Below, one piece after another: positions 1 through 64,000 of a stretch of 64,000 bases of DNA (position 1 is the stretch's first letter; each line of letters begins with the position of its first letter). The notes below the pieces were generated by a model. It was given only the letters and a program-made list of their open reading frames with translations. It was not told where the DNA came from and did no database searches. The stretch is from Mycobacterium barrassiae (GTDB taxonomy: Bacteria > Actinomycetota > Actinomycetes > Mycobacteriales > Mycobacteriaceae): contig NZ_JACKUK010000042.1 in the NCBI RefSeq assembly GCF_025822765.1, positions 81,814 through 145,813 on the forward strand. Direction: 5' to 3'. A program made the position numbers and the translations under genes.

Positions 1-1
1 G

Positions 2-253
2 GTCCTGCACTCCGCCGCGCCGGTCACCAGCGACGCCCATCGTGGGTTGGCCATGCCGCGCCGCGCCAGCACCCGCGCGCAGAACCGCGCCAAAGCCATC
101 GACGACGAACGCGCCCACAACCAAACCGCCCGCCACGCCGAAGCCGAACACCAAGCCCGCGAACCAGTCAACAAACCCCAACCCCAATGGGTCAACGACT
201 ACTTCCCACCCACACCACCCCCACCCAACGACAACGACCCCCCACCCTTCTGA
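2..253 (+). CDS. HNH endonuclease of the DUF222/13E12 family, C-terminal fragment
   Basis: The frame is open from the window edge to a stop at 253, so only the last 83 residues are seen. They contain the late signature of mycobacterial 13E12-repeat proteins: a Pro-Arg-Arg segment, then TRAQNRAKAIDDERAHN, then a proline-rich acidic tail ending DPPPF. In this family the HNH nuclease core lies just upstream and would fall outside the window. Such genes occur in many copies in mycobacteria and often behave as dispersed repeats. Their function is not settled. The last 55 bases overlap the next gene tail to tail. Confidence 0.8.
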   Translation, partial: VLHSAAPVTSDAHRGLAMPRRASTRAQNRAKAIDDERAHNQTARHAEAEHQAREPVNKPQPQWVNDYFPPTPPPPNDNDPPPF

Positions 254-1137
254 CCGCCGGCCTCCCACGATGCGACCATGCTGAGTGCGGACCAGTCGAG
301 CTGTGCTCCACCGTTGGCGAGCAGCGTGAGGAAGCGATCGCGGATGAGGCTGGCCACCGGAAGTGGCACCTGTAGCGATTCACCCGCAGCGAGCGCGAGG
401 CGAACATCCTTCAACCCCAGTGAGGCGGCGAAACCGGCGGGCTCGAACTCCTCGCGGGCCATCAGTCCGCCGTACGTCTTGTAGACCGGCGCATTGAAGA
501 GCGTCGACGTCAGCAACTCGATGTACTCCTGCTTGTCGACACCGGCCTTCTCCACCAGCGCCATCGCCTCACCGAGCGATTCGATGACAGAGGCGATCAG
601 GAAATTCCCGCTCAGCTTGACAAGGCTTGCGGCCTTCGGCTTCTCGCCCACCATGAACGTCCGCTGACCGATTGCGTCGAACACCGACGAAAGCGCCTGC
701 ACGGCAGCGGGTTCACCGGCAGCGACGACAAACAGCTTCGCGGCCGCGGCCGCCTCGGGCCGTCCGAACACCGGAGCCGCCACGAAACGGTGACCCGCCG
801 CGGCATGCGCTTCCGTCAGTCGCTCCGCCAGCGCGACGCTGATCGTGCTCGACGATACGTGCGTCGCGCCCGACGGCAGCGACGCGAGGATGCCGTCGTC
901 TCCAAATGTCACCGCCTCGACCGCATTGTCGTCGGCCAACATCGTGATGACGACATCGCCGCCGCATGCGTCCGCGACCGTCCGCGCCGCCTTGGCGCCC
1001 TTCTGCGCGAACGCGGCCACCTTGTCCTGCGAGCGGTTGTAGGCCGTTACGTCGTGCCCGGCATTGAGCAGATTGGCCGCCATCCCGGCGCCCATGTTTC
1101 CCAGCCCTACGAACCCGATCTTCACGGCATCCACCAT
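199..1137 (-). CDS. NAD(P)-dependent beta-hydroxyacid dehydrogenase (HIBADH/6PGDH-like)
   Basis: This is a 312-residue member of the 3-hydroxyisobutyrate dehydrogenase family. It begins with the dinucleotide-binding GFVGLGNMG loop (residues 8-16), and the family's catalytic lysine is probably K174 in VKLSGNF. The start could be the ATG at 1137 or a GTG a few codons later that gives MKIGFVGLG. It lies 22 bases after the molybdenum hydroxylase iron-sulfur subunit on the same strand, so it probably belongs to that transcript and may oxidise a product of the pathway. The last 20 or so residues are a glycine-rich tail encoded opposite the proline-rich end of the HNH gene, and look like an added extension. 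The substrate is unknown. Confidence 0.88.
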   Translation of the reverse strand: MVDAVKIGFVGLGNMGAGMAANLLNAGHDVTAYNRSQDKVAAFAQKGAKAARTVADACGGDVVITMLADDNAVEAVTFGDDGILASLPSGATHVSSSTISVALAERLTEAHAAAGHRFVAAPVFGRPEAAAAAKLFVVAAGEPAAVQALSSVFDAIGQRTFMVGEKPKAASLVKLSGNFLIASVIESLGEAMALVEKAGVDKQEYIELLTSTLFNAPVYKTYGGLMAREEFEPAGFAASLGLKDVRLALAAGESLQVPLPVASLIRDRFLTLLANGGAQLDWSALSMVASWEAGGQKGGGSLSLGGGGVGGK

Positions 1138-1159
1138 GCCGGGTCCAACCGCGAAGCGC

Positions 1160-1630
1160 CTAGCTCAATTCCGCCGCGCGATGCACCGCGTTCACGATGC
1201 CTTGGTAACCGGTGCACCGGCAGAAGTTCCCGGATAGGCCCTCGCGGATTTCTTCATCCGTCGGCTCGGGGTTGTCGCGCAACAGCGCGGTGATCGAGAC
1301 GACGAAACCCGGCGTACAGAAGCCGCACTGGAGGCCATGGCACTCGCGCATCGCCGCCTGTACCGGCGACAGCTGACCGTCCTCGCCCGCAATACCCTCG
1401 ACCGTGGTGACCTCGCTGCCATCGGCCTGAACAGCGAACATCAGGCATGCGCGCACCACCTGCCCGTCGACCAGTACCGTGCACGCCCCGCAGGCACCGT
1501 GTTCGCATCCCAGATGTGTCCCGGTCAGCCCACAGTTCTCCCGCAGGTAGTCCGCCAACGTCAGGCGTGGCTCAACGGTCGCCTCGGTAGGCACCCCGTT
1601 GACGGAAACCCGCACTGGCCACTCATGCAT
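1160..1630 (-). CDS. Molybdenum hydroxylase 2Fe-2S subunit (CoxS/XdhA-like)
   Basis: This 156-residue small subunit carries electrons between the molybdenum and FAD subunits. The plant-type 2Fe-2S cluster ligands are C42, C47, C50 and C62. The second cluster ligands are C102, C105, C137 and C139, the last two in CRCTGYQGI. I start at the ATG at 1630, which overlaps the stop of the FAD-subunit gene by 8 bases; upstream codons in this frame are only the shadow of that gene. The length is normal for CoxS. It forms one enzyme with the two flanking large and medium subunits. Confidence 0.93.
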   Translation of the reverse strand: MHEWPVRVSVNGVPTEATVEPRLTLADYLRENCGLTGTHLGCEHGACGACTVLVDGQVVRACLMFAVQADGSEVTTVEGIAGEDGQLSPVQAAMRECHGLQCGFCTPGFVVSITALLRDNPEPTDEEIREGLSGNFCRCTGYQGIVNAVHRAAELS

Positions 1631-2498
1631 TGCTTGCCCCTGTGATCGCAGATGCCCAGGCCCGGGCCACCATCGTGGCGCCGACCTTGGCTCGGTAGGC
1701 GGCCGACCCCTGCAGGTCGGCCGGAATGTCATCCAGGCCGCTGATCGCGAGTTGGCCGACCTCCTCGGCGGCGATGTCACCGACCGGGCGGCCGACCACG
1801 GCGTCCTCTGCGAGGCCGCCGCGCAACGGCGTCGAACCCAGCCCGAGCAGACCGATACCGCAGCGCGCAATCCGATCGTCGTCGTCCAACTCGACGGCGA
1901 CGGCCGTCCCCGCAATCGCGAAATCACCGTGCCTGCGGGCGAACTCCTCGACCGCGAAACCGCACCGGCCGCCCCACACCGGGAAGCTCACCGCGGTGAG
2001 AATCTCGCCCGGCTCCAACGAGGTCTCCCAAAGCCCTGTGAAGAAGTCCACCGCCGAGATGGTCCGCGTGCCCTTCGACGACACCGCCTCCATCTTCGCG
2101 TCGAGAGCCAACGCGACGGCCGCATACTCCGCGGCGGGGTCCGCATGTGCGATCGCCCCGCCGAGCGTGCCCCTCGTGCGGATCTGAAAATGCCCGATAT
2201 ATGGCGTCGCCAAGGTCAGCAACGGCACCGAATCGGCGACCTCATCGTCCATTCCGACAAATGCGTGCGGCGTGCCCGCGCCGATGCGCACCTCGTCACC
2301 GCACAGATCGATACCCTGCAGTTCGGCGATGCGCGAGATGTCGATCAGGTTCTCGAAATGCGTCAGCCGCATCGCGAGCATGGGGACCAGGCTCTGCCCG
2401 CCGGCCAGAATCTTCGCGTCGTCGCCGAACTCATCGAGCAGATCGGCGGCCTCCTTGACGGACTCAGGCCGGTGATAGGCGAAGGGCGCTGCCTTCAC
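1623..2498 (-). CDS. Molybdenum hydroxylase FAD-binding subunit (CoxM-like)
   Basis: This 291-residue medium subunit of the xanthine dehydrogenase/CO dehydrogenase family has the two FAD pyrophosphate-binding motifs: AGGQS at residues 32-36 and TLGGAIAHADP at 111-121. It starts with GTG at 2498, overlapping the stop of the CoxG-like gene (GTGA), so the two are translationally coupled. It passes electrons from the 2Fe-2S subunit to an acceptor. The order large subunit, CoxG, FAD subunit, 2Fe-2S subunit defines the operon. Confidence 0.93.
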   Translation of the reverse strand: MKAAPFAYHRPESVKEAADLLDEFGDDAKILAGGQSLVPMLAMRLTHFENLIDISRIAELQGIDLCGDEVRIGAGTPHAFVGMDDEVADSVPLLTLATPYIGHFQIRTRGTLGGAIAHADPAAEYAAVALALDAKMEAVSSKGTRTISAVDFFTGLWETSLEPGEILTAVSFPVWGGRCGFAVEEFARRHGDFAIAGTAVAVELDDDDRIARCGIGLLGLGSTPLRGGLAEDAVVGRPVGDIAAEEVGQLAISGLDDIPADLQGSAAYRAKVGATMVARAWASAITGASNA

Positions 2499-3223
2499 GG
2501 CAGCCGCCGATCGGCCGGCGACAGGTTGTCGAGCAGCCGCAACAACGCGGCCTGCAGATCGTCGGCGACCACCGCCGCGGGTGACTTCTGCTTACGTCGC
2601 CCCAGCAGGAACCCGACCACCACACCCGCTCCGACGGCGGCCACCACCGGTCCGTAACGCTTGGCTAGCGACGGCGCCACCGCCTTCGCCAGGGTCAGGG
2701 AGTTGATGGCGTTGTCCTGCGGTGCGGTGGGTTGCGCTGCGGCGGCAGGGGTTTCGGCGGTGGAGGCGCCAGGTGCGGATCCGCCTAGCAGATCGGCCTC
2801 CAGGTTCTTGGCGAACTGCCCGATCAAGCTACTGGACACATCTGCGAGCACGCCCCGGCCGAACTGTGCCGCCTTGCCGGAGATCGTCAGGTCCGTGGTG
2901 ATGAGGACAGTGGTGGAGTCACCCTCGTCCTTGAGCGCGGCGGTGACGACGGCCGCGGCGTTGCCACTTCCACGGGTCTCCTTGCCGTTGGCCTTGATCA
3001 CGACGCGCTGCGCGGCCGCATCCTTTTCCTGGAAGGCCGCTTCACCCTTGTAGGACACCGTGATCGGGCCGACCTTGACCTTCACTGCGCCGGTGAACTG
3101 GTCGCCGTCGACGGACAGCAGCTGCGCGCCGGGAATGCACGGGGCGACCCGCTCGACGTCGGTGAGCACCTCCCACGCCTTGGCCGCGGGCACCGCGACG
3201 CGAAATTCGTTGTTGAGTTCCAC
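2495..3223 (-). CDS. CoxG-like SRPBCC protein with C-terminal membrane anchor
   Basis: This 242-residue protein has an N-terminal SRPBCC/CoxG fold of about 150 residues (MELNNEFRVAVPAAKAWEVL, then ERVAPCIPG). An Ala/Pro-rich linker follows, then one hydrophobic segment near residues 195-212 ending GRRK, then a short tail. In CO-oxidising bacteria CoxG tethers the molybdenum enzyme to the membrane, and the anchor here suggests the same job. It starts with GTG at 3223, overlapping the TAG of the large-subunit gene by one base. It is fully embedded in the operon. Confidence 0.9.
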   Translation of the reverse strand: MELNNEFRVAVPAAKAWEVLTDVERVAPCIPGAQLLSVDGDQFTGAVKVKVGPITVSYKGEAAFQEKDAAAQRVVIKANGKETRGSGNAAAVVTAALKDEGDSTTVLITTDLTISGKAAQFGRGVLADVSSSLIGQFAKNLEADLLGGSAPGASTAETPAAAAQPTAPQDNAINSLTLAKAVAPSLAKRYGPVVAAVGAGVVVGFLLGRRKQKSPAAVVADDLQAALLRLLDNLSPADRRLP

Positions 3224-5523
3224 TATTGGGCCTCCTCGATGAGGGCAACGACGGCTGATGGACTGGCCGGCAAGCGGGTCAGCGTGACACCGAGCGGCGC
3301 GAGAGCATCATTGATGGCGTTGACGACAGCAGCCGTCGACCCAATGGCGCCGCCTTCGCCGCAACCCTTGTATCCGCCGACGCCGGGGCCCGGAATCTCG
3401 ACGTGCCCGAACTCGATCGGCGGTACCTCGGTGGCGGTCGGCAACAGATAGTCGACAAACGTTGATGACAACGGGTTTCCGTCGTCGTCGTAGACCATGT
3501 CCTCCAAGAGCGCACCGCCGATGCCCTGCACGGTGCCGCCCGCGATCTGCCCCTCGACGACGTTGGGGTTGATCATCGGGCCCACATCCTCACTGACGAT
3601 GTAGCGCGTCAGCTTCACATGACCGGTCTCGATGTCGACCTCACACGTGCACGCGTGGGTCGCATTGGCCCAGTGGATCATCGCTTCCGGCGGTGACACG
3701 AACCGTGCGGTCGCCTCCAGCGTCGGCGATACGCCGCCCAGTTGCGCGGGCTCGTAGTACGAGCGATTGGCGATGTCGGCGAACGTCACGCTCTTCGAAG
3801 AGTCTTCCCGCGCAGTCGCTTTCGATCCGCCGAGCTCGATGTCGTCGGCGTCGATGCCCAACATCTGCGCGGCGATGGCGAGGATCTGCTTGCGCAGTAT
3901 GGTCCCCGCTTCGTTGACGGCACCCGCCGTCATCGGTCCGGACCGGCTGCCCTGCGTGCCTGCGCCGTAGGGCGTCACGGCGGTGTCGCCCTGAATCGTC
4001 GACACATCTTCGATTTTGGCGCCCAACACATCGGCCGTCAGCTGGACGACGGTGGTCTCGATACTGTTGCCCGTCGACCCGCCGTTGACGTAGACGTTGA
4101 TCTTGCCCGTGGGCTCGATGCGGATGGTGCAGCCCTCGGTTCCGAGGTGGCCCGTCGCGGCGCCGGTCGGCTCGATGTAGGCCGCGAAGCCGAGGCCGAC
4201 GTAGCGGCCCTGGGCCAACGCGTCGGCCTGCTCTTTCCTAAAGCCCTCGTGGTCAAGGATTTTCACGGCCTGCTCGAACGTCTCCACCGGCGCCACATGG
4301 TCATAGGGCATACCGTTGGCGTTGAAGTACGGCATCTCGTCGCGGCGCAGCAGATTCTTGCGCCGCAGGTCTACCGGATCGACGTTCATCTTCCGCGCAG
4401 CCACATCGAGCAGGATCTCGCGCGCGAGAGTCTCGTACTGCCACGGACCGCGATACGCCGCGAGGCCTGCCGTGTTCGAGAACACCGTCTTGTAGTTGAA
4501 GCTGGCCTTCGGTACCCGGTACGGGCCAGGGAAGAACATGCCGACGGCGGCGGTGGTCAGCACCGGGTACGGCGTCGGGTACGCGCCGATGTCGTACGTG
4601 AAGTCGACGTCGACGGCGAGAATGTTGCCGTCCTCGTCGAGGGCCATCCGCGCTTTGCCGTCGACGTGGCGGGCTTGCCCGGCGGCCATCAGGTTCTCGC
4701 GACGGTCCTCGATCCACTTGAGCGCCGCGGGCACCTTGCGCGCGGCCAGCATGATGCACATGTCCTCGCGCATCGGCACGACCTTCTGGCCGAACCCGCC
4801 GCCGGTGTCGCGCATGATGACGCGCACGCCCTGCGCGGGAATGCCGAGCAGGCGTGCGCAGAACGCGCGCAGTTCGTGGGGGGTCTGAGTCGACGCCCAT
4901 ACCGTCAGCTCGGAGGTGGCCGCCGTCCACTCGACCACGAGGCCGCGCGTCTCGATCGGCACCGGCGCATAGATCTGCTGATAGACGTTCGCCGAAGCGA
5001 CGTGTGCGGCCGACGAGAAGGTTTCCTCGTCCGGCGGTGCGCCGCCCATGCCGCCGGCCACGTTGTCGGGGTAGGCCTCGTGCACCACCACATCGCTGCC
5101 GATGGCCTTGGTGAAGTCGGCGATCGCAGGCAGCTGTTCGTAGTCGACGTCCACCAACTCGACGGCGTCCTCGGCGATATAGCGGCTCTCCGCGACGACG
5201 AGCGCGACTGGATCCCCGACGAACTTCGCTTCGCCCTCGGCCAGCGGGGGACGGGGCGTGTCGGGAACGTCCTTCCCGGCGACCGCGTGCCAGGCCTCCT
5301 TCACCTCGGGGTTCAGGTCGGCGGCGGTGAACACGGCGCGCACACCGGGCAACTGCAGCGCGGCCGAGGCGTCGATGCCGTTGATTCGAGCGCGGGCGAA
5401 CGGGCTACGCACGAAGCAGGCGTGCAGCATGCCGGGGCGGGTGATGTCGTCGACGAACGTGCCGTGGCCCGTGAGCAGCCTGGTGTCCTCGACGCGAGCG
5501 ACTCGGGTGCCTGCGTAAGCCAC
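3223..5523 (-). CDS. Molybdenum hydroxylase large (Mo-MCD) subunit, CoxL/XdhB-like
   Basis: The 766-residue catalytic subunit binds molybdopterin cytosine dinucleotide. Visible motifs are GGGFGQK (241-247), the substrate loop AYRGPWQYE (356-364) and the family glutamate in CGEGGAIGS (about E723). True form I CO dehydrogenases carry AYxCSFR in that loop. This loop is different, so CO is unlikely to be the substrate; an aldehyde or N-heterocycle is more likely. It is the first gene of the L-G-M-S operon. A palindrome lies about 50 bases upstream, and the XdhC maturation gene precedes it after a 108-base gap. Confidence 0.93.
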   Translation of the reverse strand: MAYAGTRVARVEDTRLLTGHGTFVDDITRPGMLHACFVRSPFARARINGIDASAALQLPGVRAVFTAADLNPEVKEAWHAVAGKDVPDTPRPPLAEGEAKFVGDPVALVVAESRYIAEDAVELVDVDYEQLPAIADFTKAIGSDVVVHEAYPDNVAGGMGGAPPDEETFSSAAHVASANVYQQIYAPVPIETRGLVVEWTAATSELTVWASTQTPHELRAFCARLLGIPAQGVRVIMRDTGGGFGQKVVPMREDMCIMLAARKVPAALKWIEDRRENLMAAGQARHVDGKARMALDEDGNILAVDVDFTYDIGAYPTPYPVLTTAAVGMFFPGPYRVPKASFNYKTVFSNTAGLAAYRGPWQYETLAREILLDVAARKMNVDPVDLRRKNLLRRDEMPYFNANGMPYDHVAPVETFEQAVKILDHEGFRKEQADALAQGRYVGLGFAAYIEPTGAATGHLGTEGCTIRIEPTGKINVYVNGGSTGNSIETTVVQLTADVLGAKIEDVSTIQGDTAVTPYGAGTQGSRSGPMTAGAVNEAGTILRKQILAIAAQMLGIDADDIELGGSKATAREDSSKSVTFADIANRSYYEPAQLGGVSPTLEATARFVSPPEAMIHWANATHACTCEVDIETGHVKLTRYIVSEDVGPMINPNVVEGQIAGGTVQGIGGALLEDMVYDDDGNPLSSTFVDYLLPTATEVPPIEFGHVEIPGPGVGGYKGCGEGGAIGSTAAVVNAINDALAPLGVTLTRLPASPSAVVALIEEAQ

Positions 5524-5570
5524 GTCTATCGCTCCAATCCGAAGGGCTGGATGACGGTCAGAGAGTCGAA

Positions 5571-5587
5571 TTATCGTACTGCGATAA
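5571..5587. promoter_or_regulatory. Palindrome upstream of the molybdenum hydroxylase operon
   Basis: TTATCG and CGATAA form perfect 6-base arms around a 5-base spacer (TACTG). The site sits 48 bases before the large-subunit ATG at 5523 in the gap after xdhC, so it is well placed as an operator. No regulator gene is adjacent, and the binding protein is unknown. Confidence 0.5.
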
Positions 5588-5631
5588 ACATAGTGCCGGA
5601 AGTAGAGAGCGACATTACCGCATGATTTGTC

Positions 5632-6753
5632 TCATGCATCGTGGTGGATCCGTCCGTCGGTTTCGGTGAGCGGCGAGCCTCGTCCTCCCCAGCGGCGCGC
5701 GATGATCTCGGCCGCGATCGACACCGCGGTTTCCTCCGGGGTGCGGGCGCCGAGATCGAGACCGATGGGGCTCGCCAGCCTGGCCAGTTCCGCCTCGGTG
5801 AGACCGGACTCGCGCAACCGCGCCATCCGGTCGTCGTGGGTGCGCCGAGAGCCCATCACCCCCACATAGCCGACCTGCGGCAGTCGCAGCGCGACCTGCA
5901 GCACGGGCACGTCGAACTTGGCATCGTGGGTGAGCACGCAGATCGCGGTGCGGGAATCGATGGCGCCGGCCGCCGCCTGATCGGCGAGGTAGCGGTCCGG
6001 CCAGTCGACGACCACCTCCTCGGCGCCGGGGAAGCGCGCGGGCGTGGCGAACACCGGGCGCGCGTCGCACACCGTCACGCGGTAACCGAGAAACGTCGCC
6101 TGCCGGGCCAGTGCCGACGCGAAGTCGATCGCACCGAAGATGAGCATCCGCGGACGCGGGGCATGGCTGGCGACGAACACCTCCATGCCCGTCTCCTGGC
6201 GCTGACCATCGGGACCGTAGGACAGCACGGTGGACAGCCCGGCCGCCAGCAGCCCTCGCGCGTCGTCGGTGACCGCGGCGTCGGTGCGGGCAGAGCCGAG
6301 GGAGCCGTCGATGGCGTCCGGCCCGATGACGAGCCTGCGGCCGACCCGCACCGGATCGGGGTGTGCGATCACGGTGGCGACGGCGGTCGGGCGATGCGCC
6401 GCGATGTCGTCGGCAACCGCTTCCAATTGCGGGAACGTGTCGCGCGACATCGGTTCGGCGAAGATGTCGATGATGCCGCCGCAGGTGAGGCCGACGGCGA
6501 AGGCGTCCTCGTCGGTCACGCCGTACCGCTGTAGCTCCGGCCGTCCGGATGCGACGACCTCGTTGGCCAGTTCGTACACCGCCGCCTCGACGCAGCCGCC
6601 GGACACCGAGCCGGCCACCGTGCCGTCGGGAGCGACGAACATCGTGGCGCCGGGCTGCCGCGGCGCGGATCGGATCGTCCTCACGACGGTGGCGACGCCG
6701 GCCGTGCCGCCGGTCCGCCATACCGACAGCAACTCCTCGAGGACGTCGCGCAC
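5632..6753 (-). CDS. XdhC/CoxI family molybdenum-enzyme maturation factor
   Basis: This 373-residue protein has the N-terminal XdhC domain (SAPRQPGATM, then SGGCVEAAVYE and CGGIIDIF) and a C-terminal Rossmann-like domain containing GVMGSRRTH. XdhC proteins bind the molybdenum cofactor and sulfurate or insert it into xanthine-dehydrogenase-type enzymes. Its place directly upstream of the large subunit fits a dedicated chaperone. It starts 43 bases after the P450 stop on the same strand, so a shared transcript from the P450 promoter is possible. Confidence 0.92.
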   Translation of the reverse strand: MRDVLEELLSVWRTGGTAGVATVVRTIRSAPRQPGATMFVAPDGTVAGSVSGGCVEAAVYELANEVVASGRPELQRYGVTDEDAFAVGLTCGGIIDIFAEPMSRDTFPQLEAVADDIAAHRPTAVATVIAHPDPVRVGRRLVIGPDAIDGSLGSARTDAAVTDDARGLLAAGLSTVLSYGPDGQRQETGMEVFVASHAPRPRMLIFGAIDFASALARQATFLGYRVTVCDARPVFATPARFPGAEEVVVDWPDRYLADQAAAGAIDSRTAICVLTHDAKFDVPVLQVALRLPQVGYVGVMGSRRTHDDRMARLRESGLTEAELARLASPIGLDLGARTPEETAVSIAAEIIARRWGGRGSPLTETDGRIHHDA

Positions 6754-6796
6754 GGTCGAAGTGTAAGCCCGCGCCGCGCCGCGGCTGTGCAGATGC

Positions 6797-8020
6797 TCAG
6801 CAGCTGCCCCGGAAGCCGGACCGTTCGTCGAACTCGACGGGAAGCACTGCCGGTCCGGTGATGCCGACCAGCGGCTTCCACTGCGACGGCGCCGTCCGGC
6901 GCAGGTTCGTCATCCGGCGGGTCATGACCACCAGCGCCTCGGCCAGTTCGCGGCGAGCAAGGTTGGCGCCGAGGCAGTAGTGCGCGCCTGCGCCGAACGT
7001 CTGCATGGGCGGGGCGCCCGTCCTGGTGATGTCCAGGCGGTCGGGGTCCTCGAACACCTCGGGGTCCCTGTTGCCGGCGGCCGTATTGACCAGAACGAAG
7101 GTGCCCGCTGGGATCCTCACACCCGCGTACTCGACGTCCTCGATCGTCATCCGCATCGCGCCGAAGACGACCGGATAGAAGCGCATCAACTCCTCCACCG
7201 CGTTCATCGCCAGTTCCGGGTGCTCGGCAAGCAGCTCCCACTGATCGGGGTGGTCGCACAGGACGTCGATCGCTGCCGCGAGCTGGTTGCGGGTGGTGTC
7301 GGTACCTGCCACGAGGATTCCGGCCGCCAGCATGCGCAACTCTGGAGTCGTCAGCCGGTCACCGTCGTCCTCGGCGCGGATCAGCTCGGAGATGAGGTCG
7401 TCGGTCAGCGATTGCCTACGCTCGGCGACCATGCCGTCGACGTAGTCGTCCAGCTCGCTCCAGGCCGTCAGGATCGCATTCTCGTGTTCCGCCACGTTCC
7501 AGCTGAACAGCTTGAAGAAGTCGTCGGCCCACTCGGAGAACAGCTTCCAGTCCTGACTCGGGGCGCCTAGCAGCTCCGCGATCACGGGAACGGGGTACGG
7601 ACGGGCGACGTTCTCGACGATCTCGCAGCGGCCCGTAGGTAGCAGCGGTTCGACCAATCGCGTGATGATGTCGGTGATCACGGTGTCCAGCCGACCGACC
7701 GCGCGCGGCGTGAACGCCTTCGACACGAGCCGGCGCAGCCTTGAGTGGTGTTCACCGTTGATGCTGAGCAGGGTCGAGCTCGCGCGGTCCCACAGGGGGC
7801 CCGACGTGATGCCCTGCGTCTCGAGGCCGAGACCTTCCGGCACGCACAACCGGTTGTCCCGAAGCACTGCGCGGGCCAACTCGTAGCTCAGGATCTCGGG
7901 GCCGTGCGCCCCCATCGCGATCGGCGAGCGCCGTACGGCCTCACCGAGCCGACGATGGGCTTCGTGCGGATCAGGAGCGTTCTCGTAGTCGACGGTGGGT
8001 AGGTCAAGTGCGGTGGTCAT
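6797..8020 (-). CDS. Cytochrome P450
   Basis: The 407-residue haem monooxygenase is complete. It has the oxygen-activating I-helix AGTDTT (238-243), the K-helix ExxR (E277, R280) and the haem loop FGAGAHYCLG with C349 as the iron ligand. The CYP family number cannot be assigned from inspection. It heads the minus-strand run of xdhC and the molybdenum hydroxylase genes, suggesting that both oxidative enzymes act on one compound class. It is divergent from the VanX-like gene, with 100 bases between starts. No ferredoxin gene is next to it. Confidence 0.95.
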   Translation of the reverse strand: MTTALDLPTVDYENAPDPHEAHRRLGEAVRRSPIAMGAHGPEILSYELARAVLRDNRLCVPEGLGLETQGITSGPLWDRASSTLLSINGEHHSRLRRLVSKAFTPRAVGRLDTVITDIITRLVEPLLPTGRCEIVENVARPYPVPVIAELLGAPSQDWKLFSEWADDFFKLFSWNVAEHENAILTAWSELDDYVDGMVAERRQSLTDDLISELIRAEDDGDRLTTPELRMLAAGILVAGTDTTRNQLAAAIDVLCDHPDQWELLAEHPELAMNAVEELMRFYPVVFGAMRMTIEDVEYAGVRIPAGTFVLVNTAAGNRDPEVFEDPDRLDITRTGAPPMQTFGAGAHYCLGANLARRELAEALVVMTRRMTNLRRTAPSQWKPLVGITGPAVLPVEFDERSGFRGSC

Positions 8021-8120
8021 CGGGCCCTCCTCGCGTCTGACTGGACGCCCTGATCGTCGATCGGAGGCGAGGAAGCGGACTAGCGTAGGCGACTACCCCA
8101 TTGGAGGAACGAGGTCACGC

Positions 8121-8783
8121 GTGCGCCACGTCATCGCCCCTCTGCTCGTCGCCTGCGGACTGGCCGGCGCCGCCAACGGCGTCGCGGCGGCATCGCCGGA
8201 CCAGCCGATTCCGCCGGTCTCGGATGCGGCGCGCGCCGCCGGTCTGGTCGACGTCCGCACCGTCGTCCCCGACGCGATCATCGACCTGCGGTATGCGACG
8301 CCGAACAACTTCGTCGGGGTGCAGATGTATCCCGCCGACGCACGGTGCCTGGTCGACGAATCGATGGCAGCAGGCCTGGCGACCGCGGCTGACACCCTGC
8401 GGCCCGGTGGCGACGTGCTCGTCTTCTGGGACTGCTACCGGCCGCACGATGTCCAGGTCCAGATGTATGAGGTGGTCTCCGAACCGGGCTGGGTGTCGCG
8501 GCCGGGGCCGTACGCGCGCAGCCACGAAGCGGGGTTGTCTGTCGACGTCACGCTGGCCCGCGACGGCGAGTTGGTGGACATGGGAACGGGATTCGATGAG
8601 TTCACCCCGCGCGCGAACGCGTACGCCACCGAAGGAGTCAGTTCGGCGGCGCAGGAGAACCGGGCGAGGTTGCGCGACGCGATGGCCGCGGGCGGGTTCA
8701 CCGTCTACAAGGGGGAGTGGTGGCACTTCGACGCACCGGGTGCCTATACCAACCACCCGATTCTCGATGTACCTGTGAATTAG
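8121..8783 (+). CDS. Secreted D-Ala-D-Ala dipeptidase, VanX/DdpX-like
   Basis: I start at GTG 8121, with GGAGG at 8103-8107, giving 220 residues and a clean signal peptide ending near VAAA (residue 24). The zinc ligands and base of the M15D family are present: H135 and D142 in SHEAGLSVD, E199 and H202 in EWWHFD, with SRPGPYARS just before. The family cleaves D-Ala-D-Ala dipeptide. Secreted mycobacterial members probably act in peptidoglycan recycling rather than vancomycin resistance, and no vanH or vanA is nearby. A longer upstream frame exists but lacks a signal peptide. Confidence 0.9.
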   Translation: MRHVIAPLLVACGLAGAANGVAAASPDQPIPPVSDAARAAGLVDVRTVVPDAIIDLRYATPNNFVGVQMYPADARCLVDESMAAGLATAADTLRPGGDVLVFWDCYRPHDVQVQMYEVVSEPGWVSRPGPYARSHEAGLSVDVTLARDGELVDMGTGFDEFTPRANAYATEGVSSAAQENRARLRDAMAAGGFTVYKGEWWHFDAPGAYTNHPILDVPVN

Positions 8784-8849
8784 GTGATTGATTCCCCTGT
8801 GCGCGGACTGACCGCGGCGGTCTCGCTGTTCGCGGGCTGAGCCGAGCGG

Positions 8850-8978
8850 CTACGCGGCAGGCTGTGCGGTCACCGGTTGGGTCTCTGCCAGGCAGTAGGC
8901 GCAGACCTGGGTCCCGAGCGTCGGATAACCGCATCCTCCGCACACATTGATGACAGCGGTTTCGTTCGCTTCAGGCAT
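8850..8978 (-). CDS. Small zinc-ribbon protein (42 aa)
   Basis: This short frame runs from ATG 8978 to TAG 8850. It encodes 42 residues with two CxxC pairs, C13/C16 in VCGGCGYP and C26/C29 in VCAYCLAE, the layout of a rubredoxin-like zinc knuckle. The composition is ordinary for the genome and the frame has no overlap with neighbours. The role is unknown. It may be an unannotated small protein, and the evidence is only the four-cysteine pattern and the free intergenic position. Confidence 0.6.
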   Translation of the reverse strand: MPEANETAVINVCGGCGYPTLGTQVCAYCLAETQPVTAQPAA

Positions 8979-9007
8979 GACGCTCTATTACCCCGTTCAA
9001 CACCAGC

Positions 9008-9478
9008 TCAACCTTTTCGAGTCCACAGACAATCGCCGCTCAGCTGCAGGTTGAACAGCCTCGGCGCAAACGTGACCTCGAGTGGTTCGCCCGCCGCCCC
9101 CTCGGCGACTTCCGGCGCAGAGAGAATACCTGGTTCGAGAACCGTCAGCTGCTCGGCGCGGCATCGGGTGTCCGCACTTCGCGGCGTCGCGATCCAGTCA
9201 CCGGACTGAACGTCGGAGTTACGAAGGCCCTCCCCGTGCAGCAGGATCGGCGGGCCGACGCTCAGCCAGCGGTCATTCGGTGACTGCGGGGTTGTTTCAG
9301 CCTGCCAGGTGCCGCCGGTGCAGAGCAGTGGCATTTTCGCGTCGGCGGGCCGCGTCGCCGCGCCGGTGGCATCCGGCGGGCACGGTGTGCCGGGGGCGGG
9401 GTCGGCAGCGGCGGTGCCGGTCGAGAGCGCGACGGCCAGGGCTGCGGCGGCGATTGCGACCGGGCGGTAAGCGGTCAT
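9008..9478 (-). CDS. Small secreted protein coupled to the DUF4185 protein
   Basis: This protein has 156 residues. The ATG at 9478 overlaps the stop of the upstream DUF4185 gene as ATGA, so the two are almost certainly co-translated. It has a signal peptide of about 26 residues ending TAAADPAPG, at least four cysteines (for example in GTPCPP and SGDCLW) and no domain I recognise. A secreted partner or accessory subunit of the surface DUF4185 protein is an inference from the coupling. The reading frame continues upstream only as a shadow. Confidence 0.75.
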   Translation of the reverse strand: MTAYRPVAIAAAALAVALSTGTAAADPAPGTPCPPDATGAATRPADAKMPLLCTGGTWQAETTPQSPNDRWLSVGPPILLHGEGLRNSDVQSGDWIATPRSADTRCRAEQLTVLEPGILSAPEVAEGAAGEPLEVTFAPRLFNLQLSGDCLWTRKG

Positions 9479-11772
9479 TTCACTTTGTCGAGGTCTGTCT
9501 TCATCAACATCACGTTGTACTCGGACCACAGCGACAGGTTCCAGTACAGCTCGGAGCCGGTCCCCTTGGTCGACGGCGACCACGGATGCATCATGGGCGC
9601 ATAGATTCCGCCGTTCTGCTGTTTCATCAAGACCTTGGGCCCCGACCAGCCGCCCTCCGGGCGGTCGGATGTCCGCATGATGATGCTGTTGTTCCGATCG
9701 GCGTGGAGCACAACGAACTTCTCGAGATGCTGGTTGTACTGAACCGACATCTCGCTGACTCCGCTGCCCGGGTTGACGTTCACGGCTCCGCACGCGCCGG
9801 GTGTCGTCGTCGTCTGGCCGAAGATCGCCGTCGCGGCCGCCGGATTGCCCTTCACCCACCGGGCTGGGGTGGCGCCGACGCCGTACCACCCGCCGGCGGT
9901 GCCGCCATTCCAATACTCGTACTTCGACAGATCGAGGATGTCGCGTTCTGGGACGCGGGCGACGTAGGCCGAACCCAGCCGACCGTTGGGTGTCCCGTAC
10001 GCGTAGACGTAACCGTCGCCGGGCCTGACGAACGCCATCTGCTGGAAATTCTGGTTACCGCTCCCCGGGGTGTTGTAGCGAACCGTCTGGGGCGCAACCG
10101 TCCATGTTTCGCCGTTGTCCTCGGAGTACGCGATCGCCGAGTAGTTTGTCGTCCATTGGCCTGGGGCGCCCCACTTGGTTACCGACATGAAGCTGATGTA
10201 CTGCGTCACCTCGTACTGGGTTCCCGGTGTCGGCACGGAGATGCCTGCGGTCGGAATCAACGTGATCCCCGCGGGTAGGCCGCTGGGGAAGATGATTTGC
10301 CGCGCCATGTACTGATAGGGCGCGTTCGGCGGGACATACGTCAGCGGTGATCCGCCAAAATCATTGCCGGTGAACCATTCTGGGTCGGTGAAGTCCAAGC
10401 CGTCGAAGAGGTCGGCGTCCACACTGCGGAACAGGACGTTCGGTCGCCAGTGGGTGCCTGCCGCCATGCCGCCGACGCCGAAGGTGTCACCGAAGGCGAT
10501 CAGAATCTGGTGTTCGTTGTACGGGGTGCTCAGATCGTCGACCATGCCGTTGTCCCACATGATGCCGAGATCGGTGCCCGTGACGCCGTAGTAGAACTGA
10601 GTATTGTTCGCCGGATTGTTCCCTGTGATCCAGTCCACGAATTGTGTTGAGACGCTGAGCCATTGGCCTGGCTGTGGGAAGACGGGCCGCACGGTTGGCG
10701 GAGGCGTCGCGAGCGCGAGGCTCATGGTCTGCGCGGAGGCGAGCGTCATCTCCTCCTCGGCGCCACCGGCGAGCGCATCGATGAAGGTGTCCAACTCGCG
10801 CCGGGCCACGGCGAGCAACGTCCAGGCGAGCGGGGCGGAGGGATCGATCGGTGTGTTGCCCGCAAGCGGGTTGAGCAGTGCGTCGACCACATCGGACACG
10901 ACTTCCACTGCGGCCGTCAACAGATCGGGCTCGTCGGTGGCGTCTTCGGTTTCGGTGACCTCGACGAGGTCTTCCGTCGTCTGCGCGGCCATCTCCGGTG
11001 ACAGATTCAGCGGACCCGATGCGGCGAGAGTGCGGGCGTCGACGAATACCGCGACGTCCTTGACGTCCTGGTTGACCGAGCCGGGGTCGGTCGACGACTG
11101 GACGGTCAGCGCTGTCGTGGTGCTGCCCGGCTGTGTCGTCGGTGACGTAGCGGGATCATGGTCCGAACCCTTGGTATCGACAGGCTTGGTGTCGACGGGC
11201 GGGACCGTTTCGTTCTCGGTCTCGTCGTCCTGCTTGGTCTCGTCCTCGACGACGGGCTGTGTGGCTGTTTCTTCCTCGGTTTCTTTCTCGACTTCTTCCT
11301 GGCCGCTCGCAAGCTCGGTCTGCTTGCCGGGCTCCTCGGTCTTGGACGGCTCGGATTCCTTTTCGTCCTTCTTGACTTCGTCGTTTACGTCGGATGTCTT
11401 CGATCCGGAGCTACTCAGCGTGCCGGTATTGGTCTGGGCGCTCACCTGCCCCGGTTCGGCGGCCCGCCGCGTCTCGTTCTGCGTCCCGGTGGCACCTGCG
11501 CCGTCGTCGCTCTTGTCCGTCTTGTCGCTCTTGTCGGTCGCATCGGAAGTAGTGACCGGCGACGTATCCACCTTCGATTCATTGGAGGTGGTCGTCGTGC
11601 CGGTTGACGCGCCCGTCGTCGACCCGGTGCTGGTCGAGGAATCCGTCGACGATGTCGACGATGAATCCGTGGTGTCCGCGGTGGCAACCCCGGGGCTCAT
11701 GGCGATCGCCGTGCCGACGCCTAACGCAAAGGCCAGCCCTCCGACGCGCCCGATATAGCTGGCAGGTCCCAT
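9475..11772 (-). CDS. Secreted DUF4185 (GH183-type) protein with long acidic Ser/Thr region
   Basis: From ATG 11772, with AAGGGA just upstream, it encodes 765 residues. A signal peptide of about 32 residues (ending GVATA) leads into roughly 200 residues of Ser/Thr/Asp/Glu/Lys-rich low complexity. A connecting region follows, then a DUF4185 domain from about residue 390 to the end (PGQWLSVSTQFVDWITG, ILIAFGDTFG, WSGPKVL). DUF4185 has been linked to endo-D-arabinanase activity (family GH183), so action on arabinogalactan or lipoarabinomannan is plausible. The low-complexity arm probably spans the cell wall. It is translationally coupled to the next small secreted gene. Confidence 0.88.
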   Translation of the reverse strand: MGPASYIGRVGGLAFALGVGTAIAMSPGVATADTTDSSSTSSTDSSTSTGSTTGASTGTTTTSNESKVDTSPVTTSDATDKSDKTDKSDDGAGATGTQNETRRAAEPGQVSAQTNTGTLSSSGSKTSDVNDEVKKDEKESEPSKTEEPGKQTELASGQEEVEKETEEETATQPVVEDETKQDDETENETVPPVDTKPVDTKGSDHDPATSPTTQPGSTTTALTVQSSTDPGSVNQDVKDVAVFVDARTLAASGPLNLSPEMAAQTTEDLVEVTETEDATDEPDLLTAAVEVVSDVVDALLNPLAGNTPIDPSAPLAWTLLAVARRELDTFIDALAGGAEEEMTLASAQTMSLALATPPPTVRPVFPQPGQWLSVSTQFVDWITGNNPANNTQFYYGVTGTDLGIMWDNGMVDDLSTPYNEHQILIAFGDTFGVGGMAAGTHWRPNVLFRSVDADLFDGLDFTDPEWFTGNDFGGSPLTYVPPNAPYQYMARQIIFPSGLPAGITLIPTAGISVPTPGTQYEVTQYISFMSVTKWGAPGQWTTNYSAIAYSEDNGETWTVAPQTVRYNTPGSGNQNFQQMAFVRPGDGYVYAYGTPNGRLGSAYVARVPERDILDLSKYEYWNGGTAGGWYGVGATPARWVKGNPAAATAIFGQTTTTPGACGAVNVNPGSGVSEMSVQYNQHLEKFVVLHADRNNSIIMRTSDRPEGGWSGPKVLMKQQNGGIYAPMMHPWSPSTKGTGSELYWNLSLWSEYNVMLMKTDLDKVK

Positions 11773-11938
11773 GCCATCCCTTTCAAAACATGGTCCCCCG
11801 ACCCGTGAAGCAATTAGATAGCACAGCGGCCGCTTGCGCAGCAAAATGAGGCAAACGTCCCAAAATTCACATTGGCCCCTGTGGGCTTGATCTTGGTGGC
11901 GTTTTGTCGAGGAGCTCAGACGTCGTGCTTTGTCCTGG

Positions 11939-12307
11939 CTAAGGCATCAAGCCCGCGTCACGCAGGGCATCCTCATACAGGCCGAACGCGTATTGCAGCC
12001 CGTCTCCGACCCACGCCTCGACGATCCCCACGTTGTCGGCGATAGCTTGGACCTGGAACGCGTACGACTCGAACTGCTTGTCCTGATGCAGGCTTTCTAT
12101 CTGCTGCCGGGTGCCCTGGATGAGAACGAATCCCCCTAGTTCGTTGCTCTGCGGCTTGAGCACCGCGGCGTCGAATCGCTCGATCCTGCCCTCGCGCACG
12201 AGGTCCTGCAGGTAGCCGGTCAGCTTGTCCTTCAGGAATTCGAGGGCTTGCGTTTCACGGCCCCGCGTGGGGATCCCCCACACCACCCAGACGCCCGCTT
12301 CTGCCAT
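11939..12307 (-). CDS. Conserved hypothetical protein (122 aa)
   Basis: This is a soluble protein of 122 residues starting MAEAGVWVVWGIPTRGRE. The mix of strands and helices (GGFVLIQGTRQQIESLHQD, IVEAWVGDG) resembles a dimeric alpha-beta barrel of the ABM/YCII type, but I cannot name the family. There is no signal peptide or membrane segment. It is divergent from the MFS gene, with 42 bases between starts, so the two may share a control region. Longer frames upstream are antisense to the transporter. Confidence 0.75.
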   Translation of the reverse strand: MAEAGVWVVWGIPTRGRETQALEFLKDKLTGYLQDLVREGRIERFDAAVLKPQSNELGGFVLIQGTRQQIESLHQDKQFESYAFQVQAIADNVGIVEAWVGDGLQYAFGLYEDALRDAGLMP

Positions 12308-12349
12308 GGCTCTCCTTCTACACCCCGACGTTGCATTCAGTCGCGTGAC

Positions 12350-13648
12350 ATGCGGAACGCAATCTGTGAAGCTTCCGCGGTGACGCTTGTCGATGACACG
12401 CTGACGCCCCACAGCACGCGTCGGGCCTGGGCGGCCGTCGTGCTGCTCGCGGTCGTCGGCACGCTCAACTACGCCGACCGCTTTCTGCCGGCGGTGCTGG
12501 CCGAGCCGATCAAGAACGACCTGGCGTTGTCGGACACCGCAATCGGCGTCATCAACGGGTTCTGGTTTCTGGCCGTCTACGCGGTGCTCGGCCTGGTGAT
12601 CGCGCGGCTCGCGGACCGTGGCGCCTTCGGCCTGGTGATCTCGAGCTGTCTGACCCTGTGGGGCACCATGACGATGCTCGGCGGGGCGGTCCAGTCGGCA
12701 TTCCAACTCGCGCTCACCAGGATTGGCGTCGCGGTGGGAGAAGCGGGCAGCACGCCGGCGGCGCACGCCTACGTGGCGCGAAATTTCGCACCGGAGCGCC
12801 GCGCCGCCCCGCTGGCCGTCATCACCCTCGCGATTCCGTTGGCCAGCGCCGCCAGCCTGCTTGGTGGCGGGCTGCTCGCGCAGACGCTGGGGTGGCGAAC
12901 GGCGTTCGTGTTGATGGGTGCGATCAGTGTCGTGTTCGCACCGCTGGTGCTCGTTGTCCTCGGACGCCGTCAGTCGATGCCGGTGGTCGAGCCCGCCGAC
13001 AGTGTGGTGCAGACGCGCAAGGCGTTGGATCTCCTTAAGAAGTCGAGCTTCCTGGCCGTCGTCCTCGGCGCCGCATTCATCTCGTTCGCGGGCTACTCGC
13101 TGACCACCTTCGCCCCTGCCTACCTGATGCGAACGCGCGGGATGTCACTCGGCGACATGGGTCTGCAATACGGTCTCGCCAGCGGCCTGACCGGGATCGC
13201 CAGCCTCCTGATCGTGGGACGTGTCGCGGACCGCCTTTCCGCCAGGGATCCTCGATGGTCGCTGTGGCTGGTGGCCGCGATGACCGCTGCGATGATCCCG
13301 TTCTCGGTTCTGGCGTTCCTGGTGGAAAGCCGGGTGCTGTGTATCTGGTTCATCGCGTTGAGCTACGTCGTCGGCACGGCGTACATGGCACCGTCGATCG
13401 CCGCGATACAGCGGCTGGCGCGTGTGGAGGAGCGCGCGACGGCGTCGGCGATCTTCCTGTTCTTCGGCGCCATGGTCGGATCGGCGGGGCCGTATCTCAC
13501 CGGGGTCATCAGCGACGCGCTCAAGGCCGACCTCGGCGCCATGTCTCTGGGGCGCGCGCTGTTGATCGTTCCGGTGGCGCAGGTGGTCGCAATCGTCTGC
13601 TATCTCGTGGCGAGCCAACGCTTCTTGCGCGAGATCGTCGACAGGTAG
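12350..13648 (+). CDS. MFS transporter
   Basis: It encodes about 432 residues with twelve predicted membrane helices. The loop 2-3 signature is IARLADRG, and the first helix contains TLNYADRFLPAVL, typical of the MHS/ACS-like and sugar-phosphate/spinster group. The ATG at 12350 or the GTG at 12380 could start it; neither has a strong ribosome site. The substrate cannot be told. It ends 10 bases before the MDR reductase gene on the same strand, so the two may be an operon that imports and reduces one compound. Confidence 0.88.
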   Translation: MRNAICEASAVTLVDDTLTPHSTRRAWAAVVLLAVVGTLNYADRFLPAVLAEPIKNDLALSDTAIGVINGFWFLAVYAVLGLVIARLADRGAFGLVISSCLTLWGTMTMLGGAVQSAFQLALTRIGVAVGEAGSTPAAHAYVARNFAPERRAAPLAVITLAIPLASAASLLGGGLLAQTLGWRTAFVLMGAISVVFAPLVLVVLGRRQSMPVVEPADSVVQTRKALDLLKKSSFLAVVLGAAFISFAGYSLTTFAPAYLMRTRGMSLGDMGLQYGLASGLTGIASLLIVGRVADRLSARDPRWSLWLVAAMTAAMIPFSVLAFLVESRVLCIWFIALSYVVGTAYMAPSIAAIQRLARVEERATASAIFLFFGAMVGSAGPYLTGVISDALKADLGAMSLGRALLIVPVAQVVAIVCYLVASQRFLREIVDR

Positions 13649-13658
13649 TTTCACGGAC

Positions 13659-14681
13659 GTGGCTGAGCTGATGAACCGTCAGATCCTGTTGCGACGCCGA
13701 CCGACCGGATTGGTCGCACCCGGGGACACGGAGTTGGTCACCGCCCCCGCGCCCGAGCCCGCTGAAGGGGAGGCGCTTGTCCGCACCACCTATGTGGGCA
13801 TCGACGCGGCCGCGCGCACCTGGCTGAACGACCAGCCGGGTTATCTGCCACCGGTGCAGATCGGCGAGGTCATCCGCGCGGCGGGCATCGGGGAGGTCGT
13901 GGCATCGCGCTGCGACGCGTATGCCGTCGGCGACATCGTCACGACGCTGACCGGGTTTCAGGAGTACGTCATCTGCCGCGACGACATCTTCACCACACCG
14001 GTGCCAGGGCCCCGGGACGAGGTCGACCAGCTCGCGGTGATGTCGGTGTACGGGCCGACGGGTGCCACGGCGTACTTCGGGATGGTCGGCATCGGCAAGC
14101 CGAAGGAGGGCGAGACCGTGGTGGTCTCCGCCGCCGCGGGAGCGACGGGGTCGGTGGCCGGACAGATCGCCAAGATCGCGGGCGCACGCGTGGTGGGGAT
14201 CGCGGGCGGTCCTGAGAAGTGCAAGGCGGTGGTCGAGGACTTTGGTTTCGATGCGTGCATCGACTACCGCGCGGACGACATCAAGGCCGCTCTGAAAAAG
14301 CACTGCCCCCGCGGAGTCGACGTCTATTTCGACAACGTCGGCGGGCCGATACTGGACGCCGTGCTCGGCCGTCTCGCCCCGAAGGCGCGGGTGGTGTTGT
14401 GCGGCGTCATATCCAGTTATCTGACCGGTGAGCATCCCGGTCCCGCGAATTACGTGAATTTGCTGGCGAAGACGGCGACGATGCAGGGTTTCAACGCGCT
14501 CGACGAGTGGGGCAGGTTCGAGGAGGCGTTCGGCCCGCTGCGCCAGTGGGAGGCCGAAGGCAAGCTCGTGCATCGGCAAACGATCTATGAAGGCATCGAA
14601 TCATGCGTCGACGCGATGAACGGGTTGTTCACCGGTGCGAACATCGGCAAGATGCTCGTGAAGATCAGCGATCCGACCTAG
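13659..14681 (+). CDS. NADP-dependent medium-chain reductase (leukotriene B4 12-hydroxydehydrogenase/CurA-like)
   Basis: This 340-residue zinc-free MDR protein has the NADP loop AAAGATGSVAGQIAK and the family end signature SYLTGEHPGPANYVNLL. Such enzymes reduce alpha,beta-unsaturated ketones, aldehydes or prostaglandin-like substrates. The start is GTG 13659, with ATG 13671 (MNRQILL) as a good alternative because homologues begin near there. It follows the MFS gene by 10 bases and precedes a cutinase gene. Confidence 0.92.
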   Translation: MAELMNRQILLRRRPTGLVAPGDTELVTAPAPEPAEGEALVRTTYVGIDAAARTWLNDQPGYLPPVQIGEVIRAAGIGEVVASRCDAYAVGDIVTTLTGFQEYVICRDDIFTTPVPGPRDEVDQLAVMSVYGPTGATAYFGMVGIGKPKEGETVVVSAAAGATGSVAGQIAKIAGARVVGIAGGPEKCKAVVEDFGFDACIDYRADDIKAALKKHCPRGVDVYFDNVGGPILDAVLGRLAPKARVVLCGVISSYLTGEHPGPANYVNLLAKTATMQGFNALDEWGRFEEAFGPLRQWEAEGKLVHRQTIYEGIESCVDAMNGLFTGANIGKMLVKISDPT

Positions 14682-14719
14682 ACCTGAATACCCACGGACG
14701 AAAGGGGGTACAGAGGATC

Positions 14720-15424
14720 ATGATCTCCAGCGTCCTACGTTTGCTCGGCGTGGCCGTCACCTCCGTTGCGGCTGCGTTCATCGCACCGGTCCCGTTCGCC
14801 GCCGCACAGGGCTGTCCCGATGTCGAAGTGATCTTCGCCCGGGGCACCGCCGAGCCACCCGGCGTGGGCGGAGTGGGTCAGGCCTTCGTCGACGCACTAC
14901 GAGCGCAGGCCGCGCCGCGGTCGGTCAACGTCTATCCGGTCAACTACGCCGCGAGCAGTGACTTCGGCGATCGCATCGCGTTCGCCAGGACGGTCGTGGA
15001 CGGCATCCGCGACGCCGGTCTGCACGTCGAATCCACGGCGGCGAACTGTCCCGACACCAGGATCGTGCTGGGCGGGTTCTCCCAGGGCGCTGCCCTGGCC
15101 GGCTATGTGACGTCGGCGGAGATCCCCGACGAGGTGCCCGCCGAGTATCGCGAGTTCATACCCAATCCGATGCCGTCCGACGTGGCCGAGCACGTGGCTG
15201 CAGTGGTCCTGATCGGCCTGCCGTCACCCGAGTTCATGAGCAGCGTCGGCGCACCGCCCATCACGATCGGACCCTCCTACGCCGACAAGACGTTGAAGCT
15301 GTGCGCGCCGGACGACACCATCTGCAACGGCGCCGCCCCCGGACCGCCCAGCTGGGCCCACGCGATGTACGGCGTCAACGGCAGCACGAACGAGGCAGCG
15401 GCGTACGCAGTGCAACGCCTCTAG
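14720..15424 (+). CDS. Secreted cutinase family esterase
   Basis: It has 234 residues from ATG 14720 with purine-rich AAAGGGGG and AGAGG upstream. The signal peptide ends near residue 29 (PFAAA). The fold is that of mycobacterial cutinase-like proteins: C32, nucleophile S121 in GGFSQGA, a late Asp in CAPDDTIC and the His in SWAHAMY. The family hydrolyses medium-chain esters, triacylglycerol, phospholipids or polyester. It is a paralogue of the cutinase at 17363-18064 and faces the P450 gene tail to tail with 6 bases between stops. Confidence 0.93.
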   Translation: MISSVLRLLGVAVTSVAAAFIAPVPFAAAQGCPDVEVIFARGTAEPPGVGGVGQAFVDALRAQAAPRSVNVYPVNYAASSDFGDRIAFARTVVDGIRDAGLHVESTAANCPDTRIVLGGFSQGAALAGYVTSAEIPDEVPAEYREFIPNPMPSDVAEHVAAVVLIGLPSPEFMSSVGAPPITIGPSYADKTLKLCAPDDTICNGAAPGPPSWAHAMYGVNGSTNEAAAYAVQRL

Positions 15425-15430
15425 GCGGGG

Positions 15431-16648
15431 TCACCAGGTGACGGGCAGCTCCTGCATGCCGTAGATGCCGGCCTCGCCCTTGAACCTCAGTTCGTCGACG
15501 GCGACCGCCAGGCACAACCCGGGCACCCGGCGAGCCAGCGTCGCGAATGCGATCTGCATCTCGACGCGGGCGAGGTTCGCGCCGATGCACTGGTGCACGC
15601 CGTAACCGAAACCCAAGTGCCCGCGCGCGTTTCGATCGCCGTCGAGCACGTCAGGACTCTCGACGAAGGCCGGGTCCCAGTTGCCTGCCGGGATGTTCAT
15701 CACCAGAAAGTCACCCGCTCGGATGTGCTGACCGCCGAGGACGAGGTCTTCGGTGGCGACCCGGTCCACCTGACTGTGGACGATGGCGAGATAGCGCATC
15801 AGTTCTTCGATGATGTTGGCGATGACGGACGGGTCGTCGGTGTGGCCGAGCCGCTTGAACAACTCCGGATGTTCCAGCAACGCAAGCGTTCCCAGCGCGA
15901 TCATGTTCGCGGTGGTCTCATGCCCGGCCTGCATCATGATCGCCCCGGTGACCGTCGCGGTCTCGGCGCTGATGTCGCCGGTGAGCACGTGGTCGATGAC
16001 GAGGCGGCCGAGCAGGTCGTCGCCCGGTTCCCGCTTCTTGCGCTCGACCAACTCGCCGATGTAAGCGAACATCGCCCCGAACGCCTGCGCCTTCTCCTCA
16101 TCTGAGGCATGGACGTCCAACCCCACCGTCGTGTGGTGGTGGAACAGTCCCAGGTCGTCGTCGGGCACCCCGAGCAGATGTGCGATGACCAGTGACGGCA
16201 CCGGTAACGCGAAGGTGCGCACCAGATCGGCAGGCGGTCCGGCATCGAGCATCCGGTCGAGATAGGAGTCGACAATCTGCTGGATCTGCGGCCGCATACC
16301 GTCGACCCGCCGAAAGGTGAAGTCTCGGGTGAGCATTCGCCGAATGCGATGGTGCTCGGGATCGTCCACGCGCGCAAACATCACGGGGGTGTTGTTGTCG
16401 CTGTCCTTCGGCAACATCCCCGCCGGAATGGTTTCAGCCGAGAGCCGCGGGTCGACCAGTGCGGCCCTGATGTCCTCGTACCGGCTGACCACCCAGGTCG
16501 GCTTGCCCTGATACATCGCCCGGCGCAGACCCGGTTCCTCGCGCCACTGCGTGAACTCCGCAGGCGGATGCAATGGGCACGACGCCGAGCGGGCCGCGGG
16601 GATGGCGGGGAGGTCGGACTCCGTCGCCTCGGAAGTCGTTGTTGTCAC
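15431..16648 (-). CDS. Cytochrome P450 (CYP105/107-like)
   Basis: This 405-residue P450 has I-helix AGHETT (241-246), ExxR within EELMR (281-285) and haem loop FGYGVHQCIG with C354. The FGYGVHQCIGANLAR segment resembles actinobacterial CYP105-type enzymes that oxidise xenobiotics and macrolides, but the family number is a guess. It diverges from a TetR gene across 91 bases containing a palindrome, so TetR repression is likely. Confidence 0.94.
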   Translation of the reverse strand: MTTTTSEATESDLPAIPAARSASCPLHPPAEFTQWREEPGLRRAMYQGKPTWVVSRYEDIRAALVDPRLSAETIPAGMLPKDSDNNTPVMFARVDDPEHHRIRRMLTRDFTFRRVDGMRPQIQQIVDSYLDRMLDAGPPADLVRTFALPVPSLVIAHLLGVPDDDLGLFHHHTTVGLDVHASDEEKAQAFGAMFAYIGELVERKKREPGDDLLGRLVIDHVLTGDISAETATVTGAIMMQAGHETTANMIALGTLALLEHPELFKRLGHTDDPSVIANIIEELMRYLAIVHSQVDRVATEDLVLGGQHIRAGDFLVMNIPAGNWDPAFVESPDVLDGDRNARGHLGFGYGVHQCIGANLARVEMQIAFATLARRVPGLCLAVAVDELRFKGEAGIYGMQELPVTW

Positions 16649-16713
16649 CGGCGTTTCCCATTAAATGTCAGAAGCCTGCCAATTAGCCAGAGCGTAAATC
16701 GCAAGGGAGTGTC

Positions 16714-16734
16714 AGTCAACTGTCAGTTAGACTG
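16714..16734. promoter_or_regulatory. Probable TetR operator between P450 and TetR genes
   Basis: The core AACTGTCAGTT is a perfect inverted repeat about a central T (16718-16728). The flanks AGTC and GACT extend the symmetry with one unpaired base. It lies 6 bases before the tetR ATG at 16740 and within 80 bases of the P450 start, as expected for autorepression plus target control. The cognate protein is inferred from position only. Confidence 0.6.
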
Positions 16735-16739
16735 GGCCG

Positions 16740-17366
16740 ATGCCTGCGGTAGCCGACCGGCCGCTGCGCGCCGACGCAGCGCGCAATGCCGAGCGCATCC
16801 TCCGCGCGGCGCGTGACGTCTATGCCGAACTGGGAGCCGACGCGCCGCTGGAGGCCATCGCCCGTCGGGCAGGCGTCGGCGAGCGGACGCTGTATCGACG
16901 GTTCCCGACGAAAGGCGACTTGATCAGCGCCGCGCTGGACCAGAGCATCGCCGAAGACCTCACGCCTGTGATCGAGAAGGCCCGTGCCGACAAGGACGCG
17001 ATGCGGGGACTCGTCACGTTGATCGAGGCGGCGATCTCTCTCGGCGCCCGCGAACACCATCTGCTGACCGCGGCGCGGCGGGCCGGCTCGCTGCGGTCCG
17101 ACGTCTCCGCCGAGCTGAACGACGCGCTGGCCGAACTCACCGCCCGTGGCCGAGACGCGGGGGTGATCCGCCCCGACGTGGTCAGCGACGACCTGCCCCG
17201 CTTCATCGCGATGCTCTACACCGTGCTGCTGACGATGGATTCCGACGGCGACGGCTGGCGACGCTACGTCGCCCTGCTCATCGACTCAATATCCACCGGT
17301 CCGCGGCGGAGGCTGCCGCGAGCGGTGCCGCTGCGGTTCGAGCCCTCGTCGACCACGTGGCTTTAA
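16740..17366 (+). CDS. TetR family regulator, divergent from P450
   Basis: This 208-residue TetR protein has the N-terminal helix-turn-helix around residues 15-60 (RILRAARDVYAELGADAPL, then AIARRAGVGERTLYRRFPTK). Its ligand domain resembles that of the broad TetR_C group found beside monooxygenases. The palindrome just before its start suggests autoregulation and control of the P450. Its stop overlaps that of the second cutinase gene by 4 bases in a tail-to-tail arrangement. Confidence 0.93.
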   Translation: MPAVADRPLRADAARNAERILRAARDVYAELGADAPLEAIARRAGVGERTLYRRFPTKGDLISAALDQSIAEDLTPVIEKARADKDAMRGLVTLIEAAISLGAREHHLLTAARRAGSLRSDVSAELNDALAELTARGRDAGVIRPDVVSDDLPRFIAMLYTVLLTMDSDGDGWRRYVALLIDSISTGPRRRLPRAVPLRFEPSSTTWL

Positions 17367-18064
17367 TGTGAGCTCGCGCCTTCCGAGACGCGGGCCGCGG
17401 CGAACGTTGCGGCCTCGTCGGTCATGCCGTTGACCGGATAGAGGTTGTGCGCGGCGCCGTCGCCACCGCCGGGCGAGCAGATCGGATCGGCGGGGACACA
17501 CATATCGAGGGTCTTACCCGAGTACAGGCTGCCCACCGTGATCGGTGGGGCGGCGGTGTTGATCGTCTGCAGGAAACCGTTCGACGGCTTCCCGAAGAGC
17601 GCCACCGCAGCGACGTGGTCGGCGACGTCCGCGGGCATCGGACCGGTGATTCCCTGCGGCAAAGTGAAGCCGGCCGGCACCGCGTCGGCGGTGATGTACC
17701 CGGCCACGGCGGCACCCTGCGAGAAGCCGCCGAGCACGATCTCCGTTTCGGGGCACATGTTGGCGACGTCCTGAACCTTGTTCCTGGCGTCGATGACGCC
17801 GTCCGCGGCGGTAGCGAAATCCAGTGACGCGGGGTAGTTCACCGGGTAGACGTCCATCGTCTTGTCACCGATCTTCGAACGCAGCGAATCGACGAACGAC
17901 TGTCCGACCCCACCCACTCCGGGCGCTTCAAATGTGCCGCGCGCGAAGACAACCTCGACGTCTGGACATGCAGCGGCTGATGCCGACGGTGCTGGCGCCG
18001 ACGCCGCCAGCAACGCCGCAACCGCTACACCCGTGAGAATGACCAACCGATTCATGACCCGCAT
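17363..18064 (-). CDS. Secreted cutinase family esterase
   Basis: It has 233 residues (or 230 from the ATG at 18055). A signal peptide ends about residue 31 (SASAAA). The nucleophile is S115 in GGFSQGAAVAG, with C33 and C104 as a likely disulfide. The late Asp is in CVPADPICS and the His in AHNLYP. It is clearly paralogous to the cutinase at 14720-15424 and shares the motif ARGTxExPGVGGVGQ. Substrates are probably lipid esters outside the cell. Confidence 0.93.
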   Translation of the reverse strand: MRVMNRLVILTGVAVAALLAASAPAPSASAAACPDVEVVFARGTFEAPGVGGVGQSFVDSLRSKIGDKTMDVYPVNYPASLDFATAADGVIDARNKVQDVANMCPETEIVLGGFSQGAAVAGYITADAVPAGFTLPQGITGPMPADVADHVAAVALFGKPSNGFLQTINTAAPPITVGSLYSGKTLDMCVPADPICSPGGGDGAAHNLYPVNGMTDEAATFAAARVSEGASSH

Positions 18065-18117
18065 ACCGACGCACCCGCCTGTGATAGTTCCTGATTTGTC
18101 TGGGGCTCAACGCTGCG

Positions 18118-18133
18118 CTCCGCGTACGCGGAG
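18118..18133. promoter_or_regulatory. 16-base perfect palindrome between divergent genes
   Basis: CTCCGCGTACGCGGAG is fully self-complementary. It lies in the 147-base gap between the cutinase start (18064) and the carboxymuconolactone decarboxylase start (18212), so it could be an operator for either. A chance GC-rich palindrome cannot be excluded. Confidence 0.4.
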
Positions 18134-18211
18134 TTCCCGACATGGATGGGAGTAAAACTCGAAAAATCGTTCTCGGGGATACTCGAGGCTCGCTCGAAGA
18201 AAAGAGGCCAT

Positions 18212-18592
18212 GTGGACCAAGAGGCATACGACAAGGGCCGGGAAATCAGAACCGAGGTTCTCGGCGAGGCCTATGTCGCGCAGGCGGCGGGAAACGTCGA
18301 CGAATTCACAGGGCCCTTTCAGGATCTGGTGACGGAGTATTGCTGGGGTGCGGTGTGGGGCCGCGAAGGTCTGTCCCGCAGGACCCGCAGCATGCTCAAC
18401 CTGGCGATGCTCGCGGTGCTGAATCGGCCGAACGAATTGCGGACGCACATCAAGGGCGCGCTCACCAACGGTGTCACTTCAGATGAGATTCGCGAAATCT
18501 TCATGCAGGTAGCGGTTTACGGCGGGGTGCCGGCGGCCGTCGACAGTTTCCGGGTCGCGCGGGCCGCCTTCGACGAGCTCGAGCAGGGCTAG
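18212..18592 (+). CDS. Carboxymuconolactone decarboxylase family protein
   Basis: This 126-residue AhpD/CMD-fold protein starts at GTG 18212, preceded by AAAAGAGG 4 bases upstream. A longer frame to 18146 lacks that support, and family members begin with a similar DQEAYDKG. The body (RTRSMLNLAMLAVLNR, HIKGALTNGVTSDEIREIF) matches 4-carboxymuconolactone decarboxylase of the beta-ketoadipate pathway. It lacks the CxxC of AhpD peroxidases. The next gene follows 9 bases later, so they form an operon with the dehydrogenase. Confidence 0.9.
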   Translation: MDQEAYDKGREIRTEVLGEAYVAQAAGNVDEFTGPFQDLVTEYCWGAVWGREGLSRRTRSMLNLAMLAVLNRPNELRTHIKGALTNGVTSDEIREIFMQVAVYGGVPAAVDSFRVARAAFDELEQG

Positions 18593-18601
18593 GAGCTGCG
18601 C

Positions 18602-19486
18602 ATGGACATCGGCTTCATCGGTCTGGGCAACATGGGCTTCCCGATCGCTTGTCGGCTGTTGGCCGCAGGGCATCGTGTCGTGGTGTTCGACACCCGCTCA
18701 TCCGTCGTCGATGAGGCCGTCCGGCAGGGCGCCGAGGCCGCGACATCTGCAGGCGACGTCGCCGACCGCGTCGAGACCGTCATGGCGAGCCTGCCGACAC
18801 CGCAGGTGTCCCTGGAGGTCGCGGAGGCCGTCGCGGGTGGTTCGGCGATCCGCCGCTTCGTCGATTTCTCCACCGTGGGAAGTCAGACGGCGCAACGCAA
18901 TAGCGCAGTTCTGGCCGCCCACGGTGTGGCCGCGCTCGACAGCCCGGTGAGCGGGGGTGTGCACGGTGCGCAGGCGGGCACTCTTGCGGTGATGGTGTCG
19001 GGCCCGCGGGACGAGTTCGACGAAATCCTGCCGGCCTTCGAAGCAATCGGCCGCGTCACCTTCGTCAGCCCGAAACCCGGTGCCGCGCAGACGATGAAGC
19101 TCGTCAACAACCTGATCGCCGCTTCATCGCTTGCGGTGACCGCCGAAGCTGTCGCGATGGGGGTCAAGGCGGGCCTGGACGCCCAGGTGATGATCGATGT
19201 GCTCAACTCCGGGTCCGGTGGCACCCACGCGAGCCGCGACAAGTTTCCGCGAGCGGTGCTGCCACGCACATTCGACTACGGTTTTGCGACCGGCCTCATG
19301 GTCAAGGACATCCGGCTGTACCTGGAGGAGGCCAAGGCGCTGGGGCTGCCGACGGAGCTGGCCGACACGGTCGCCCGGATGTGGGAGAGCATGCTGTCCG
19401 CAGAGGGGCCGGACTCTGATTTCACGTCGATCGTCAAACCGATCGAGGCCGCCGCCGGTGTGGTCATCGCGGCTCGGACGCCATGA
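18602..19486 (+). CDS. NAD(P)-dependent beta-hydroxyacid dehydrogenase (HIBADH-like)
   Basis: This 294-residue protein begins with the Rossmann loop GFIGLGNMGFP. It contains the substrate motif SPVSGGVHGAQAG and the catalytic lysine in AQTMKLVNNLI (K near residue 163). It resembles tartronate-semialdehyde reductase and 3-hydroxyisobutyrate dehydrogenase. It is co-directional with the decarboxylase just upstream, a pairing also seen at 43005-44314, so the two families recur together in this genome. Its last 23 bases overlap the next gene tail to tail. Confidence 0.92.
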   Translation: MDIGFIGLGNMGFPIACRLLAAGHRVVVFDTRSSVVDEAVRQGAEAATSAGDVADRVETVMASLPTPQVSLEVAEAVAGGSAIRRFVDFSTVGSQTAQRNSAVLAAHGVAALDSPVSGGVHGAQAGTLAVMVSGPRDEFDEILPAFEAIGRVTFVSPKPGAAQTMKLVNNLIAASSLAVTAEAVAMGVKAGLDAQVMIDVLNSGSGGTHASRDKFPRAVLPRTFDYGFATGLMVKDIRLYLEEAKALGLPTELADTVARMWESMLSAEGPDSDFTSIVKPIEAAAGVVIAARTP

Positions 19487-20354
19487 CCGGCTCGCGGCTG
19501 CCCCTTTCGGAGGTCGCCGGGTGCAACCACGCGGCGATGTTGCGCACATAGTCCTTGAAGGCCACCAGCCGCGACGGGTCCGCCTTGATCTCGTTGCCCT
19601 CGGCTTCGGTGACAAAGGTGGGCGCGCCGCAGTCGAGATCCCAGTTGTAGTCGGCGAAGTGGTGAAACGTCGACGCCGCCAGCGCCCGACCCATCGGCCT
19701 GCCGGCCGGGGACGTCTCACCGTCCAGCACGACGGCGAGGCCGAAGCGTCGACCCGACGCGGTGCTGCGGCCCTCCGCGAGCACCTTCGCGTTGGGCACA
19801 CACGCGGACACCGCACCCTCATGTGGGTGGGCCGGGAACCACTCGATCCGGCCGCTGTCGGTGTGGTCGGTGCGCAGCAACGCGTGCACCGGCTCGACCG
19901 CGAACACGGGCTGATAGTCGCCGTTGGCCCCGGAGTGATAGTTCGGCCACGAGATCGTCGGGGTGTCCTGGTCGTCGCGCATCCGCGCCGGATCCGGGTT
20001 CTTCACATGAAAATGGTTGACGTCACCCAAAGATCCGAGCCCGGTCAGGCAGCTGCCGAGATCCTGATGGTCGCGGGCGGTGAGCACCCCGCCGCCGTTC
20101 TCCCGGAACCGCACGATGGCCTGGGATTCCGCGTCGGTGAGACCGTCGCCGACATCGACGGCCAGCAGCCACAGCTGGTCGAAATCGAGCTCGTCCAGCC
20201 GACTCAGGATCGGGTCGTTGGTTGCGCCGGCCCGGTTACGCGCGGTCACCTCGTGTCCCGCGGCGCGCAGTTCCTCGGCCAACAGCGAGAACCGGCTGAT
20301 GTCCCAATCGTCGGGGTGTGCGGCGATCGTGGTCTGCAACAAGATCTTGGACAT
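19464..20354 (-). CDS. ThuA/glutamine-amidotransferase-like protein
   Basis: This 296-residue soluble protein has an N-terminal flavodoxin-like half (LLAEELRAAGHEVTARNRA, DFDQLWLLAVDVGDG, FRENGGGVLTARDHQDLG) that resembles the ThuA/class I amidotransferase fold. The second half has conserved His and Asp clusters (WFPAHPHEGAV, HHFADYNWDLDCG). The reaction is unknown. It lies 18 bases after the cupin gene on the same strand and may act with it. Confidence 0.75.
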   Translation of the reverse strand: MSKILLQTTIAAHPDDWDISRFSLLAEELRAAGHEVTARNRAGATNDPILSRLDELDFDQLWLLAVDVGDGLTDAESQAIVRFRENGGGVLTARDHQDLGSCLTGLGSLGDVNHFHVKNPDPARMRDDQDTPTISWPNYHSGANGDYQPVFAVEPVHALLRTDHTDSGRIEWFPAHPHEGAVSACVPNAKVLAEGRSTASGRRFGLAVVLDGETSPAGRPMGRALAASTFHHFADYNWDLDCGAPTFVTEAEGNEIKADPSRLVAFKDYVRNIAAWLHPATSERGSREPVMASEPR

Positions 20355-20372
20355 CGGAATCCCTTCGCTTGC

Positions 20373-20801
20373 TCAGGCTTTCGCGGGATCGCGGCGGTCC
20401 CGACGGGCGAGTAGTTCGTCTTCGTCGACGAAGGTGAGCATCTGTTGGCCGGGGGCGCAGAACATCGTCACGAGGAAGCGGACCCTGACGTCGTCGCGCG
20501 CGTTTCCGTCGGAGTAGTGAATGGTGTCGCCACCGGGCTCCCAGAAGGTTTCACCGGCCTTGACGACTCGCGGTGGCTCACCCTCGAGTTCGAACAGCAT
20601 CTCGCCTTCCAGCACATAGCCGAAGGCGGGCCCGCTGTGCCGATGGGGCGGGGTTCCCGGATCGCCCGGAGGGAACTCGACGACGATGGTCATCGCATGC
20701 GAACCGGGGGCCACGTCGGGCGGCATGGCCTCCTGTAGCACGGTCACCGCCGTCTGCCATGCGGTGCTGTGGGGATTCGGTGCTACCGATTCGCTTGTCA
20801 T
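20373..20801 (-). CDS. Cupin domain protein
   Basis: This small 142-residue single-domain cupin carries a metal-binding motif 1 (GTPPHRHSGPAFGYVLEGE) and motif 2 (PGGDTIHYSDGN). The first motif supplies two His and perhaps a downstream Glu, and the second a His. It has no signal peptide. Cupins of this size serve as isomerases, dioxygenases or sensors, and the role here is open. It precedes the ThuA-like gene and follows the flavoprotein gene on the same strand. Confidence 0.88.
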   Translation of the reverse strand: MTSESVAPNPHSTAWQTAVTVLQEAMPPDVAPGSHAMTIVVEFPPGDPGTPPHRHSGPAFGYVLEGEMLFELEGEPPRVVKAGETFWEPGGDTIHYSDGNARDDVRVRFLVTMFCAPGQQMLTFVDEDELLARRDRRDPAKA

Positions 20802-20888
20802 GTCCGGCTCCTTCGGATGTGCTGGCGGGGGTATACCTCTCGGACCGGGCAGGGCCGGGATTTGTGACAGGGCGCTGTTCGATGTCCG

Positions 20889-22619
20889 CTATTCGACGAG
20901 CTTCCCGTCGGCCGACACGTCATGCATCAACGTGTCGATCTCGGACGGGATCGCAGGTATGGGCTCGCGTTCCAGTTGACCCGGACCCGACCAGACCAGG
21001 TTCACCTGCAGTGATTCGTCGATTGCGGGGAAGTCGGACCGGTTGTGGCACCCCCGGGACTCCCGTCGTTCGATGGCCGCCTCCAGCGTTGCGCGCGCCG
21101 CCATCAGGCTGGATCTCAGGTCGAAGGCGTGCGCCAGGTCCTGGTATCCGGCGATGTCGGGGTGCACGCCGAGCTGGGCGGCGTGCTCGTCGAGGGCATC
21201 GAGCTCATCCAGTCCGGCTCGCAGCCCGCTCTCGTCGCGCACCACGCCGCAGTGTTCGGTCATGGTGTTTCGGACACCGCGCTGCAGGAACCGGACGTTC
21301 TCGCCGCCTTCGGCCGACAGCAGTGCGTCGATCTCGTCGCGGGCCGTCGAAACCGCTGCGGGCGAACGATGTTGGGCGCGCAGGGCCGTCGAATAGGTCG
21401 CGGCCGCGGCTCCGACGATTCGGCCGTAGACCAGTAGCTCGATCAGCGAGTTGCCGCCGAGCCGGTTAGCGCCGTGCAGACCGCTGGAGGCTTCGCCGAT
21501 CGCATATAGGCCCTCGACATCGGTGGTGTGGTCCTCCGGCCGCACCCAGACGCCTCCCATCGAGTAGTGGGCCGTCGGTGCGATCTCGATCGGTGTGGTG
21601 GTGATGTCGAGCAGCTGCAGTTCCATCAGGGTCTGATAGACCCGCGGCAGGCGCTCCATGATCTGTTCGCGCGGTAGGTGCGACACGTCGAGCCAGACGC
21701 CGCCACGCGGCGTGCCGCGGCCCTCCTTGATCTCCGTGTACGCGGCGAGCGCGACGCGGTCGCGCGTCGACAGCTCCATCCGGTCGGGGTCGTACCGCTT
21801 CATGAAGCGCTCGCCGAGATCGTTGCGCAGGATTCCGCCCTCGCCGCGGGCGGCCTCGGAGACCAGCGTGCCCGCCGAGTCCTCGGGTTCGATGAGACCC
21901 GAGGGATGGAACTGCACGAGTTCGGGATCGCGAATCCGGCCACCGGCCTCGACGGCGAGACGGAAAGAGTCGCCGGTGTTTTCGTCGCGGCGCGACGAGG
22001 TGCGCCGCCAGATGCGGGTGTGGCCGCCGGCGGCGAGAATGACGGCGTCCGCCCGGATGACATAGCGGGTGCCGTCACCTAAGTCGAACCCATACGCGCC
22101 GAAGACGACGTTGTCCCGAACCAGAAGCCTGGTGATGTATACCGTGTCGAGGATCGGGATATCAAGTTGCGCAGCGCGTTTGACGAGCGTGCGCTGGATC
22201 TCCAAGCCGGTGTAGTCGCCGGCGAAGGCCGTGCGGCGGTAGGTGTGCGCACCGAAGAACCGTTGGGAGATCCTGCCGTCCCGCTCTCGCGCGAAGTGCA
22301 TGCCATACCGTTCGAGGTCGCGTATGCCCTCGGCCGCGCCTTCGGTGACGATCTGAACGGTGTGGGGATTTGCCAGTAGATAGCTTTCTTTCAGCGTGTC
22401 CGCGGCGTGCTGTGCGGGGCTGTCCTGTGCGTCCATGGTGGCCAGCGCGGCGTTGATACCGCCTGCCGCCAAAGTGGTGTGGGGATCGGCCTTGGGACGC
22501 TTTCCGACTGCGAGCACGTCGATTCCACGTTCTGCCAGTTCGATCGCCGCGCGCAGACCCGACCCACCGGTGCCGATGACGAGTACGGATGTCGCGATCT
22601 GCTGCTCAAAGGTCGTCAT
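20889..22619 (-). CDS. Fumarate reductase/succinate dehydrogenase-type flavoprotein
   Basis: This 576-residue FAD protein has VLVIGTGGSGLRAAIELA at the start, catalytic-region motifs QFHPSGL, SEAARGEGG, TAHYSMGGVWV and GLHGANRLGGNSL. A His in DPHTTLAAGGINAAL has the same spacing as the SdhA/FrdA residue that binds FAD covalently and that L-aspartate oxidase lacks. This favours a dicarboxylate reductase or dehydrogenase. No iron-sulfur or membrane subunit is beside it, so it is either an orphan subunit or a free-standing reductase. Confidence 0.85.
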   Translation of the reverse strand: MTTFEQQIATSVLVIGTGGSGLRAAIELAERGIDVLAVGKRPKADPHTTLAAGGINAALATMDAQDSPAQHAADTLKESYLLANPHTVQIVTEGAAEGIRDLERYGMHFARERDGRISQRFFGAHTYRRTAFAGDYTGLEIQRTLVKRAAQLDIPILDTVYITRLLVRDNVVFGAYGFDLGDGTRYVIRADAVILAAGGHTRIWRRTSSRRDENTGDSFRLAVEAGGRIRDPELVQFHPSGLIEPEDSAGTLVSEAARGEGGILRNDLGERFMKRYDPDRMELSTRDRVALAAYTEIKEGRGTPRGGVWLDVSHLPREQIMERLPRVYQTLMELQLLDITTTPIEIAPTAHYSMGGVWVRPEDHTTDVEGLYAIGEASSGLHGANRLGGNSLIELLVYGRIVGAAAATYSTALRAQHRSPAAVSTARDEIDALLSAEGGENVRFLQRGVRNTMTEHCGVVRDESGLRAGLDELDALDEHAAQLGVHPDIAGYQDLAHAFDLRSSLMAARATLEAAIERRESRGCHNRSDFPAIDESLQVNLVWSGPGQLEREPIPAIPSEIDTLMHDVSADGKLVE

Positions 22620-22661
22620 ACCCTTAAGACACCGCGGGCGACCGTTCTGTGACAGGGACGC

Positions 22662-24224
22662 CTAGCTGAGGTCGTCGATCACCTGGTGGCCGGCGTTGTA
22701 CCCCGGGATGAACGTGATGCCCGGCCCGCCGTGGCACCCCGCCCCGCCCAGGTAGAGACCGTCGACCGGGATCGGCATGTCGAGAAAGCCCTTGGGTCCC
22801 GGTCGATTCGGGCCCATCAGGTCCGGATGCAGCAGGCCGTGACAAAAATCACCTGCGGGTGCGGCGAACATCGTCTGCATGTGGTACGGCGCGAAGGTGA
22901 TGTGACGGATCAGGATGTCGCGGAAGTTGGGGGCGTAACGGGTGATCTTGTCGATGACCTTCTCGGCCATCTCGTTCTTCAGGTGACCGTGCTGATCACG
23001 GCTGGTCTCCACTGGGAATGCGTACGCGAACGCACTGGCCGCGTGCTTGCCGGGCGGCGCCATGGCGGGGTCGTGCACCGACGGAATCTGCATGCCCATC
23101 GACGGGTTGTCCGGCACGACGCCGCGCCTGCACTCGTCCCATTGGCGCTGTTGTTCCTCGGGTGAGTTGAAGATGCCGATGGACCCTTGCATGCCGGGCT
23201 CGTTGAGGAACTCGTACGGGGGAGCGAATTCGGGTAGGCCGTCGAGCGCGAAGTGGAGCTGGACGAACGATGCTCGGTGGTCGCGGCCGCCCAGCCGCGT
23301 CACGAGGTCGGCCGGAAGGTGTTCCGCACCGATCAGGTCGACGAGCGTGTGGTCCGGCGACACATTTGAAATGACTACCGGCGCACTGATTTCGGAGCCA
23401 TCGCGCAATAGCACACCGGTCACACGGTCGTTGGCGACGAGAATCTTCTCGACCTTGGCTCGGTATCTGATTTCTCCACCGCTGGAGATGAACCGCTCGA
23501 GCAGGCGGTCGCAGAGCGCGCCGATTCCGCCCTCCAGCTTCGTCATCATCGCGGTGGTGTCATCGGGTACGGCGAGCGCGAACGCCAAACATGTTGCGCT
23601 GCCGGGGGTGTAGGGACCGCGGTACGTCGAGTTGATGGCCAGGAAGGCGAGCATGCCGCGCATCACCGCATGCTTCTGCCGGTCGGGCAGGAAGCGGTCG
23701 ATGGCGTCCATCGCGGTGCCGAACAGGACGTCGTGGATGGCCTGGCGCTCGGCTTCGTTGGCGGCGCACGCGTACATCTCATCGATGGTTTTCGGCGGGG
23801 TGCGAACGTCGAAGCGGCCGAGCGCCTTTGACGGGCCCTGACTCCAACCGATCAACCCCGCCATGCCGGTGACGGCGTCGACGCCGTGCTTCTCGGTGAG
23901 GTGGGTCATGAGTTTCATCGGATCGCGATAGAAAATCATCGCCTCGTCACCGTCGTCGCCGAGATTGACCGACATCACCTCGGAGTCGACGGTCGGCAGT
24001 GTGTCCAGCCCGAGTTCCTTCGCGATCTGCGGCGGCATGGGGAACTGGACCGAGCCGGCGATCTCGTAGCGGAACCCATCGATGAGCTCGACCGTGGCCG
24101 CCATCCCCCCGGCGTAGGTGTTGGCCTCAAGGCACACGGTCCGCATGCCCGCCTGCTGCAGGAGGGCAGCGGCAGTCAGTCCGTTGTGGCCGGCACCGAC
24201 GACGATCGCGTCGTAGTCGCTCAT
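22662..24224 (-). CDS. CrtI/phytoene-desaturase-like FAD oxidoreductase
   Basis: From ATG 24224, with GAAGGAG upstream, it encodes 520 residues. It starts DAIVVGAGHNGLTAAALL (dinucleotide-binding fold), then EANTYAGGMAATV, and ends with the CrtI-type C-terminal motif GLYLGGAGCHGGPGITF. Related mycobacterial enzymes oxidise or isomerise lipids, but no carotenoid genes are here, so carotenoid desaturation is unlikely. It is divergent from a TetR gene across a double palindrome, so it is probably that regulator's main target. Confidence 0.9.
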   Translation of the reverse strand: MSDYDAIVVGAGHNGLTAAALLQQAGMRTVCLEANTYAGGMAATVELIDGFRYEIAGSVQFPMPPQIAKELGLDTLPTVDSEVMSVNLGDDGDEAMIFYRDPMKLMTHLTEKHGVDAVTGMAGLIGWSQGPSKALGRFDVRTPPKTIDEMYACAANEAERQAIHDVLFGTAMDAIDRFLPDRQKHAVMRGMLAFLAINSTYRGPYTPGSATCLAFALAVPDDTTAMMTKLEGGIGALCDRLLERFISSGGEIRYRAKVEKILVANDRVTGVLLRDGSEISAPVVISNVSPDHTLVDLIGAEHLPADLVTRLGGRDHRASFVQLHFALDGLPEFAPPYEFLNEPGMQGSIGIFNSPEEQQRQWDECRRGVVPDNPSMGMQIPSVHDPAMAPPGKHAASAFAYAFPVETSRDQHGHLKNEMAEKVIDKITRYAPNFRDILIRHITFAPYHMQTMFAAPAGDFCHGLLHPDLMGPNRPGPKGFLDMPIPVDGLYLGGAGCHGGPGITFIPGYNAGHQVIDDLS

Positions 24225-24259
24225 GACAACTCCTTCTCGGTCGACAGGGTCGCGGTCAG

Positions 24260-24297
24260 AATATGTCAGTACTGACGCAAAATATGTCAGTACTGAC
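24260..24297. promoter_or_regulatory. Tandem double operator for the CrtI-like/TetR pair
   Basis: Two identical copies of the perfect 12-base palindrome GTCAGTACTGAC lie at 24265-24276 and 24286-24297. Each sits inside a 17-base direct repeat beginning AATAT. The centres are 21 bases apart, two turns of the helix, so two dimers would bind the same face. The site lies 36 bases before both divergent starts (24224 and 24333), as expected for a TetR autorepressor. Confidence 0.8.
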
Positions 24298-24332
24298 AAA
24301 TTTGGTCGGTGGTGGGATACGATCGCCGCGCT

Positions 24333-24932
24333 ATGACCGCCTCGCCGAACCTGCATGAGCTGCGGAGACTGTCCACGCGCGAAGCGTTGCGGAAGGCCGC
24401 ACTGGCGAGCTTCGCTGCCAAAGGTTTTTCGAATGTGACGGTGACCGAACTCGCCCGCGAGGCCGGGGTCACCGAGCGCACGTTCTTCCGGCACTTTCCG
24501 ACCAAGGAAGCCGTGCTGTTCCAGGACTACGAAACGCAGGTCGAGTGGTTGGCGGACGCTTTGGAACGGCGGCCTGATTCGGAGTCGGTGTTCGACGCCG
24601 TGCTGGCGGCCATCGCGAGCTTCCCGTATGACCTGGAAGTGGTGCGCCAAGCGGCAAGTGCTCGCGCGGAATTGATCAGCGCCGAGCGGATCGCCTCTCA
24701 CCTGAGGGTGGTGCAGGCGTCATTCGCCGGCGTGATCACGAACTTCGTCGCCCGCCGGTATGCCGGCACTCCGGAGATCGAGCTGCTTGCCGAGGTCGCC
24801 GGTGCGACGCTGGCGGCGGCGCTGGTGACTGCCGTGGAGAACTGGGGGCGCAACGGGTGCACGGGCGATCTGAACGAGATCACGGCTACCTGTGTGAATC
24901 TGGTCAGGTCCGGTTTGGCGCCGCTGTCCTGA
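24333..24932 (+). CDS. TetR family regulator of the CrtI-like gene
   Basis: This 199-residue regulator starts MTASPNLHEL; a GTG at 24309 would add eight residues. Its helix-turn-helix is TVTELAREAGVTERTFFRHFPTK (residues 37-59), with the family feature RTFFRHF typical of mycobacterial TetRs controlling FAD or P450 genes. The C-terminal domain is unremarkable. The double operator just upstream almost certainly binds this protein. Confidence 0.92.
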   Translation: MTASPNLHELRRLSTREALRKAALASFAAKGFSNVTVTELAREAGVTERTFFRHFPTKEAVLFQDYETQVEWLADALERRPDSESVFDAVLAAIASFPYDLEVVRQAASARAELISAERIASHLRVVQASFAGVITNFVARRYAGTPEIELLAEVAGATLAAALVTAVENWGRNGCTGDLNEITATCVNLVRSGLAPLS

Positions 24933-25226
24933 CGCCAATCCGGTTGCGCCGCAAGGTTTTCGCGGGCCGACCGTCGCCTGCCGCTCGGCAAGTCGCTAGG
25001 TGATGTGCTGCATCGACGTCGCTCGCGGCCGGCCCGCTAACCCAAGTTACCACATCATCTGAACAGTTGGACAGATACAGCGAATCGACGCGAAGATAGC
25101 TGGGCTGTCCATTTTCACTGCGTTGAGGCGAGTCGCGCGGTTCGGGATCGGAGGTGCTGCGGACACATCTCTGGTGCGGCGCTCCAACGCCACTACCGAT
25201 CGCCAGTACGCGCGTACCCTGCAGAT
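24933..25226. other. Intergenic region without an evident gene
   Basis: These 294 bases separate the TetR stop from the small secreted gene. No credible coding frame, RNA gene or strong hairpin is seen. A distant inverted pair TGGACAG (25068-25074) and CTGTCCA (25105-25111) is present, but its 30-base spacing makes it a weak candidate. The region before 25227 should hold the promoter of the small secreted gene. Confidence 0.5.
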
Positions 25227-25490
25227 ATGCGGTTACGCGGACTGCTCCTCGCCTGCGCGTGCGTCGTTGCGATCGCTGCCGCGCCGGCTGCGGTTGCCGA
25301 GCCGTCCACGTACCCGGCCACCGACGCCAACGGCGTCCCGACGAATCGGTCCGGTGGGCCGGTCACGACGATCAACGGCATCCCCTGCACGGCCGGGCAC
25401 TACGGCACGTGCTTCTCCTTTGCGCAGAACCAGCCGGGACGGCAGCCGCCGCGTGCGCGGGTGGGCGGCAGTCCGACCGTCCGCAACTAG
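25227..25490 (+). CDS. Small secreted protein (87 aa)
   Basis: This 87-residue protein starts at ATG 25227 with a signal peptide that ends after about 24 residues (AAPAAVA). The mature part of about 62 residues is rich in Pro, Gly and Thr and has two cysteines (GIPCTAGHYGTCFSF) that could form a disulfide. No family is recognised. It converges on another small secreted gene across a strong hairpin. Confidence 0.75.
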   Translation: MRLRGLLLACACVVAIAAAPAAVAEPSTYPATDANGVPTNRSGGPVTTINGIPCTAGHYGTCFSFAQNQPGRQPPRARVGGSPTVRN

Positions 25491-25501
25491 TCCAACAGGG
25501 A

Positions 25502-25538
25502 TCGGCCCGCCACCTGAGAAGCTCTGATGGCGGGCCGA
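25502..25538. terminator. Bidirectional hairpin terminator
   Basis: TCGGCCCGCCA (25502-25512) and TGGCGGGCCGA (25528-25538) are perfect 11-base complements around a 15-base loop. It lies between two convergent genes that end at 25490 and 25548. There is no U-run, as is usual for mycobacterial intrinsic-like terminators. Confidence 0.75.
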
Positions 25539-25547
25539 CGCGTGCTG

Positions 25548-25985
25548 CTAGCGCAGCGAGCCTGGCGGCCAGTCGTAACCGATCTCGTCGCAGATGGGCG
25601 GAATGATGATCAGGGATCCGCGCGGAGAGCAGAACGGCATTCCCGGCGGGGGTGTCAGCGGCGCGGGGGGTGTACCGACCGGGGCCGGCGGTGGCGCCGC
25701 CGGATGCGGTGAACCGGACCACGGATACATGGTGTTGGTCGTGACGTCCACGATGCCCTCGGAGTTCCAGTACCAATCGTGGGGGACGTTCCAGTCCCAA
25801 CTCAGCACCTGACCGCCAGGCGGCGCAGGCTCACCCGGAAACCAATGGGTGCACGTGACACCGGCTGGACAGTTGCCGCCTTGGTAGCTGGGACCCTGCG
25901 CGGACGCGGTAGCCAACCCCAATCCGGCCAGCGCCAGACCGCTCGACACCGCGGCCGCCGTCGCAAGCTTCGAGATTCGGTTGAT
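25548..25985 (-). CDS. Small secreted Pro/Trp-rich protein; probable ATC start
   Basis: The mature protein is rich in Pro, Gly and Trp with four cysteines (GNCPAGVTCTHWFPG, PFCSPRG, PICDEIG). The frame contains an excellent signal peptide, INRISKLATAAAVSSGLALA, ending ATASA. A strong ribosome site, AAGGAG, lies 7 bases before an ATC codon at 25985. No ATG, GTG or TTG exists near it, and the nearest conventional start (26354) gives an implausible 120-residue extension. I therefore place the start at ATC 25985 (145 residues). The role is unknown. Confidence 0.7.
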   Translation of the reverse strand: MNRISKLATAAAVSSGLALAGLGLATASAQGPSYQGGNCPAGVTCTHWFPGEPAPPGGQVLSWDWNVPHDWYWNSEGIVDVTTNTMYPWSGSPHPAAPPPAPVGTPPAPLTPPPGMPFCSPRGSLIIIPPICDEIGYDWPPGSLR

Positions 25986-26163
25986 GATCGTTCTCCTTCG
26001 TCGGGCGGCGCCCGAGTGGCGTCGCCAGTGCGGCCCAGTACAGACCGCGGAGTTAGCTACCGATCCCAAATATGATGCCCTAGCAAACACATCCTCGGAG
26101 CGGTTCTGCGCAAAGTCGCTGGATTTCTCTTGCACGCTGGGGGTCGCCGCTAGGCTCCCGAAC

Positions 26164-26859
26164 GTGACGGTGAATCGCCGCAAAGTCCTGGGTGCAACGG
26201 GTCTGGCGGGCGCTGCCGCCGCGACCGGGGTGGGCGTCGACCGCCTCATCATCTCCAGCGGCACCGGCAACGGCTCCGAGAAGGAAGCACCGATTTCTAT
26301 GGCTGACGACGCTGCGCGCTTCGGCGATCCCCGCATACCCGCCGAGACGATCACCTCGCAATCTCATCTCTTCCGGCTCGGCGAGCAGCCCCGCAGCGAG
26401 CATGACGGCGGCTGGTTCCAGCAAGCCAACGAGGACACCTTTCCGATCCTCAAGGGACAAGAAGCGAGCATCTTGCTGCTCACGCTGAAGCCCGGGGGCA
26501 TTCGCGAGCCGCACTGGCATCCGAGTGCGTGGGAACTGAACATCGTCACCAGCGGAGTGGCGACGTGGATCGTCATCGACGGAAACGGCAACTACGAGGC
26601 CTTCGACCAAAAGGTCAACGACGTCGTATTCGCGCCTCAGGGGTCGTTTCACTACTTCGAGAACCGCGGCCAGGATGACCTGTCGGTCATCATCATTCAG
26701 AACACCAGCGCACCCGAGGACAAGGACAACATCGGGATCGGGGAGTCACTCAGCAGGCTGCCACCGCGGGTACTGTCCGCCATCTTCGGTGCGCCGGAAG
26801 AGACGTTCGAATCCTTCAAGAAGATCGACAACTCGATCGTCATCCTGCGCTCGCCCTAG
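26164..26859 (+). CDS. Tat-exported oxalate-decarboxylase-like cupin
   Basis: From GTG 26164 it encodes 231 residues. The N-terminus NRRKVLGATGLAGAAAA is a twin-arginine signal, so the folded, metal-loaded protein is probably exported. The cupin core has H117, H119 and E124 in GGIREPHWHPSAWE and a second-motif His (H163, SFHYFEN), the ligand pattern of the Mn-dependent oxalate decarboxylase/oxidase group. Only one cupin domain is present, whereas classical OxdC has two. It overlaps the HNH gene by 4 bases tail to tail. A longer frame starting at 25981 is not supported. Confidence 0.87.
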   Translation: MTVNRRKVLGATGLAGAAAATGVGVDRLIISSGTGNGSEKEAPISMADDAARFGDPRIPAETITSQSHLFRLGEQPRSEHDGGWFQQANEDTFPILKGQEASILLLTLKPGGIREPHWHPSAWELNIVTSGVATWIVIDGNGNYEAFDQKVNDVVFAPQGSFHYFENRGQDDLSVIIIQNTSAPEDKDNIGIGESLSRLPPRVLSAIFGAPEETFESFKKIDNSIVILRSP

Positions 26860-27260
26860 TACGACTGCCCGTCGGCGTACCGCTGCCGACGGTAGTGGCG
26901 ACCCTTGCCGCGGTTGCGACTCTTGTACGTCGCGAGCTGTGAGTCGCAGTTCGGACAGACCAGCCGCAGGTTCTCCCGCCGGTTGTTGGTCGGGTCCCCG
27001 TCGATGTGGTCCAACACCAACGCGAGCGGCAGGCCCAACCACACGCTCGCCCCGCCGCAGATTGCACAGCAACGCGACTGCGCTTCGGCGAGATACTCGC
27101 GGATGTAGTGACCGCGGCCGGTACCGACCCGCGCGTTACCGGATTCGAGCCAAAGCTCCGTACTGGCTTGACGCCGGGCCACCGCTTGGCATGCGTTACC
27201 GCAGTAGATCTTTTGGCTGCGCTTCGTGAGTGCTGAACCGCAGCAGCGACACTGTCTCAT
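26856..27260 (-). CDS. HNH endonuclease
   Basis: This 134-residue protein has an N-terminal zinc finger (CRCCGSALTKRSQKIYCGNAC) and a C-terminal HNH fold. In that fold CCAICGG and CPNCDSQ supply the zinc-binding pairs and VLDHIDGDPTNNRRENLRL supplies the catalytic His and Asn. Small free-standing HNH proteins of this kind occur in phages and chromosomes, and the target is unknown. It sits between the cupin gene and a tRNA, a location often used by mobile DNA, though no integrase or attachment repeat is seen. Confidence 0.88.
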   Translation of the reverse strand: MRQCRCCGSALTKRSQKIYCGNACQAVARRQASTELWLESGNARVGTGRGHYIREYLAEAQSRCCAICGGASVWLGLPLALVLDHIDGDPTNNRRENLRLVCPNCDSQLATYKSRNRGKGRHYRRQRYADGQSY

Positions 27261-27307
27261 GTCCGAAAGTTACGGCGCGCTACCGACAAGCAGTCCGCGG
27301 CCAAACG

Positions 27308-27382
27308 TGGAGCCCCCTATCGGGATTGAACCGATGACATTCCGCTTACAAGGCGAACGCTCTACCACTGAGCTAAGGGGGC
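27308..27382 (-). tRNA. tRNA-Thr (anticodon TGT)
   Basis: The minus strand folds as a complete cloverleaf. The acceptor GCCCCCT pairs with AGGGGGC; the D arm is GCTCAGTGGTAGAGC; the anticodon loop CTTGTAA gives anticodon TGT; the variable loop is ATGTC; the T arm is ATCGGTTCAATCCCGAT; and CCA is encoded. It reads ACA codons. No second tRNA is nearby. Confidence 0.95.
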
Positions 27383-27432
27383 CTGCGGGGACAGAGTTTA
27401 TCGGGTCGGTCATTCGGGGAACTCGGTGCGGT

Positions 27433-27753
27433 GTGACTGTCAAGGACGATCTGCTCGAGGACCTGCCGCACGTCTACCCCCGACTGGAGCGGCCCGACAT
27501 CGAGCGGCTGCTGAGCCTGCTCGACCAGAGCGCCAGCACCGAGGCCACCATGAGGCTGTCGATTGCCACCGCGTTGCGGCCGTTGGTGCCTCAGGTCGCG
27601 GACCGCATCGAGTCGTACGGTGCGGAGGACGTCGACGAGTACGTGCGCATTCTGCGCGGGGCGGTCGTCCCGCTGCTACAGGAGTGGCAACCCGAAAGCG
27701 AAGCCCCGGCGGCAGGTGATGTCGCCGATCGTGTCGCCGCTTTGGAGAGCTGA
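27433..27753 (+). CDS. Conserved hypothetical helical protein (106 aa)
   Basis: The GTG at 27433 starts a 106-residue acidic, mostly helical protein (DDLLEDLPHVYPRLERPDIE, ALRPLVPQVADRIESYG). No motif or membrane segment is seen. A longer frame runs into the tRNA and is rejected. It converges on the decapeptide-repeat gene with 2 bases between stops. Confidence 0.65.
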   Translation: MTVKDDLLEDLPHVYPRLERPDIERLLSLLDQSASTEATMRLSIATALRPLVPQVADRIESYGAEDVDEYVRILRGAVVPLLQEWQPESEAPAAGDVADRVAALES

Positions 27754-27755
27754 CG

Positions 27756-28589
27756 TCACTCGTCGGCGTCGATGACCCGCTGCGACGTCACCGGTCGCGT
27801 GGTCGCCGCCCGGGTGCGCGCCCTAGGACGCCTGCCCGGCAGCGGAATTCGATCGGCGATGTTGCTCAGCGGGTTGACCACCTGGCTCAAGGTGATGACG
27901 GCTTCGTGCAGCGCATCGATCGTCGGCCCCAATGCCTCCAACCCCGGCGTCAACCGGTTCAAGGTGTCGGCGACATCGGCCAGCTTCAGTAGCGGTCCGT
28001 TCTCGTCGGTCAGCGTGTCGAGCAGCCCGCCCTCGGCCAGCAGCCGGTCGGCCACCCCGTCTTCGCGCAGCACGCGTTCGACCAGGCCGTCGTGGGCCAG
28101 CAGCTGATCGGCCAGCCCTCCAGGGGCGATGACCCGCGATATCGCGCCGTCGTCGGTGGTCATCCGGTCCAACAGTCCGCCTTCGGCGGTCACCTGGTCG
28201 ATGATCCCGCCAGGTGCGAGCGCTCGGGAGATCGCACCGTTCTCTGCGGTGAGCCGGTCGAGAAGCCCGCCTTCCGCGGTCACCTGATCCACGATTCCGC
28301 CAGGGCGCAGCAGCCGGTCGAGCGGACCGTTGGGCGCCAGCGCCCGGCCCAGGGGCGCGTCGTCATCCATCAGCCGCGCCAGGCGGTTGGCTCGTTCGAC
28401 GGCATCGTCGAGACCCAGCAAGTGCGCGAAGGATGCTGACCCGTCGCCGGCCGCCGAATCCGAGTCACCGAGGGTGCGCTGCGCGATGCCGAGGGCGCCG
28501 CTGGCCATCGCAAGACCTGTTTCAGCCATGGCCAGACCGACTCGTACCGGTGCGCTGGCCAGGTCCGTCACGGCTTTGCCCAGGTTCAT
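27756..28589 (-). CDS. Protein with twelve tandem decapeptide repeats
   Basis: This 277-residue protein lies divergent from phoP with 94 bases between starts. After a hydrophobic-helical N-terminus, residues 80-199 consist of twelve exact-length decapeptides with consensus [L/I/V/A]-[D/S/E]-[R/Q]-hydrophobic-x-x-x-[G/N/D]-G-hydrophobic, for example LDRLTAENGA, VDQVTAEGGL and ADRLLAEGGL. The remaining C-terminus is helical and ends with a basic Arg/Pro-rich stretch (PGRRPRARTRAATTRP). There is no signal peptide. It takes the place of the hypothetical gene before phoP in M. tuberculosis. The function is unknown; the repeat suggests a regular solenoid. Confidence 0.82.
   Translation of the reverse strand: MNLGKAVTDLASAPVRVGLAMAETGLAMASGALGIAQRTLGDSDSAAGDGSASFAHLLGLDDAVERANRLARLMDDDAPLGRALAPNGPLDRLLRPGGIVDQVTAEGGLLDRLTAENGAISRALAPGGIIDQVTAEGGLLDRMTTDDGAISRVIAPGGLADQLLAHDGLVERVLREDGVADRLLAEGGLLDTLTDENGPLLKLADVADTLNRLTPGLEALGPTIDALHEAVITLSQVVNPLSNIADRIPLPGRRPRARTRAATTRPVTSQRVIDADE
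27993..28352 (-). repeat. Twelve 30-base coding repeats
   Basis: This segment encodes twelve consecutive ten-residue units in the gene upstream of phoP, in unbroken register. The units are diverged at the DNA level (the best pair shares VDQVTAEGGL/IDQVTAEGGL), so the array is old or under selection for its protein pattern rather than a recent slippage product. Confidence 0.85.
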
Positions 28590-28621
28590 TTCCCCAGTCT
28601 ATGGACCGCGCAAGATCAAAC

Positions 28622-28639
28622 TCACAGGAAGTACACAGT
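28622..28639 (+). promoter_or_regulatory. Putative PhoP box upstream of phoP
   Basis: TCACAGG (28622-28628) and ACACAGT (28633-28639) form a 7-base direct repeat with a 4-base spacer, repeating CACAG every 11 bases. This is the arrangement described for M. tuberculosis PhoP binding (TCACAGC-N4-TCACAGC). It lies 45 bases before the phoP start and 33 bases before the divergent repeat-protein start, so it may control both. Confidence 0.7.
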
Positions 28640-28683
28640 CTTTCGCAAGGAACATCGCAAGCAATTGGGCGGAAAGTGGATGA

Positions 28684-29406
28684 ATGGCGATGGCTCCTGC
28701 ACAAGAACACACCCCGGAGGCCACGGTTCTCGTGGTCGACGATGAGACCAACATCGTCGAGCTGCTGTCGGTGAGCCTCAAGTTCCAGGGCTTCGACGTC
28801 TATACGGCGTCCAACGGTTCGGCCGCACTGGACAAGGCCCGCGAGGTGAAACCGGACGCGGTCATCCTCGACGTGATGATGCCCGGCATGGACGGCTTCG
28901 GCGTACTGCGCCGACTGCGTGCCGACGGTATCGACGCTCCCGCGCTGTTCCTCACCGCCCGCGATTCGCTGCAAGACAAGATCGCCGGACTCACGCTCGG
29001 CGGCGACGACTACGTGACCAAGCCGTTCAGCCTCGAAGAGGTGGTCGCCCGGCTGCGGGTGATCCTGCGCCGGTCGGGCCGCGGTGCCGTCGAAGAAACC
29101 CGCAGTTCCCGGCTGACCTTCGCCGACATCGAACTCGACGAGGACACCCATGAGGTGTGGAAGGCCGGCGAGCCGGTCTCGCTTTCGCCAACGGAGTTCA
29201 CCCTGCTCCGCTACTTCATCATCAACGCCGGCACGGTGCTGTCGAAGCCGAAGATCCTCGACCACGTCTGGCGCTACGACTTCGGCGGTGACGTCAACGT
29301 CGTCGAGTCCTACGTGTCGTACCTTCGCCGCAAGATCGACACCGGCGAACAACGCCTGCTGCACACGCTGCGCGGGGTCGGCTATGTCCTCCGCGAGCCG
29401 CGATGA
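28684..29406 (+). CDS. phoP: Response regulator PhoP
   Basis: This 240-residue OmpR-class regulator has a receiver domain (residues 14-128) with phospho-acceptor D63 in VILDVMMPGMDGF, switch lysine in DYVTKPFSLEEVV, and a C-terminal winged helix (about 140-240) ending RLLHTLRGVGYVL. Long stretches match M. tuberculosis PhoP, which controls lipid synthesis, acid response and ESX-1-related virulence. It is followed by phoR after 43 bases and preceded by a PhoP-box direct repeat suggesting autoregulation. ATG 28684 or the ATG two codons later may be used. Confidence 0.97.
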   Translation: MAMAPAQEHTPEATVLVVDDETNIVELLSVSLKFQGFDVYTASNGSAALDKAREVKPDAVILDVMMPGMDGFGVLRRLRADGIDAPALFLTARDSLQDKIAGLTLGGDDYVTKPFSLEEVVARLRVILRRSGRGAVEETRSSRLTFADIELDEDTHEVWKAGEPVSLSPTEFTLLRYFIINAGTVLSKPKILDHVWRYDFGGDVNVVESYVSYLRRKIDTGEQRLLHTLRGVGYVLREPR

Positions 29407-29449
29407 GCGCTTGCGAGACGGGCCGAGCGCCGACCTGAACAATGGGCGT

Positions 29450-30883
29450 GTGCGTGCACTGAGCGGTCGGGGAATCCCGCTGCGGGTCGGACTCGTGGCC
29501 GCCACTTTGGTGTTGGTGGCGTGCGGCCTGCTCGCCGCCGATGTGGCCGTCACGTCGATCCTGCGTCACAGCCTGAGCAACCGGGTGGACGAGGAACTGC
29601 TCGACGCCTCCCGCAGTTGGGCGCAAGCTCCGCGACAGGTGCCTGCGGGGCCGATGGAGGGTCCCAATCCCGCACGCCCGCCGTCGGACTTCTACGTCCG
29701 GGGCATCGGTCCCGACGGCCGCATCTGGATGGCGGTCAACGACCGTGACGCCGAACCGGCGCTGCCTGACTCCAACGATGTCGGTCCTGAGCCGGTGACC
29801 ATCGGCTCGGTCGGCGACTCGCGCGTCCAGTGGCGCGCGATGACGGTGCGTGGCCCCCAGGGCGAGCTCACCACCGTGGCCATCGACCTGTCCGACGTCG
29901 AGACGACGCTGCGCGCTCTGACCTATGCGCAGCTCGGCATCGGCTTGGCGGTGCTGCTGGTGGTCGGCGTGGCGGGGTACTGGGTCGTGCACCGCAGCCT
30001 CCGGCCGCTGGTCGAAGTGGAACGGACCGCCGCGGCGATCGCGGCGGGCCAGTTGGACCGACGGGTGCCGGCGCGTGATCCCCGGACGGAGGTCGGCCGA
30101 TTGTCGCTGGCGCTGAACGGCATGCTCGCCCAGATCCAGACGGCGATGGCGGCGTCGGAGTCATCTGCGGAGCAGGCGCGTAGCTCCGAGGAACGGATGC
30201 GCCGATTCATCACCGACGCCAGCCACGAGCTGCGCACGCCGCTGACCACCATTCGCGGTTTCGCCGAGCTGTACCGCCAGGGCGCAGCCAGCGACATCGA
30301 GATGCTGATGAGCCGCATCGAGAGTGAGTCGAGCCGGATGGGTCTGCTGGTGGAAGATCTGTTGCTGCTGGCGCGGCTTGATGCTCAGCGCCCGCTGGAT
30401 CATCGCAGGGTCGACCTTCTCGTGCTGGCCAGCGATGCCGTGCATGACGCGCGCTCGATCGCGCCGAAGCGCACGATCACGATGGAGGTCTTCGACGGGC
30501 CCGGCACCCCCGAGGTGCTCGGCGACGAGCCGCGGCTCCGTCAGGTGCTTTCGAACCTGATGACCAATGCGCTGCAGCACACGCCCGAAACCGCGGACGT
30601 GACGGTGCGGGTGGGAACGGAAGACGACACCGCGGTGCTCGAGGTGTGCGATAAGGGGCCGGGGATGAGCGTGGACGACGCCCATCGCGTGTTCGAGCGG
30701 TTCTACCGCGCGGATTCGTCGCGTGCGCGGGCCAGCGGCGGCACCGGACTCGGGCTCTCGATCGTCGACTCGCTGGTGCACGCGCACGGCGGCACGGTCA
30801 CCGTGACGACCGCGCCCGGCCAGGGCTGCCGGTTCACCGTCAAGCTGCCACGGATCGCCGATGTGCCCGCGCAGGTCGGTTGA
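29450..30883 (+). CDS. phoR: Sensor histidine kinase PhoR
   Basis: From GTG 29450 it has 477 residues. TM1 is about 10-37, then an external sensor domain of about 120 residues, TM2 about 158-180, HAMP, and the dimerisation/phospho-acceptor domain with H259 in TDASHELRTPLTT. The kinase domain shows NLMTNALQHT, DKGPGMS and GGTGLGLSI. This start aligns His at 259 as in M. tuberculosis PhoR. An in-frame ATG at 29384, inside phoP, could add 22 residues. The intracellular half is closely conserved, and the sensor half diverges from the tuberculosis protein. Confidence 0.96.
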   Translation: MRALSGRGIPLRVGLVAATLVLVACGLLAADVAVTSILRHSLSNRVDEELLDASRSWAQAPRQVPAGPMEGPNPARPPSDFYVRGIGPDGRIWMAVNDRDAEPALPDSNDVGPEPVTIGSVGDSRVQWRAMTVRGPQGELTTVAIDLSDVETTLRALTYAQLGIGLAVLLVVGVAGYWVVHRSLRPLVEVERTAAAIAAGQLDRRVPARDPRTEVGRLSLALNGMLAQIQTAMAASESSAEQARSSEERMRRFITDASHELRTPLTTIRGFAELYRQGAASDIEMLMSRIESESSRMGLLVEDLLLLARLDAQRPLDHRRVDLLVLASDAVHDARSIAPKRTITMEVFDGPGTPEVLGDEPRLRQVLSNLMTNALQHTPETADVTVRVGTEDDTAVLEVCDKGPGMSVDDAHRVFERFYRADSSRARASGGTGLGLSIVDSLVHAHGGTVTVTTAPGQGCRFTVKLPRIADVPAQVG

Positions 30884-30886
30884 GCG

Positions 30887-31291
30887 TCAGCGCAATTCGG
30901 CCAGCGCGGCCTTGATCTTGGCCTGCGCGTCGTCGAGGGATTGCGGCGACGGATTGTGGTCGGCGTTCGCGAAACCGAAGTCCGCGAGGTCGTTGGTCGG
31001 GAAGACGTGGACGTGGAGGTGCGGCACCTCCAACCCGGCAATGATCACGCCGGCGCGCTCGGCGGGGAAGGCCTTCACGACCGCCTTGCCGATCAACTGC
31101 GCCACCTCCATCACCCGGCCGAACACCGCGGGGTCGACGTCCTGCCAGTTGTCGATCTCGGCGCGGGGGACCACCAGCGTGTGGCCGACCGTGATGGGTG
31201 CAATCGTCAGGAACGCGACGATCTCGTCGTCTTCATAGACGAACCGACCGGGTAGCTCTCCGTTGATGATCTTGGTGAACACGCTCGCCAT
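30887..31291 (-). CDS. HIT family nucleotide hydrolase/transferase
   Basis: This is a 134-residue HIT protein starting [17 protein letters not shown]. The histidine triad is H91, H93 and H95 in [25 protein letters not shown] is also family-typical. It corresponds to the HIT gene after phoR in M. tuberculosis. Members hydrolyse nucleotide-phosphoramidates or dinucleoside polyphosphates, and the substrate here is not known. It converges on phoR with 3 bases between stops. Confidence 0.93.
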
Positions 31292-31327
31292 GTCCGCCAG
31301 CATAGTGAGGGCGCTTCGGCGCGATCC

Positions 31328-32188
31328 TCAGCGGATGAGGCCGGCCAACTCCTCGACGGTCCATGGCGGTGAATCGGTGTGGTCGCGGTAGCCGATGATC
31401 GCCGGTGTCTGACGGTCGAAGCGGCCGACGAAACCGCCTGCGGCGATGAAGATCTGGCCCGTTACTCCCTTGGCGAGATCGCTGGCGAGGTAGGCGTAGA
31501 TCGGTGCGGCGTACTCGGGCGGCGGCGCGTCCAGCGCGGCCTGCGTACTGGCGTCGTCGAGTAGGCCGCGGCTGTTCAATTCGGCGATGTGGCTTTCGTA
31601 CGCCGAGCCCGTCGACAGCCGCGTCTTCGCGCCGGGGCACACCACGTTCGCCCGTATCCCGTGTTCCTTGAGCTCCGCGGCGATGGCCATCGTCAGCCCG
31701 TTGACCCCGCCCTTGCCCGCCGGATACCCGGTGCCGCCGTAATCGCCGAGGTATGCGAACGAGCTGGTGTTGATGATCGACCCGCCGCCCTGTTCGACCA
31801 TCCTCGGCGCCGCGGCCCGGCACGTCTCGAACGTGGTCATCAGGTGTGCGTCGATCAGATCGCGGAACAGCGTGCTCGTGACTCGCAGGATCGACTCGGC
31901 GGCGAGGCCGGGCGTGCCCGCGCAGTTGACCAGGATGTCGATGCTGCCGAACTCCTCGACGCATCTCTCGATCAATGCATCCGCGACGGCGGGTTCGGAC
32001 GGTGCGCCGGGATGGGCGATCGCACGGGCCACCCGTTCGGCGGCCTCGTTCGCGGTCGCGGGGTCACGTCCGTTCAGTACGACACCGGCGCCCTGTGCGG
32101 CGAGCAGGTCGGCGACCGCGAGCCCGATGCCACGGGTGCCGCCCACGACGACGGCGCCCTTGCCGTGGAGTGGGCCGTGCGAGCTAAT
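31328..32188 (-). CDS. Short-chain dehydrogenase/reductase; probable ATT start
   Basis: It is an SDR with the coenzyme loop VVVGGTRGIGLAVADLLA, NAG-like DILVNCAGTPG, catalytic Ser in SIINTSSFAYLG and YxxxK in YPAGKGG. The first conventional codon (GTG 32146) would cut off the first beta strand (GAVVV). The frame continues upstream to an ATT at 32188 that overlaps the TAG of the preceding gene (GATTAG), with AGGAGG a few bases before. I take ATT as the likely start, giving 286 residues. No gene is found here in M. tuberculosis, so it is an insertion in the cyp51 region. Confidence 0.85.
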   Translation of the reverse strand: MSSHGPLHGKGAVVVGGTRGIGLAVADLLAAQGAGVVLNGRDPATANEAAERVARAIAHPGAPSEPAVADALIERCVEEFGSIDILVNCAGTPGLAAESILRVTSTLFRDLIDAHLMTTFETCRAAAPRMVEQGGGSIINTSSFAYLGDYGGTGYPAGKGGVNGLTMAIAAELKEHGIRANVVCPGAKTRLSTGSAYESHIAELNSRGLLDDASTQAALDAPPPEYAAPIYAYLASDLAKGVTGQIFIAAGGFVGRFDRQTPAIIGYRDHTDSPPWTVEELAGLIR

Positions 32189-32627
32189 CGCCCTCGCCCT
32201 CCTGGGCGAACTGCATGGCGTCCATGTTCCAGTAGCCGCGCAGGTTGGTGATCAGACCGGCGTCGTTGACCTTGTAGGTGAACACCCCGCGCACGGTGGC
32301 GGTGAAGCCGTTCGGGAATCGGGTGCGCAGCACCAGGATGTACGCGATCTCCGTCGGCGAGCTGGACGGGAACGTCGCCTCGCGGGTGACGGTCAACTGG
32401 TTCGGGCCGATGTTCGCGTCGTAGAACGCGCCGACGGCCTCCTTGCCGCGGATCCCGGTGCCGTCCGGGTTGGTGACCGCCTCGCCGATCGGATCCTCGA
32501 CAAGGACGTCGTCGGCCATCAAGGCCAGCCAGCCCTCCTTGTCACCCGCCTGAACGCATCGCCATGACGCCTCGGACGCGATGACTACCGGTGTCTTCTC
32601 GATTGTTTCGGTATTGGTGTCGGACAC
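32184..32627 (-). CDS. NTF2-like/ketosteroid-isomerase-fold protein (Rv0760c-like)
   Basis: This 147-residue SnoaL-like protein has the fold of the M. tuberculosis Rv0760c steroid-binding protein: ASEASWRCVQAGDKEGWLAL, DDVLVEDPIG, then GVFTYKVNDAGLITNLRGYW. A buried Asp/Glu pair (VEDP) is the usual catalytic site. Its place in the cyp51 block suggests a sterol- or steroid-like ligand. It overlaps the SDR start and follows the flavin reductase by 17 bases. Confidence 0.9.
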   Translation of the reverse strand: MSDTNTETIEKTPVVIASEASWRCVQAGDKEGWLALMADDVLVEDPIGEAVTNPDGTGIRGKEAVGAFYDANIGPNQLTVTREATFPSSSPTEIAYILVLRTRFPNGFTATVRGVFTYKVNDAGLITNLRGYWNMDAMQFAQEGEGD

Positions 32628-32644
32628 GGTGTTTCACTCCTTCG

Positions 32645-34573
32645 TTAGATGGTGCAGGCGGCACGGGCGCCGTCTTCGGTGGCCTTGCGGATGAGTCCAG
32701 CACCGGTGCAGTCACCTGCCGCGACGATGTGGGCATCGGGCAGGGCGGCGACGAGCTTCTCGTAAAGCTCGGTGTTCGGTTCGACGGCGCCGGCGATGAT
32801 GACGGTGTCCGACGGCAGCTGCCGGAAGGTCCCGCCGCGCGGGGTGAAGACGACGCCGTCGGGCGTGATCCGCTCGACGGACACCCGTACGTGCACCGTC
32901 ACCCCCAGCCGGTCGAGCCGGTCCATGTGTTCGGTCTTGCGCTTGTTGCCCACCAGCGGTGCAATCGTCTTACCCGGCTCGAGGATGGACACCAAACGGC
33001 CACGCGCGGCGAGGAATTCGGCGAGTTCGAGTGCGCCGAGGTCGGCGCCGACGATGGCTACGCGACGCCCCTCGGGGATCGAGCCGTGCGATATCGCGCG
33101 GACGACCTCGGGTGCGCTGCGCACGTTTGGCAACTCGGATCCTTCGATCGCGGGCGGGACGACCCGCCCGCCGTTGGCCACGATCACGGCATCCGGTCGC
33201 AGGTCGACGATATCGTCAGCCGAAAGGTTTTGTCCGAGTTCGACGTTGACTGAACTCCTGTCGATCTCCTGCCGCAGATAGTCGAGGTACGGCTTGTTCC
33301 CGGGATGCAACAGCGTCGCCCACCGCAGCGCCCCTCCGGTCTGGTCGTCGCGGTCGAAGAGCGCCACCCGATGACCGCGCTCGGCGGCCACGCGTGCGGC
33401 CTCCATCCCTGCGGGGCCGCCACCGATCACGACCACCCGCTTCGCGCGGGCGGCGGGCAGCACTGCCAGTTCGCGTTCCTTGCCGGTGCGCGGGTTGACC
33501 GCACAGTCCACCGAAAAGCGTTGTTCCATCGCGTCGATGCAGTTCTCGCACGAGATGCAGCCGCGGATTCGGTGCGCCTGCCCGGCCGCCACCTTGGCGG
33601 GCAGCTCCGGATCGGCCAGCATGGGCCGGCCCATCGCGATGAAGTCCGCCCTGCCGTCGGCGAGAATCTGCTCGGCGCGCCGGGGATCGTGGATACGCCC
33701 GACGGCGATCACCGGGACATCGACGACCTCCTTGACCGCCGCGGCGGCGCCTACGTTGAGCGCATCACCGTCGTCGGCCGCGTTGACCATGCCCGTCACC
33801 AGTCGATCGATAACCCCACCGCTGACATGGAACGCGTCGACGCCGGCAGTCACCAGTTCGGGTGCCACCAGGGCGGTTTCGAACATCGGCCGGCCGCCGG
33901 CCACCCGCTCATAGCCAGAGATGCGAAGCGTGATGGGTAGTGCGTCGCCGATTTCGGATCGGATCGCGGCAAGCGCGTCGAGCACCACGCGGATACGGCC
34001 CGACACCGAGTCGCCGCGGTAGTCGTCGGTGCGCCGGTTGCGTTGCGGGGCGAGGAACGAGCCGAGGAACATGTAGCCGTGGGCGGCGTGCACTTCGATG
34101 CCGTCGTACCCGGCCTCGGCGGCGCGCCGGACTGCCGCCTTGAACAGATCGAAAACCTCGACCAGCTGTTCGCGCGTGACCTCCGCAGAGGGACGGCCGG
34201 TCAGGTACGACGGAATCACCGACGGCCCGATCGACGTCACGCCGTACATCTCCGGCCCGAGCCCGTCGGGTCCGGCATGCACGATCTGCGGCTGGATCTT
34301 GGCACCGTGTTCGTGCACCACATCGACCAGTGCGCGATGCGCGTCGACCGCCTCGTCGGTGGCCAGGTGCAGCCCGCCCGGTGTCTCAGGGTGCCGATGA
34401 TCGATGCCGGTCGCGCCGACGGTGATCAATCCGACGCCGCCCGCAGCCCGCGCGGCGAAGTAGTCGCGGGTGCGCGCCGACGGCAGCCCTTCGGGGGTGC
34501 CGTACAGGGTCTCCATCGGCGACATCACCATGCGATTGCGCAGCGACATCGCGCCGATCCTGCCCGGCGCCAA
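32645..34573 (-). CDS. FMN/FAD/Fe-S reductase, 2,4-dienoyl-CoA reductase (FadH)-like
   Basis: This protein of about 642 residues has an N-terminal old-yellow-enzyme barrel (LRNRMVMSPMETLYGTPEG), a 4Fe-4S cluster region (CISCENCIDAMEQ, then C11 residues later) and a C-terminal FAD/NAD(P) domain (RVVVIGGGPAGMEAARVAAE). The first two cluster gaps are C-x2-C-x2-C where FadH has C-x2-C-x3-C. The TTG at 34573 is the first accepted start, yet conserved YPNLLAPGRIG begins earlier, after an ATA at 34594. The frame is continuous with adhB apart from one TAG. It is absent at this spot in M. tuberculosis. Confidence 0.88.
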   Translation of the reverse strand: MAPGRIGAMSLRNRMVMSPMETLYGTPEGLPSARTRDYFAARAAGGVGLITVGATGIDHRHPETPGGLHLATDEAVDAHRALVDVVHEHGAKIQPQIVHAGPDGLGPEMYGVTSIGPSVIPSYLTGRPSAEVTREQLVEVFDLFKAAVRRAAEAGYDGIEVHAAHGYMFLGSFLAPQRNRRTDDYRGDSVSGRIRVVLDALAAIRSEIGDALPITLRISGYERVAGGRPMFETALVAPELVTAGVDAFHVSGGVIDRLVTGMVNAADDGDALNVGAAAAVKEVVDVPVIAVGRIHDPRRAEQILADGRADFIAMGRPMLADPELPAKVAAGQAHRIRGCISCENCIDAMEQRFSVDCAVNPRTGKERELAVLPAARAKRVVVIGGGPAGMEAARVAAERGHRVALFDRDDQTGGALRWATLLHPGNKPYLDYLRQEIDRSSVNVELGQNLSADDIVDLRPDAVIVANGGRVVPPAIEGSELPNVRSAPEVVRAISHGSIPEGRRVAIVGADLGALELAEFLAARGRLVSILEPGKTIAPLVGNKRKTEHMDRLDRLGVTVHVRVSVERITPDGVVFTPRGGTFRQLPSDTVIIAGAVEPNTELYEKLVAALPDAHIVAAGDCTGAGLIRKATEDGARAACTI

Positions 34574-34600
34574 CAGGTTTGGATACCCGCTTATCGCGGG

Positions 34601-35731
34601 CTACCGATCCTCGTCGGTATAGCGGATGACACCGCGGATGTTGCGGCCCTGCAGCATGTCCTGGTAGCCGTCGTTGATCTGCTCCAGCTTGTACTGCCGG
34701 GTCACCATGTCGTCGAGGTTGAGCTTGCCCGCCTTGTACATCGACAGCAGCTGCGGGATGTCGAAGTGCGGGTTACCGCCACCGAAGATGGTGCCCTGCA
34801 GGTTCTTCTGCATCAGGGTCAGCAGCGACAGGTTCAGCTTCACGTCCGTCTCGGCCATGTTGGCGACGGCGGTCACCACGCAGGTGCCGCCCTTGGACGT
34901 GCAGTTGAGGTAGTTGTCGATGTCCTCGCCCTTGAGCTCGCCGGTGGTGATGATCGTCTTCCTCGCCATCAGGCCTGCGGTGACCTCGGCGATGCCGGCC
35001 ATTGCGGCGAACACGTCGGGATAGACGTGGGTGGCGCCGAACTTCAGCGCCTGATCGCGCTTCCACTCGACGGGGTCGATGGCGAAGATGTGGCGGGCGC
35101 CCGCGTTCACCGCACCCTGCAGCGCACCCATGCCCACGCCGCCGATGCCGAAGATCGCGACGTCCTCACCCGGGCGGATGTCCGCGCTGCGCACGGCCGA
35201 GCCGTAGCCGGTGGTCACACCGCAGCCGACGAGGCAGGCCACCTCGAACGGGATGGACGGGTCGATCTTCACCACCGAGCTCTTGTGCACGACCATGTAC
35301 GGGCTGAACGTGCCGAGCAGCGTCATCGGAATGACCGGCTTGCCGTCGGCGGTGTGCACCCGGTTGGTGCCGTCGGACACCGCGGTGCCGGTGAGCAGCA
35401 GCGCGCCCAGGTCGCAGAGGTTGCGCTGGCCGCTCTGACAGGTCGGACACTCACCGCAGGACGGGATGAACGAGAGCACCACGTGATCGCCGGGTGCGAC
35501 GTTCTCGACGCCGGGGCCGACCTCGAGCACGATGCCCGCGCCCTCGTGTCCGCCCAGCACCGGGAAGCCGGCCATCGGGATGTCCCCGGTGACCAGGTGA
35601 TGGTCGGAGTGGCACATGCCAGACGCTTCCATCTGGATCTTGACCTCGTCTTTCACGGGGTCGCCGATCTCGATTTCCTCGATTGACCACGGCTGGTTGA
35701 AGTCGTAGATCAGAGCGCCTTTTGTCTTCAT
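34601..35731 (-). CDS. adhB: NDMA-dependent zinc alcohol dehydrogenase AdhB
   Basis: This 376-residue MDR enzyme closely matches M. tuberculosis AdhB (Rv0761c). Catalytic zinc ligands are in CHSDHH and GGHEGAG, structural zinc Cys in CGECPTCQSGQRNLC, and the NAD loop is GIGGVGMGALQG. It belongs to the NDMA-dependent group with tightly bound cofactor, associated with mycofactocin as electron carrier. I choose ATG 35731 (MKTKGALIYD, as in homologues); ATG 35737 is two codons earlier. It has a free 5' region of 96 bases and so probably its own promoter. Confidence 0.95.
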   Translation of the reverse strand: MKTKGALIYDFNQPWSIEEIEIGDPVKDEVKIQMEASGMCHSDHHLVTGDIPMAGFPVLGGHEGAGIVLEVGPGVENVAPGDHVVLSFIPSCGECPTCQSGQRNLCDLGALLLTGTAVSDGTNRVHTADGKPVIPMTLLGTFSPYMVVHKSSVVKIDPSIPFEVACLVGCGVTTGYGSAVRSADIRPGEDVAIFGIGGVGMGALQGAVNAGARHIFAIDPVEWKRDQALKFGATHVYPDVFAAMAGIAEVTAGLMARKTIITTGELKGEDIDNYLNCTSKGGTCVVTAVANMAETDVKLNLSLLTLMQKNLQGTIFGGGNPHFDIPQLLSMYKAGKLNLDDMVTRQYKLEQINDGYQDMLQGRNIRGVIRYTDEDR

Positions 35732-35792
35732 CCGCATGTGCCTTCCGCTAGAGCTAGTGAGGCCAGACTAGAGCCATTAGTTAGATAGGTCA

Positions 35793-35823
35793 CGGCCACC
35801 CCCAATCAACTGCTTGGTGGCCG
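35793..35823 (-). terminator. Hairpin after the Rv0762c-like gene
   Basis: CGGCCACC (35793-35800) and GGTGGCCG (35816-35823) are perfect 8-base complements around a 15-base loop. The hairpin begins 5 bases after the stop at 35828 on the minus strand. It likely ends the CYP123-CYP51 transcript before adhB. Confidence 0.65.
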
Positions 35824-35827
35824 CAAA

Positions 35828-37942
<2,115 letters not shown>

Positions 37943-37946
<4 letters not shown>

Positions 37947-38767
37947 GACGGCATTCCCTCCTCACCGAGAGCGAGCTTCTGTCGGTCTGTGATTTCGGCC
38001 AACGGGGCTTCGGGCTGCAGCTCCATATTCGCGATGAACCCGCCGCGCGGTGTCTCGGCGACGAATGTGATGGCGCGGGCCAGGTCGTCGGCGCGCAGGA
38101 AGTAGTCGTGCCGGGCCTGACCCCACTTCGCCCAGTCCTCCAGCGCCGGGCCGACCAGCTCGGCGGGCAGGCTCCATCCCATCGACGTCTTCGTCGGGCC
38201 GGGGTGCACGATCGATGCGCGCACGCCGGTGCCCTCGAGCTCCATCTGGTAGTTGGTGACCATTGCGACCAGGCCCGCCTTGGCGGCGCCGTAGGCGCCC
38301 ATGTGCGGCCGTTGCCGCAGTGCCACATCGGATCCGACGAAGATCAGATCGCCGCGCCGGCGTTCGATCATGCCGGGCAGCACCGCGGTGGCCACCCGGT
38401 TCGCGCCGATCAGATGGATCTGGATCTGCGACTCGAAATCCTCGGTGCTGATGTCGGCGAGCTTGCCGAAGTAGGTGTCGCCTGCGCCGGCGACCAGCAC
38501 CTCGATCTCACCGAGTTCCGAGATGGTCTGTTCGACAGCGGACTTCACGGAGTCCGGGTCGGTGACGTCGAGGTGTACGGGGATCGCCTCGCCGCCGTCG
38601 GCGCGGATCTTGGCGACGATCTCCTCGAGTTTCTCCACCCGGCGGGCGCCGAGCGCGACGGGGAAGCCATTGCGGGCCAGCCGGATCGCGGTCGCCTCAC
38701 CGATTCCGGAGGAGGCGCCTGCGACGAGCGCCGGACGACGGTCGGGCAGCGGGTCAAAGCGTGGCAT
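37943..38767 (-). CDS. Short-chain dehydrogenase (Rv0765c-like)
   Basis: This 274-residue classical SDR has the coenzyme loop LVAGASSGIGEATAIRLA (about 14-31), DVTDPDSV, VLVAGAGDTYFG, catalytic Ser in IFVGSDVALRQ and YGAAK (Y-x3-K). It sits between CYP123 and CYP51 exactly as in M. tuberculosis. Oxidation of a hydroxylated product made by one of these P450s is a reasonable inference. Confidence 0.93.
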
Positions 38768-38801
38768 GCCTAAGCCTTTCGGTTCTCACAGCCTTTCGGT
38801 C

Positions 38802-40016
38802 TCACCGGACCTGAACGGAGACGGGGAGGTGAGCGAACCCGCGGACATTGCTCGAGTGGACGCGGACGGCGCTGGCCTCGTCGACCTCGTATCCGCGGAT
38901 TCGCTTGAACAACTCGGCCAGTGCCACTCGGGCCTCCATCCGTGCGAGATGGGCACCGAGGCAGAAATGGGCACCGCTGCCGAAACTCATGAGCTTCGAA
39001 CCGATTTCCCGCCCGATGACGAAGTCGTCGGGATTATCGAAGACCCGCTCATCGCGGTGCGCCGAGCCGGGGAGCAGCAACAGTACGTCACCGTCGGGAA
39101 TGACGGTGTCGTAAAGCTCCAGCTCGCCGGCGACCGTGCGGGCGAGGATCTGGCTGGAGGTGTCGAACCGCAGCGTCTCCTCCACCCACAGCGGAATGCG
39201 CTCCAGATCCTCGAACACCGGGCCGATCTGGTCGGGGTTACGGTGCCCCCAGAACGCGGCATTGGCAAGCAGTTTGGTGGTGGTCTCGTTGCCCGCGATC
39301 ACCATGAGGAACATGAAGCCGATGATCTCGTCGTCGGTGAGGCGGTCACCGTCGATCTCGGCTTCCAGCAACGCTGTCGTCAGGTCGTCGGTCGCCTTCT
39401 TCCGGCGTTCCTTGACCATGTCCTGGTAGTAGACGATGAGATTGAGCGACGCCTCGATCGCCGACTCCGGCACATCGGTGACGCCGTCGTCGCGGTGCAT
39501 CACCGCGTCGGCCCATGCACGCACCTGCGTCCGATCGGCCTCGGGCACACCCATCAGCTCCGAGATGACGTCCATCGGCAGCTTTCCCGCGAATTCGTCG
39601 ACGTAGTCGACGATGCCGCTGTCGCGGGCGATGGCCAGCATGTTGTCGAGGTGCTGGACTGCGATCTCGGTGACGCGCGGCTCGAGCTCGCGGATGCGTC
39701 GCGGCGTGAAACCCTTTGACACCAAGGTCCGCAACCGCAGGTGCGCCGGATCGTCCATCGCCAGAAACGACATGGTCTTCGACGCGTGCGGACCGCGCGA
39801 AGCCGGATCCAGTGACACCCCGAACTTGTTGGACAGAGTGGTGCTGTTGCGGAATCCCTGCAGCACGTCCGCATGTCGTGACAACGCCCAGAAGCCGAGC
39901 TTCTCGTTGTGGTAGAGCGGAGCCTCGTCACGCAGCCGCTTGTAGTACGGGTACGGATCCTCGTGGAAGTCGTAGTCGTATGGATCGAGGAGCAGTTCGC
40001 CGGTCGCAGCGCTCAT
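38802..40016 (-). CDS. cyp123: Cytochrome P450 CYP123
   Basis: This 404-residue P450 has I-helix IAGNETTTK, ExxR in WVEETLRFDTS and haem loop FGSGAHFCLG with C352. Position and sequence agree with CYP123 of M. tuberculosis (Rv0766c). Its ATG overlaps the TetR stop as ATGA. The substrate is unknown; neighbours suggest a lipid or sterol-like molecule. Confidence 0.94.
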   Translation of the reverse strand: MSAATGELLLDPYDYDFHEDPYPYYKRLRDEAPLYHNEKLGFWALSRHADVLQGFRNSTTLSNKFGVSLDPASRGPHASKTMSFLAMDDPAHLRLRTLVSKGFTPRRIRELEPRVTEIAVQHLDNMLAIARDSGIVDYVDEFAGKLPMDVISELMGVPEADRTQVRAWADAVMHRDDGVTDVPESAIEASLNLIVYYQDMVKERRKKATDDLTTALLEAEIDGDRLTDDEIIGFMFLMVIAGNETTTKLLANAAFWGHRNPDQIGPVFEDLERIPLWVEETLRFDTSSQILARTVAGELELYDTVIPDGDVLLLLPGSAHRDERVFDNPDDFVIGREIGSKLMSFGSGAHFCLGAHLARMEARVALAELFKRIRGYEVDEASAVRVHSSNVRGFAHLPVSVQVR

Positions 40017-40621
40017 TTGTCCTCTCCGAGGATGAGGCCGACCACATAGCTGAGGCGATCGGCGATCTGGTGATAGGTGAAGGCACCGCTTCCGGCGTTG
40101 ACCAATGCGCCGAAGAAGGTCATCTCCAACGCGGCCAGGGTGCGAGGGTCGGCATCGGGGCCGAGGGCCGAGCGGATGCGGCGGTGGATCTCCGCGCCGA
40201 TGCGGTCGCGGACCGCCCGCACCGCGTCGTCGTTCCCACCCAGCAGAGCGGTTGTGCAGGCCGCGGCCACCTCGGGTTCGTCGGCGACCGTCAGCGCCAT
40301 GCTGCGCAGTGTCTTCTCGACACGCTCAACTCTGCTGTCGTTGACGTCGGTGAAGTAGGGCACCCGGCGGATCAGGTTCAGGTAGACCTCGGCGATCAGG
40401 TGGTTCTTCGATGAGAAATAGGTGTAGGCGGTGGCCGGTGCGACCTTGGCCCGTGCCGCAACCGCCCGCACCGTGAGGTCCGCATACGAGGACTCGCGCA
40501 GCATCTCCACGCCGGCGGCGAGCACCTTGTTGAAGGTCTCCTCCTGCCGACGGTTGCGCGGCGTTTCCCCTGGCTGCGGGGAAGGTGGCGAGGTGATCGC
40601 GACCACGGGATCACTGGACAC
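40013..40621 (-). CDS. TetR regulator of the CYP123/CYP51 and aldA units (Rv0767c-like)
   Basis: From GTG 40621 it encodes 202 residues. The HTH is AVAARAKVAPATAYTYFSSKNHLIAEVY in the first 80 residues, and the C-terminus is the usual all-helical ligand domain. It is the first gene of the minus-strand cyp operon and is divergent from aldA. The palindrome TGGACA-CA-TGTCCA overlaps its own start codon and a second copy lies by aldA, which supports autorepression and control of both units. Upstream codons in this frame are antisense to aldA. Confidence 0.9.
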   Translation of the reverse strand: MSSDPVVAITSPPSPQPGETPRNRRQEETFNKVLAAGVEMLRESSYADLTVRAVAARAKVAPATAYTYFSSKNHLIAEVYLNLIRRVPYFTDVNDSRVERVEKTLRSMALTVADEPEVAAACTTALLGGNDDAVRAVRDRIGAEIHRRIRSALGPDADPRTLAALEMTFFGALVNAGSGAFTYHQIADRLSYVVGLILGEDK

Positions 40622-40628
40622 ATGTCCA
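40615..40628. promoter_or_regulatory. TetR operator copy 1 (TGGACA-N2-TGTCCA)
   Basis: TGGACACATGTCCA has perfect 6-base arms with a CA centre. It overlaps the GTG start of the TetR gene, so bound protein would block its own expression. The same motif recurs at 40728-40739. Confidence 0.75.
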
Positions 40629-40727
40629 ACGTATCGGACAAGGGTCTGATGAGGCAAGTGTGCAGCTAAAACGCCGCATCCTTGCTTAAGGCGGCGAAGT
40701 GAGGCTAAGGTTCGACCTAGCAGCATC

Positions 40728-40739
40728 GGACAGTTGTCC
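40728..40739. promoter_or_regulatory. TetR operator copy 2 (GGACA-N2-TGTCC)
   Basis: GGACAGTTGTCC shares both arms with the copy at 40615 and lies 25 bases before the aldA ATG and 15 bases before its ribosome site. Two matching palindromes at the two divergent starts strongly suggest joint repression by the neighbouring TetR protein. Confidence 0.75.
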
Positions 40740-40763
40740 AGCAACGCGAACACAGGAGTTCGG

Positions 40764-42233
40764 ATGGGAATCCTCGCCGATCGCGAGAGTCGTCTGCTCA
40801 TCGACGGCGAGCTCGTCGCCGGCAGCGCGGGCACGTTTGAGACGGTCAACCCGGCTACCGAGGAGGTGCTCGGCGTCGCTGCCGATGCGAGCGCCGACGA
40901 CATGGGCCGCGCGATCGAGGCGGCGCGACGCGCATTCGACGAGACCGGGTGGTCAACCGACACCGAGCTGCGCGTGCGCAGCATCCGCCAACTCCAGCAG
41001 GCGATGCGCGACCACATCGAGGAACTGCGCGAGTTGACGATCGCCGAAGTGGGCGCCCCGCGGATGCTGACCGGCGCCGCACAGCTCGAAGGTCCGGTCG
41101 AGGACTTGAGCTTCGGTGCCGAGACGGCCGAGTCATACGCTTGGACAACAGATCTCGGCGTGGCATCGCCGATGGGTATCAAGACCCACCGCACCATCGC
41201 ACGCGAGGCGATCGGCGTCGTCGGCGCCATCACGCCGTGGAACTTTCCCCACCAGATCAACCTCGCCAAACTGGGTCCCGCGCTGGCGGCGGGCAACACG
41301 GTGGTGCTCAAGCCCGCACCCGACACACCCTGGTGCGCAGCGGTTCTGGGTGAACTGATTCGCGAGCACACCGACATCCCGCCTGGGGTGGTCAACATCG
41401 TCACCTCCAGCGATCACGGTGTCGGTGCGCTGCTGTCGAAAGATCCCCGGGTGGACATGGTTTCGTTCACCGGGTCGACGAACACCGGCCGCGCGGTGAT
41501 GGCCGACGGTGCGCCCACGCTGAAGAAGGTGTTCCTGGAACTCGGCGGCAAGTCCGCGTTACTGGTGCTCGACGACGCCGACCTGGCGGGTGCCTGTTCG
41601 ATGTCGGCCTTCACGGCGTCAATGCACGCGGGACAAGGGTGTGCGATCACGACCCGACTGGTGGTGCCGAGGGCTCGTTACGACGAAGCTGTCGAGGCGG
41701 CCGCGGCCACGATGGCAGGGCTGCGGCCGGGGGACCCCAACGATGCGGGAACCATCTGCGGGCCGCTGATCTCCGAACGGCAGCGTGAACGCGTACAGGG
41801 CTATCTGGACTCGGCCTCCGACGAAGGCGGCAAGTTCGCCTGCGGCGGAGGGCGTCCCGCCGATCGTGACACCGGCTTCTTCATCGAGCCGACGGTCATC
41901 GCGGGTCTGGACAACAACGCCAAGGTGGCCCGCGAGGAGATCTTCGGGCCGGTGCTGACGGTCATCGCGCACGACGGCGACGACGATGCCGTGCGCATCG
42001 CCAACGACTCGCCCTACGGCCTGTCGGGCACGGTGTTCAGCTCCGACCCCGACCGTGCGGCCGCCATCGCCGCCCGGCTGCGCGTCGGCACCGTCAACGT
42101 CAACGGCGGCGTCTGGTATTCGGCAGACATGCCGTTCGGCGGCTACAAGCAGTCCGGTATCGGCCGGGAGATGGGGCTCGCGGGATTCGAGGAGTACCTC
42201 GAGATCAAAGCCATTGCGACAGCGGTCAGTTAG
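40764..42233 (+). CDS. aldA: Aldehyde dehydrogenase AldA
   Basis: It is a 489-residue NAD(P)-dependent aldehyde dehydrogenase, the same length as M. tuberculosis AldA (Rv0768). The oxyanion Asn is N160 (TPWNFP), the general base E259 (LELGGKS) and the nucleophile C293 (HAGQGCAI). AGGAG lies 5 bases before the ATG. It heads an operon with an SDR, a hydroxyacid dehydrogenase and a CMD-like protein, and probably removes aldehydes generated by the divergent P450/alcohol dehydrogenase unit. Confidence 0.96.
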   Translation: MGILADRESRLLIDGELVAGSAGTFETVNPATEEVLGVAADASADDMGRAIEAARRAFDETGWSTDTELRVRSIRQLQQAMRDHIEELRELTIAEVGAPRMLTGAAQLEGPVEDLSFGAETAESYAWTTDLGVASPMGIKTHRTIAREAIGVVGAITPWNFPHQINLAKLGPALAAGNTVVLKPAPDTPWCAAVLGELIREHTDIPPGVVNIVTSSDHGVGALLSKDPRVDMVSFTGSTNTGRAVMADGAPTLKKVFLELGGKSALLVLDDADLAGACSMSAFTASMHAGQGCAITTRLVVPRARYDEAVEAAAATMAGLRPGDPNDAGTICGPLISERQRERVQGYLDSASDEGGKFACGGGRPADRDTGFFIEPTVIAGLDNNAKVAREEIFGPVLTVIAHDGDDDAVRIANDSPYGLSGTVFSSDPDRAAAIAARLRVGTVNVNGGVWYSADMPFGGYKQSGIGREMGLAGFEEYLEIKAIATAVS

Positions 42234-42243
42234 GAGACATCGG

Positions 42244-43008
42244 GTGGGACTTTACGGAGATCAGTTCACCGACAAGGTGGCGATCGTCACCGGTGCCGGT
42301 GGCGGCATCGGGCAGGCGTACGCCGAAGCGCTGGCCCGGGAGGGCGCGGCGGTCGTGGTCGCCGACATCAACGTCGAAGGCGCGCAGAAGGTCGCCGACG
42401 GCATCAAAGGGGAGGGCGGTAACGCGTTGGCAGTGCGCGTCGACGTGTCCGATCCCGATTCGGCCAAAGAGATGGCGGCGCAGACGCTTTCGGAGTTCGG
42501 TGGTATCGACTACCTGGTCAACAACGCCGCGATCTTCGGCGGCATGAAGCTCGACTTCCTCATCACTGTCGACTGGGACTACTACAAGAAGTTCATGAGC
42601 GTGAACATGGACGGCGCACTGCTGTGCACCCGCGCGGTCTACAAGAAGATGGCCAAGCGCGGCGGCGGTGCGATCATCAACCAGTCGTCCACCGCGGCGT
42701 GGCTCTACTCGAACTTCTACGGGCTGGCCAAGGTCGGCATCAACGGCCTCACACAGCAGCTCGCGACCGAACTGGGCGGGCAGAACATCCGCGTCAACGC
42801 CATCGCGCCGGGGCCAATCGACACCGAGGCCAACCGGACCACCACTCCGCAGGAGATGGTCGCCGACATCGTCAAGAACATTCCGCTGTCGCGGATGGGG
42901 CAGCCTGAGGATCTGGTCGGCATGTGCCTGTTCCTGCTGTCGGACCAGGCCAAGTGGATCACCGGGCAGATCTTCAATGTCGACGGCGGACAGATAATTC
43001 GGTCATGA
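42244..43008 (+). CDS. Short-chain dehydrogenase (Rv0769-like)
   Basis: The GTG at 42244 starts a 254-residue classical SDR. It has TGAGGGIGQAYAEALA, the NNAA motif, catalytic Ser in NQSSTAAWLY, and Tyr/Lys in FYGLAKVG; the C-terminus reads ITGQIFNVDGGQ. The ribosome site GGAG overlaps the aldA stop, so the two are coupled. No mycofactocin-type insertion is visible. It matches the SDR following aldA in M. tuberculosis. Confidence 0.93.
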   Translation: MGLYGDQFTDKVAIVTGAGGGIGQAYAEALAREGAAVVVADINVEGAQKVADGIKGEGGNALAVRVDVSDPDSAKEMAAQTLSEFGGIDYLVNNAAIFGGMKLDFLITVDWDYYKKFMSVNMDGALLCTRAVYKKMAKRGGGAIINQSSTAAWLYSNFYGLAKVGINGLTQQLATELGGQNIRVNAIAPGPIDTEANRTTTPQEMVADIVKNIPLSRMGQPEDLVGMCLFLLSDQAKWITGQIFNVDGGQIIRS

Positions 43009-43859
43009 GCACTGACGACATCAAGCTCGGCTATATCGGCCTCGGCAACATGGGGGCGCCGATGGCCAAGCGACTGGTCGACTGGCCGGGCGGCGTGATC
43101 GTGTACGACGTGCGCGCCGAGGCGATGACGCCGCTCGCAGAGGCGGGCGCCACGCTGGCCGACAGTGTGGCCGATGTCGCCGCCGCCGAAATCATCAGTG
43201 TGACGGTGCTGAACGACGCGCAGGTGCGTGAGGTCGTCACCGAGCTCGCAGGCAATGCCAAACCCGGCACCGTCATCGCCATCCACTCGACGATCAGCCC
43301 CGATACCGCGGTGGAGCTGGCGGAGCAGTTGCGGCCGCAGGGAATTCACATCGTGGACGCGCCGGTCAGCGGCGGCGGCGGCGCGGCGGAGAAAGGCGAG
43401 CTCGCTGTGATGGTGGGCGCCGATCGCGACGTCTACGAGCGGATCAAACCGGCATTCAAGCAATGGGCGTCGCTGGTGATCCACGCAGGCGAACCGGGTG
43501 CGGGAACCCGAATGAAGTTGGCCCGCAACATGTTGACGTTCACCTCCTACGCCGCGGCGTGCGAGGCGATGAAACTCGCCGAAGCGGCAGGACTGAATCT
43601 GGGTGCGCTCGGCCGGGTGGTACGTCACAGTGACGCGCAGAGCGGCGGTCCCGGCGCCATCATCGTCCGCGAGGACATGAGAGAGCTGACACCCGACCAT
43701 TGGTTGTTCGACGCCTTCACCCACACCCGGGGTCTCGGCGAAAAGGATTTGAGCTTGGCCTTGGAGCTCGGCGATGCCAACAACGTCGAACTCCCGCTGG
43801 CCCAGATCGCACTGCAGCGGCTCGCCGAGGGGCTCGGCGTTCCGCACCCGAAGGAGTGA
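43005..43859 (+). CDS. NAD(P)-dependent hydroxyacid dehydrogenase (Rv0770-like)
   Basis: This 284-residue HIBADH-family protein starts by ATGA overlap with the SDR stop. Motifs are GYIGLGNMGAPMAKRLV, DAPVSGGGGAAEKGELAVM, and the active-site lysine in GTRMKLARNML. It corresponds to Rv0770. Oxidation of a beta-hydroxyacid from the aldA pathway is a guess. Confidence 0.93.
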   Translation: MSTDDIKLGYIGLGNMGAPMAKRLVDWPGGVIVYDVRAEAMTPLAEAGATLADSVADVAAAEIISVTVLNDAQVREVVTELAGNAKPGTVIAIHSTISPDTAVELAEQLRPQGIHIVDAPVSGGGGAAEKGELAVMVGADRDVYERIKPAFKQWASLVIHAGEPGAGTRMKLARNMLTFTSYAAACEAMKLAEAAGLNLGALGRVVRHSDAQSGGPGAIIVREDMRELTPDHWLFDAFTHTRGLGEKDLSLALELGDANNVELPLAQIALQRLAEGLGVPHPKE

Positions 43860-43861
43860 GC

Positions 43862-44314
43862 ATGGACGAACAGCGCCGCAAGGGCCTCGAGAAGATGAAC
43901 GAGGTCTACGGCTGGGAGATGCCCAACATCGAAGGGGACCCCTACTTCGATCTCACCGTCGACCATCTGTTCGGCAGCATCTGGACGCGGCCGGGACTGT
44001 CGATGCGGGACAAACGGATCATGACGCTCACTGTGGTCACCGCGGTCGGAAACGCCGACCTCGCCGAGATCCAGGCGAATGCGGCGCTGGCCAACGGCGA
44101 GCTGACCGAGACCGAGCTCAAGGAGATGGCGATCTTCCTCACGCACTACCTCGGCTTCCCGCTCGGGTCCAAGCTCGACGGCGTCGTCTCCTCGGTGATC
44201 AAGAAGCGCCAGAAAGCCGCGGAGCGGGGCGAGGGCGAGGACAAGAAGGCGAACGTCAACGCCGCGGTCCACATGCACTCCGGGGGCAAGGTCCATGACA
44301 AGCATGACAAGTAG
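43862..44314 (+). CDS. Carboxymuconolactone decarboxylase family protein (Rv0771-like)
   Basis: This 150-residue CMD-fold protein starts at ATG 43862, 2 bases after the preceding stop. The core is SMRDKRIMTLTVVTAVGNADLAEIQANAAL. The last 25 residues are a Lys/His-rich tail (VHMHSGGKVHDKHDK) that could bind metal or be disordered. It is the fourth gene of the aldA operon as in M. tuberculosis. Confidence 0.92.
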   Translation: MDEQRRKGLEKMNEVYGWEMPNIEGDPYFDLTVDHLFGSIWTRPGLSMRDKRIMTLTVVTAVGNADLAEIQANAALANGELTETELKEMAIFLTHYLGFPLGSKLDGVVSSVIKKRQKAAERGEGEDKKANVNAAVHMHSGGKVHDKHDK

Positions 44315-45530
44315 GTACGCCGCGCTGTCGCGCGACCAACTCGCGACGCTGGTGCCGGAGCTGCTGCTCATCGGCCAGTTGATCGACCGGTCCGGAATGG
44401 CATGGGTGATCTCGGAATTCGGCCGGGAGGAGATGCTTCAGGTCGCCATCGAGGAGTGGATGGGTGCGAGCCCGATCTACACCAAGCGCATGCAGAAGGC
44501 GTTGAACTACGAGGGTGACGACGTCATCACGATCTTCAAGGGCCTGCAGCTCGATATCGGAGCGCCGCCGCAGTTCATGGACTTCCGCTACACCGTGCAC
44601 GATCGCTGGCACGGTGAGTTCCATCTCGACCACTGCGGGGCCCTGCTCGATGTCGAGCCGATGGGCGAGGACTACGTGCGCGGAATGTGCCACGACATCG
44701 AGGATCCGACCTTCGACGCCACCGCCGTCGCCACCAACCGCAGGGCGCAGATCCGCCCGATCCACCGGCCGCCGCGCACACCGGCCGATCGTCATCCCCA
44801 TTGCGCATGGACGGTGATCATCGACGAGTCCCACCCCGAGGTCGACGACCATCCCGCGATGGACGTCATCCGCCGCACGCGGGCCGCCCAGACCGAGCTG
44901 GACCCGATCGACCCGAATGGCGAAGGACAGTCCGAGTATTCGGGTGAACTGCTGTCCGACTTCGACTTCGGCGCCTTCTCCCATTCGGCGCTGGTCCGGA
45001 TGGCCGACGAGGTGTGGCTACAGATGCACCTGCTGAACCTGTCGTATGTGCTTTCCGTCGGAAAGCGGTGTGGCACGAATGTCGAACTGGCCAAGTCGAT
45101 TTGCACGAAGCAGCTGATCGGGGTGGCTGGTGTGGCCGCCGAGCGCATCCACCGCGCTCTCGGTCTTCCCGGCGGGGTCGACGGGGCCGTCGAGACACTC
45201 CGCCTGCATCCGCTGTTGAACCCGGCCGCCTATGTCAATGCCGAATTCGGCCCGGACGTTGTGCACGTCGGTCGGTCGCCGGCGCACGAGGACGGGGCGT
45301 GGGTGTCGCTGGTGACGCCGGACGAGACCCGCCCGCTGCAGGCGATCGTGCGGGCCATCGACCCGCACCTCGATGTGGAGGTCGGAGGCACGGACGAGGA
45401 CTGGACGGCACGCATCATCGAAACCGGCACGGCGGCCAAGGAATTCGGCGAGGTTGCGGTCGTAAAGGTCAGCGGTGGGTCGTCGTGGGTGTTCGAACCT
45501 CGGCGCTCGCTGCCGCTGACGGTTGTTTGA
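44295..45530 (+). CDS. Conserved hypothetical protein (411 aa), function unknown
   Basis: This soluble protein overlaps the end of the CMD gene by 20 bases; the ATG at 44304 would reduce this to 11. Residues 90-150 hold an array of conserved-looking His, Cys and Asp residues (WHGEFHLDHCGALLDVEP, YVRGMCHDIEDPTFDATA) that could form an active site or metal site. A faint likeness to the L-2-amino-thiazoline-4-carboxylate hydrolase group is possible but weak. It forms the end of the aldA operon and has no counterpart there in M. tuberculosis. Confidence 0.8.
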   Translation: MTSMTSRYAALSRDQLATLVPELLLIGQLIDRSGMAWVISEFGREEMLQVAIEEWMGASPIYTKRMQKALNYEGDDVITIFKGLQLDIGAPPQFMDFRYTVHDRWHGEFHLDHCGALLDVEPMGEDYVRGMCHDIEDPTFDATAVATNRRAQIRPIHRPPRTPADRHPHCAWTVIIDESHPEVDDHPAMDVIRRTRAAQTELDPIDPNGEGQSEYSGELLSDFDFGAFSHSALVRMADEVWLQMHLLNLSYVLSVGKRCGTNVELAKSICTKQLIGVAGVAAERIHRALGLPGGVDGAVETLRLHPLLNPAAYVNAEFGPDVVHVGRSPAHEDGAWVSLVTPDETRPLQAIVRAIDPHLDVEVGGTDEDWTARIIETGTAAKEFGEVAVVKVSGGSSWVFEPRRSLPLTVV

Positions 45531-46137
45531 TTGTCGGCTCGGCCGACGGCCGTATAGCACCGCCCACCCACCTCCGTAGATACGCCCTCAATTCGGCGCC
45601 CCGCCGCGGGGGCCGACCAGGGTCGAGAACGAACGACTGGATGGTCCGCAGCAGATGCTCGACCAACTCGGTGAGGTCGGCGTCCGTGTAGCCGAGCCCC
45701 TCCCAATCGACGTCGAACCTGCGCACCAGCGAGTGACCGAAATCCATCGCCACGTCCGACGTCACCCCCTCGGTGTGGGGATTCGGCTGGTCGGGGTTGA
45801 TGAGCAAGCTGATGTGTTTGTCCTCGGGCAACCATTCGAGGGCCGTCGCGACGCCCTCCGTGATGGCTTCTGCGGGATCGGTGATCCCGCTCAGATGCGC
45901 GGCCAGCCGGTCGAGGAAGCCGCTGGCTGCATGCACGGCGGCGGCGATCAACAGCGCGTCTGTGCTGGGAAAGTAGCGATACACCGTCTGTCGGGTGACG
46001 CCCAGCGTGCGGGCGACGTCGCTGATGGAGAAGTCGGCACCGCGCGCGTCGATCACCTTGCTTGCCGCCGCGAGGATGCGGCTGATGGCCTCCTCGTCGG
46101 ATGCGGGCGCGGATCCGGCCCAGCCGTGGGTGCGCAT
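45469..46137 (-). CDS. TetR regulator downstream of the CYP125-like gene
   Basis: This 222-residue TetR protein has the HTH SISDVARTLGVTRQTVYRYFPSTDALL at about residues 36-62. It lies 13 bases after the CYP125-like gene on the same strand, so P450 and regulator form one operon, and a palindrome lies before the P450 start. Its 3' end overlaps the hypothetical gene by 62 bases tail to tail, and the last 25 residues (SAAASAEVRTPTTTHR) are low-complexity sequence from that overlap. Confidence 0.9.
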   Translation of the reverse strand: MRTHGWAGSAPASDEEAISRILAAASKVIDARGADFSISDVARTLGVTRQTVYRYFPSTDALLIAAAVHAASGFLDRLAAHLSGITDPAEAITEGVATALEWLPEDKHISLLINPDQPNPHTEGVTSDVAMDFGHSLVRRFDVDWEGLGYTDADLTELVEHLLRTIQSFVLDPGRPPRRGAELRAYLRRWVGGAIRPSAEPTIKQPSAAASAEVRTPTTTHR

Positions 46138-46150
46138 CCCCGGATAGTAC

Positions 46151-47380
46151 TCAGCCCCGGTACGAAACGGGCAGCGACTTGACTCCGTTGAGCCAGCCCG
46201 AGCGAAGCCGTTGCGGTTCGGACAGTTTGGCGATGTTCGGGATCTGATCGGCGATCTCGTTGAAGATCAGCTTGATCTCCATCCGGGCGAGGTTCGCGCC
46301 GATGCAGTAATGCGCGCCGTTGCCGCCGAACCCGAGGTGCGGATTCGGGTTGCGCAGAATGTTGAACTCGAACGGCCGGTCGAACACGGCCTCGTCGTAA
46401 TTGGCGGAGCTGTAAAAGAGGCCGACACGCTGTCCTTCGCGGATGGTCACACCGCCGATCTCGGTGTCGGTGAGCGCGGTTCGCTGGAAGCAGTGCACCG
46501 GCGTCGCCCACCGCACGATCTCGTCGGCGGTGGTCTCCGGCCGGTCGCGCTTGAAAATCTCCCACTGGTCGGGGTTGTCGAAGAAGGCGTTCATACCGTG
46601 CGTCATCGCGTTGCGAGTCGTCTCGTTGCCCGCCACCGCGAGCAGGATGACGAAGAAGGCGAACTCCACGTCGTCGAGTGACTCTCCGTCGATGTCGGCC
46701 TCGATGAGGCGCGTCACGATGTCGTCAGCCGGACACCGCCGGCGCTCCTCGGCCATGCTGTAGGCGTAGCCCATGAGTTCTGCGTTGGCCGCCGCGTAGT
46801 CGGTCTCGAAATCGGGATCGTCGGTGTTCATGATCGAGTTGGTCCAGTGGAACAACTTCTCTCGGTCGGCTTCCGGCACGCCGAGCAGGTCGGCGATCGC
46901 CAGCAGCGGCAGCGCCATCGCGATGTCGTCGACGAAGTTCCCGGACTCTTTCTCCGCAGCGGCGCTGACGATTTCGCGGGCGGCGACGGCGAGCTTCTCC
47001 TCCAGCGTGGCGACGGCGCGGGGCGTGAAGAGCCGGGAGACAAGCTTGCGCAACCGGGTGTGCGCGGGGGCGTCGTGGTTGATCAGCAGCGCCTTGGTCA
47101 GGTCGAGCTGTTCCGGCGTGGTGCCGTCGGGCATCCGCATGACCGCACCCTTGCGGTTGGTCGACCACAGGTCGCCGTCGCGGGAGATCGCCTTGATGTC
47201 CTCGTGGCGGCTGATCACCCAGTACCCGCCGTCGTCGAAGATCGACTCCTTCTGCTCGTTCCACCACACCGGCGCCGTCTTGCGCAGTTCGGCGAACTCC
47301 CTGACGGGGATGCCCTGAAGCAGGACGTCCGGGTCGGTGAAGTCGAAACCGGTCCCGAAGGGGCATGTGCTCTGCGTCAT
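46151..47380 (-). CDS. CYP125-like cytochrome P450
   Basis: This 409-residue P450 resembles the cholesterol C26/27-hydroxylase CYP125. It starts with GFDFTDPDVLLQGIPVREFAELR. It has I-helix AVAGNETTRN, ExxR in ADEIVRWATP, haem loop FGGNGAHYCIG with C359, and the C-terminus LRSGWLNGVKSLPVSY. It is a paralogue, since the main CYP125 lies in the cholesterol cluster. I start at ATG 47380 because the longer frame runs across the operator. Sterol side-chain or fatty-acid terminal oxidation is likely. Confidence 0.93.
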   Translation of the reverse strand: MTQSTCPFGTGFDFTDPDVLLQGIPVREFAELRKTAPVWWNEQKESIFDDGGYWVISRHEDIKAISRDGDLWSTNRKGAVMRMPDGTTPEQLDLTKALLINHDAPAHTRLRKLVSRLFTPRAVATLEEKLAVAAREIVSAAAEKESGNFVDDIAMALPLLAIADLLGVPEADREKLFHWTNSIMNTDDPDFETDYAAANAELMGYAYSMAEERRRCPADDIVTRLIEADIDGESLDDVEFAFFVILLAVAGNETTRNAMTHGMNAFFDNPDQWEIFKRDRPETTADEIVRWATPVHCFQRTALTDTEIGGVTIREGQRVGLFYSSANYDEAVFDRPFEFNILRNPNPHLGFGGNGAHYCIGANLARMEIKLIFNEIADQIPNIAKLSEPQRLRSGWLNGVKSLPVSYRG

Positions 47381-47387
47381 AGCTCGA

Positions 47388-47414
47388 CCATACACCGTTG
47401 AGTCAAGTGTATGG
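47388..47414. promoter_or_regulatory. Probable TetR operator before the CYP125-like gene
   Basis: CCATACAC (47388-47395) and GTGTATGG (47407-47414) are perfect 8-base inverted arms. The 11 bases between contain TTGAGTCAA, itself symmetrical. The site lies 8 bases before the P450 ATG and 53 bases before purD. The likely binder is the TetR encoded after the P450. Confidence 0.7.
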
Positions 47415-47466
47415 CCGAGGCTGCATAGCGCCTGCGCGTCGAAGCAACCCATTAAGGTGTGCGGTT

Positions 47467-48735
47467 GTGCGCGTCCTGGTGATCGGATCCGGTGCCCGAG
47501 AACATGCGTTGTTGCTTGCACTGCGCCGAGACCCCGACGTCGAGGCACTGGCCGTCGCGCCGGGCAACGCCGGGACCGCGATCATCGCCGACCAGTACGA
47601 CGTCGACATCACCTCCGGCGACGCCGTGGTCGACCTCGCTCGGCGCATCGGCGCCGACCTTGTCGTGGTCGGACCCGAGGTGCCGCTCGTGCTGGGCGTC
47701 GCCGATGCGGTGCGCAGCGCGGGAATCGCCTGCTTCGGCCCGACGAAGGACGCCGCGCGCATCGAAGGGTCGAAGTCGTTCGCCAAGGACGTGATGGCCG
47801 CGGCGGGGGTGCGGACGGCGACCAGCGAGATCGTCGACAACCCCGCCAACCTCGACGCCGCGCTCGACCGCTTCGGCCCGCCGAGCGGTGACCCGTCGTG
47901 GGTGGTCAAGGACGACGGACTGGCCGCCGGCAAGGGCGTGGTGGTGACCGCCGATCGCGACACGGCGCGCGCACATGCCGCCAGCCTGCTCGATTCCGGA
48001 CACCCCGTGCTCCTGGAGTCTTTCCTCGACGGCCCCGAGGTGTCGCTGTTCTGCGTCGTCGACGGCGAGACCGTCGTACCCCTGTTGGCCGCCCAGGACT
48101 TCAAGCGCGTCGGGGATGGTGACACCGGCCCCAACACCGGCGGGATGGGTGCCTATGCGCCGCTGCCGTGGCTGCCCGACGAGGTGGTCACGTCGATCGT
48201 CGACGATGTCGTGAAACCCGTTGCGGCCGAACTGGTCAAGCGCGGCAGCGCATTCTCCGGTCTGCTTTACGCGGGACTGGCGATCACCTCGCGGGGTCCC
48301 GCGGTGGTCGAATTCAACTGTCGCTTCGGGGATCCGGAGACTCAGGCGGTGCTGGCGCTGCTGGACAGCCCGCTGGGGCAGCTGCTGTATGCGGCGGCCA
48401 CCGGAAGTCTCGCCGACCAGCCGCCGCTGCGGTGGCGTGACGAGGCCGCGGTGACGGTCGTGGTGGCCGCCGAGAACTATCCCGGGCGACCGCGCGTCGG
48501 CGACGTCATCACCGGTGCGGAGGCCGACGGTGTGCTGCACGCCGGTACGGCCCGTCGCGACGACGGCGCGATCGTGTCATCCGGCGGCAGGGTGCTCTCG
48601 GTGGTCGGCACCGGTGCCGACCTGACCGCGGCCCGCGACGCGGCCTACTCGCTGATCAAGTCGATTCGCCTGCCGGGCAGCCACTTTCGCAGCGACATCG
48701 GGCTGACCGCGGCCGAGGGCCGGATCTCGCTTTAG
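47467..48735 (+). CDS. purD: Phosphoribosylamine-glycine ligase PurD
   Basis: This 422-residue GAR synthetase is the same length as the M. tuberculosis protein (Rv0772). The N-domain starts [13 protein letters not shown]. The ATP-grasp region has [14 protein letters not shown], and PurD signatures are [20 protein letters not shown] and [12 protein letters not shown]. It catalyses step two of purine synthesis. The GTG at 47467 is preferred over longer frames that cross the operator. In M. tuberculosis a gamma-glutamyltransferase gene follows, and here it is absent. Confidence 0.97.
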
Positions 48736-48749
48736 CCTCGCCGGAGGGT

Positions 48750-49553
48750 CTAGGCGGTGAGCAGCGGTGCCATCCACGCCACCTCGGCGGGCAGCTGCGA
48801 GCTCCAGTACGCGCCGTCGTGTCCGCCGGGGGAGAAGCCGCCCGCGGGCGGGGTGGCCAGCTGCGCGACGAACTGCTTCGTCGCCGAGTAGAACGGATCG
48901 CTGGTGCCGCAGTCGATCCGGATCGGAATCGAGTTCAGTGCGGGCAGACCCCAGACGCTGTTGGCCTCGTAATCTTCGGCGCTGTCGAACGCGCCGGGCG
49001 CCGCCGCACCGGGGGACGTCCACAACGCGGGGCTGACCGCGGTGATCGCCGCCGTGCGGGCCTGCCCGAGACGTGCACCGAGCAACAGCGCGCCGTAGCC
49101 GCCCATCGACCACCCCATGAACGCGACCCGCGACGTGTCGAGACCCTGGTCGCCGAGCATCGGGATGAGCTCGTCGAGAACCATCGCGCCGGAGTCCTCA
49201 CCGGACGCCCGCTTGTGCCAGTAACCGCCGCCGCCGTCCACCGCCACGACCGCGATCGGTGGGATTCCTGCGGCGACCGCTTGCGCCAGACCCTGTTCCA
49301 CACCGCCGGCCATCACGCCCGCGGCGTCCTGACCCTTGCCGTGCAACGCGATGATCGGCCGCAGCGGCGCCGTCTGACCCGGCGGGCGCGCGATCGCCCA
49401 GTTGGTCGCCACGCCACCACGGGCCGCCGAGATGAACGAACCATCGACGTAGGTGGGGGCCGCGGCCGCCGGTGCCGACAGCCGAAGCGCCGCCGCCCCC
49501 GCCGCCGCGCCGACACCGAGGCGCAGCAGGGCGCGTCGACTCATTTCAGGCAT
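48750..49553 (-). CDS. Tat-exported esterase of the alpha/beta-hydrolase fold (Rv0774c-like)
   Basis: From ATG 49553 it has 267 residues and a twin-arginine signal (MSRRALLRLGVGAAAGAAAL) ending about SAPAAAA. The nucleophile elbow is GWSMGGYGALLLG; likely acid Asp is in IDCGTSDPFY and His in SPGGHDGAYW. It resembles the esterase-D/antigen-85 relatives and the Rv0774c esterase. The substrates are lipid esters by inference. It converges on purD with 14 bases between stops and is divergent from a TetR gene. Confidence 0.9.
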   Translation of the reverse strand: MPEMSRRALLRLGVGAAAGAAALRLSAPAAAAPTYVDGSFISAARGGVATNWAIARPPGQTAPLRPIIALHGKGQDAAGVMAGGVEQGLAQAVAAGIPPIAVVAVDGGGGYWHKRASGEDSGAMVLDELIPMLGDQGLDTSRVAFMGWSMGGYGALLLGARLGQARTAAITAVSPALWTSPGAAAPGAFDSAEDYEANSVWGLPALNSIPIRIDCGTSDPFYSATKQFVAQLATPPAGGFSPGGHDGAYWSSQLPAEVAWMAPLLTA

Positions 49554-49662
49554 GGCGGACATCATGCCATCGCCGCGAGTGGTGGCGCGGAGGTGCCAAC
49601 TTCCCTGAGTAAAGGCTGATGATTGGGCGAAAGCCCGATGCCGCGTCGTCCTGACTGGCAGC

Positions 49663-50292
49663 ATGCTATTCGTGACGGCCGCGGTCACTCCAAAGGGGGA
49701 ACGAAGGCGCTATGCACTGGTCAGCGCCGCCGCCGACCTGCTCTGTGAAGGCGGGTTCGACGCGGTGCGGCACCGGGCGGTGGCCCGTCGCGCCGGCCTG
49801 CCCCTGGCCTCCACGACGTACTATTTCTCCTCGCTCGAGGATCTGATCGCCAAGGCCGTCGAGTACGCCGGTGCGCGTGAGGCCGAGCAGTTGCGGATGC
49901 GGGTGGCGGCGTTGTCGCGGCGGCGCCGAGGCGCGGAGGCGACGGCCGACATCCTGGTCGACCTTCTGGTCGGTGAGGCGAACGGGCTGCGGGTCACCGA
50001 GCAGTTGATCTCGCGCTACGAGCGCTACATCGCGTGTGCGCGCCAGCCCGGCCTCCGTGACATCGAGCGACGCATCCTGCAGCAGCGCACCGACGCGGTC
50101 GTCGAGGTCGTCGAGCGGTCCGGAAGGTCGGTGCGGGTGGAACTGCTCACCGCGTTGGTGTGCGCGGTCGACGGTGCCGTCGTCGCTGCCCTGGTGGGCG
50201 ACGGTGACGGCCCGCGTGCGACGGCCCGCGCGACGTTGATCGACGTGATTGATGTGTTGGCGCCCATCGACGAGCACGTGGCCCAAGTCTGA
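49663..50292 (+). CDS. TetR family regulator (Rv0775-like)
   Basis: This 209-residue TetR protein starts at ATG 49663 (GTG 49675 is an alternative). The HTH is VRHRAVARRAGLPLASTTYYFSS near residues 36-56. It is divergent from the Tat esterase with 109 bases between starts, its probable target. No strong palindrome is seen there beyond a small GGGC-GAAA-GCCC hairpin. Confidence 0.9.
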   Translation: MLFVTAAVTPKGERRRYALVSAAADLLCEGGFDAVRHRAVARRAGLPLASTTYYFSSLEDLIAKAVEYAGAREAEQLRMRVAALSRRRRGAEATADILVDLLVGEANGLRVTEQLISRYERYIACARQPGLRDIERRILQQRTDAVVEVVERSGRSVRVELLTALVCAVDGAVVAALVGDGDGPRATARATLIDVIDVLAPIDEHVAQV

Positions 50293-50334
50293 CGGGACGT
50301 TTGCGCGCTTCGCGCCGTGGATAACTAGCTCTGG

Positions 50335-51327
50335 GTGACTGTCACCGAGGTGCTCGACGCTGCGTTGGACCGCTCGGTCGTTCTTGGCTACACCAAGATC
50401 GGCTCGCGGATTCGACGGATGTGGTGGCCCGCCGACCCGGGCCCGAAGGCGATGGCGGGTAAGCGGGTCGTCGTCACGGGCGCGACCGCGGGAATCGGGG
50501 AGGCAATCGCCCGCTCGTTCGCCGAACTCGATGCGACGGTGCACCTGCTCGGTCGTAACGCGGACAAGGTCAGGCATTCCGCGGGTGCCATCCGTCGCGC
50601 CGTTCCCGGCGCGATGGTGGTCGACGAGGTCTGCGACGTCTCCGACCTGGACGCTGTGCGCGCGTGGTGCGACGACCTGTCCGGACGCATCGAAGAACTG
50701 CACGCGGTGGTCCATAACGCGGGTGTGATGCCGAAGCATCGGGCAGTGACGCCGCAGGGGCACGAGGTTCAACTCGCCTGCCACGTCCTGGGTCCGCATC
50801 TGATGACGGATCGACTGTTGCCGTTGCTTCGTGACGCGGACGGTGCGTCGGTGGTGTTCATGTCGTCGGGCGGTATGTACACCACGCCCTTGTCGGTGGA
50901 CGACCTGGAGTCGAAATCCGGTGACTACAACGGTGTTCGGGTGTACGCACGGACGAAACGCATGCAGGTGGTCCTGGCCGATGCGTGGGCGCAGCGACTA
51001 TCCGGCGACGACATCCGCGTCGAGAGCATGCATCCGGGGTGGGTGGAGACGCCCGGTGTCGCCGGCGCGTTGCCGCTTTTCCGGAAGGTGACGCGGCCGC
51101 TGCTGCGCGATACCGCGGACGGTGCAGACACCGCGGTGTGGCTGGTCGCCACCAGGCCCGAGTCGGCCTCGAGACACTTCTGGCACGACAGGGCCCAGCG
51201 GCCAACGACGTTCGGGTGGCAGCGTTCCGAGGATCCTGAAGTCGTTGGGCGATTCCTCGACGCGGTGTCGTCGATGACGGGAACAATGCGGTTCATGGCC
51301 GATTGGCAGGAGACGCATCGTGACTAA
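50335..51327 (+). CDS. Short-chain dehydrogenase (DHRS12-like)
   Basis: This 330-residue SDR has about 40 extra N-terminal residues (WWPADPGPKAMAGK) before the coenzyme loop VVVTGATAGIGEAIARSFA. It contains HNAGVMPK, VVFMSSGGMYTTPL and YARTK (catalytic Y-x3-K). The architecture resembles DHRS12-like lipid-active SDRs. It overlaps the permease start by 8 bases. Confidence 0.9.
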   Translation: MTVTEVLDAALDRSVVLGYTKIGSRIRRMWWPADPGPKAMAGKRVVVTGATAGIGEAIARSFAELDATVHLLGRNADKVRHSAGAIRRAVPGAMVVDEVCDVSDLDAVRAWCDDLSGRIEELHAVVHNAGVMPKHRAVTPQGHEVQLACHVLGPHLMTDRLLPLLRDADGASVVFMSSGGMYTTPLSVDDLESKSGDYNGVRVYARTKRMQVVLADAWAQRLSGDDIRVESMHPGWVETPGVAGALPLFRKVTRPLLRDTADGADTAVWLVATRPESASRHFWHDRAQRPTTFGWQRSEDPEVVGRFLDAVSSMTGTMRFMADWQETHRD

Positions 51328-52747
51328 CGCGGAGACCTCGGAGCAGCAGCCCGAACTCAAGCGGGTGATGGGTCCCGGCCTGCTGCTGTTGTTCGTCGTC
51401 GGCGACATTCTCGGAACCGGCGTCTATGCGCTTACCGGACAGGTGGCCGGTGAGGTCGGTGGTGCGGCGTGGTTGCCGTTCCTGCTGGCGTTCGCCATCG
51501 CGACCATCACCGCGTTCTCCTATCTCGAACTGGTCACCAAGTATCCGCAGGCCGCAGGCGCAGCGCTCTACGCGCACAAAGCATTCGGCATCCACTTCTT
51601 CACTTTCCTCGTCGCCTTCGTGGTCATGTGCTCGGGCATCACCTCGGCCTCGACGGCGTCGCAGGCGTTCGCGTCCAACCTCGTCAAGGGATTCGCGCTG
51701 GACTGGGGAAAGATCGGCATCGCGATCACCGCGCTGATCTTCATGGGTGGGCTCGCGGCGATCAATCTCCGCGGTGTCAGCGAAAGCGTGAAGCTCAACG
51801 TCGGTTTGACGATCATCGAGATCACCGGCCTGTTGCTGGTCATCGTGGTCGGCCTGTGGGCGTTCACCCAAGGCGGCGACAACATCGACTTCTCCCGCGT
51901 CATCCTCTTCGAAAACGAAGGCGAACGAAGCACTTTCGTCGCTGTGACGGCGGCGACCTCGCTGGCTTTCTTCGCGATGGTCGGCTTCGAGGATTCGGTC
52001 AACATGGCCGAAGAGACCAAGGACCCGGTGCGGATCTTTCCGAAGGTTCTCTTGAGTGGTTTGACCATCGCGGGCATCGTCTATGTGCTGGTGTCCATCA
52101 TCGCGGTGTCGCTGGTGCCGATCGGCGAGTTGACCGCAAGCAAAACACCGTTGGTCGACGTGGTCGAAGCCGCGGCCCCCGGTTTGCCGATCGGCACGCT
52201 GTTCCCGTTCATCACGATGTTCGCGGTGTCGAACACCGCGCTGATCAACATGCTGATGGCGAGCAGGCTGATCTACGGCATGGCCCGCCAGCACGTGCTG
52301 CCCCCGGTGCTGGGCTCGGTCCACAAGACCCGGCGCACTCCGTGGGTCGCCATCCTGTTCACGACGGCTGTCGCATTCGGGTTGATCTTCTACGTCTCCG
52401 CATTCGCCAGTGACAAGGCCATTTCGGTGCTCGGCGGCACGACGTCACTGCTGCTGTTGGCGGTGTTCGCGATGGTCAACGTCGCGGTTCTGGTGCTGCG
52501 TCGCGACGTGAAACAGACCGGAGGCCATTTCAAGACCCCGACCGCGCTGCCGATCATCGGATTCATCGCGTCGCTCTACCTCGTGACGCCGCTGTCGGGT
52601 CGGCCCGGAACGCAATACCTGCTTGCGGGGATCCTGTTACTGATCGGGGTCGTGCTGTTCGGCATCACCGTGCTGATCAACAAGCAGCTCGGCATCAAGA
52701 CCAAGGGCATCATCGACCCCACGCACCTGGCCGAGACGCCGGACTAG
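51320..52747 (+). CDS. APC-family amino-acid permease
   Basis: This 475-residue integral membrane protein has about twelve helices. The first contains GPGLLLLFVVGDILGTGVYAL with the APC helix-1 break GTG, followed by the conserved GGAAWLPFLLAF. The substrate, an amino acid or polyamine, cannot be assigned. It starts at GTG 51320 inside the SDR gene and converges on relZ with a 4-base overlap of stops. Confidence 0.93.
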   Translation: MTNAETSEQQPELKRVMGPGLLLLFVVGDILGTGVYALTGQVAGEVGGAAWLPFLLAFAIATITAFSYLELVTKYPQAAGAALYAHKAFGIHFFTFLVAFVVMCSGITSASTASQAFASNLVKGFALDWGKIGIAITALIFMGGLAAINLRGVSESVKLNVGLTIIEITGLLLVIVVGLWAFTQGGDNIDFSRVILFENEGERSTFVAVTAATSLAFFAMVGFEDSVNMAEETKDPVRIFPKVLLSGLTIAGIVYVLVSIIAVSLVPIGELTASKTPLVDVVEAAAPGLPIGTLFPFITMFAVSNTALINMLMASRLIYGMARQHVLPPVLGSVHKTRRTPWVAILFTTAVAFGLIFYVSAFASDKAISVLGGTTSLLLLAVFAMVNVAVLVLRRDVKQTGGHFKTPTALPIIGFIASLYLVTPLSGRPGTQYLLAGILLLIGVVLFGITVLINKQLGIKTKGIIDPTHLAETPD

Positions 52748-54489
52748 TTGCGGCTGTTGAGTTTCTTGAGGCGTTCCTGCAAAAGGCCCACCCGATGGGC
52801 GTTGCCGTGCAGGCCTAAATAGCGATCCCCGAAGACCGCCAGCAGCGCGTCGTCGAGGCGGCGCACCGCGCCTGGCGGATAGCGATATCCCATCGTCTCG
52901 TTGACGGCGTCCGCATCGACACCGTCGAGCGCGGCGCTCAATTCGTCGAGTGAGGTGATGCCCAGTTCCAGCAGAAGCCCTGAGATCCAGGCGTAGTGAT
53001 CCGTGCGCGACCACCCGGCGTCGGCGTAGCGATTGCCCAGATACGTTGCCAGCACCGGGGTTGCGATCCGCGGATCGTCGGACTCCTCGGTCCTGGTGCC
53101 CTCGGTCATCTCCTCGCCGGAGACCGTCACCCGCAGCCGCTCACGGATGGCGGTGAACTCGCGATCGGCGAGTTCGAGCAGGCCCGCCGCGAGCGTGAAC
53201 CGGCGATCGAGGTCCGGAACGTGTTCGGCGGGAATCGAACCCTTGTAGCGGACGTCGTGCTCGAACTCCGCCCACGCATGCTGCAGCACCGTGCGCACCT
53301 GGATGGACGCGGGTTGCTGTTCACCCTCGACGCCGACGAGCACGTGCCTGCTCGCGTAGCCCCAGCGGCCCTCGCGCGCAGTCTCAAGACCCATGTCGCG
53401 GTCGTCGAGCAGCCGCATCTCGTCGGCGAGCAGCGTGACGACGGCATCGACGTCCTCACGCAGGTATGTGATGACCCGCAGCCCGATCTGATCGGTGATT
53501 TCGACCAGCGGGTCGCTGTACAGGCGTTTGCCGTCGACGATGCGTTCGGCCTTGGCCGCGAACGACTCCACGCTCTTGGTGCGCGCCGCGATGCTGAGGT
53601 AGTTGATGCCGGCGTCGTCCAGCAGTCCCGTCACCAACTTGAGGTAGTTGTCGGTGGCGGTCAGCAGGGCGGGCCGTCTGGCCTCGTAGTCGGCGACAGC
53701 GGCACGGACGGGAGCCGGGATCTGTTCCGGCGGTTGTGCTTTGGCCTCGAAGGGTGCGGCGGCGCGGCGAGCCTCGGGCAGCGTCGGCGTGACGATGAAG
53801 CCCGACTCGTAGTCCCCGTAGGTGGTCACGTCGTCGGGCCGGTGGTAGCGGAAGAGCGCGACGTAGGCGCACAGCACCGCGTCGACGGGATCCTCGTCCC
53901 TGTCGAGCTGTCCCGGCCTGGTCGCCGCCTCGACCCTCTTGCGGAGCTCCACCCAGGTGACGCTGCGGTTCACCCGCAGCCGAGGTGTGGCGTCGTCAAG
54001 CGCTTCGATATGCGTCATCAGCTCGAGCAACGCACGCTTGCGCACGTCGAACTTGCCGCGTTTGTACTTCAGCGTCTTGGGCAGATTGAACAGCACGACG
54101 CTGGCCGGATGGGGAAAGACTTCGATCGCGAGACGCTTGGCGTGCGAGGCGGGATTGAGCTCCAGGCCGAGGCGGGCGGCGAGGACCTCGCCGCGGGGCG
54201 GGTTGAACTCCGGTCGCCCCCGGAACGCGGGCCGCGCACCCGCCTCGAACCTGGCGAAGTCGCGATTCAGCGCCAGCTCGCAGGGGCGTGCGCTGTTCTC
54301 GGTCTTCACGATCAGGGGCGCGTCGATGGCGACGACGCATTCGTCGCGGGTACACGGGGCGATCGCGGCGGCGATGCTCTCGTCGTCCCCGGCCGTGCCG
54401 ATGTGCAGCAGGCGGCCGTCGGCGTCGACGACCGCGACACCCGTCTGGTTTCTCTCACCCCAGGCCAGATCGAGCCCAACGAAGTGCAT
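52744..54489 (-). CDS. relZ: RelZ: DUF429/RNase HII-like domain fused to (p)ppGpp synthetase
   Basis: The 581-residue protein has two domains. Residues 1-235 are DUF429 (FVGLDLAWGERNQTGVAVVD, VVAIDAPLI), regarded as the RNase HII-like part. Residues 297-416 are RelA/SpoT synthetase (RTKSVESFAAKAERI, DQIGLRVITYLREDV, IQVRTVLQHAWAEFEHDVRYKG). This is the architecture of M. smegmatis MS_RHII-RSD/RelZ, which makes pppGpp-type alarmones and resolves R-loops, and the location before purB agrees. Ser395 stands where most synthetases have Glu in ExQxRT. The start is ATG 54489; it is divergent from purB by 79 bases. Confidence 0.9.
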   Translation of the reverse strand: MHFVGLDLAWGERNQTGVAVVDADGRLLHIGTAGDDESIAAAIAPCTRDECVVAIDAPLIVKTENSARPCELALNRDFARFEAGARPAFRGRPEFNPPRGEVLAARLGLELNPASHAKRLAIEVFPHPASVVLFNLPKTLKYKRGKFDVRKRALLELMTHIEALDDATPRLRVNRSVTWVELRKRVEAATRPGQLDRDEDPVDAVLCAYVALFRYHRPDDVTTYGDYESGFIVTPTLPEARRAAAPFEAKAQPPEQIPAPVRAAVADYEARRPALLTATDNYLKLVTGLLDDAGINYLSIAARTKSVESFAAKAERIVDGKRLYSDPLVEITDQIGLRVITYLREDVDAVVTLLADEMRLLDDRDMGLETAREGRWGYASRHVLVGVEGEQQPASIQVRTVLQHAWAEFEHDVRYKGSIPAEHVPDLDRRFTLAAGLLELADREFTAIRERLRVTVSGEEMTEGTRTEESDDPRIATPVLATYLGNRYADAGWSRTDHYAWISGLLLELGITSLDELSAALDGVDADAVNETMGYRYPPGAVRRLDDALLAVFGDRYLGLHGNAHRVGLLQERLKKLNSRN

Positions 54490-54568
54490 ACCGCTAGCTT
54501 TCCCTATTTGGGTCCCTGCTCGTGCTGCCTTGTCTGCGCGCCTGCCCGCCGACGTAAGCTCTGTCTTT

Positions 54569-55987
54569 GTGACGATCCCGAATGTGCTGGCCAACCGCTA
54601 CGCCAGCGATGAAATGGTGGCCATCTGGTCGCCGGAGGCCAAGGTCGTCGCGGAGCGTCGGCTGTGGCTGGCAGTGTTGCGGGCCCAAGCCGAGCTGGGC
54701 GTCGACGTGCCCCCCGGCGTCGTCGAGGACTACGAGCGGGTGCTCGAGGACGTCGACCTGTCCTCCATCGCGGCACGTGAGCGGGTGCTGCGCCACGACG
54801 TCAAGGCGCGCATCGAGGAGTTCAACGCGCTGGCGGGCCACGAGCACGTGCACAAGGGCATGACGTCTCGTGACCTGACCGAGAACGTGGAGCAGTTGCA
54901 GATCCGCCGGTCGCTGGAGCTGGTCTTCTCGCACGGGGTCGCAGTGGTGGCGCGGCTGGCCGAGCGGGCTGTCGTGTACCGCGACCTGGTGATGGCCGGG
55001 CGTAGCCACAACGTCGCCGCGCAGGCCACCACGTTGGGGAAGCGGTTCGCCTCGGCAGCCGAAGAGCTTCTGGTCGCGTTGAACCGGCTGCGCTCGTTGA
55101 TCGATCGCTACCCGTTGCGTGGCATCAAGGGTCCGATGGGCACCGCGCAGGACATGCTCGACCTGTTCGACGGCGACACCGCGAAGCTCGCCCAGCTGGA
55201 GGCGCGGATCGCCGAATTCCTCGGTTTCACAGAGATTTTCACCAGCGTCGGACAGGTCTATCCGCGGTCGCTGGACCACGATGTCGTGTCCGCTCTTGTA
55301 CAGGTCGGTGCGGGACCGTCGTCGATGGCGCACACGATCCGGCTGATGGCGGGTCATGAACTGGTGACCGAGGGCTTCGCTCCCGGTCAGGTCGGCTCGT
55401 CGGCGATGCCGCACAAGATGAACACCCGGTCGTGCGAGCGGGTCAACGGCCTGCAGGTGGTGCTCCGCGGGTATGCGTCGATGGCGGCCGAGCTCGCAGG
55501 GGCGCAGTGGAACGAGGGCGACGTGTTCTGCTCGGTGGTGCGACGGGTCGCGTTGCCCGATGCGTTCTTCGCGATCGACGGGCAGACCGAGACTTTCCTG
55601 ACGGTGCTCGACGAGTTCGGTGCGTATCCAGCTGTGATCCAGCGGGAGCTGGACCGCTACCTGCCCTTCCTGGCGACGACTCGGATCCTGATCGCCGCGG
55701 TGCGTGCCGGCGTGGGTCGGGAGACCGCGCACGAGGTGATCAAGGAACACGCCGTCGCGGTGGCGCTGGCGATGCGCGAGAAGGGTGCCGAGCCCGATCT
55801 GCTGGACCGGTTGGCCGCCGACTCGCGACTGCCGCTGGACCGCGTCGCGCTGGACGCGGCGCTTGCCGACAAGCAGGCGTTCACGGGCGCGGCGGGGGAC
55901 CAGGTTGACCGGGTGGTGGACGCCGTCGAAGAGTTGGTCGGGCGTTATCCGGAGGCCGCGAAGTACACCTCGGGCGCAATCCTGTGA
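54569..55987 (+). CDS. purB: Adenylosuccinate lyase PurB
   Basis: This 472-residue enzyme is the same length as M. tuberculosis PurB (Rv0777). It acts twice in purine synthesis, on SAICAR and on adenylosuccinate. The fumarase-superfamily signature [17 protein letters not shown] with the catalytic Ser loop is present, as are [15 protein letters not shown] and [19 protein letters not shown] 54569 is used; the longer frame is antisense to relZ. CYP126 begins within its stop (GTGA). Confidence 0.97.
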
Positions 55988-57219
55988 CCTCGGTGGCGGG
56001 AGCACTCGCCGAGATCGACTTCACCGATCTCGACAATTTCGCCAACGGCTTCCCGCACGAACTGTTCGCGGTCCACCGTCGCAAGGCCCCCGTCTACTGG
56101 CACGAGCCGACCGCCAACACCCCCGACGGCGAGGGCTTCTGGTCGGTCGCGACACACGCCGAAACCCTTGCGGTGTTTCGAGATCCGGAGACGTATTCGT
56201 CGGTGACGGGCGGTACACGTCCATTCGGCGGCACCCTGCTGCAGGATCTGGCCGTCGCGGGCCAAGTTCTCAACATGATGGACGACCCGCGGCATTCGCA
56301 CATCCGCCGGCTCGTCAGTTCCGGGCTGACGCCGCGGATGATCGCGCGCGTCGAAGACGATCTGCGCACCCGCGCCCGTCGGCTGCTTGATTCTGTGACT
56401 CCGGGGGAGCCGTTTGACTTTCTGGTCGACGTGGCCGCCGAGCTGCCGATGCAGATGATCTGCATTCTCCTGGGTGTCCCTGAGTCCGAACGACATTGGC
56501 TGTTCGAGGCGATCGAGCCGCAGTTCGACTTCGGTGGTTCGCGGAAGGCCTCCGTAGGGCAGTTGACGCCCGAGGAGGCGGGCTCGCGGATGTACACGTA
56601 CGGCCAGGAGCTGATCGCGTCGAAACGCGCCGAGCCGACCGACGACATGCTGTCGGTGGTCGCGAACGCGACGGTGGAGGACGAAAGCCTCTCGGAGATC
56701 GAGCTTTATCTGTTCTTCAGTCTGCTGTTCAGCGCGGGCGCGGAGACGACGCGGAACTCCGTCGCAGGCGGGCTGTTGGCGCTGATCGAGAACCCGGATC
56801 AAATGCACGCGCTGCGCGGTGATCTGGAGCAGCTGCCGACTGCGATCGAGGAGATGGTGCGGTGGACGTCGCCGTCACCGTCGAAGCGGCGCACCGCGAC
56901 ACGTGACGTCGAGCTGGCCGGCTGCCAGATCAACGCCGGCGACAAGGTGCAGATCTGGGAGGGTTCGGCCAATCGGGACCCGGCGACGTTCGAGAATCCG
57001 GATACGTTCGACATCACGCGTAAACCGAATCCGCACTTGGGTTTCGGTCATGGCGTGCACTACTGCCTCGGCGCGAACCTGGCGCGCCTCGAGCTGCGCG
57101 TGCTCTACGAGGAGCTGCTGACGCGGTTCGGGTCCGCGCGGTTGGTCAAACCCGTGGAGTGGACGCGTAGTAACCGGCACACGGGGATGCGTCATCTGGT
57201 GGTCGAACTACGGCCGTGA
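55984..57219 (+). CDS. cyp126: Cytochrome P450 CYP126
   Basis: This 411-residue P450 has I-helix [11 protein letters not shown], ExxR in [10 protein letters not shown] and haem loop [10 protein letters not shown] with C361. It corresponds to CYP126 of M. tuberculosis (Rv0778), likewise next to purB and purC. The physiological substrate is unknown. It starts with GTG overlapping the purB stop and is itself overlapped by the transporter gene, so all three are co-expressed. Confidence 0.95.
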
Positions 57220-58124
57220 GACCCGACGTATTCGCGGCGGTCATGGCGACCGGAATCGTGTCGATCGCGGCCGCGGACCACGGAATCGTCGTCATCAGTG
57301 TCATCCTCATCGCCGTTGCGGCGGTGGCACTTCCGGTGTTGATGGTGATGACGGCCAAGGCGTGGCGGTCATTCGACATGCGCGATCCCAACGTCACATT
57401 GCCGCTGTTCAGCTACGTCGCAGCGTGCGCGGTGGTGGGGGCACGGCTGGCCGAGCATCGCATCGTGCTGTGGGTGTTGGCGGGACTGGCGTTGCAGGCC
57501 TGGGTGTCGTTGGTGCCGTTGGCGGTGCGGTCGATGTGGCGGCACCGGTGGACCGGTCTGCGCGACCGGGCTCACGGGGGGTGGGAGCTCGCGGCGGTCG
57601 CGACGTCCGGTTTGGCGATCGTCTCGGCGCAACTCAACGTCTTGTTCTGGGCCGTGGTGTTCTGGGTGCTCGGGCTGTTCGTGTACTTGGTGATGACGAC
57701 GCTGGTGCTGTGGCGGGTACGGCACGACGCGTCGTCGCCGGAGCTGGTGCAGCCGGATGTCTGGATTCTGATGGGTGGCATAGCGATTGCGACGTTGGCC
57801 GGTGATCATCTGCATCGCATCCTGATACCTGGGCCGATCGCCGACGGTGTGCGTGCGGTGACGATAGTGACGTGGATCGTGGCGACGGTGTGGATCCCGG
57901 TGCTTCTTGTTGTCGTTGTGCGACGATCGGTGGGTTTGGGTTGGCCCGCGGTCTTTCCGCTCGGGATGTACTCGTCGGCGACGTATGCGATGGCGGTGGA
58001 AACCGGTTGGCGGTGGTTCGTCGCGGTGTCGCTGACGTTCTTCGGGATCGCGTTGGCGGCGTGGCTCGTCGTCGCCGGGGACGCTTTTTTGCGATTTCGG
58101 CGTGCTAGGTCTCGCTCAGCGTGA
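57216..58124 (+). CDS. TehA/Mae1-type (TDT) membrane transporter
   Basis: This 302-residue protein has about nine or ten hydrophobic helices and the TDT-family start [18 protein letters not shown] and late motif [17 protein letters not shown]. The family exports C4-dicarboxylates, tellurite-related anions or acts as anion channels. It starts with GTG overlapping the CYP126 stop. The gene ends inside a quasi-palindromic repeat that also holds the end of the convergent DUF559 gene. Confidence 0.88.
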
Positions 58125-58143
58125 CTTAACACGCCGAAATCGC
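58091..58143. repeat. Quasi-palindromic repeat, copy 1 (53 bases)
   Basis: GCGATTTCGGCGTG (58091-58104) and CACGCCGAAATCGC (58130-58143) are perfect 14-base inverted arms enclosing 25 bases with TCTCGCTCAGCGTGA. It contains the stop codons of both convergent genes and would act as a two-way terminator. Its reverse complement matches the element at 59029-59081 at 46 of 53 positions. Confidence 0.8.
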
Positions 58144-58986
58144 CGTACGAATGATGCTGAGCACTCGTTGGGGATGCTCGGTGAGGTCCAGCCAGGTGAA
58201 CCGCAACACCTGCCAGCCCAGTAGCGCGATGTCGTTCTGCCGCTCGCGGTCGATCTGAAAGTCGGCGGCCTGGCTGTGATATGCCCACCCATCGACTTCG
58301 ATCGCGACCCGGTGCGCCGCGAAGGCCACGTCGATCGTGTACCCGCCGACGCGGTAGTTCGCCTGCCAGCCGTCGATGCGTGCGGCGCGCAGGAGCTTCA
58401 GGAGAAGGCGTTCGGCTTGCGACCGGGCGCCGTCGGCGGCGGCCTGAAGCATTCGTCGTGCTGCCGGTGAGCCGTAGCGGCCCTTGTTGCGGAGATGTGC
58501 GCGCCAGAGGTCGCGTAGTTCGGCGTCGCGCTGCAGCGCTGCGTCCATCAGCTTGGCGCCACCACCCCGTCGGACGGCCGCCTCGACGATCGTCAGTGCC
58601 GGTGCGGTCACCCGCAGTCCGTTGTGCACGACGACGTCTGCAGGATTGAGGTCGCGGCGGCGAACGACCGAGCCGTCGTGGCAGCGGCCGTTGCTATCGC
58701 GTGGCACCGTCACCTCGACGATGTCGGGTGCGAACCGGGTGAGGCCGTGCCACCACGCTGCGGCCAAGCCGCTGCCTACGGCGCGGTCGCCGTAACCCCA
58801 GACGGCTGCGCGTATTCGCGCCGCGTTGGTGAAGTCCCTGTCGTCGGCGAAGTACACCCGGCGAGAGCACCGCACCCACTTACCGGCCGTCACGCGACGG
58901 CTCACAGCCTGTTTGGTGAGGCCCGCCGACCTCGCTTGCGCCAGCGTGATGACGCCGTCGTGGCGGCGTAGGTATTCCTCGAGCAT
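58126..58986 (-). CDS. AbiEi-like winged-helix plus DUF559 endonuclease-fold protein
   Basis: The 286-residue protein begins MLEEYLRRHDGVITLAQARS with an AbiEi-type winged helix (LTKQAVSRRVTAGKWVRCS). It has a middle AbiEi-like region and ends in a DUF559/Vsr-like nuclease fold (YTIDVAF, VAIEVDGWAYH, WQVLRFTW) with the acidic D-ExD pattern. Such genes are many in actinobacteria and of unknown role; no toxin partner (AbiEii) is next to it. It is bracketed by two related 53-base quasi-palindromes, and the first supplies its last codons (AISAC). It interrupts an otherwise M. tuberculosis-like gene order. Confidence 0.85.
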   Translation of the reverse strand: MLEEYLRRHDGVITLAQARSAGLTKQAVSRRVTAGKWVRCSRRVYFADDRDFTNAARIRAAVWGYGDRAVGSGLAAAWWHGLTRFAPDIVEVTVPRDSNGRCHDGSVVRRRDLNPADVVVHNGLRVTAPALTIVEAAVRRGGGAKLMDAALQRDAELRDLWRAHLRNKGRYGSPAARRMLQAAADGARSQAERLLLKLLRAARIDGWQANYRVGGYTIDVAFAAHRVAIEVDGWAYHSQAADFQIDRERQNDIALLGWQVLRFTWLDLTEHPQRVLSIIRTAISAC

Positions 58987-59028
58987 GCGTAAAGGACGTC
59001 GACCGCGGGGTCGTCGGTTCCCTCGATT

Positions 59029-59081
59029 GCGGATTCGGCGTGCAGAGTCACGCTCAGCGAGACTTAGCACGCCGAAATCGC
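59029..59081. repeat. Quasi-palindromic repeat, copy 2 (53 bases)
   Basis: GCGGATTCGGCGTGC and GCACGCCGAAATCGC are imperfect 15-base inverted arms around 23 bases with TCACGCTCAGCGAGA. It lies between the DUF559 start (58986) and the stop of the next gene (59089). Compared with copy 1 it is closer in inverted orientation, so the pair brackets the gene like inverted terminal repeats about 0.9 kb apart. Confidence 0.8.
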
Positions 59082-59088
59082 AGAGAAA

Positions 59089-59700
59089 CTAGCGGCGCAC
59101 CCCCGCCGCGCGTAACTCCAGCGCCGCAAGTCCGCGTATTGCCGTCGCATCGTGACCGCGCCACGCGCCGACGGGGTCGGGATGGATCGCCACCAGCTTG
59201 CCGAGTGGTCGGTTGGCGAGTGCCCGCATCGCGAGCAGCTGCTCGCCGGCGGGTGTCCGGGCCAGCGTGATCGCAATCCACTTACGGCGGAAGAACCGGA
59301 TGCGAAGGAAGAGCCACGGCATCGCGACGAACAGAATCGGCGGCGCGGCCACCGCCAACGCCAGCACCCACGCCAGCCACGACGCCGTCGAATCCAGGCT
59401 CTGCCCGGCGCCGGCGATGTCCAGCGCGGCTTCCGCCGCCGCGCGCAGCGGCCTGGCCAGCGAGTCGCCGACGAGCGGGAAGTCGTCAGTGCTGTCGCCT
59501 GCCGAGTTGAGGTTGTCGGCGACGCCGTTGGCGCCGGTCTGCACCCGACGGCCCACTTCGGCGATCGTCGAGACCGCGGCATGCACCGCCATCCCGACCA
59601 ACACCCAGATCGCCGTCCAGGTGATCACGACGGCATCGCTGATCAACTGGGCCAACAGACGGGACGGCGTGGTGGCATAAGGGAGAAACCGCGAACTCAT
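59089..59700 (-). CDS. Membrane protein (Rv0779c-like)
   Basis: From ATG 59700 it encodes 203 residues with a first hydrophobic helix near residues 20-45 (AVVITWTAIWVLVGMAVHAAV) and a second near 113-137 (WLAWVLALAVAAPPILFVAM). A helical, probably external region lies between and a basic cytoplasmic C-terminus follows. The function is unknown. It is divergent from purC with 30 bases between starts, as in M. tuberculosis. Confidence 0.88.
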   Translation of the reverse strand: MSSRFLPYATTPSRLLAQLISDAVVITWTAIWVLVGMAVHAAVSTIAEVGRRVQTGANGVADNLNSAGDSTDDFPLVGDSLARPLRAAAEAALDIAGAGQSLDSTASWLAWVLALAVAAPPILFVAMPWLFLRIRFFRRKWIAITLARTPAGEQLLAMRALANRPLGKLVAIHPDPVGAWRGHDATAIRGLAALELRAAGVRR

Positions 59701-59730
59701 GGACCAGATGCTGCCCGATAAGCTGGCCCG

Positions 59731-60624
59731 ATGCGCCCAGCTCTGTCCGACTACCAACATCTGGCCAGTGGCAAGGTCCGCGAGCTGTACCGGATCGACG
59801 ACGGACACCTGCTGTTCGTCGCCACCGATCGCATCTCGGCCTTCGACTACATCCTCGACAGCCAGATTCCCGACAAGGGTCGCATTCTGACCGCCATGAG
59901 CGTGTTCTTCTTCGACTATGTCGAGGCGCCCAACCACCTGGCTGGCCCACCCGACGACCCGCGCATCCCCGAGGAAGTGCTGGGTCGCGCGCTGGTGGTG
60001 GAGGAACTCGAGATGATGCCCGTCGAGGCGGTCGCGCGCGGCTACCTCACCGGCTCCGGGCTGATCGACTACCAGAAGACGGGCAAGGTGTGCGGCATCG
60101 CGCTGCCGCCCGGCCTGGTCGAGGCCAGCAAGTTCGACGAGCCGTTGTTCACCCCGGCGACCAAAGCCGAACTAGGCGCCCACGACGAGAACATCTCGTT
60201 CGACGACGTGATCGAGATGGTGGGCGCGGTGCGGGCCAACCAACTGCGCGAGCTCACCCTGAAGACCTACATCCAGGGCGCCGACCACGCGCTGACCAAA
60301 GGCATCATCGTTGCCGACACCAAGTTCGAGTTCGGCGTCGACAAGGACGGCAACCTTCGACTCGCCGACGAGATCTTCACACCGGACTCCAGCAGGTACT
60401 GGCGCGCCGACGACTATCAGGAAGGCGTCGTGCAGAACAGCTTCGACAAACAGTTCGTCCGCAACTGGTTGATCGGCCAGGAGTCCGGCTGGGACCGCAA
60501 CGGGGACACCCCGCCACCGCCGCTGCCCGCCGACATCATCGAAGCGACTCGGGCGCGTTATATCGAGGCCTACGAACGCATCTCGGGCCTGAAGTTCGAG
60601 AACTGGATCGGAGCGAGTGCGTGA
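59731..60624 (+). CDS. purC: SAICAR synthetase PurC
   Basis: This 297-residue enzyme couples aspartate to CAIR in purine synthesis. Signatures are [60 protein letters not shown] and [14 protein letters not shown]. It starts at ATG 59731. The ptrB gene begins within its stop (GTGA). Confidence 0.97.
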
Positions 60625-62768
60625 AGTCGCCTGGATCGAATGTCGGCGCAGTGGCGCCTCCGGTCGCCAAGCGGGTTGACCATCGCCGGGAGTATCACGG
60701 CGACGTCTTCGTCGACCCCTACGAATGGCTACGCGACAAATCCGACCCCGACGTGATCGCGTACCTCGAGGCCGAGAACGCCTACACCGAGAACGCCACC
60801 GCGGCACTTGCACCATTGCGGCAGAAGATCTTCGACGAGATCAAGGCGCGCACCAAGGAGACCGACCTGTCGGTGCCGACCCGTCGCGGCGACTGGTGGT
60901 ATTACGGCCGCAGCTTCGAGGGCAAGCAGTACAACGTGCATTGCCGTTGCCCTGTCGCCGATGTCGGCGATTGGGTGCCACCGAAATTCGACGAGCAGAC
61001 CGAGATTCCGGGCGAGCAGATCCTCATCGACGAGAACGCCGAGGCCGAGGGCCACGACTTCTTCGCGTTGGGCGCCGCGTCGGTGAGTCTGGACGGGAAC
61101 ATCATCGCCTTCTCGGTCGACACCAAGGGTGACGAGCGATACACCCTGCGGTTCAAGGACTTACGTACCGACCAGATGTACGACGACGAGATCGTCGGCA
61201 TCGCCGCTGGTGTGACGTGGGCCGCCGACAACCGCACCGTCTACTACACGACGGTGGACGACGCGTGGCGCCCCGACACCGTCTGGCGGCATCGCATCGG
61301 CTCCGGTCTACCCGCCCAGCAGGTGTACCACGAACCCGACGAGAAATTCTGGTTGGCGGTGGGGCGCACCCGCAGCGACAAGTTCATCCTGATCGCGGCG
61401 GGTTCCGCCGTCACCTCCGAGGTCCGCTACGGCGACGCCGCCGACGCGCAAGCGGAGTTCACCCCGGTGTGGCCACGACGCGAACTCGTCGAGTACTCGG
61501 TGGAACACGCCATCGTCGGCGGTGAGGACCGATTCCTGATCCTGCACAACGACGGCGCCGAGAACTTCACGCTCGTCGAGGCGCCGGTGGCCGACCCGAC
61601 CTCCTTCCGCACCCTGATCGAGCACCGCGACGACGTGCGGCTCGACTCCGTCGACGCATTCGAAGGGCATCTGGTCGTCGGCTATCGCAGTGAGGCGCTG
61701 CCCAAGATCCAGCTCTGGCCCGTCGTGAATACGGGGGCCAACGGCACCTACGGCCATCCCGAGGACCTCACCTTCGAATCCGAACTGATGTCGGCGGGCC
61801 TGGCCGGAAACCCGAACTGGAGCTCACCGAAGCTGCGGATCGGCGCCACCTCGTTCGTCATTCCGGTGCGGATCTACGACGTCGACCTGGCCTCGGGTGA
61901 GCGCACACTGCTGCGCGAACAACCGGTGCTCGGCGACTACCGGCCCGAGGACTATGTGGAGCGTCGCGACTGGGCTGTCGCCTCCGACGGCGCCCGCGTG
62001 CCGATTTCGATCGTCCACCGCATCGGCCTGCAGTACCCGGCCCCGCTGATGTTGTACGGCTACGGGGCCTACGAGTCGTGTGAGGACCCGCGGTTCTCCA
62101 TCGCGCGGTTGTCGCTGCTCGACCGCGGCGTGGTGTTCGCGGTCGCCCATGTCCGTGGCGGCGGGGAGCTCGGCAGGCCCTGGTACGAACACGGGAAGCT
62201 ACTCGAGAAGAAGAACACCTTCACCGACTTCATCGCCGTCGCACAGCATCTCGTCGACACCGACATCACACGGCCGGAGAACATGGTCGCCTACGGCGGC
62301 AGCGCCGGTGGTCTGCTCGTCGGGGCCGTCACCAACATGGCCCCGGAGCTCTTCGCGGGTGTGCTGGCCCTGGTGCCCTTCGTCGATCCCCTGACCACCA
62401 TCCTCGACCCGTCATTGCCCCTGACGGTCACCGAGTGGGACGAGTGGGGAAACCCCCTGCAGGACAAGGACGTCTACGACTACATGAAGTCCTACTCGCC
62501 GTACGAGAACGTCGAAGCGAAGAACTACCCGCCGATCCTTGCCATGACGTCGTTGAACGACACCCGGGTGCTGTACGTCGAACCGGCGAAATGGGTTGCC
62601 GCGCTGAGGCACACCACGGGCGGCGCACCCTCGGTGCTGCTCAAGACCGAGATGAACGCCGGCCATGGTGGCATCAGCGGACGCTACGAACGGTGGAAAG
62701 AGACGGCGTTCCAGTACGCGTGGTTACTGGATGCCGCCAAAGCCGACCACGAGGGCGGCGGCGCCTAG
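60621..62768 (+). CDS. ptrB: Oligopeptidase B (protease II) PtrB, intact
   Basis: This 715-residue prolyl-oligopeptidase-family enzyme has an N-terminal beta-propeller (to about residue 430) and a C-terminal alpha/beta-hydrolase domain. The nucleophile is about S561 in [11 protein letters not shown], the acid is in LNDTRV and the His is in NAGHGG. It cleaves after basic residues in short peptides. It starts at GTG 60621 overlapping the purC stop. In M. tuberculosis the gene is split into ptrBa and ptrBb, and here it is one continuous frame. Its last 45 bases overlap the DoxX gene. Confidence 0.96.
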
Positions 62769-63176
62769 GTAGACGACCTCCTCGACCGCGCGTCGATCGA
62801 GCCGCGTGGTCATGGATTTCGGCGGGTTGGGCATCCGCGCCGCATACACGTTCGCCGGGAACATGGCGAGCATCAACACGAACAGGTACACCGCCGCGGC
62901 GACCCGTGTCGGCGGATAGAGCAGCCCCGCCGCGCCCGCCAGTTCCAGTACGCCGGTGATGCTGACGAGCAGACCGCGGGCCGGCAGCTGCGGCGGGACG
63001 ATCGCGATCATGTCGCGTCGCAGCGGATTGACGAAGTGCGCGACACCGGTCAGCACGAACATCGCTGCGAGACCGACCGCGATCGCGGACGGCCAGCTGT
63101 TGCTGTAGTCCACGCCGAGCCAACCGGCCAGGCGTGCGGCGAGCGTGCCGAGCACGAGAGTGACGATGACTGCCAT
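62724..63176 (-). CDS. DoxX family membrane protein
   Basis: This 150-residue protein has four hydrophobic helices (AVIVTLVLGTLAARLAGWL, AIAVGLAAMFVLTGVAHFV, GLLVSITGVLELAGAAGLL, AAAVYLFVLMLAMFPANVY). The HFVNP and E-L-A-G-A-A-G-L features are typical of DoxX/SURF4-like proteins. Mycobacterial DoxX takes part in a membrane oxidoreductase complex in oxidative stress. It starts 10 bases from a repeated operator and is divergent from a TetR gene, its probable repressor. Confidence 0.9.
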   Translation of the reverse strand: MAVIVTLVLGTLAARLAGWLGVDYSNSWPSAIAVGLAAMFVLTGVAHFVNPLRRDMIAIVPPQLPARGLLVSITGVLELAGAAGLLYPPTRVAAAVYLFVLMLAMFPANVYAARMPNPPKSMTTRLDRRAVEEVVYLGAAALVVGFGGIQ

Positions 63177-63185
63177 GACAACTCC

Positions 63186-63239
63186 AATCTAGACAGTGAC
63201 AAGATGGAACGTAGGTAACAATCTAGCCACTGTCAAGAT
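63186..63239. promoter_or_regulatory. Repeated operator between DoxX and TetR genes
   Basis: Two direct copies, AATCTAGACAGTGACAAGAT (63186-63205) and AATCTAGCCACTGTCAAGAT (63220-63239), match at 17 of 20 positions and start 34 bases apart. Each has partial inverted symmetry (AATCT...AGAT). They fill the gap between the divergent starts at 63176 and 63259, as expected for TetR autoregulation. Confidence 0.7.
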
Positions 63240-63258
63240 TCCCGGTTATGATGGCCAC

Positions 63259-63825
63259 ATGAGCAGGGCTTCCTATCACCACGGCGACCTGAAGGCCGTC
63301 ATCCTGGCGCAGGCCGCCGAACTCGTGGCCCAGCGCGGCGCCGACGGCATCTCGCTACGGGAATTGGCCAGGGAAGCCGGGGTGTCTCACGCGGCGCCTG
63401 CGCATCACTTCACCGATCGTCGCGGCCTCTTCACCGCGCTGTCGACCCAGGGCTGGCGACTACTGGCCGAGGCCCTGAAAGGGGCCAGACCGGATTTCGT
63501 CGAGGCGGCTCTGGCGTACGTCCGGTTCGCGCTCGACCATCCCGGGCACTACGCCGTGATGTTCGACCGTTCGCTCGTCGATCCCGACGACCCCGAGCTG
63601 ATCGCGGCGCAGGAGGCGGCGGGTGCAGAACTGAGACAGGGCGTCGGCACTTTGAACGACGCGCGCGCGGAGAAGGATCCTCAAGCCGCGGCGCTGGCGG
63701 CGTGGTCTCTGGTGCACGGCTTTTCGCTGCTGTGGCTGAACGGCAACATTCCAGCGATCGACACCGACGGCGACCCGATGGGGACTGTGCACCGTGTCGC
63801 GGGGATGCTGTTCAAGACGCGGTAG
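63259..63825 (+). CDS. TetR family regulator, divergent from DoxX
   Basis: This 188-residue regulator starts MSRASYHHGDLKAVIL, the usual beginning of the TetR group with TetR_C_33/WHG domains. The HTH is SLRELAREAGVSHAAPAHHFTDRRGLF and the WHG-like part is AWSLVHGFSLLWLNG. The longer frame to 63196 would run through the operator and is rejected. The likely target is doxX and itself. Confidence 0.92.
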   Translation: MSRASYHHGDLKAVILAQAAELVAQRGADGISLRELAREAGVSHAAPAHHFTDRRGLFTALSTQGWRLLAEALKGARPDFVEAALAYVRFALDHPGHYAVMFDRSLVDPDDPELIAAQEAAGAELRQGVGTLNDARAEKDPQAAALAAWSLVHGFSLLWLNGNIPAIDTDGDPMGTVHRVAGMLFKTR

Positions 63826-63835
63826 CGTGCCACCT

Positions 63836-64000
63836 ATGACCGATACTTCCCTCACCGATATCCCACTGACCACTCTCGACGGTCAACCGACCACGCTCGG
63901 CCAACTCGCCGACGGCGCCGCACTGGTGGTCAACGTCGCCTCGAAATGTGGTCTCACGCCGCAGTACACCGCGCTGGAGAAGTTGGCCAAGGACTACCGG
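63836..64000 (+). CDS. Glutathione peroxidase family protein (partial)
   Basis: The first 55 residues are present and run off the window. They show the thioredoxin-fold start (LTDIPLTTLDGQPTTLG) and the peroxidatic site VVNVASKCGLTPQY with C38 as peroxidatic cysteine. Bacterial cysteine-type GPx enzymes usually use thioredoxin or another thiol as reductant. It lies 10 bases after the TetR stop and may be co-transcribed with it. Confidence 0.92.
   Translation, partial: MTDTSLTDIPLTTLDGQPTTLGQLADGAALVVNVASKCGLTPQYTALEKLAKDYR

Follow-up and report, generated by a model that had tools for sequence, protein, structure and literature searches.

The window, by which we mean the whole 64,000-nt stretch of DNA analysed here, contains what is probably a two-part element, made up of a nuclease-fold gene and a 53-bp palindrome that is recognised by the gene's protein, with the solo copies of the palindrome being its non-autonomous offspring. 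The architecture of this element, the dispersal of its palindrome, the co-occurrence of palindrome and gene, the match between the two within a genome, and the covariation of protein residues with palindrome bases are all computational observations and are laid out below. That the protein also spreads the palindrome would be the most economical reading of the dispersal, the co-occurrence and the within-genome match, as far as sequence comparison reaches.

A nuclease-fold gene between two inverted palindromes

The gene lies at positions 58126..58986 on the minus strand and encodes a protein of 286 aa. The initial annotation had called it DUF559/AbiEi-like, and this identity is borne out by Pfam matches to DUF559, MTES_1575, AbiEi_4 and AbiEi_1 over most of the protein's length, the NCBIfam matches likewise being of the DUF559 type. 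The gene has its conserved start codon, an ATG, at 58986, with M1 invariant in 21 aligned sequences; the open frame extends upstream of it to a GTG at 59070, within the upstream palindrome. The fold of the protein joins an AbiEi antitoxin part to an I-Bth0305I homing-endonuclease/Vsr part. Residues 1-188 (58423..58986, minus strand) make up the AbiEi-like part, which is presumed to bind DNA, and residues 189-286 (58129..58422, minus strand) the DUF559 nuclease part. The latter contains a Vsr-type catalytic domain, as seen from its match to the EDxHD homing endonuclease I-Bth0305I, and its residues D219, E230, D232 and H237 are invariant in 21 aligned sequences. Pfam and NCBIfam searches gave no match of the window protein to a tyrosine transposase (HUH/Y1, IS200/IS605 related).

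Two genes flank this one: a SLAC1-family membrane protein gene (57216..58124, plus strand), assigned by Pfam/NCBIfam search and lying outside the cassette, and a purC-side gene (59089..59703, minus strand), which has no Pfam or NCBIfam match and which we used as an anchor. The AbiEi profile matches would also suit a role in antiphage defence or as an AbiE-like toxin-antitoxin gene, the repeats then being incidental. We regard this as extremely improbable, given that Pfam and NCBIfam searches recognised no AbiEii-type nucleotidyltransferase toxin in these two immediate neighbours and that such a gene would leave the matching of the palindromes unexplained.

As the initial annotation had observed, two related 53-base hairpin elements bracket the gene in inverted orientation. 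The upstream palindrome (59029..59081) has its centre 69 nt before the ATG, and the downstream palindrome (58091..58143) takes in the gene's final codons and its stop (58126-58128) together with the stop of the SLAC1-family neighbour (58122-58124), a layout that had also been read correctly. The two are identical to each other at 46 of 53 positions and, taken in order of position along the window, their bases pair at 23 and 21 of 26 positions. Short T-runs often stand before the palindrome and A-runs after it (at 58085-58091 in the window and in the flanks of other copies), an order that would be the reverse of that in a classical terminator.

The gene had further been said to interrupt a conserved gene order, and comparison with relatives confirms this (we take over the gene names cyp126 and purC from that earlier reading of the sequence). 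Among 24 same-genus loci around the purC-side neighbour (L083-L106, the window's own included), the gene is present in 9 and absent from 15. In 9 of the 15 loci without it (L092, L097-L101 and L104-L106), the neighbours nearly abut, a membrane-protein or cyp126-like gene ending within approximately 125 nt of the purC-side neighbour; these loci supply the empty-site comparison that had been proposed.

For a broader view of the cassette, we assembled 22 relatives from a scan of named genomes (62-73% identity), 80 further genus loci (those following the window's own among the matches listed) and 2 loci of the window's genome, 104 in all, of which 97 distinct cassettes remained after removal of 7 identical loci. 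An upstream palindrome with at least 18 of 26 pairs is present in 91 of the 97, its centre always lying 60-80 nt before the start, and among the 82 cassettes with at least 19 pairs the centre lies 68-70 nt before the start in 80. Chance is excluded as the source of these palindromes, since only 2 of 576 control windows from the relatives' flanks reach 18 pairs. Both ends are palindromic, by the same threshold of at least 18 of 26 pairs and with the downstream palindrome at its expected place, in 54 of the 97 cassettes. The left and right ends of these 54 agree at 46.5 of 53 positions, as against 32.9 of 53 between cassettes, and in 36 of the 54 the best-matching end is the cassette's own partner. 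Between cassettes the arms vary strongly (CGGCGTG, CGGCGCG, CGGTGCG, CGGTGTA, GTGCACG, GTGCACC, GTGTGCG, GTGAGTG, GTGGAGT and others).

The two ends fare differently at the site occupied in the window. The downstream palindrome is found in 5 of 39 cassettes at the purC site, the window's own being one of the five, as against 49 of 58 elsewhere, and the upstream palindrome is found in 37 of the 39. Cassettes at this site such as L123, L124, L129, L131 and L137-L142 carry an upstream palindrome only, and 34 of the 39 are without a clear end pair. The gene looks settled at the purC site while its arm type still changes. With the upstream end kept there and the downstream end mostly gone, the pattern suggests that the upstream palindrome may also control the gene's own expression.

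Dispersed palindromes and their link to the gene

The genome of the window (G000, 5.9 Mb), whose nearest named relatives are Mycolicibacterium and Mycobacterium species, was searched with a general palindrome pattern consisting of GYGATTT, 39 free bases and AAATCRC, in which only the outer boxes are fixed. This pattern has 81 matches in the genome, and a reversed control pattern has 0. Copies with the window's arms (GATTTCGGCGTG) number 45 in the stretches of the genome that were examined, and all of them are 53 nt long, even though spacers of 15-40 nt were permitted. Among the 50 of the 81 matches that were listed, two main arm families follow GATTT, namely CGGCGTG and GTGTGCG. The genome has seven DUF559 matches, six of them above the family cut-off; CGGCGTG ends belong to the window gene, and GTGTGCG ends belong to a paralogue at 229 kb of contig C27. 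The initial annotation had proposed counting the element and looking for a link to DUF559 genes; the count comes to 81 copies, and each main arm family matches the ends of one such gene.

A third, divergent DUF559 gene (C27, 343.5 kb) has an unrelated palindrome, CAGATCGC...GCGATCTG, on either side; the genome holds 22 copies of this palindrome, 20 of them away from this gene. No such palindromes were found at the remaining 4 of the 7 DUF559 matches, one of which is below the family cut-off. The third gene (L261:2452-3424; C27, 343.4-344.5 kb) is apparently split over two reading frames and represents a second, divergent case of the arrangement.

The link between gene and palindrome extends across the genus. 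Out of 248 genus genomes, which share kinship so that the counts are not independent, 110 carry the gene subfamily (E at most 1e-20) and 124 the general palindrome. At least 3 dispersed copies are present in 95 of the 110 genomes with the gene, compared to 11 of the 138 without it, and the copies total 1318 in gene-positive and 107 in gene-negative genomes. Nine gene-positive genomes have no palindrome copy at all. The 11 gene-negative genomes with 3 or more (G175, G042, G040 and eight others, at the threshold of E at most 1e-20) hold 3 to 22 palindromes, which are possibly relics of lost cassettes unless their hosts have more divergent genes. A whole-genome search for the pattern in 13 of these 22 relatives found it in every one, at 4-21 copies each.

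Within a genome, the dispersed copies resemble the ends of the resident cassette. For 114 copies from 11 genomes (those among the matches listed, one of the 114 being wrongly a cassette copy), arm similarity to the genome's own cassette averages 14.2 of 19 positions versus 9.7 of 19 to the cassettes of others, a value reached in 0 of 100,000 permutations. In 6 genomes the own cassette is the best match of the 11, and in no genome does it rank below third; another cassette is the nearest in 5. Three cassettes, each with a different arm type, were found in G068, a genome whose contigs have the same coordinates as those of M. elephantis DSM 44368 (G221); every one of these arm types recurs among the dispersed copies of G221.

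The places where solo copies sit bear on two further explanations. Using genes from simple ORF-and-composition predictions, we found that 36 of the 45 first-family copies (the window's two included) lie no more than 30 nt from the 3' end of a predicted gene. Convergent genes flank 21 of the 45, divergent genes flank 3, and 3 fall inside a predicted gene; 13 of 15 second-family copies are also near a gene 3' end. Random positions, in comparison, are near a 3' end in 147 of 2120 cases and inside a gene in 1769 of 2120. Such placement fits insertion being tolerated where it does the least harm, and the solo copies are possibly used as terminator hairpins.

The initial annotation had offered a simpler reading, in which the repeats are abundant terminators; they would then be transcription terminators that adjoin the gene by accident. 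This agrees with the stability of the hairpins and with the solo copies following closely on stop codons and lying in gaps between convergent genes (21 of 45, as against 12 of 66 background gaps), and to that extent the alternative holds for the solo copies. It does not account for the link of the palindrome to the gene, either genome-wide or at the level of covarying residues and bases, and T-runs tend to precede the hairpin, T rather than A being the most frequent base at positions -1 and -2 before it (41 and 46 of 90 strand-wise flanks). We therefore give the accidental-terminator reading very little credence.

In a second explanation, the protein is a regulator, an AbiEi-like autorepressor bound to the palindrome at -69 and controlling a regulon through the solo sites, its nuclease part being idle or processing transcripts. 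The AbiEi-like fold, the nearly fixed distance of the upstream palindrome and the preferential keeping of that palindrome at the purC site would all be in keeping with regulation. We nevertheless consider it unlikely, as the solo copies of both families avoid promoters in favour of gene 3' ends, the four nuclease residues named above are invariant, and cassettes are found at different sites.

Possible movement of cassettes and solo copies

The 97 cassettes occupy approximately 15 sites by a cautious criterion and 19 by a strict one. Mapped onto the protein tree, the 15 site states require 16 site changes, with some sites nested in others. For instance, cassette L166 of genome G039 (site 14) falls inside the site-1 group, shares its CGGTGT arms, and stands beside L164 with support of 100/93. 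G039 is approximately 91% identical to the window's genome, and two cassettes are common to both at the same sites. L166, the third cassette of G039, is inserted as a 992-nt unit between the ends of two convergent genes; the window's genome has nothing inserted at the orthologous position. This difference could represent either a gain in G039 or a precise loss in G000. A clear target-site duplication was not seen at this one clean pair, where at most 2-3 nt are possible and are obscured by indels. The cassette reading put forward initially is well supported by a gene subfamily with palindromic ends at approximately 15 sites, by this clean 992-nt absence, and by dispersed copies that resemble the ends in their own genome.

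The solo copies were compared between the same two genomes at 35 sites, one per locus from 43 solo copies and chosen by presence in G000, for which reason insertions found only in G039 could not show. On this comparison movement is slow, because 34 of the 35 sites are occupied in both genomes, and the cassettes at the purC site look largely vertically inherited. At the sole site unoccupied in G039 (L230, C1 at 867.5 kb, versus L020, C44 at 39.4 kb in G000), the same pair of convergent genes encloses a different, seemingly also palindromic stretch, as though one hairpin could take another's place there. Across the 34 shared sites, the inner parts of the palindromes are 87.6% identical, the flanks 92.9% and the outer arms 96.1%, and less conserved inner parts within more conserved arms are hinting at conversion between copies or at fast inner turnover.

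The low identity of the inner parts relative to the flanks, in two close genomes, also favours a homing-type gene, whose nuclease would cut alleles or sites that lack or differ from the element, with repair then copying the element in, so that gene conversion, and not transposition, would make the arms alike. A homing gene is normally located inside its own target site, whereas in the present case it is the recognised sequence that recurs, at both ends of the gene and at dozens of sites. The nuclease part does match the EDxHD homing endonuclease I-Bth0305I, and members of that family are reported to dimerise on a target of almost 60 bp (PMC3943268). Weighing these points, we hold homing of this kind to be quite improbable and retain the two-part element as the preferred reading.

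Covariation, proposed mechanism and known systems

We calculated mutual information between protein columns and arm bases with residues 278-286 set aside, as these are encoded in or beside the palindrome, and obtained the highest values for residues 97, 99 and 100. Residues 97-100 (58687..58698, minus strand) form a loop between strands 90-94 and 106-110 of the predicted model (mean pLDDT 86.7). Residue 99 is H with arm base N6=C and non-H with N6=T in 68 of 69 cases, and it is S with N7=A, never with N7=G (33 of 33). Similarly, residue 97 is V or I in 21 of 24 cases with N5=A and in 0 of 70 otherwise; among CGG arms, residue 98 is non-S in 20 of 20 with N4=T versus 4 of 36; and residue 100 is non-G in 31 of 35 with N2=T versus 6 of 59. 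On the tree, the pairing of residue 99 with N6 involves 8 arm changes and 9 residue changes, and none of 20,000 simulations with independent traits equals its concordance, the highest reaching 56 of 69; a sign test on well-supported branches had only 1-3 pairs and is uninformative.

Five rules (R1-R5) were fixed before 40 further loci were fetched, of which 22 were scorable. Three rules held in all 23 checks (R1 in 12 of 12, R2 in 4 of 4 and R4 in 7 of 7), and two held in 35 of 44 (R5 in 19 of 22 and R3 in 16 of 22). The 18 unscored loci had a decayed palindrome or none, or were duplicates; ten of them agree with R1 and three go against it (L264, L279 and L298), the arms of these three being decayed but readable. 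From several lines of evidence, we strongly infer that the window protein specifically recognises the palindrome, and residues 97-100, a putative recognition loop, appear to follow the arm bases like a recognition code.

We infer binding, dimerisation, cleavage and a copying route as follows. The protein would bind the palindrome, probably with one subunit per half-site, and its AbiEi-like part would read bases 2-7 after the GATTT box via loop 97-100. The Vsr/homing-type domain may then nick or cut at the element, and break repair or strand transfer could copy the palindrome, or more rarely the whole cassette, to new sites while keeping the copies alike. The cassette (palindrome, gene and palindrome, approximately 990 nt) would thus be able to occupy different chromosomal sites, and solo palindromes would be tolerated near the ends of genes and may have an additional role there as hairpins.

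To our knowledge, DUF559/Vsr-like genes are mostly unexplained. The present data assign a definite DNA target to one large DUF559 subfamily, present in 110 of 248 genus genomes. They also provide naturally matched pairs of protein and target from which a recognition code can be read, and supply an origin for palindromic repeats in mycobacteria. A search of the open-access literature, which covers neither preprints nor most subscription journals, gave no report linking DUF559 genes with dispersed palindromes among the matches listed, and none for the arm sequence or for DUF559 together with mycobacteria. The portions available of PMC12306157 and PMC10117815 mention nothing of this kind.

Several known systems resemble the cassette in part. 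AbiEi antitoxins (type IV toxin-antitoxin, AbiE) resemble its presumed DNA-reading part, but here there is no recognisable toxin next door, the protein is fused to a nuclease, and the sites are dispersed in their dozens. EDxHD homing endonucleases (I-Bth0305I) and Vsr share the catalytic domain; here, however, the DNA-reading part is AbiEi-like, the palindromic target is repeated at both gene ends, and the gene is free-standing between gene ends in the window and at the L166 site, with no intron or intein seen. Like insertion sequences, the same unit is found at different sites (approximately 15 for the 97 cassettes) with a clean empty site in one 992-nt pair. MITEs of insertion sequences are likewise short dispersed repeats that resemble a coding element at its ends, but here the whole repeat is one palindrome, and Pfam and NCBIfam give no transposase match for the single gene of the cassette.

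The closest likeness is to the REP/RAYT 'REPtrons' (TnpA-REP). As described in PMC2817692, PMC8266576 and PMC8049555, REP/REPIN-RAYT systems have a gene between inverted palindromes, dispersed intergenic copies, coevolution of the two, more repeats where the gene is present, and slow persistence, all of which have counterparts here. The gene lies between two inverted palindromes of a dispersed family in the window, as it does with both ends in 54 of the 97 cassettes, and coevolution of repeat and protein is seen in the within-genome match, the residue-base covariation and the held-out rules. The initial comparison to REP elements with a dedicated nuclease is thus apt in form. In contrast, RAYTs are tyrosine transposases of the HUH type that work on single-stranded hairpins, while the window protein is AbiEi-like plus DUF559; the palindrome here is also fixed at 53 nt, and its ends do not show the GTAG/CGTC tag that PMC3733652 gives for its REP families. 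Because the enzyme feature that defines RAYTs is absent, the cassette is not a member of REP/RAYT, though it would work like one.

If mobilisation by the protein is true, the lifestyle of a REP with a dedicated nuclease arose at least twice, with unrelated enzymes, and host benefit of such systems becomes testable by comparison. There is a substantial chance that the arrangement deserves a class of its own. On balance we lean towards a second, independent kind of REP system, in which an AbiEi-type reader joined to a homing/Vsr-type nuclease would create, spread and homogenise mycobacterial palindromes, a four-residue loop would set their sequence via a readable code, and several differently coded systems would coexist without cross-talk.
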